Below are positions 1 to 20,425 of a stretch of 20,425 nucleotides of DNA, piece by piece. The notes beneath the pieces were generated by a model. It worked only from the letters and a program-made list of their open reading frames with translations. It was not told the origin of the DNA and ran no database searches. Both the position numbers and the translations under genes were made by a program. The first letter of the stretch is position 1; each line of letters opens with the position of its first letter. Source of the DNA: Ruminococcus sp. (GTDB lineage Bacteria > Bacillota_A > Clostridia > Oscillospirales > Ruminococcaceae); contig NZ_JAIKXF010000111.1 of the NCBI RefSeq assembly GCF_024684275.1, positions 1 through 20,425 on the forward strand, in the 5' to 3' direction.

Positions 1-38
1 AAAGCGAGTGTGCCAGTAGGCTATAGATCTCAAATACA

Positions 39-1250
39 CTATAACGGCAAGGAAACAAAGAAAGCATTATATCCGCCTGAACTTTCAGCCCATATTTTCC
101 CGTTATGTTCCTTGATTATACTGTCGGCAATAGAAAGTCCCAGACCATAGCTTTGCCCATCGTTTCTCGCTTTGTCCATACGATAAAAGCGTTTGAAGAT
201 ATTTCTGCATTCTTCATTTGTCAGCGCAATTCCGGGACTGGATACAGACAGAATACTTTCAGAACTTTGACGTCTCAGCTTAACAACTACCTTATCAGCA
301 GTATCGGAGTATTTCAGCGCATTGTCAAGCAGGATATTCACCACCTGTCTGAGTTTTTCCTTGTCGCCATCCACATTTATACCGTTGTCGATATCAGCAG
401 CCAGCTCCATACCGCTCTCAAAGAACAGCGGCTCAAACGGGAGAATGCTGTCATTTATCAGCTTGCTGAGATCGACATCTGCAAGAATGATCTGAGCTTT
501 GTTATTATCAAGTCTTGCAAGCTCAAGCAGGCTCTCTACCAGTCCTCTCATACGCTTTGACGTAGAGAGGATATTTTTTGTAAAGCCGTCCCTGTCATTT
601 TCGGAATAGCTCTTATCGCTCATCATCTCCGCGTTTGTCATGATAACAGTCAGCGGCGTTTTCAGCTCGTGGGAAGCGTCTGCGATGAACTGCTTCTGCT
701 CGTTCCAGGTCTTTTCAACAGGCTTTGTCACCCATTTTGACAATAGCAGACTTATGAGGAAGAAAACTGCGTAGCCGATAAGACCTATTATGACCGAGTT
801 GCGGATAAGGCCGTTAATCATTGCCTTCTCACTTGATATATCTGCAAAAACGATAGTTTTTATCCGGCCGTTATCTGCCTTCATGTATCTCAGGTCATAT
901 TCAGACAGCACACCTGTTTCTTTCGATCTTTCATTAACAGCATCCACCAGATCCCGGAGCTGTTCTTTATCAGTAAGGTCAAAATAATCCCCGCCGAAAG
1001 CAGCTATTTCGCCGTACTCGTCAATCAGCACCGTAAAAAACGGCAGCCGTATATTTTCAGGCATTTTGTCCGGCTTATGCATTGGTGCTGACATCATGGG
1101 ACGGAACGCCATCCCCCTCATCAACTGTAGACTCTCACGCTCCATATTCTGCTTTGTAAGGTGCAGTACGAGCCCGAATATCACAATGAACAAAACAGTG
1201 ACAATGCTCATTATAACCGCAATGAATTTTATCCTGAGCCGTTTCAGCAT
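39..1250 (-). CDS. Two-component sensor histidine kinase
   Basis: Membrane sensor kinase that should autophosphorylate on a histidine and pass the phosphate to the response regulator encoded just upstream. The 403-aa protein has a first membrane helix at about residues 9-31, an extracytoplasmic part to about 150, a second helix at about 151-173, then HisKA with the phospho-acceptor His194 in SHELKTPL. The ATPase domain shows an N-box around Asn310 and a YGLGLSIAD G2 box near 368-376. The G1 box is atypical: SVSSPGIAL without the usual Asp-x-Gly. The extracytoplasmic N-terminal stretch (about 44-63) is rich in Met. Its ATG lies inside the 3' end of the regulator gene (7-nt overlap), so the two are translationally coupled. 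The signal sensed is unknown. The divergent VTC/DUF4956/CotH operon is a plausible target, but that is inference from position only. Confidence 0.95.
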   Translation of the reverse strand: MLKRLRIKFIAVIMSIVTVLFIVIFGLVLHLTKQNMERESLQLMRGMAFRPMMSAPMHKPDKMPENIRLPFFTVLIDEYGEIAAFGGDYFDLTDKEQLRDLVDAVNERSKETGVLSEYDLRYMKADNGRIKTIVFADISSEKAMINGLIRNSVIIGLIGYAVFFLISLLLSKWVTKPVEKTWNEQKQFIADASHELKTPLTVIMTNAEMMSDKSYSENDRDGFTKNILSTSKRMRGLVESLLELARLDNNKAQIILADVDLSKLINDSILPFEPLFFESGMELAADIDNGINVDGDKEKLRQVVNILLDNALKYSDTADKVVVKLRRQSSESILSVSSPGIALTNEECRNIFKRFYRMDKARNDGQSYGLGLSIADSIIKEHNGKIWAESSGGYNAFFVSLPL

Positions 1251-1921
1251 GATCCGTCACACTCCAGATGATAGCCAAGCCGCCTGACCGCTTCTATGCG
1301 GACATCAGAACCGATGCTTGCCAGCTTTTTTCGCAGGAACCCTACATACACTTCCACATGGTTCTCCACAGCGTTGGAGTCATACCCCCACACCTTAGTG
1401 AGCAGCGTTTCCTTTGAGATATGATTAGTTCCCGAGGTCATGAGCATACGCATGACCTCAAATTCCCTTGCTGACAGTCTTACACTGTTTTCTCCGCAGA
1501 TAAGTGAAGCAGCTTCCAGATCAAGGCGGGTATTACCAAAAGTTAGTTCATTCACCTGAGATCCCTGACGCCGAAGAAGTGCGTTCACACAGGCAAGAAG
1601 CTCCCTTGCGTCAAATGGCTTTGTAAGGTAATAATCAGCGCCTGAGTTCAGTCCGTTCACCTTATCTTCAATGTCTGATTTGGCAGTCAGCATTAGAATA
1701 GGCGTTGCATTTCTCTTACTTCTGATTTTTTTTGCCACCTGATAGCCGTCCATTACCGGCAGCATAACATCCAGTATGATAAGATCATAGATATTCAGCA
1801 TAGCGTACTGTTCTCCGTTTTCACCGTCGTAGACAACGTCTGTCTCAAACCCCTTTGACCGGAGCATGAGCTTCAGTGAATCAGCCAGCACCTTTTCATC
1901 CTCTACAATAAGTATTTTCAA
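1244..1921 (-). CDS. OmpR/PhoB-family response regulator
   Basis: DNA-binding response regulator, 225 aa, partner of the adjacent kinase. The receiver domain (about 1-115) has the acidic pair Glu7/Asp8, the phospho-acceptor Asp51 (ILDVMLP), the switch Thr79 and the conserved Lys101 in TKPF. The C-terminal winged-helix Trans_reg_C domain covers about 125-222, including the TLLTKVWGYD and RRLGYHLE motifs. The start is a TTG at 1919-1921. It is preceded by a run of Gs (AAGGGGGGG) acting as ribosome site, and the protein begins with the canonical KILIVEDE, so an ATG elsewhere is unlikely. A good minus-strand promoter lies about 30 bp upstream. Length and domain order are normal for the family. 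Confidence 0.96.
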   Translation of the reverse strand: MKILIVEDEKVLADSLKLMLRSKGFETDVVYDGENGEQYAMLNIYDLIILDVMLPVMDGYQVAKKIRSKRNATPILMLTAKSDIEDKVNGLNSGADYYLTKPFDARELLACVNALLRRQGSQVNELTFGNTRLDLEAASLICGENSVRLSAREFEVMRMLMTSGTNHISKETLLTKVWGYDSNAVENHVEVYVGFLRKKLASIGSDVRIEAVRRLGYHLECDGSC

Positions 1922-1950
1922 GCCGGTCCCCCCCTTATAGTATTTCTTCT

Positions 1951-1979
1951 ATTATAATACATCATTTTGCTGAATACAA
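1951..1979 (-). promoter_or_regulatory. SigA-type promoter of the two-component operon
   Basis: On the minus strand TTGTAT (1979-1974) and TATAAT (1956-1951) are separated by exactly 17 nt. The TTG start of the regulator is about 30 nt downstream. Confidence 0.7.
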
Positions 1980-2053
1980 GCTGAAAACAGAAGCTTTTCA
2001 TTTTATTTCACATATTTTTCACTTTGGTTTTACAGCCCTCACACTCTTTTTCA

Positions 2054-2081
2054 GTGTCAATTCAGCATTCACAGGTATAAT
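2054..2081 (+). promoter_or_regulatory. Probable promoter of the VTC/DUF4956/CotH operon
   Basis: A perfect TATAAT lies at 2076-2081. The best -35 is GTGTCA at 2054-2059 with a 16-nt spacer, which is weak. A weak -35 would fit an activator-dependent promoter, possibly the adjacent response regulator, but no clear tandem activator repeat was identified. Confidence 0.45.
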
Positions 2082-2098
2082 TGAAGCATAGGATGCAG

Positions 2099-2125
2099 CA
2101 CACGCAGACAGCTTGTCTGTGTGTG
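2099..2125 (+). other. Leader hairpin before the VTC gene
   Basis: Perfect 12-bp stem (2099-2110 with 2114-2125, one G-U pair) closing a 3-nt loop. It lies in the presumed 5' leader, about 18 nt before the ribosome site. No T-run follows, so it is not an intrinsic terminator. An mRNA-stabilising or regulator-binding role is possible. Confidence 0.6.
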
Positions 2126-2154
2126 TACCTATGACAAAGAAAAGAGGTGAAACT

Positions 2155-2823
2155 ATGGATCTCAGACATGAAATAAAGCATGAGATTAATTATTCCGATA
2201 TGATAACAATACGTCAGAGACTCAGCACTGTGGCATATCGTGACTCTCACGCCATTGACGGAAAATACTTTATCCGCAGTCTCTACTTCGATAATCTTGC
2301 AGACAAGGCGCTTATGGAAAAGATAAACGGCATGAACCGCCGTGAAAAGTTCCGTATCAGATACTACAACGGCGATACCTCTGTCATTCATCTTGAAAAG
2401 AAAAGCAAGATAGATCATCTTGGCAATAAGCAGAGCGCACCGCTGACAGTGCAGCAGGCTCAGAGTATAGTTGACGGTGATACTAAATGGATGATAGATT
2501 CGCAGTATCCCCTTATACGGGAATTATACACCAAGATGACAACAGAGGGGATAGCTCCCAAAACTATAGTGGACTACACAAGAGAGCCATTCATCTATCC
2601 CGCGGGAAATGTCCGCGTAACCCTTGATTATAATATCAGGAGCGGAATGCGATGTACGGATTTCCTGAATCCTGACTGTGTGACAGTCCCCGTTTCGGAT
2701 TCTATCATACTGGAAGTCAAGTGGGACGTTTTTCTCCCCGATATAATCAGGAATGCAGTTTCCCTCTCAGACAGGCGTGAGGGAGCTTTTTCAAAATATG
2801 CAGCCTGTAGAATCTACGGATAA
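2155..2823 (+). CDS. Polyphosphate polymerase (VTC) domain protein
   Basis: Predicted cytosolic VTC-domain protein, 222 aa, of the triphosphate-tunnel fold. Related domains in yeast Vtc4 make polyphosphate from ATP; the activity of the bacterial single-domain versions is not established. Family signs are RHEIKHEI at the N-terminus, RSLYFDN, the basic REKFRIRYYNGD strand, HLEKKSK, the acidic LEVKWD strand and a terminal KYAACR. These are the charged strands expected to line the tunnel. The ATG at 2155 is chosen because AGAGGTGA sits 4 nt before it. An upstream in-frame TTG at 2113 and ATG at 2131 would add a non-conserved extension without a good ribosome site, and the TTG lies in the leader hairpin. 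The gene is followed 15 nt later by DUF4956 and then CotH, a recurrent trio in Firmicutes. Confidence 0.88.
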   Translation: MDLRHEIKHEINYSDMITIRQRLSTVAYRDSHAIDGKYFIRSLYFDNLADKALMEKINGMNRREKFRIRYYNGDTSVIHLEKKSKIDHLGNKQSAPLTVQQAQSIVDGDTKWMIDSQYPLIRELYTKMTTEGIAPKTIVDYTREPFIYPAGNVRVTLDYNIRSGMRCTDFLNPDCVTVPVSDSIILEVKWDVFLPDIIRNAVSLSDRREGAFSKYAACRIYG

Positions 2824-2838
2824 AAAGGAGTTTTTATT

Positions 2839-3510
2839 ATGAGTTTCAGTGATATTTTCAAGTCTAATTTTATAGAGAATGTGACCAGCGTCAGCATTCT
2901 TGATATGGCAGTAGCCCTGTTTCTTGCATTCGGTCTGGGAATGTTCATCTTCCTCGTTTACAAAAAGACCTATTCGGGAGTTATGTACTCCGCAAGCTTC
3001 GGCACTACACTCGTTGCACTTACAATGATAACCACAGTAGTTATCCTCGCAGTTACAAGCAATGTCGTTCTTTCGCTCGGTATGGTGGGCGCACTTTCTA
3101 TCGTCCGTTTCCGTACAGCCATAAAGGAACCCCTTGATATCGCCTTCTTGTTCTGGTCTATCGCAGTCGGTATCGTACTTGCAGCAGGCATGATACCTCT
3201 TGCAGTTATCGGCAGCGTTATCATCGGCGTTATCCTGCTGGTTTTCGTAAACCGCAAGGCAAGCAAGAACCCCTACATCGTAGTTGTACGCTGTGACGGT
3301 CACGACAGCGAGACAAAGGCTAAGGCTTTCCTTGACGGCAAGACCGAAAGATGCGTAGTCAAGAGCAAGACCGCTCAGAAAGGCTCTGTTGAGCTGAATA
3401 TGGAGATACGACTCAATGACGACAACACCGATTTCGTCAACGCCCTTGCAGATATGGATGGCGTGAGCAGTGCTGTTCTTGTAAGCTACAACGGCGACTA
3501 CATGGGATAA
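2839..3510 (+). CDS. DUF4956 domain-containing membrane protein
   Basis: Integral membrane protein of 223 aa. Four or five hydrophobic segments occupy about 21-41, 54-74, 75-92, 104-118 and 120-138, with a soluble C-terminal part from about 145 to 223. The stretch SLGMVGALSIVRFRTAIKEP followed by DIAFLFW is the hallmark of DUF4956. A strong AAAGGAG site precedes the ATG. It lies between the VTC and CotH genes in one operon (15-nt and 12-nt gaps), and this trio is repeatedly found together. The biochemical role is unknown. A membrane partner for the polyphosphate polymerase or the CotH kinase is an inference from context. Confidence 0.88.
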   Translation: MSFSDIFKSNFIENVTSVSILDMAVALFLAFGLGMFIFLVYKKTYSGVMYSASFGTTLVALTMITTVVILAVTSNVVLSLGMVGALSIVRFRTAIKEPLDIAFLFWSIAVGIVLAAGMIPLAVIGSVIIGVILLVFVNRKASKNPYIVVVRCDGHDSETKAKAFLDGKTERCVVKSKTAQKGSVELNMEIRLNDDNTDFVNALADMDGVSSAVLVSYNGDYMG

Positions 3511-3522
3511 GGGTGTGGTATC

Positions 3523-5886
3523 ATGTCAGCACATAAAAACATAGACAGGATATGCATTATTATCACTGCCATTACTCTTGTTATAGCCTTTATCTTCTGC
3601 AATGACCAGGCTCTGGGCATAAAAACGACGGCTCATGCCATAGGCTATGAGGACCGCCTGTTCGACCGCTCAAAGGTGCATACCATTGACATAGTCATGA
3701 ACGACTGGGAGGGCTTCATAGAGGGCTGTGAGAGCGAGGAATACTCCGCCTGCAATCTTGTTATCGACGGCGAAGCTGTGAAAAATGTCGGTATCAGAGC
3801 AAAGGGCAATACTTCCCTCAGTTCCGTAAAGAATATGGACAGCAGCCGCTACAGCTTCAAGATAGAGTTCGACCAGTACGAAAACGGCAAAACATATCAT
3901 GGACTTGACAAGCTGTGCCTGAACAATATCATTCAGGACAACACCTACATGAAGGACTACCTTGCCTATACACTGATGAACGATTTCGGGGTTGATGCAC
4001 CTCTTTGCAGTTATGCCTATATCACGGTCAACGGTGAGGACTGGGGACTGTATCTTGCTGTTGAGGCTATTGAGGAGTCATTCCTTGAAAGAAACTACGG
4101 CAGCAATTACGGTGACCTGTACAAGCCGGACGCTATGGGTTTCGGCGGCGGACGCGGCAACGGAAAAGACTTTAGTATGGGGAATTTTATGAATAAAGAG
4201 AGCGAAGAAGATACAGAAAGCTCTGAAAAATCAAATGATAACAACAAGCAGTTCACTTCTCCCGATTTTGGCGGAGGAATGCCCGACTTTGGCAGTGAAA
4301 TGCCTGAATTCGGCGGCGATATGACGGATTTTGATCCCGAAAATATGCCCGATGACTTCGGTGATTTCGATCCCTCAAAGATGTTCGGCGAGAACGGCGA
4401 AAAGCCCGACTTCGGCGGCGGTCAGATGCCTGACATGAACGGAAAAGGAGGATTCGGCGGCGGCTTCGGTATGGGAAGCGACGATGTAAAGCTTAAATAT
4501 ACCGATGACGATATCGACAGCTATTCCAACATCTTCAATAACGCAAAAACTGCTGTCGATAAGGCAGATAAAAAGCGCCTTATCAGATCGCTGAAAGCTC
4601 TTTCAGAGCAGTCAGACCTTGAAAACACCGTTGATATCGAGGAAGTAATCCGCTACTTTGTAGTCCATGATTTCCTTGTAAACGGCGACAGCTATACAGG
4701 TCAGATGATACACAACTACTATCTCTATGAGAAAAATGGGCAGTTTTCCATGATACCGTGGGACTATAATCTTGCTTATGGTTCGTTTATGGGCGGAAAT
4801 GCTTCATCTTCTGTCAATTCTCCCATTGATACTCCTGTTTCAAACGGCATGAGCGACAGACCTATGATCGCTTGGATATTCGATAATGAGGAATACACCG
4901 AGCAGTATCATCAGCTTTTCAGCGATTTCCTTGACAGCGTGGATTTTGAAAAGCTTGTGGCAGATACCGCAGAGCTTATCGACAAGTACGTTGAGAAAGA
5001 TCCCACAAAATTCTGCACCTACGACGAGTTCAAAACAGGCGTTGAAGCTATCAGCAAGTTCTGCACTCTCCGTGCAGAAAGCGTCAGCGGACAGCTCGAC
5101 GGCACTATCCCGTCTACCACAGAGGGACAGAAAGAGGACAGCTCCGCCCTCGTTGACACAGACGGTCTGAACACCTCTGATATGGGCTCCATGGGCGGCG
5201 GAAAAGGCGGATTCGGCGGAGGTCAGAAGGGCGGTTTCGACAGAAATAACAGCTCAAAAAAGGCAGATACATCTGATACTTCAAAAAAAACTGATAATTC
5301 CGAGATAGTACAGACCTCAAATACTTCGTCTTTCTCCGTAAAGATGCTGAGCAATATCCAGCCACTTGCAAACGAGGACAGTTCAAGCAGCAGCGGCAAA
5401 CCTCAGCGTGGAAACGGCGAGAAGCCCGACTTTGGCGGTCAGCCGCCACAGGGATTCGGCGGCGATATGCCTGATGACTTAGATCCAAGCAATATGCCTG
5501 ATTTCGGCAGTCAGCCCCCACAGGGCTTTGACGGCGAAATGCCCGATGACTTTGATCCGAATAATATGCCCGACGGTGCTCCGTCTTTCGGAGATACCGA
5601 AAAAACAAGTGATGAAAACGCAAACAGCTCCGAAACAGAAAAGGTCACAGAGGCTGAGGCAAGCTCCGAAAACACAGAAAAGCCTGCTCCGAATGCTGAT
5701 GAAAACAGCAGTTCCGCTCCCCAAAATGAAAATAAGTCAAGAGGCGGCGAAAGACCTGATATGGGTGGATTTTCACCTATGGATGATAGCCCTCAACAGG
5801 ACAACACCACGGCATATATATTGCTTGGTGTATCTATGTTCGTTCTCTTGTTTGGTTTAGGATTTGCTCTGAAATTTAGGCGATAA
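3523..5886 (+). CDS. CotH kinase family surface protein with MPDFG-rich inserts
   Basis: A 787-aa CotH-family protein; Bacillus CotH is an atypical protein kinase of spore-coat proteins. An N-terminal hydrophobic helix (about 9-27) exports or anchors it. CotH signs are GIRAKGNTS (about 91-99), DWGLYLAVEAIEESF (about 171-185), the HDFLVNGDSYTG motif with Asp389 (likely catalytic) and MIPWDYN with Asp414 (likely metal-binding). Between the first and second halves of the kinase, about 205-325, is a low-complexity insert of Gly, Asp, Met, Pro and Phe repeats (MPDFG, GGGFG). A second such tract with Ser/Glu-rich linkers fills about 550-760. A C-terminal helix (about 763-783) followed by KFRR ends the chain; no LPXTG is present. 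It is the last gene of the VTC/DUF4956 operon and is followed by a terminator. Substrate unknown. Confidence 0.9.
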   Translation: MSAHKNIDRICIIITAITLVIAFIFCNDQALGIKTTAHAIGYEDRLFDRSKVHTIDIVMNDWEGFIEGCESEEYSACNLVIDGEAVKNVGIRAKGNTSLSSVKNMDSSRYSFKIEFDQYENGKTYHGLDKLCLNNIIQDNTYMKDYLAYTLMNDFGVDAPLCSYAYITVNGEDWGLYLAVEAIEESFLERNYGSNYGDLYKPDAMGFGGGRGNGKDFSMGNFMNKESEEDTESSEKSNDNNKQFTSPDFGGGMPDFGSEMPEFGGDMTDFDPENMPDDFGDFDPSKMFGENGEKPDFGGGQMPDMNGKGGFGGGFGMGSDDVKLKYTDDDIDSYSNIFNNAKTAVDKADKKRLIRSLKALSEQSDLENTVDIEEVIRYFVVHDFLVNGDSYTGQMIHNYYLYEKNGQFSMIPWDYNLAYGSFMGGNASSSVNSPIDTPVSNGMSDRPMIAWIFDNEEYTEQYHQLFSDFLDSVDFEKLVADTAELIDKYVEKDPTKFCTYDEFKTGVEAISKFCTLRAESVSGQLDGTIPSTTEGQKEDSSALVDTDGLNTSDMGSMGGGKGGFGGGQKGGFDRNNSSKKADTSDTSKKTDNSEIVQTSNTSSFSVKMLSNIQPLANEDSSSSSGKPQRGNGEKPDFGGQPPQGFGGDMPDDLDPSNMPDFGSQPPQGFDGEMPDDFDPNNMPDGAPSFGDTEKTSDENANSSETEKVTEAEASSENTEKPAPNADENSSSAPQNENKSRGGERPDMGGFSPMDDSPQQDNTTAYILLGVSMFVLLFGLGFALKFRR

Positions 5887-5903
5887 TTTTGATATGACTA
5901 AAT

Positions 5904-5935
5904 CTTTCTGAACCCGCACGTTCAGAAAGGTTTTT
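5904..5935 (+). terminator. Intrinsic terminator after the CotH gene
   Basis: A 10-bp stem (5904-5913 with 5920-5929) and a 6-nt loop, followed by GTTTTT. It starts 18 nt after the CotH stop codon. The rest of the gap (5936-6027) holds short A+T-rich inverted repeats but nothing assignable. Confidence 0.9.
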
Positions 5936-6027
5936 CATTTATAAGCTGTTGTTGCCTGTATATTGGCAATTACGGCTTTTCTTTTTACCGTAAATATTAT
6001 ATAATCAATAACCTCCGTATATAGCTC

Positions 6028-6065
6028 AAAATAAAACCGGCTCCGCTTGAATTGCGAAGCCGGTT
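6028..6065 (-). terminator. Intrinsic terminator of the sigma/dockerin operon
   Basis: On the minus strand an 8-bp AACCGGCT-type stem (6065-6058 with 6042-6035) with further inner pairing is followed by TTTTATTTT. It lies about 75 nt after the stop of the dockerin gene. Confidence 0.85.
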
Positions 6066-6141
6066 CATTGCTTGATTCAATTTCCCACAGGGGCTTTTTG
6101 CTGTATACACAGCGAGGTGCGATTTTTATACGCAGCTTTTA

Positions 6142-8481
6142 TCAGCCGGAAACTGAATTTGCTGCATAAGATGAGAGTATCTCGGAAGCGTCTACGCTGT
6201 TTACCCGTCCGTCTGTGTTAAGGTCTGCCATATACTCCATATGAGCCACGGTAACATTGCTGATCTCTGCGTTTACAGCTGTTTCTGCATAGTAGCTGAG
6301 AACATAGCTTGCATCGATAGCGTTTACGCTGCCGTCAAAGTCAACATCGCCTGTTTCCTTGTCCTTGCAGAGCTGTTCGATGTAAGGTCTTATATCGCTG
6401 AGGTCTACAAGCCCCTTCTTTTCAAGAAGCTGAAGATAGTAAATATCAAGCTTGTACTGAGGCTGTTCATGTGCCAGACCGACAACACACTGATAGATCA
6501 TGTAATCGCCGAAGGTTCCTGTGATACCGTCGTTGTCAAGCTCTGCATTCTGATCGATGAAATTCCACATATCAGCAGGAAGTACGCTTTCTTCAGCAGT
6601 TCTGCCTGCACTGAGGTCGTCAGCATACAGCTCAAAGACATATGTATCCAGATAGTTTATATCGCCGTCCTTGTTTATGTCAAACATATCATTTTTGAGG
6701 CCGCTCTTCAAAACAGCCTTTCCCTCATTGATCAGTGCTATAAAAGCATTGTTATCACTCATATAATCGTGATCTTTAATAGCCAAAAGGCGCTTATAAG
6801 ACTCTTTTCCTATAGAATTGCCGTTATCCTGACCATCTGTCCTGTTAAAGTTTCTTCGTAAAATATAGTCCAGATCACCTAAAAAGTTCTCGCTTACAGA
6901 GTGATCGCAGAGCATGAGGTCTCCGTGATACTGAACATAATACAGGCTGCTTGTATTTATAATGCCGATGTCGGTATTGCTTATGATATATCTTGCAATA
7001 AATTCAAACACAGTCTGAGTGCATAAAGGCATATCGTCCTTGTTATAATCTATAAACGAATAAACATAGTCATATATAGGCTCACACTTATCCCAGAGCT
7101 GCTGCTTGAACTCCTCTGACATAGGAAGAAGTTTGCGGAGCGTATTTTCGCGATCGGAATGCATCCATGTCTGACCGTCGATCACTTCGGTAACAATATT
7201 GAACTGACCGAAATAGAAATTCTTTATGATCACATTTTCCTCATCGGCAGAAGCTACATCATAGAGATAAATATCATAGAGATCCTTGAGATCAACGACT
7301 CCGTCTTCATTTATGTCGAAGCTGTACTTGTCTGCGTCATAGTTTTCGAGGAATCTCTTATAATACGCATCGTTATACTTATCAAATGTATACTCGGTAG
7401 GGAATGCGGAGTCTTTTAAATTAAAGAAGAAGCAGTTCATAAAGCTGTTTCTGTTCTCCTCCGAACCATAAGTATAGTTCTCGTCAACATAGACAGTATC
7501 CAGCAGCTTTTCTCTTATCTCAGCAGGAGCGTCGGGAGATATGTTCCTGTATATGTGCTTGTCAGGTTCTGCGTCCGAAGGGATCAGATATTCCATATTT
7601 TCAATATAATTCCCATAATCCTCCTGTGTGTATTTGAGCTCACATATCTCTCTGAACAGGTCGGTATCAAGAGTATCGATAGCTCCGTCCTTATTGAAAT
7701 CTCCGTATGAAGCACATCTTTCAGCATAGCCCTCGGGAAGCGACTGCGGCTCATTCATATATGTGAAAAGAGCATATGCATCGAATCCGTCAAGCTTTCC
7801 GCTGCCGTCGAAATCCATTTTATCAATATTTTCCTCAATGTAAATGACAGCGTCTGCGAGAGAGTCTATAGGCTTCGGAGTATACAGGGATTCTGCATTA
7901 GCAGGCATATTAACTGCACTTGAAGCCATTGCAGCTGCTGAAAGAGCGGCAAGATACTTCTTAACGTTTATTACTTTCATTCTGATTACCTCCTTGCAAT
8001 CATCATCATTCAAATCAGTTGTAACGGGTGTTTGAGTGTTGTCATTTTCGGCTGTGGAATCAGCCTTTTCAGCGTATGATACTGTTGTGACAGTATGCAG
8101 CACTTTGTTTTCTGCGGCTGATGGCATCATAGAGGACTCAGCCTTTGCTGTGGAGCTCACAGACTTCACCGCCGATTTATCAGAAGCGGTAGTCTGTGTG
8201 ATAACAGCTGAAGAAACGGCTTCAGTAACGAGCACTCCGTCAGCTGCTGCGCTTACAGGCTCAGTGGTCACATCAATGACCGCACTTACCTCGGGCCCAT
8301 GCAGAGGCTTATTATCAACAGAAGCAAGATCGGCTGCTTTTGCGGTTATGATAACTGCGGCAGCTATAGCAGAAGCTGCGGCACAGGCCTTCTCAACACG
8401 TATGCGCTTTTTCTTTTTTTGTTCAAGATACTCGTCCCGTATCCTGAATACGGCTTCGGCGATATCCTTAGTATCTCTCAT
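6142..8481 (-). CDS. Membrane-anchored EF-hand/dockerin protein, possible anti-sigma fusion
   Basis: One open frame of 779 codons from ATG 8481, which overlaps the sigma-factor stop by 14 nt. Residues 1-30 are cytoplasmic and basic (QKKKKRIR). A membrane helix spans about 31-49, followed by a Ser/Thr/Ala/Val-rich extracellular linker to about 165. This is an anti-sigma-like layout, but no zinc anti-sigma HxxxCxxC motif is present. At residue 168 a Met opens a second typical signal peptide (MKVINVKKYLAAL, cleavage after PANA) and has its own perfect Shine-Dalgarno. The rest is a secreted protein with about seven Ca-binding DxDxDG-type loops (e.g. DFNKDGAID, DINEDGVVD, DINKDGDIN). It ends in a dockerin type I pair (DVDFDGSVNAID and DLNTDGRVNSVD, about 712-779), which would bind a cohesin. 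It may be two fused genes or a dual-start gene; the internal product would be 612 aa (6142-7980). No enzyme domain is recognised. Confidence 0.85.
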   Translation of the reverse strand: MRDTKDIAEAVFRIRDEYLEQKKKKRIRVEKACAAASAIAAAVIITAKAADLASVDNKPLHGPEVSAVIDVTTEPVSAAADGVLVTEAVSSAVITQTTASDKSAVKSVSSTAKAESSMMPSAAENKVLHTVTTVSYAEKADSTAENDNTQTPVTTDLNDDDCKEVIRMKVINVKKYLAALSAAAMASSAVNMPANAESLYTPKPIDSLADAVIYIEENIDKMDFDGSGKLDGFDAYALFTYMNEPQSLPEGYAERCASYGDFNKDGAIDTLDTDLFREICELKYTQEDYGNYIENMEYLIPSDAEPDKHIYRNISPDAPAEIREKLLDTVYVDENYTYGSEENRNSFMNCFFFNLKDSAFPTEYTFDKYNDAYYKRFLENYDADKYSFDINEDGVVDLKDLYDIYLYDVASADEENVIIKNFYFGQFNIVTEVIDGQTWMHSDRENTLRKLLPMSEEFKQQLWDKCEPIYDYVYSFIDYNKDDMPLCTQTVFEFIARYIISNTDIGIINTSSLYYVQYHGDLMLCDHSVSENFLGDLDYILRRNFNRTDGQDNGNSIGKESYKRLLAIKDHDYMSDNNAFIALINEGKAVLKSGLKNDMFDINKDGDINYLDTYVFELYADDLSAGRTAEESVLPADMWNFIDQNAELDNDGITGTFGDYMIYQCVVGLAHEQPQYKLDIYYLQLLEKKGLVDLSDIRPYIEQLCKDKETGDVDFDGSVNAIDASYVLSYYAETAVNAEISNVTVAHMEYMADLNTDGRVNSVDASEILSSYAANSVSG
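7978..7995 (-). promoter_or_regulatory. Internal Shine-Dalgarno and start codon of the dockerin protein
   Basis: On the minus strand AAGGAGGT (7995-7988) is followed, 7 nt later, by ATG (7980-7978). This ATG is in frame with the longer ORF and begins a classical signal peptide. It is a better ribosome site than that of the upstream ATG at 8481. It supports an independent secreted product covering 6142-7980. Confidence 0.8.
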
Positions 8482-9022
8482 AAATAAAGCCCTTCCTTTC
8501 AAGCTCAGATTTTAACGACTTTCTCGCTCTGAAAATAAGATCGCTGACCTGTCGTTTTGCTTTGTGCATTATCTTAGCAATATCCGAGGTATCGAGTTCC
8601 TCGAAATACATAAGGTAGAGCACCTGATAGTATTCGGGATTAAGGCGCTTCATTGCTTTATAAAGCTCCTGTTTCTGCTCCTCCTTGAAATACTCCTTTT
8701 CCGTATCGGCAGTATCGGATATGCATAGATACTCGTCAAGAGACAAATCTGAAATTTTCTGATACTTCCTCAGATGGTCGATGGCACAGTTCCTCGCTAT
8801 AGTGAAAAGCCACGTCTTGAATGAGCATTTTCCGCGGAAAGGCGGCTTTTTGACAGCAAGCTTAACAAAGGTATCCTGCACTATGTCATCGGCAAGGCTC
8901 ATATTATTCACTATACTGTTGAGGTAAAGCGACATTCCCTCATGATATTCATCAATTATTTCTATTAATCCATTATCATCACCATCAAGGAAACGGCGGT
9001 AGCGCTCTGCATCGTTTCCCAT
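8468..9022 (-). CDS. ECF-type RNA polymerase sigma factor
   Basis: Sigma-70 family factor of the extracytoplasmic-function class, 184 aa, cytoplasmic. Region 2 lies at about 15-85 (EYHEGMSLYLNSIV, ADDIVQDTFVKLA, FKTWLFTIARNCAIDHLRK). Region 4 lies at about 118-175 (YQVLYLMYFEELDTSDIAKIM and the recognition helix RQVSDLIFRARKSLK). Only regions 2 and 4 are present, as in ECF factors. AAGGGGGT stands 6 nt before the ATG. Its last codons overlap the start of the membrane-anchored protein by 14 nt, the usual arrangement of an ECF sigma with its membrane regulator. A candidate self-recognised promoter lies about 50 nt upstream. The regulon is not visible here beyond its own operon. Confidence 0.95.
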   Translation of the reverse strand: MGNDAERYRRFLDGDDNGLIEIIDEYHEGMSLYLNSIVNNMSLADDIVQDTFVKLAVKKPPFRGKCSFKTWLFTIARNCAIDHLRKYQKISDLSLDEYLCISDTADTEKEYFKEEQKQELYKAMKRLNPEYYQVLYLMYFEELDTSDIAKIMHKAKRQVSDLIFRARKSLKSELERKGFIYERY

Positions 9023-9068
9023 TAGATTACCCCCTTAAATTTTTAAGGCAAATTTGCTTTATATCTAT

Positions 9069-9095
9069 TAGACGTACGAAACCTGAAATTTACGC
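9069..9095 (-). promoter_or_regulatory. Candidate autoregulated ECF promoter
   Basis: On the minus strand GCGTAAATTT (9095-9086) and CGTCTA (9074-9069) sit about 50 nt before the sigma gene. The CGTC -10 and an AAAT-type -35 with about 14-16 nt between them resemble promoters read by ECF factors. No SigA-type TATAAT is seen at this position. Inferred from pattern only. Confidence 0.5.
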
Positions 9096-9173
9096 ACCCA
9101 AATTTTTATTTTTTTCTGATTTTTTTACATAGGTTATTGAGTTTAGTGATCCCTTTACATTATTATAGCACAC

Positions 9174-9266
9174 TGCTCTGCCTCTGACAATAAAAAAACC
9201 TCCGGTTTATTGCAGCGAGAACAGAGAGCATTGACAAGCTGAGCCCTGCTTTATGCAGAGTTTTTT
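9174..9266 (+). other. Possible structured RNA/attenuator in the divergent region
   Basis: Between the sigma and HD-GYP genes the plus strand holds TGCTCT/AGAGCA (9174-9179 with 9225-9230) enclosing CAATAAA/TTTATTG (9188-9194 with 9206-9212). A small CTGC/GCAG hairpin then precedes six Ts (9261-9266). CTCTGC at 9176-9181 could instead pair with GCAGAG at 9255-9260, giving alternative folds. It lies upstream of the recognised HD-GYP promoter, so it would have to be a separate transcript. No known riboswitch core was recognised. Confidence 0.25.
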
Positions 9267-9302
9267 ATTTCAGGCTCCAAAAGTAAATTTTTTGTGCAGC
9301 TC

Positions 9303-9331
9303 TTGTTTTTTTGCACCTATTATGGTATAAT
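9303..9331 (+). promoter_or_regulatory. Promoter of the HD-GYP gene
   Basis: TTGTTT (9303-9308), a 17-nt spacer and TATAAT (9326-9331), with TG one base before the -10 (extended -10). The predicted leader is about 90 nt. No c-di-GMP (GEMM) riboswitch was recognised in it. Confidence 0.75.
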
Positions 9332-9426
9332 ATACATATAAAATTGCTGTATTTCGAAAACTTTTTGATATATTTACAATAATATATACTGCCTGTTTTT
9401 CAATAAAGGGGGTATCCTTTAAAAAT

Positions 9427-11832
9427 ATGAGCAACATAATAGATCTGCTGAAAGAATATCAGCTTAATATAATGTTCGCACTCAGCCTGATATGCGGTAT
9501 GCTTGCCTTTTTTGTACTTATAATAAAGACCTTGATACCGTCACGCAAATACATTATACTTGCACTGGAACTCTGTGCGATGTTCCTGCTTATGTCAGAG
9601 CGAATGGCATACTATTTCCGCGGCGATACCAGCAATGTCGGCTATTGGGCTGTCAGAGTCAGCAATTTCATGGTTTTCGCCCTGACGCTCGCCATAATCT
9701 TTATCTTTACACTTTATCTCATAAATCTTTATCATCACGAGGGAGGGCTGAAAAGAACTCCGCTGCGGCTGAATATTTCATGTCTTATATGTATACTTGC
9801 ACTGATACCGCTTATTATTTCACAGTTTACAGGCTTTTATTACACATTTGACGCTCAGAACCGCTATCACCGCTCAACAGGCTTTGCGATATGCTATGTG
9901 ATACCGCTGATAATACTGATACTTGATATGTCGGTAGTCATTCAGAACTATCGTCGTCTTGGCAAGCATATCCGCGTACCGATACTGCTTTTCTCAATAT
10001 TGCCTCTCGTATCATCAATGATACAGATGTTCACCTATGGCATATCTCTGACCAGCATAACCCTCGTAGGTCTTGTTGTGGTACTCTACGTATTCACACT
10101 GCTGGACATGAATGATATGATAGAACGCGCAAGCAGGCATGAGTTAGAGATAGTCCGCGAAGAACAGAACAATATGCACCTGCTGTTCGAGCAGACCGCT
10201 ACTGCTCTTGCAAACGCCATAGACGCCAAGGACAAGTACACACACGGTCACTCAAGACGAGTCGCAAAGTACTCAGTAAAGGTGGCAAGAAGTGCAGGCA
10301 AGAACGAAAAGGAATGTGAGGAGATATACTTCGCCGCCCTGCTCCACGACGTTGGAAAAATAGGCATCAAGGACAGTATCATCAACAAGGAGGGCAAGCT
10401 CACCGATGAGGAGTACGGTGCTATCAAGACTCACCCCGTCATCGGAATGCAGATACTTTCCAGTATCAGCCAGTCCCCATATCTCAGCATAGGCGCACAC
10501 TATCACCACGAACGCTATGACGGTCACGGCTATCCTGCCGGACTAAAAGGTGAGGATATACCGGATATTGCCCGAATAATCGCAGTTGCCGACGCCTACG
10601 ACGCCATGACCTCAAAGAGAAGCTACCGTGACCCTATCCCTCAGCAGATAGTCCGCGAGGAGTTCGTAAAGGGCTTGGGAACTCAGTTTGATCCTATATA
10701 CGGCAGAATAATGATACACCTCATCGACCTTGATTCAGAGTACCTGATGAGAGAGAGCGAGGACGCCTCAGACGGCGAGGCTATCGGAACTCTGCTCTGC
10801 GGACCGTACCGCACCACACGCTCAGACGGCATACTGCTGAATGACGGCATAGTGCATATACGCCTGACAAGCTATATGTCCGATGAGCGAAGCGATGAAA
10901 ATATCCCGAGCTTTGTACTGTTCGATTCGCTGGACGGAAGAATGCATGACAGTGAACGCAAACAGCGAGACCTGCTGTACTATGAATATGCCACTGTCCA
11001 CGCCGACGGAACCGTCGAGCAGGCAGGTGCAAGGAACGTCCGGACCAGAACCAACGAGACAGCAGGCGCAGCAGCCGAGTCTAAAGCTATGCTCCACGGC
11101 GAAAAGATAAACTTTGATATTGAAGCCATGCGCTATAAGGACCATGTTCTCATAAGGCTCATGAACTGCTACAGATTCCACGAGATAATACTTGCTCTGC
11201 CCGACAGCACAAGATTCTGCTATCTGGCACTGACAGGTAAAAACTGCGTAATCGAGGACGTTGACGTTGCAAAGACAGGCGAGTCTATAAGCGAAGGCTA
11301 TATACCGCGGATCGCAGAAGAAATAACCTATATAGATGTTCCACAGGGCGATATTCCCAACGTTCAGGTAGACGGCTGGCGCTCTGATACTTCCGATAGC
11401 TTCGAGATAACCGACGGTATGCGCATATCCTTCCACACCATGAGCCTGCCTACTGCAAGGCTAGTATGGCATTGCCCCTTTGTTGTTATTTTCACCTCAG
11501 CTGACGGCAAAATAAACGGCAAGAATTACCGCGAGCTCACTGTTGTGCGCCTTGACGGCGAGGGCTGGGAGGAGGACGACCACGCCGAAAACCGCGTCCA
11601 CGTCAGCAAGCTTGATACGTTCACAGACTGGAACGACTTCAAGGCAAAAAACAAAGAAGGTCAGGACTGCGAGCTGTTCTTTAAAATAAAGAAAGGGCAG
11701 ATAGATATTGCTTCAGATTTCTGCGGCTTGTCAATACGCTCCGTCACCACTGTGACCGATGAAGTCCCGAAGCTGTATGCAGCTCTTACAGGCGATCAGT
11801 GCGCTATCACGAATATACATATCAACAGATAA
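9427..11832 (+). CDS. Seven-helix HD-GYP domain protein with a novel C-terminal half
   Basis: An 801-aa membrane protein. Seven hydrophobic helices occupy about 13-35, 41-60, 74-100, 114-133, 148-170, 180-200 and 203-226. A helical linker leads into an HD-GYP domain at about 255-430: THGHSRR, HDVGK near residues 305-309, HHERYDGHGYP near 360-370 and ADAYDAMTS. HD-GYP domains hydrolyse cyclic di-GMP and some related dinucleotides, and the His/Asp metal ligands and the GYP signature are intact, so activity is likely. The last 360 residues are rich in beta strands and not assigned. A phrase of the form Y.ALTG..C.I...... recurs near 595-610 and at the very end, suggesting two related modules. The AAAGGGGG site is 14 nt from the ATG, longer than usual, with a small hairpin around it. 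It stands alone on its strand. Confidence 0.92.
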   Translation: MSNIIDLLKEYQLNIMFALSLICGMLAFFVLIIKTLIPSRKYIILALELCAMFLLMSERMAYYFRGDTSNVGYWAVRVSNFMVFALTLAIIFIFTLYLINLYHHEGGLKRTPLRLNISCLICILALIPLIISQFTGFYYTFDAQNRYHRSTGFAICYVIPLIILILDMSVVIQNYRRLGKHIRVPILLFSILPLVSSMIQMFTYGISLTSITLVGLVVVLYVFTLLDMNDMIERASRHELEIVREEQNNMHLLFEQTATALANAIDAKDKYTHGHSRRVAKYSVKVARSAGKNEKECEEIYFAALLHDVGKIGIKDSIINKEGKLTDEEYGAIKTHPVIGMQILSSISQSPYLSIGAHYHHERYDGHGYPAGLKGEDIPDIARIIAVADAYDAMTSKRSYRDPIPQQIVREEFVKGLGTQFDPIYGRIMIHLIDLDSEYLMRESEDASDGEAIGTLLCGPYRTTRSDGILLNDGIVHIRLTSYMSDERSDENIPSFVLFDSLDGRMHDSERKQRDLLYYEYATVHADGTVEQAGARNVRTRTNETAGAAAESKAMLHGEKINFDIEAMRYKDHVLIRLMNCYRFHEIILALPDSTRFCYLALTGKNCVIEDVDVAKTGESISEGYIPRIAEEITYIDVPQGDIPNVQVDGWRSDTSDSFEITDGMRISFHTMSLPTARLVWHCPFVVIFTSADGKINGKNYRELTVVRLDGEGWEEDDHAENRVHVSKLDTFTDWNDFKAKNKEGQDCELFFKIKKGQIDIASDFCGLSIRSVTTVTDEVPKLYAALTGDQCAITNIHINR

Positions 11833-11868
11833 AAAAACGCCCGCAAGCATTTTGATACGCTTGTGGGC
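11831..11868 (-). terminator. Terminator between convergent HD-GYP and pfkB genes
   Basis: A 10-bp stem (11839-11848 with 11859-11868, one G-U) is followed on the minus strand by seven Ts, 20 nt after the pfkB stop. On the plus strand the hairpin starts right after the HD-GYP stop but lacks a T-run, so action in that direction is less certain. Confidence 0.85.
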
Positions 11869-11887
11869 AAAATTTATGACTAAACCC

Positions 11888-12796
11888 TCATATAGTCCTG
11901 AGCTGCTTGAGAAGCTCATATATAAGCTCTTTTTTTGCAAGCCCCTCGGAAAATGCTGTCGCACCGCCGCAGGCAGTTCCGAGCTTCAATGCATATTCAA
12001 GGTCGTTCTCAGCAGAGCCTGCAACGAAGCCTGCCAGCATGGAATCCCCTGCTCCTACCGAGTTCTTCACCGTTCCCATGCATACACCGCATTTAATGAG
12101 CCTGCCGTTCTCACAGAGAAGTATAGCTCCGCTGCCTGCCATAGAGACCAGAACATTACGAGCTCCCATAGCCTGCAATTTTACGGCATACTCAACAACT
12201 CCGTCATAGGTCGAGATATTCACGCCGAATATCTCCCCCAGCTCATGATCATTGGGCTTGATGAGAAAGGGCTTGTATTTCAGCACGTTCACAAGAAGCT
12301 CTCCCGACGCATCAACCACTGTGCGAATATCACGGTCAGAGAGCATTTCAAGTATCCGCTCATATACATTTGACGGCAGGCTGTTGGGGATACTTCCCGC
12401 AAGAATCAGAGTATCGCCGTCCATGAGCCTGTTCAGCTTCTTGAAGAGCTGCGAAAGGGCCTCGTCATCTATGTGAGGTCCCTGACCGTTGAGCTCAGTC
12501 TCCTCCTCAGCCCTTATCTTGACGTTGATACGTGAGGTACCCTCCTTCAGCCTTACGAAATCCGCATCGATGCCCATAGCTTCAACGCCGCGCTCGATAG
12601 CCTCGCCCGTAAATCCGGCAGTAAAGCCCAGAGCCTTTGAACGGATACCAAGCTCCGCAAGCACCGCAGAAACGTTTATACCCTTGCCGCCGTAATATAT
12701 CTGCTCAGAAGCAGCGCGGTTCACGCTGCCCAGAGTTATTTTTTCCGTCTGAACCACATAGTCTATAGCAGGATTGAATGTAACTGTATATATCAT
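11888..12796 (-). CDS. pfkB: 1-phosphofructokinase, PfkB sugar kinase family
   Basis: Cytosolic ribokinase-fold sugar-phosphate kinase of 302 aa, a normal length. It most resembles the FruK/LacC branch, which phosphorylates fructose-1-phosphate to fructose-1,6-bisphosphate or tagatose-6-phosphate to the bisphosphate. Signs are TFNPAID at the N-terminus, GGKGINVS (36-43), the KPNDHE strand (180-185) and the ATP/anion-hole motif NSVGAGDSMLAG with catalytic Asp251. AAGGGAG stands about 6 nt before the ATG. No PTS transporter or DeoR-type regulator is adjacent, so the choice between fructose and tagatose substrate rests on overall similarity alone. No clear promoter was seen. A 10-bp palindrome lies 34 nt upstream. 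Confidence 0.9.
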   Translation of the reverse strand: MIYTVTFNPAIDYVVQTEKITLGSVNRAASEQIYYGGKGINVSAVLAELGIRSKALGFTAGFTGEAIERGVEAMGIDADFVRLKEGTSRINVKIRAEEETELNGQGPHIDDEALSQLFKKLNRLMDGDTLILAGSIPNSLPSNVYERILEMLSDRDIRTVVDASGELLVNVLKYKPFLIKPNDHELGEIFGVNISTYDGVVEYAVKLQAMGARNVLVSMAGSGAILLCENGRLIKCGVCMGTVKNSVGAGDSMLAGFVAGSAENDLEYALKLGTACGGATAFSEGLAKKELIYELLKQLRTI

Positions 12797-12829
12797 ATTT
12801 TTGCTCCCTTATACCGAGATACAGCAAAA

Positions 12830-12857
12830 GAAAAAGCGTTTACCCGTGGTAAACGCT
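12830..12857 (-). promoter_or_regulatory. Perfect palindrome upstream of pfkB (operator or terminator)
   Basis: AGCGTTTACC (12835-12844) and its exact complement (12848-12857) are separated by 3 nt. On the minus strand five Ts follow, so it could be a second terminator after tRNA-Leu. As DNA, the GTTTACC/GGTAAAC symmetry is also that of a repressor operator. The sequence does not decide between the two. Confidence 0.55.
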
Positions 12858-12898
12858 ATCTGTATACGTATTACGATCTGAATACCACTTTATGCTCG

Positions 12899-12935
12899 AA
12901 AAAAAATTCGCGCTCCACTCAAAGTGAAACGCGAA
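12899..12935 (-). terminator. Terminator of tRNA-Leu
   Basis: On the minus strand TTCGCG/CGCGAA (12935-12930 with 12912-12907), with an inner CACT/AGTG hairpin, is followed by eight Ts (12906-12899). It begins 22 nt after the tRNA 3' end. Confidence 0.85.
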
Positions 12936-12957
12936 CTTGACTGCGCGATCTTCGCGC

Positions 12958-13042
12958 TGGTGCGAGTAATGGGACTTGAACCCATACGTCTCTCGACACA
13001 CGCCCCTCAAACGTGCCTGTCTGCCTATTCCAGCACACTCGC
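12958..13042 (-). tRNA. tRNA-Leu (anticodon GAG)
   Basis: 85-nt cloverleaf on the minus strand. The acceptor stem GCGAGTG pairs with TACTCGC, then discriminator A and an encoded CCA (12960-12958). The anticodon loop TTGAGGG gives GAG (plus-strand 13006-13008). There is a long class-II variable arm (TGTCGAGAGACGTA) and a TTCAAGT T-loop. A consensus promoter lies upstream and a terminator downstream. Confidence 0.97.
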
Positions 13043-13069
13043 ATTGCAGTATTTCGTGACTGCTTTAAT

Positions 13070-13098
13070 ATTATATCAGAAAAAAACATACTTGTCAA
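13070..13098 (-). promoter_or_regulatory. Promoter of tRNA-Leu
   Basis: On the minus strand TTGACA (13098-13093), a 17-nt spacer and TATAAT (13075-13070), about 27 nt before the tRNA 5' end. Confidence 0.88.
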
Positions 13099-13159
13099 GC
13101 CTTTTTTCAAAAATATTTTCAGATTTTTTAGTTAATATAAAAAATAATATTTTGCGGTA

Positions 13160-13188
13160 TTGACTTTTCCCTGTCGTTAGTGTATAAT
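13160..13188 (+). promoter_or_regulatory. Promoter of tRNA-Thr
   Basis: TTGACT (13160-13165), a 17-nt spacer and TATAAT (13183-13188). The tRNA begins 14 nt after the -10. Confidence 0.9.
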
Positions 13189-13201
13189 ATTATCTGTTGA
13201 T

Positions 13202-13277
13202 GCTGATGTGGCACAGTCGGTAGCGCAACGCCTTGGTAAGGCGTAGGTCGTCGGTTCAAGTCCGATCATCAGCTCCA
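13202..13277 (+). tRNA. tRNA-Thr (anticodon GGT), integration target
   Basis: 76-nt cloverleaf. The acceptor GCTGATG pairs with CATCAGC, the anticodon stem ACGCC with GGCGT, and the loop TTGGTAA carries GGT at 13235-13237. The T-arm is GTCGG/CCGAT and CCA is encoded (13275-13277). From 13233 onward the sequence is duplicated at 20075-20119. The 3' part present here was therefore supplied by the integrated element, and the gene stays functional. Confidence 0.97.
13233..13277 (+). repeat. attL: 45-bp direct repeat in tRNA-Thr
   Basis: Identical over 45 bp to 20075-20119. It starts at the first base of the anticodon loop (TTGGTAAGG) and ends at the CCA. Bases before and after differ between the copies. 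Confidence 0.95.
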
Positions 13278-13288
13278 AAACAAATACC

Positions 13289-13334
13289 AATAAATAGGCG
13301 TTTCTTCTATATGAGGAAACGCTTATTTATTTTA
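13289..13334 (+). terminator. Element-borne terminator for tRNA-Thr
   Basis: A 16-bp stem (13289-13304 with 13316-13331, one G-U) followed by a T-rich tract, 11 nt after the tRNA. It lies inside the element and replaces the chromosomal terminator that was displaced to 20142. Confidence 0.8.
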
Positions 13335-13347
13335 CTAAAAATCAAAG

Positions 13348-13368
13348 TGTCCTTAATCTGTCCTTATT
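13348..13368 (+). repeat. Left arm-type repeats TGTCCTTAWT
   Basis: Two direct copies, at 13348-13357 (TGTCCTTAAT) and 13359-13368 (TGTCCTTATT), one helical turn apart (11 bp). The same decamer occurs as a pair near the right end in the same orientation. Probable binding sites for the integrase N-terminal arm domain. Confidence 0.7.
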
Positions 13369-13383
13369 ACGATAAAAAGCTAT

Positions 13384-13418
13384 AAAAAACAGCGGCAAAA
13401 GAATACATCATTGCCGCT
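13384..13418 (-). terminator. Terminator of the element's leftward operon
   Basis: On the minus strand an 8-bp AGCGGCAA/TTGCCGCT stem (13418-13411 with 13398-13391) is followed by GTTTTTT, 14 nt after the stop of the last leftward gene. Confidence 0.85.
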
Positions 13419-13432
13419 TTTATTTGTGATAT

Positions 13433-13636
13433 TTATTTGTTTAAACGTCGTTTTCTTTCGGCTCTCTGTCCGCATATATAACCATACTTGTATAAACTAA
13501 TAAGCAAAGTATTTTCATCTGTACCCTTTTCCCGTTCTGAATTTACATATTTGCCTAACAGCTTTAATAATGTTTGTTCGGGTAATACTTGATTATTTAA
13601 TAGTGCTTCCAGTTCTTCAACTGTTTCTACTTTCAT
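13433..13636 (-). CDS. Small hypothetical protein of the element
   Basis: A 67-aa protein of unknown function. The N-terminal half is acidic (VETVEELEALLNN) and probably helical; the end is strongly basic (RAERKRRLNK). AAGGAG stands about 10 nt before the ATG. It has its own probable promoter about 55 nt upstream and a terminator right after it, so it can be expressed independently of the replication genes. It is the last gene before the attachment site, a place where satellites often carry accessory genes. No homologue is recognised. Confidence 0.75.
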   Translation of the reverse strand: MKVETVEELEALLNNQVLPEQTLLKLLGKYVNSEREKGTDENTLLISLYKYGYICGQRAERKRRLNK

Positions 13637-13689
13637 GTAGTTTCAGCTCCTTTGCAGTGATCGCAGCTTTCGCAGCGGCTTCAATGCTT

Positions 13690-13718
13690 ATTATACATTG
13701 TTTCTTTGTTCACGTCTA
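13690..13718 (-). promoter_or_regulatory. Probable promoter of the 67-aa gene
   Basis: On the minus strand TAGACG (13718-13713), a 17-nt spacer and TATAAT (13695-13690). Confidence 0.55.
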
Positions 13719-13920
13719 TTGATATTATCAATAATATTCCGGAAACATCAAAATATCAGTATCCGTAAATTCAGTTTATTCAGTGATTAGCAATTATGTT
13801 TCCACCAAATTTAACTGTTTTTTACGGTTGTATTTTTTTGTATTGCCTAGTTACCGTTGCTTTGTGCAGTATTACCCATTAAATTTAACCGGTTAAAAAA
13901 TGGAATTTTTGGAACAATTA
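13719..13920. other. A+T-rich non-coding stretch with a palindrome
   Basis: No supported gene. It contains the 12-bp palindrome TTAACCGGTTAA at 13885-13896, extended by CCATT (13876-13880) and AATGG (13899-13903). This may be a protein-binding site or the hairpin ending the gene at 13921. No T-run follows it on the minus strand. Confidence 0.5.
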
Positions 13921-14226
13921 TTATTCCTGTTTTTCTCTCAGTGATTTCAAATACTCTCTTAACGGTGATGTTTCGCCGCTGCCTGTTGTTGCAACCAATA
14001 ATTTGATACATTCTTTGTATGCTGATAAACATTTGTGATACGCATAAAAGGCAGGTGATACCTTGATTTGTGCTTTGTTTTTCGGATTTTCTTTGTAAAA
14101 ATCTTTCTGTTTCAGTATATCAAGCTGATCTTCAAGCGTTATCATTTCTTCAATTAATTGCGCTGTTTTTACATCGGTTGCAAGCTTTCTTAGCTTATTA
14201 TTTCTTTCTTCTCGATTAGTTATCAT
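13921..14226 (-). CDS. Phage-type small protein, possible terminase small subunit (P27-like)
   Basis: A 101-aa protein. The start at 14226 is chosen because AAAGGA lies 7 nt before it; an upstream in-frame ATG at 14316 would add residues from a structured leader and lacks a ribosome site. It has a helical N-terminal half (AQLIEEMITLEDQLDILKQ). The segment KVSPAFYAYHKCLSAYKECIKLL followed by SPLREYLKSL resembles the C-terminal part of P27-family small terminase subunits, which recognise phage packaging sites. The resemblance is weak and judged by eye. If right, it would let the element redirect helper-phage packaging. Otherwise it is an unassigned phage-related protein. Confidence 0.7.
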   Translation of the reverse strand: MITNREERNNKLRKLATDVKTAQLIEEMITLEDQLDILKQKDFYKENPKNKAQIKVSPAFYAYHKCLSAYKECIKLLVATTGSGETSPLREYLKSLREKQE

Positions 14227-14298
14227 TATTTCAAATCCTTTCTGTTTATTTATAATGATTTCTGAAAATTTGGAATTTACTTTAGCTGTGCGAAAGAA

Positions 14299-14351
14299 TG
14301 AACAGCTCCTGTCCAATCCTCAGAAAGCCCACACTGTTCACTTTAGGGGGG
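14299..14351 (-). other. Structured leader with inverted repeat and G/C run
   Basis: TGAACAG (14299-14305) and CTGTTCA (14334-14340) form a 7-bp inverted repeat around a G+C-richer 28-nt loop. They are flanked by a run of seven Gs (14346-14352 on plus, Cs in the leftward transcript). The segment stands out in composition from the A+T-rich element and lies in the leader of the terminase-like gene. Function unknown. Confidence 0.4.
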
Positions 14352-14368
14352 GACTACCTCAATGCCGA

Positions 14369-14671
14369 TTAGTAATCAGTGTTTTCATAATGCTTTTCTT
14401 TTACTTTAATTTCTTGTTTATGTACAGCTATTTCCTGTTGCTTCACGCTTTCACCGTTCAACTCTATAATAACTTGTAGAGCTTTTATATCACCGTTCTT
14501 TGCAGCTTCAAAAAGGTTGTCAATGATCTCCATAACATCATTTGGATTTTCTGTTATGTGTCGTTTAAGAGCTGCTTTAAACCCTCGGACAGCTCCCGAT
14601 TTTTTACCGCCTTTTGCCTGTTCCTCGACAGTTAATTTATGTGCTTGTGGTTTCAGGTTCTTATCATTCAT
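14369..14671 (-). CDS. Small phage-type protein with KGGKKSG motif
   Basis: A 100-aa protein of unknown function. The N-terminus (EEQAKGGKKSGAVRGFKAALKRHI) matches a type of small protein often met near the packaging genes of Firmicutes prophages. A helical segment (DVMEIIDNLFEAAKNGDIKALQVIIELNGES) follows, then a charged tail (KQEIKVKEKHYENTDY). AGGTGA lies about 7 nt before the ATG. It sits just after the iteron-like array and before the terminase-like gene, which suggests a packaging or regulatory role, but no function is established. Confidence 0.8.
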   Translation of the reverse strand: MNDKNLKPQAHKLTVEEQAKGGKKSGAVRGFKAALKRHITENPNDVMEIIDNLFEAAKNGDIKALQVIIELNGESVKQQEIAVHKQEIKVKEKHYENTDY

Positions 14672-14694
14672 ATTATTTCACCTACATTTTTATT

Positions 14695-14786
14695 TGTCAC
14701 TAATGTCACTATTGTCACTGTCACCTTTACGATGATTATCATTGATAATTTATTAGCGTGACGGGTGACAGGTGACAAAAATGACA
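14695..14786. repeat. Iteron-like array, candidate replication origin
   Basis: TGTCAC-type repeats start at 14695, 14704, 14713 and 14719 (plus orientation). The inverse GTGACA-type starts at 14758, 14764, 14771 and about 14781. They flank an A+T-rich centre containing the palindrome ATGATTATCAT. Inverted iteron clusters around an A+T-rich core just downstream of the helicase gene is the layout of SaPI origins. The inner copies could also fold as a 13-bp hairpin in RNA. Confidence 0.65.
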
Positions 14787-14789
14787 ATA

Positions 14790-16280
14790 TTAAGCAAGCG
14801 GATTGATATAACATATTGTAGACGGTTGACCGATAGTATTTCTGATAGTTTCGCATTTCAGATAATACATATCTTCAAGTAAATTTATTGCTTCATTAAA
14901 CGCTTCTTTATTGTGTATACCTTTGCAATTGCGCTTTAGTTCACGTAAAGTTATTTCATTGTATTGACGTTCTTTAATTCTACGCAAAATATACTTAGCG
15001 TTTTTTGTGGTTTCGTCGTCACCTGCTCCGCCGTCAAATGCTTTTAAAGCCATATTTTCAGCCCATAACCCAATTTGTACGGCGTTAATAGCTGTATCAC
15101 CGTTAATAGGTTCATCGGCTGTATGCTCACAAAGATGTAATAAACCGGCTATTTTTAAAACCTTTCCAAAATGCTTGGAAGCATATTCTTTTAATGTATT
15201 GTTTTCAAATATTCCGCCGCTTCGCATTTTACATTGTAACATATCATAATAATCATGTAAGATATTATAGCTTTCTTTATCATGTGTAAGCTTAACAGGT
15301 TTATCGGCTTTGGGGATTCGTAGTAAACGTGTTATTAATTCATCATAAGCCTGTTGTATATTATACGAAATATCCTTGCTTGTAAAGTTCTGATTACCGG
15401 CTTTTCCAATAGGAAACGCAAATAAAAACCTCTGCATTAATCCACGCCCCATAAATTGCGGATTATTCATAGTTCTTAATAGCTGTTGCGGTTGTGTCAT
15501 TATGCCAATTGTAAGATATGGAGCATTAAGCGTTATAGCAGTATCATTATTACGCCTAAATATAGTATGAGATGAACCGTCATAAGCTTTTAAGAATAAG
15601 TTTATATTGCCTTGACCGTTAGTGTAAAGCCCTGATATAACATCAAATACGCTGCCCTCATCGTCCATAACAGCCATACAGCCATTTTGTTTATCCATTT
15701 CAGCCGCCAATGCTTCGGGGGTTGTATCAGAACAGATAAGCCGCATTTCGTGAACAGGTTTAAGCTCACATAGTTCATCTGTAAGCTGTTCGACACGTTC
15801 AAAACTTGTTTTATTCATTGCTGCTTGTTTTTGATGTTCAAGAAATTTACGTTTGCTTTTGTATCTTTCGATTTCTTTTTGATGTAATATATTGTATTGC
15901 TGTTGATATTCTGTGACAGGTTTTATAAGTGCTTTGTATACACCTGATTTTCTTTCACCCGGCTGTGCTATCGTCAGTGTATAAATGTTAATGCTTTCAG
16001 TATGAGCATTTGCAGGATATGAAACAACTGCTTTACCTTGCAAACATAATGATAATACTGATAACATCGGCAATGCTACCATAGAGCTATCAACCTGTAC
16101 AAAGTCACATACAGCTTTCAAGTAATCGGAAAGTGTTTTCGGCAGACTATTAACAGGGAAAGCCTGATATTGTACCTCTTTTTCAAATGGTTCGGGCTGT
16201 TCCCATTCATTTTTTATTATTTCTGCTGTTGATTCTTCTAAAAACTCTGTTTCAGTTTCCGATATATTTTCTGTATTCAT
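14790..16280 (-). CDS. DUF3987 (YfjI-like) helicase/primase-associated ATPase
   Basis: A 496-aa cytoplasmic ATPase of the DUF3987 family, common in the replication modules of satellites and integrative elements. The Walker A region is AQPGERKSG (105-113), followed by a coiled, basic linker (about 125-175). The Walker B is CMAVMDDEG with Asp206/Asp207/Glu208, and the second half is helicase-like (MGRGLMQRFLFAFP near 275-290). The start is ambiguous. AAAGGAGG is 14-15 nt before the ATG at 16280, while an in-frame TTG at 16286 has better spacing and a TTG at 16295 is too close. All choices overlap the primase gene end (stop at 16252), so translation is coupled. Likely role: origin unwinding with the adjacent primase fragment at the array just downstream. 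Confidence 0.87.
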   Translation of the reverse strand: MNTENISETETEFLEESTAEIIKNEWEQPEPFEKEVQYQAFPVNSLPKTLSDYLKAVCDFVQVDSSMVALPMLSVLSLCLQGKAVVSYPANAHTESINIYTLTIAQPGERKSGVYKALIKPVTEYQQQYNILHQKEIERYKSKRKFLEHQKQAAMNKTSFERVEQLTDELCELKPVHEMRLICSDTTPEALAAEMDKQNGCMAVMDDEGSVFDVISGLYTNGQGNINLFLKAYDGSSHTIFRRNNDTAITLNAPYLTIGIMTQPQQLLRTMNNPQFMGRGLMQRFLFAFPIGKAGNQNFTSKDISYNIQQAYDELITRLLRIPKADKPVKLTHDKESYNILHDYYDMLQCKMRSGGIFENNTLKEYASKHFGKVLKIAGLLHLCEHTADEPINGDTAINAVQIGLWAENMALKAFDGGAGDDETTKNAKYILRRIKERQYNEITLRELKRNCKGIHNKEAFNEAINLLEDMYYLKCETIRNTIGQPSTICYINPLA

Positions 16281-16848
16281 CGGCAATTCTTTCAACCTCC
16301 TTTCGGTGATCTATAAAAAATCTTTTCCGGATTTCATCACTGCCGCCAATGAATTTATTACAATAAAAATCTATTATTGGTAATTCATTACAAGCTTTCA
16401 CCCATAATATATATGGTACATCATCGGCGGTTTTCGGTGTAAATTCTTCATACCATAATAATAAGAGCTTATAATAATTATTCAGTACACGAAAAGCCCA
16501 TTTCTGCCAATCCTCGAAATAACTATATATTTGAGACTTGGAAACAGTTTTTTCTTTCGGCTTAATGTCAGTATTTTTGCCAATATTGAGAGAAAGGGCA
16601 AAATCCGTGTTTATCTTCTTTGCTGCTTCAATTGCTGACAGTTCAAACAGCTTCGACACAAAGGTTATAACGTCGCCGCCGATGTGACAGCCAAAGCAAT
16701 AAAAACTTTGATCGTACAGCCTCATAGACGGCGTTTTTTCGTTATGGAACGGACAGCATATATAATCATGCCTATTAGTGTTAAAGCCGTATTCTGCCGC
16801 AATAGAACGCATATCAACACTGTTTTTTAGTTCATCGAATACATTCAT
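16252..16848 (-). CDS. CHC2 zinc-finger primase domain protein
   Basis: A 198-aa protein whose first 80 residues form a DnaG-type CHC2 zinc-binding domain: CPFHNEKTPSMR and CFGCHIGGDVI, with ligands Cys32, His35, Cys51 and Cys54. No TOPRIM catalytic domain follows. The C-terminal part (about 105-198) is helical, Trp/Tyr-rich and unassigned. It is therefore a primase fragment by family standards, possibly acting as the DNA-binding partner of a host primase or of the DUF3987 protein. The ATG overlaps the previous stop as ATGA, and its own 3' end overlaps the DUF3987 start, so it belongs to a tightly coupled replication operon. Confidence 0.88.
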   Translation of the reverse strand: MNVFDELKNSVDMRSIAAEYGFNTNRHDYICCPFHNEKTPSMRLYDQSFYCFGCHIGGDVITFVSKLFELSAIEAAKKINTDFALSLNIGKNTDIKPKEKTVSKSQIYSYFEDWQKWAFRVLNNYYKLLLLWYEEFTPKTADDVPYILWVKACNELPIIDFYCNKFIGGSDEIRKRFFIDHRKEVERIADEYRKYIGN

Positions 16849-17150
16849 TTTTTATACTTCTTCAAATAAGCCTCGGCAGGTAATAAAGATTCGATTATAC
16901 TATTAATAACCTTTTTAGCCGTTCTTACATATTCAATTATTTCTTCAATTGTTTCGGGAATAAAATAACCGCCGTTTCTGCCGCCAAAGCCGCAAATAAT
17001 AACGCCTTTTAGCCTTGCAGCTCTGATACACCTTTGTATATCACGTCTATCAAGGTGTAATAATGTTTGAAATTCTCGGTTTGATATAGCATTATTTTTG
17101 CCATGTGGGATATAATCCAGAATATTGAAAGGCTTTTTTGTATTCTTCAT
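16845..17150 (-). CDS. Winged-helix-like replication-module protein
   Basis: A 101-aa protein with a DNA-binding look: NILDYIPHGKNNAISNREFQTLLHLDRRDIQRCIRAARLKGVIICG, then a GGYFIP beta-wing and a helical tail (EEIIEYVRTAKKVINSIIESLLP). Similar small proteins sit before primase or replication genes in Firmicutes phages. The exact role (initiator helper or regulator) is unknown. GAGGGG precedes the ATG, and both ends overlap neighbouring genes by 4 nt (ATGA). Confidence 0.8.
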   Translation of the reverse strand: MKNTKKPFNILDYIPHGKNNAISNREFQTLLHLDRRDIQRCIRAARLKGVIICGFGGRNGGYFIPETIEEIIEYVRTAKKVINSIIESLLPAEAYLKKYKK

Positions 17151-17416
17151 ATATTAACCCCTCTTATTTTGGCAGGTATTGGCTGAATACCCCTGTCAGT
17201 AAATTCAGTTTTTTCGGTTAGTGTTGCATTATTGAAGTAATCAATAACACTTTGCTGATTTATCAGGATTTTATTGCCGGCACGAATAGCCTTGACTTTT
17301 CCTGTCAATGCAAGCTGCCGCGCATGATGTACAGCTATTCCGAAATGTACAGCGGTTTCTTTTACTCCGCGCATATCAGGTATATTATCGCTGTATGTTA
17401 TGTTATTATCATTCAT
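17147..17416 (-). CDS. Excisionase-like helix-turn-helix protein
   Basis: An 89-aa protein with a MerR/excisionase-type HTH_17 fold: MRGVKETAVHFGIAVHHARQLALTGKVKAIRAGNKILINQQSVIDYFN (about 14-62). Such proteins bend attachment-site DNA to direct excision (Xis) or activate transcription. A GCGAGGT ribosome site precedes the ATG. As the second gene of the leftward operon, facing away from the integrase, it is the best candidate for the recombination directionality factor. It overlaps the next gene by 4 nt. A probable antisense RNA promoter lies just upstream of its start on the opposite strand. Confidence 0.83.
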   Translation of the reverse strand: MNDNNITYSDNIPDMRGVKETAVHFGIAVHHARQLALTGKVKAIRAGNKILINQQSVIDYFNNATLTEKTEFTDRGIQPIPAKIRGVNI

Positions 17417-17434
17417 TTTAATAACCTCGCTTTC

Positions 17435-17463
17435 TTGACCTACTCCGCAAACTATGTTATAAT
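17435..17463 (+). promoter_or_regulatory. Promoter of an antisense small RNA
   Basis: TTGACC (17435-17440), exactly 17 nt, TATAAT (17458-17463) on the plus strand, in the gap between two minus-strand genes. No plus-strand gene follows, only a terminator. Confidence 0.7.
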
Positions 17464-17469
17464 TGGAGC

Positions 17470-17550
17470 AGGCAGATATAATATTTGTGGTGAATAGGAT
17501 ATGTGCTTAACGTCTTACCGCTTCGGCGGCAGGACGTTTTTTTTATTTTT
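17470..17550 (+). ncRNA. Candidate ~80-nt small RNA antisense to the leftward operon
   Basis: It starts about 7 nt after a near-consensus promoter and ends in a strong terminator (17509-17550). No open frame of credible length or ribosome site lies within it. It is complementary to the leftward mRNA in the gap before the excisionase-like gene and to the last codons of the 62-aa regulator gene. It may control the replication/excision operon, as antisense or immunity RNAs do in plasmids and satellites; that is inference. Confidence 0.6.
17509..17550 (+). terminator. UUCG-loop terminator of the small RNA
   Basis: The stem is AACGTC/GACGTT (17509-17514 with 17533-17538) plus CCGC/GCGG (17518-17521 with 17526-17529), with a 3-nt internal loop, a TTCG tetraloop, then eight Ts and a further T-rich tract. 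The minus strand has no T-run after the hairpin, so it works only rightward. Confidence 0.85.
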
Positions 17551-17731
17551 CTTGCTGTTCTGCAAGTTTTGTGATGATACGGCAAAAATCTGCTTTTTCA
17601 TCTTTTGAAAGTTCAAAGCGTAACCTGCGAAATACTGTGTTTTCGTGAACACCCATAACGGCGGCAACAGCATAAACAGGTATGTGCTTTTCTTTCATTA
17701 AGTTTCTGATCTCAGGATTTGCAAGTTTCAT
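17543..17731 (-). CDS. Small helix-turn-helix regulator, first gene of the leftward operon
   Basis: A 62-aa DNA-binding protein: NLMKEKHIPVYAVAAVMGVHENTVFRRLRFELSKDEKADFCRIITKLAE. The helix-turn-helix is at about 17-40 and a type of Firmicutes mobile-element regulator with the same RxLRxELSxxEK phrase is common. AAGGAGTG lies 6 nt before the ATG. By position it corresponds to the early activator/regulator opposite the repressor in SaPI-like elements. Its stop codon lies in the T-run region of the antisense small RNA. Confidence 0.82.
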   Translation of the reverse strand: MKLANPEIRNLMKEKHIPVYAVAAVMGVHENTVFRRLRFELSKDEKADFCRIITKLAEQQEK

Positions 17732-17765
17732 ATTAACACTCCTTAAAATTATTTTGTGGTGGTAG

Positions 17766-17794
17766 TTGACAAATGATAATTGATGTGATATTAT
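17766..17794 (+). promoter_or_regulatory. Rightward promoter of repressor and integrase
   Basis: TTGACA (17766-17771), a 17-nt spacer and TATTAT (17789-17794). The expected start at about 17801 falls inside operator site 1. The leader to the repressor is about 127 nt and holds operators 2-4. Confidence 0.8.
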
Positions 17795-17796
17795 TA

Positions 17797-17910
17797 TTGT
17801 AGAACCACAACCACAATTTCTACATTAATCATATCACCGTTAAATTTAACTGTCAATATGTTTAAGTAAAGTGTAGAAATAATGAAGAATTATAGTAACC
17901 AATTCTACAA
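17797..17910. promoter_or_regulatory. Four operator copies (TTGTAGAA) in the lysogeny-type switch
   Basis: TTGTAGAA at 17797-17804, TTTCTACA at 17817-17824, TGTAGAAA at 17872-17879 and TTCTACAA at 17903-17910. Copies 1-2 and 3-4 form two inverted pairs with centres about 20 and 31 bp apart, i.e. about two and three helical turns. Sites 1 and 2 cover the predicted starts of the rightward and leftward promoters. Probable repressor binding sites. Confidence 0.7.
17828..17856 (-). promoter_or_regulatory. Leftward promoter of the replication operon
   Basis: On the minus strand TTGACA (17856-17851), a 17-nt spacer and TATGAT (17833-17828). The predicted start near 17821 lies in operator site 2. 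It faces the rightward promoter, so the two transcripts overlap. Confidence 0.82.
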
Positions 17911-17927
17911 TAATAGGAGCTGATATA

Positions 17928-18560
17928 ATGGCAAACAAACCACAGGTAAGTTTAAAGTTTATAAAAGGATATGGAAATAACTTTAAGAAACTACGTGAAG
18001 ATAAACAATTAACGCAAATACAGTTATCTAAATTGATTTTTGTTTCTGATAAGTCAATATCTCTTATTGAAAAGGAACAAAGAGAACCTACAATTGAACA
18101 GATAAATATTTATAGCGAATATTTTAAAGCTTCTTTAGACTACCTTACAGGCAGAACAACAATAGTCAATCCAACTTCTCAAATAATAAGTAATTTTACA
18201 GGGCTTTCAGATGATTCAATTTTACAAATAGAACGTACAAAAAATGATAGCGAAACTTCAATAAAAATACTAAATGAAATTATATGTAATGAAAACTTTG
18301 AATACATTATTTTTCTATTAAAAGAGCTGTATCAGCTTCATAAAAATGCATTAGACCTTAATTCACCCGAATATATAGATTCTGCCAAAGAATGTGAAGC
18401 TTTCCAAAAAGAGCATGAAGAATTTTTCAAAAAGTATCCGTGTAGTTTCCGTTTTCAATCTATATTTACAGAAGAAATAAACATCACAAATCAAATTGAT
18501 TACAATGCAAAAGAGCTTATAAAGAAGCTAATACAACTTGTTTATGATGATAAAAGCTAA
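17928..18560 (+). CDS. XRE-family repressor (Stl/CI-like)
   Basis: A 210-aa protein with an N-terminal HTH_3/XRE DNA-binding domain (about 12-66: [49 protein letters not shown]). It is followed by a 140-aa helical, acidic C-terminal part of unknown fold. There is no Ser/Lys LexA-type autoprotease motif, so RecA-driven self-cleavage is not expected. Induction could come from a helper-phage protein binding the C-terminal part, as with SaPI Stl; this is inference. AGGAG lies 8 nt before the ATG. It is followed by the integrase in the same direction and faces the leftward regulator across the operator region. Confidence 0.88.
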
Positions 18561-18577
18561 TAAAAGGGGGCTTTAAT

Positions 18578-19837
18578 ATGGCTGATATAAAAGAAAATCG
18601 TAACGCAGACGGAAAGTTAATATCGTTTAGAATCCGTGTAGGTGACGGATACGGCATTGACGGCAAACAACGCCGTAAAACTATGACTTGGAAAGTTCCT
18701 CACGGTATGACCGATAAGCAAGCTATAAAAGCCGCGCAAACTGCCGCCATTGAATTTGAAGAACAGGTAAAAAACGGGCTTGCAGGTTCACAAAGAGGCT
18801 TGAAGTTATGCGACTTTATACCGATGTATCTTGAAGTAAAAAAGGGCTCATTGTCTCCACGAATCCACGCAGAATATGAACGATCAATCAATGATTTTAT
18901 TTTACCTGCTTTAGGGCATTTCAAGCTTTCAGAGCTTAGACCTACTCACATTCAAGAATTTGTCAATCAGCTTCAAAATGTACCCAAACGCAGACGAACA
19001 GGCGAAATTGACGGCGACGGCAATAATAGATTAGCACCTGCGACAATTCGTCGCCGTTTAACTATTCTTCAAAGTATCCTTGCAACAGCGGTCAAACTCG
19101 ACATTATATATGATAATCCTGCTGATTCAAAAAGACTCACACTCCCAAAAGTTCCTACACCTAAAATTGAGATATTCACAAAACAGGAAATGGAAACAAT
19201 GTTATCTTGTCTTGACGATGAAAGCTTACAGTTTAAAACGCTTATTTGGATTGCAGTTTGTAGCGGCTGCCGTGCAGGTGAAATAACAGGTTTGAAGTTC
19301 TCGGACTTTGATTATGATAACTGTCAAATGACCGTTGAACGATCTATATACAAGCTTAAAAATCAGCCGATAGCAGTTAAACCGCCGAAAGACTACGAAA
19401 CACGGACAATAAAGCTGCCGAAAGAAGTTATAGACCTTGTTAAGCTCTTACAAGTAGAGAAACGCCGCGAACAATTTACACTTGGTACTGCTTGGAAAGG
19501 TGATAACTGGCTGTTCACACAAATTGACGGTTCTGTTATGCACCCTCACACAGCAGGCTCACAATTCAATAATTTTCTTAAAAAGCATGATCTGCCACAT
19601 AAAAAATTTCATAGTCTCCGCCATAGCTCCGCAACGTTCCTATTATTCGGCGGCTTGGATATTAAAGCAGTTCAAAACAGGCTCGGTCACGCTGATATAT
19701 CAACTACACAAAAGTATCTGCACGTAGTTCAAGAGGCAGACGAACAGGCAGCAAATATATTACAAGGAATGTTTATAACACACAAAAAGAACTCAGACGA
19801 ACAGACAGAAGAAAACAATAAACAGCATATCGGATAA
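18578..19837 (+). CDS. Tyrosine site-specific integrase
   Basis: A 419-aa phage-type integrase that should recombine the element at the tRNA-Thr site. The N-terminal arm-binding region is at about 1-60, the SAM-like core-binding domain at about 65-175 ([25 protein letters not shown]), and the catalytic domain after that. Arg232 (CSGCRAGE), His345 and Arg348 (FHSLRH), His371 (RLGHAD) and the nucleophile Tyr380 (TTQKYLHV) are all present, so it looks active. AAAAGGGGG precedes the ATG 17 nt after the repressor stop, so both are probably on one transcript. Its gene ends about 240 bp from attR, with a terminator right after. Confidence 0.96.
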
Positions 19838-19840
19838 TAC

Positions 19841-19877
19841 AAAAGAGGCTCTTCGTTCTTGGAAAGCCTCTTTTATT
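19841..19877 (+). terminator. Terminator of the repressor-integrase transcript
   Basis: A 10-bp stem AAAAGAGGCT/AGCCTCTTTT (19841-19850 with 19865-19874) ending in Ts, just after the integrase stop. Confidence 0.87.
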
Positions 19878-19884
19878 ATAAATC

Positions 19885-19959
19885 TGTCCTTATTATTTTT
19901 ATATTTGCCTATATAGCGTTGAAAACAGGTGAAAAAAGTGTCCTTATTCTGTCCTTATT
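19885..19959 (+). repeat. Right arm-type repeats TGTCCTTATT
   Basis: Exact copies at 19885-19894, 19939-19948 and 19950-19959. The last two are 11 bp apart, as in the left pair at 13348, and in the same orientation. The pair ends 115 bp before the attR core. A second element, AAAACAGGTKAAAA, occurs at 19922-19935 and 19966-19979. Probable integrase arm or excisionase sites. Nothing else is seen in 19960-20074. Confidence 0.7.
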
Positions 19960-20074
19960 GCTGTAAAAACAGGTTAAAATCTACTAAAAACCATTTGTTG
20001 ACAATGGCTTAAATACCTCTATATATAGCCAAATACAAGAAGTTGCAAAAATCTGTTAAAAGCTTTAATTTTCA

Positions 20075-20119
20075 TTGGTAAGGCGTAGGTCGTCGGTTCA
20101 AGTCCGATCATCAGCTCCA
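20075..20119 (+). repeat. attR: displaced 3' end of tRNA-Thr
   Basis: Exact 45-bp copy of 13233-13277. It lacks the 5' half of the tRNA and has no promoter, so it is a remnant of the original gene. The crossover lies within this block. Confidence 0.95.
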
Positions 20120-20141
20120 GCGGGGAGCCCCCGCAGGCAAG

Positions 20142-20177
20142 TTTGCGTCTCAGTAAAGCTGGGGCGCAAATTTTTTT
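20142..20177 (+). terminator. Original tRNA-Thr terminator, now orphaned
   Basis: A 12-bp stem with two G-U pairs (20142-20153 with 20159-20170), a TAAAG-type 5-nt loop, then seven Ts (20171-20177), 23 nt after attR. In the uninterrupted chromosome it would end tRNA-Thr. Confidence 0.85.
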
Positions 20178-20218
20178 CCGCACATGAAGCGATATCAATA
20201 TTGTAACACATACACAGA

Positions 20219-20249
20219 CACGGTTCAGATCTTTGAACCGTGTTTTTTT
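20219..20249 (+). terminator. Second hairpin terminator downstream of attR
   Basis: A 9-bp stem CACGGTTCA/TGAACCGTG (20219-20227 with 20234-20242) followed by seven Ts. Confidence 0.75.
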
Positions 20250-20260
20250 AATAATACGAA

Positions 20261-20291
20261 AAGGGCGCACAATGTGAGCCCTTAATTTTTT
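20261..20291 (+). terminator. Third terminator-like hairpin
   Basis: The stem is AAGGGC/GCCCTT (20261-20266 with 20278-20283) with inner CAC/GTG, followed by AATTTTTT. No gene lies between this and the preceding terminator. Confidence 0.55.
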
Positions 20292-20333
20292 AGAACCTGT
20301 CCACATAGGGTGAATGTACGGATTATCAGGCAT

Positions 20334-20413
20334 AATTTTGTCGGTGACAAGGCAAAAATCCGCCGACGGGCTGTCGCCCTTCAAGGATTTTTAACGCAGT
20401 CACCGGCAAAATT
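20334..20413. repeat. 80-nt interrupted palindrome, possible interspersed repeat
   Basis: The outer arms of 15 bp (20334-20348 with 20399-20413) match except for one base. Inner arms AAAAATCC/GGATTTTT (20354-20361 with 20385-20392) and a GGGC/GCCC tip (20368-20371 with 20376-20379) complete a three-tier hairpin. No transposase is nearby. It looks like a REP/MITE-type repeat or a structured RNA. 20120-20425 holds no supported gene. Confidence 0.55.
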
Positions 20414-20425
20414 TGACGAAAAGAC

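Follow-up and report, generated by a model that had tools for sequence, protein, structure and literature searches.

Phage satellites have been described chiefly in cocci, Enterobacterales, and vibrios. A search of the open-access literature returned nothing joining phage satellite, PICI, and Ruminococcus; the only item returned for Ruminococcus together with phage satellite was a faecal-transplant study. In the passages of PMC6092414 that were available, the rep gene of PICIs is followed by an origin with two sets of iterons around an AT-rich region and then sometimes by terS, and a Pasteurella PICI, PmCI172, is described with a Mu-type helper. The PICMIs, minimalist satellites of the Vibrionaceae, are defined at fis and have a primase modelled by DUF3987 or DUF5906, and one of them, PICMI115, is given without a terS homologue in the available part of PMC10803314.

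The window analysed here is the whole stretch of 20,425 nucleotides from Ruminococcus sp. (contig NZ_JAIKXF010000111.1). It contains an element that is quite probably a compact phage satellite working like a Gram-positive PICI, and the main new result is that two of its small proteins are of the terminase-slot type. The following features were assigned:

13202..13277, plus strand: tRNA-Thr (GGT), the integration target (ARAGORN; Rfam tRNA, 65.3 bits)
13233..13277, plus strand: attL core, an exact 45-bp copy of attR (repeat search)
13298..13322, plus strand: hairpin immediately inside attL (read from the sequence)
13344..13378, plus strand: repeat related to 19935-19969 (89%) and 19881-19895 (repeat families D2 and D7)
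13433..13636, minus strand: 67-aa protein, no family
13921..14226, minus strand: 101-aa protein, small terminase (TerS) candidate A (phrog_1066, weak, 0.0031)
14369..14671, minus strand: 100-aa protein, TerS candidate B (phrog_2412, 4.2e-7)
14695..14777, no strand: candidate replication origin, with four TGTCAC (plus strand) and two GTGACA iterons
14790..16295, minus strand: DUF3987 replication protein (helicase/primase class), 501 aa from TTG or 496 aa from ATG (PF13148, 1.2e-84; phrog_2373, 1.6e-73)
16252..16848, minus strand: CHC2 zinc-finger primase-type protein, 198 aa (PF01807, 1e-17)
16845..17150, minus strand: 101-aa phrog_2113 protein (6e-15), present in several siblings
17147..17416, minus strand: 89-aa HTH_17 excisionase-like protein (1.3e-4, under the Pfam cut-off)
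17543..17731, minus strand: 62-aa HTH protein (76% identity in siblings L046/L047)
17928..18560, plus strand: Cro/CI-type repressor, 210 aa, divergent from the operon (HTH_3, 7.3e-8)
18578..19837, plus strand: tyrosine integrase, 419 aa (Phage_integrase PF00589, 1.9e-23)
20075..20119, plus strand: attR core

The initial annotation had read this locus as a PICI/SaPI-like satellite of about 6.8 kb in tRNA-Thr, and that reading is supported by an empty site, a recurrent gene order, and a relation to terminase operons. The element is bounded by the exact 45-bp direct repeat, which occupies the 3' end of tRNA-Thr(GGT) and recurs at a spacing of 6842 bp, and its GC content is 0.30-0.40 as against about 0.50 outside. 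The empty site that had been proposed for search was found in two Ruminococcus genomes: in G031 the flanks are joined at one att copy (left, 95% over 321 bp; right, 89% over 175 bp, att included), and the same holds for G018 (90% over 322 bp and 90% over 143 bp). The same att core, at 47 bp, was found in sibling elements L007 and L010. The hairpin inside attL is likely a terminator given to the tRNA by the element. Several members of the genus have a similar hairpin following att, and some of these genomes are without a related integrase (E<=1e-60). The repeat at 13344-13378 and its relatives at 19935-19969 and 19881-19895 are possibly integrase arm sites. A 38-mer of att is present in four IMG/VR contigs, three of which (L123, L124, and L126) have a different integrase 35 bp from it, with no tRNA found in these three loci; by this sequence comparison, the att site also serves temperate phages.

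As had been annotated, the integrase and repressor genes share one strand, on the evidence of Pfam matches and strands, and stand divergent from a second half made up of HTH, xis, CHC2 primase, and DUF3987 genes, the origin, and the small proteins. The coupling of the operon was likewise confirmed, since the successive overlaps in the gene series xis, phrog_2113, CHC2, DUF3987 are 4, 4, and 44 nt, with the 62-aa HTH gene 126 nt upstream. Among the products that had been named, the CHC2 and DUF3987 proteins stood, while the excisionase-like assignment lies below the Pfam cut-off and the 'winged helix' (the phrog_2113 protein) gave only a weak HTH_17 match, at 0.025. All ten predicted proteins are encoded by tightly packed ORFs that are open end to end, and no structural, lysis, relaxase, or transfer family was found among them, in agreement with the initial annotation; no capsid-remodelling gene was recognised in the element.

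The iteron-like array that had been noted lies in the 83 bp at 14695-14777, directly 3' of rep, which hold six of the element's eight TGTCAC/GTGACA copies as two opposed sets around an AT-rich stretch. When the element was shuffled 300 times with its dinucleotides preserved, no shuffle reached five copies of any 6-mer using all four letters within a 90-bp span. This segment is a candidate replication origin. A blunter test, based on exact 7-mers in the 300 bp past the DUF3987 stop, was performed on the window together with 15 relatives (L021, with less than 200 bp left downstream, was excluded, and L001, L005, L011, L012, L013, and L022-L037 were left out). The window was non-significant in this test (24 of 200 shuffles were as high), and repeats of other letters at the equivalent place reached 0 of 200 shuffles in seven of the 15 relatives. 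The remaining eight, the Mu-type siblings L007 and L010 included, fell short of this, as did the window, which counts against the satellite reading. In L004, the repeats after rep are all on one strand. A scan of viral contigs with the single DUF3987 sequence gave no matches, and an alignment-based scan gave five loci at 24-29% identity. Metagenome contigs encode a DUF3987 protein of 98% identity (P0001, on a contig of 6814 bp).

The relation of the two small proteins to terminases, anticipated in the initial annotation, was assessed from gene neighbourhoods. The large terminase gene (TerL) comes directly after relatives of the 101-aa protein in 16 of 17 viral loci, and for relatives of the 100-aa protein it is downstream or fused in 14 of the 15 viral loci among the matches listed, counts that overstate the independent cases because several loci are near copies (L080/L081, L083/L084/L085, L087/L089, L094/L095, L097/L098, and L101/L102). 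In the 100-aa test, the ORF compared with TerL was the gene immediately following for L103, the second one following for L106, and the fused ORF itself for L105 and L107. Two prophages place relatives of the 101-aa protein between HNH and TerL. The 101-aa profile collected 3977 homologues at E<=1e-6. Close to its C terminus the 101-aa protein keeps an SPL(R) motif, which is invariant in 14 aligned sequences (R in 13). This family is without a Pfam family or a PDB match and has no detectable kinship or alignment to HK97 TerS, so its identity as TerS rests on gene position, from which the 101-aa protein is a candidate small terminase; the 100-aa protein is likewise a candidate, from gene position and TerL fusion. 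AlphaFold gave a pLDDT of 81.7 and a pTM of 0.65 for the 101-aa protein, and 76.4 and 0.43 for the 100-aa protein. Models made from 14 and 17 sequences had no structural counterpart in the PDB at E<=0.001, no convincing match came from profile searches of PDB sequences, and tblastn of both proteins against named phages found none. Within the genus, single-sequence searches placed the 101-aa type in two of 125 genomes and the 100-aa type in six of 125 (one of the six at 0.009), to which a later profile search added G014.

The core gene order recurs in siblings, whether at this tRNA site or at others, as the initial annotation had expected. Its further expectation that homologues would lie outside complete prophages held for the att-bounded siblings, which are compact in order, 4.8-9.7 kb in size, and without a match to TerL models. 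It did not hold throughout, as L127, a viral contig, has the sibling core directly beside an apparent prophage and L141 has a sibling integrase together with TerL and a tape-measure gene. An integrase tree was built from 23 of 25 related places (without L147 and L008, where the integrase is in pieces; L142 is partial) plus L014, L127, and the window. The element belongs to an integrase clade of its own: one record only among named phages was matched at E<=1e-40, with 27% identity, and a scan of viral contigs returned L127 as close and two more at 24%. A TerS-type gene was recognised within 9.5 kb of nine of the 25 related integrases; none was recognised near the other 16, which counts against the satellite reading. 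Among att-bounded elements, eight of ten, window included, have a TerS-type gene inside. This one clade brings together 101-aa (phrog_1066-like), phrog_2412, HTH-type, and Mu gp27-type genes, the latter two being carried by siblings of the element. The HTH-type matches to PHROGs TerS are weak (4e-6 to 2e-4), and for the L046/L047 gene the sole match came from a three-sequence HTH-type model built here from L141, L142, and L017, which themselves match it by construction. L017, found via its DUF3987 protein, is outside the 25 places and has an integrase of only 24% identity. Mor and Mu-type TerS are carried by siblings. The Mu-type siblings are L007, L010, L132, and L137, and the two of their four genomes that were examined, G008 and G005, have a phage late region with a 112-aa protein, TerS, TerL, and portal, that is, the same module as in their Mu-type siblings. 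The varied TerS types and the phage regions with the same module support a satellite way of life in which packaging genes are exchanged.

Under the satellite reading, a helper phage would lift the repressor, the element would excise and replicate from its own origin, and the TerS-like proteins would join the helper large terminase and steer the element's DNA into the heads of the helper. Since no capsid-remodelling gene was recognised, the packaged form would be expected to be multi-unit concatemers in heads of full size, not small capsids. The most likely helper would be a siphophage whose HNH-TerS-TerL module resembles that of the G122 prophage. It is a tentative and rather doubtful extension that both candidates are working TerS from unrelated systems (the HNH-TerS-TerL phrog_9 kind and phrog_2412/Terminase_6N), which would allow packaging by two unrelated phage families and place the element in a group of Ruminococcus satellites that switch helper by swapping the terminase cassette.

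A variant in which the terminase-slot proteins are decoys that poison helper packaging, the element's own DNA being packaged by helper TerS via a cos or pac mimic, is considered unlikely. The 100-aa protein is without the C-terminal tail found in 11 of 16 aligned relatives, as would suit a decoy, and so is the 107-aa protein that the G122 prophage encodes away from its TerL; against this, the 101-aa protein keeps its SPL(R) motif and no cos-like shared sequence was found. Comparison of the element with packaging regions from 13 phages gave seven 13-mers in common, versus about 8.6 expected, and no cos or pac mimic was found by this means, which counts against the main satellite reading as well. 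Among L127 and the four virus records that share att, the 101-aa profile had no match and the 100-aa profile matched L127 only, weakly (1.3e-4), which also counts against the main reading.

There is a slim chance that the element is a relaxase-less mobilizable island (IME/CIME), excised by int/xis, replicated as a circle, and carried by conjugation via an oriT in cis. A relative of its DUF3987 protein in L001 (MT836114.1) shares its element with an ORF read by eye as a Mob/Pre relaxase, and att-bounded islands in which no phage structural genes were seen occupy the same tRNA-Thr site in G075 (4.2 kb) and G019 (25 kb, with a Cas9-like gene). The absence of relaxase and transfer families from the ten proteins led to rejection of a conjugative element or IME as the best reading, and the terminase-slot pair and PICI-like origin, without a known role in conjugation, together with Mor and Mu-type TerS in siblings, also speak against it. 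No conjugation genes were noticed by eye in the sibling stretches read. Least probable is a decayed prophage kept by chance after loss of its structural genes, for although the integrase, repressor, small HTH, and terminase-slot genes are phage-like and sibling integrases occur with TerL and a tape-measure gene (G069) or an apparent tape-measure start (G076), a plain remnant was rejected as the best reading on the open, packed genes and on the compact order recurring in siblings without a match to TerL models, and the own repeats after rep in seven of 15 relatives also count against it.

If the satellite reading is true, a function is suggested for phrog_1066 and phrog_2412, both listed as unknown in PHROGs, and a compact satellite group in a fibre-degrading gut and rumen genus, with different terminase-slot genes among siblings, would offer a clean system for the study of helper change. 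Compared with the Gram-positive PICIs and SaPIs, the element has the int-rpr genes divergent from xis-pri-rep-ori-(terS), two iteron sets around an AT-rich region 3' of rep, and a terminase-slot gene beyond the origin, as laid out in the available passages of PMC6092414, and it has no structural or lytic genes among its ten predicted proteins. It differs in its size (6842 bp versus typically around 12-15 kb), its DUF3987 replication protein, its two different terminase-slot genes, its separate integrase clade, and its att, which is common to temperate phages, whereas an att never occupied by a prophage is a criterion for PICIs. Strict PICI membership is accordingly not indicated by the sequence, and the element was not filed as a PICI because of the shared att site and half the PICI size. 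It resembles the PICMIs, as far as PMC10803314 was available, in being small and in having int, a DUF3987-type primase, and no recognised capsid-remodelling gene, with a candidate for their AlpA/HTH_17-type regulator in the protein that matches HTH_17 at a sub-threshold 1.3e-4, but it lies at tRNA-Thr, not fis, and has the SaPI-like divergent order, iterons, and terminase-slot genes. A Mu-type helper like that of PmCI172 may be supposed for the four Mu-type siblings, whereas the window's element is without Mu-type genes. With L001 it has in common a related DUF3987 protein (31% identity), but it lacks the Mob-type relaxase ORF, and it differs from IMEs in having no relaxase gene among its ten proteins.

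The candidate satellite is a 6842-bp insertion with the same 45 bp, the 3' end of tRNA-Thr(GGT), at either boundary, and its GC content is 0.30-0.40 against about 0.50 outside. The initial annotation had placed it in this tRNA gene, and the corresponding empty site was found in genome G031, one of a genus set of 125, where both flanks of the window (left, 95% identity over 321 bp; right, 89% over 175 bp including att) are joined at a single att copy. A second empty site was found in G018 (left flank 90%, right flank 90%, single att copy). As the window's flanks match genomes of this genus, Ruminococcus, its host is taken to be a Ruminococcus. Ten genes were counted in the element. As that annotation had also described, the integrase and repressor share one strand opposite a row of - strand genes. 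Family scans of the ten proteins gave no match to structural, lysis or relaxase families. The layout is as follows.

13233..20119: the candidate phage satellite
+ strand: integrase and repressor
On the - strand, in order: 62-aa HTH protein, 89-aa HTH_17 protein (xis), 101-aa phrog_2113 protein, CHC2 zinc-finger protein, DUF3987 protein (overlaps xis/phrog_2113/CHC2/DUF3987 of 4, 4 and 44 nt)
14695-14777: candidate replication origin, immediately 3' of the DUF3987 stop
On the - strand, past the DUF3987 gene and an intergenic gap, in order: 100-aa protein (14369..14671), 101-aa protein (13921..14226), 67-aa protein

The candidate origin carries TGTCAC four times on one strand and twice on the other, in sets that bracket an AT-rich stretch. 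Six copies of one 6-mer within 90 bp compare with none of 300 dinucleotide shuffles of the whole element having five or more, counting any 6-mer that contains all four letters in a 90-bp span. By an exact 7-mer count over the 300 bp past the DUF3987 stop, the window was not significant (24/200 shuffles). The exact 7-mer test reached 0/200 in 7 of 15 relatives, with a different repeat in each (on both strands in six, on a single strand in L004), and did not in the other eight, L007 and L010 included; a repeat array past rep is therefore common among relatives but is not demonstrated in all.

A search with the window integrase at E<=1e-60 gave 25 places, spread over 23 of the 125 genomes, and the DNA around all 25, some of them at contig ends, was examined. 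A small-terminase (TerS)-type gene lies within 9.5 kb of nine, no recognised TerS was found near the other 16, and DUF3987 occurs near seven, in L132 as a fragment only.

TerS-type genes near related integrases
Mu gp27-type: L007, L010 (PF11985 7.5e-15, phrog_426 1.8e-24), L132, L137
100-aa type: L131 (phrog_2412 3.9e-27)
HTH-type: L141, L142 (phrog_2538 4e-6 and 1.6e-4); L046, L047 (about 3e-23 by a model from L141, L142 and L017)

Both att ends were in hand for ten elements, spaced 4.8 to 9.7 kb apart (window, L007, L010, L017, L046, L047, L131, L137, L143, L145); L017 was entered via DUF3987, its integrase being distant (24%), and att repeats that are short or broken were seen in L017, L143 and L145. 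A TerS-type gene lies inside eight of the ten, and no large-terminase (TerL) gene was detected inside the nine non-window elements by TerL models or inside the window element by family scans. The integrase tree places the window with L050, L133, L046 and L047 (100/100). It requires two changes for the HTH-type and two for the Mu-type, which fits an exchange of the packaging gene among siblings.

Relatives of the window's 101-aa terminase-slot candidate occur in prophages of G043 and G122 in the gene order HNH, relative, TerL (HNH and TerL of G043 assigned by Pfam). In IMG/VR, the gene following such a relative matches terminase large subunit families in 16 of 17 loci, several of them near copies, and a profile search returned 3977 homologues at E<=1e-6. 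Relatives of the 100-aa protein lie immediately upstream of a different kind of TerL in G117 and G064 (Terminase_6N by Pfam) and in G110 and G087 (by eye); among the IMG/VR matches listed, TerL was matched in 14 of 15 loci, either by the relative's own ORF or by one of the two that follow it. At L105 and L107 the relative (phrog_2412) is fused to TerL, a fusion that speaks for phrog_2412 being a family of small terminases. The G122 prophage has relatives of both proteins: the 101-aa relative adjoins TerL, and about 2.5 kb upstream lies a relative of the 100-aa protein, 107 aa long. The terminase-slot assignment of both is a positional argument. AlphaFold models (101-aa protein, pLDDT 81.7, pTM 0.65; 100-aa protein, pLDDT 76.4, pTM 0.43) had no PDB match at E<=0.001, a PDB sequence search gave nothing convincing, and comparison with HK97 TerS found no kinship; these comparisons gave no structural or sequence tie of either protein to known TerS.

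Of the four genomes that hold Mu-type siblings, two were checked for a possible helper, G008 and G005, and both contain a phage late region (L151, L152) that runs from the 112-aa protein through TerS and one or two small genes to TerL and portal; a transposase gene was absent from the stretches examined. A separate 7.2-kb element (L154, G093:C73, 56-7241) has perfect 19-bp inverted ends starting TG, and encodes a Mu-type transposase (phrog_310 3e-99), a MuB-like protein (phrog_296 1.8e-56), Mor, a major head protein (phrog_422 4.6e-61), a relative of the 112-aa protein and a Mu-type TerS. TerL was not found in it by models, nor were portal or tail genes seen, and the element appears to be a Mu satellite that moves by transposition. 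Its end sequence was matched in 8 of the 125 genomes (up to two mismatches); a comparison of the two ends showed no matching target duplication. The end of a near copy (94% over 2.2 kb) lies in G008 (L150, G008:C94, 6782-8944), which holds both this copy and late region L151, with head proteins of one family.

The att 38-mer was present in 95 of the 125 genomes (up to two mismatches), and twice on the same contig in the same orientation in seven of these. G005, G008, G032 and G065 account for the satellites among the seven, while G019, G072 and G075 have islands of other kinds. A 25-kb island at the same tRNA-Thr site (L050-L051, G019:C1:2966445-2991731) has an integrase 84% identical to the window's and, by eye, an apparent group II intron RT, Cas9 and CRISPR repeats. 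An att-bounded 4.2-kb island at this site (L048, G075:C2:69993-74265), in which no integrase was seen, holds by eye an apparent RtcB gene and a DNA methylase gene. Elsewhere in the window, a 787-aa ORF (3523-5886), CotH-like by eye, contains a 21-bp tandem repeat (4261-4323) and a 72-bp one (5434-5570).

Four IMG/VR contigs, 17.7 to 35.9 kb long, also carry the exact 38-mer. In three of them a different integrase lies 35 bp from att and no tRNA was found, and in two of these three, L123 and L126, tail and lysis-like genes adjoin it (by eye); temperate phages therefore use the same site. At L127 a sibling core directly adjoins an apparent prophage integrase, and between the two lies a tRNA-like att (by eye). 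A further finding against filing the element among the phage-inducible islands (PICIs) is a sibling integrase, L141 (G069:C38, 1658-10561), where satellite-type int, xis and phrog_2113 genes are followed by genes for an HTH-type TerS, for TerL and for the tail tape measure (phrog_6900 8.7e-59); portal and capsid genes were not seen in this stretch, which is possibly a satellite also setting tail length, or part of a prophage. Because of the att site common to temperate phages, L127, L141 and a size half that of a typical PICI, the window element is called a PICI-like satellite and is not filed as a PICI. We consider this reading probable, with confidence trimmed slightly because iterons and the HTH-type in siblings give less support than first judged.

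By analogy with PICIs, a helper protein would lift the repressor, the element would excise and replicate from its candidate origin, and its own small terminase would redirect the helper's large terminase. Since no capsid-remodelling gene was recognised and the unit is 6.8 kb, concatemers in a full-size head would be the likelier cargo; a PICMI, one of the minimalist satellites of Vibrionaceae, is reported as packaged as a concatemer (PMC10803314). PICI origins are described in PMC6092414 as lying immediately 3' of rep, with two iteron sets around an AT-rich region, and the window element shares this arrangement, its iteron sets surrounding an AT-rich stretch directly 3' of rep.
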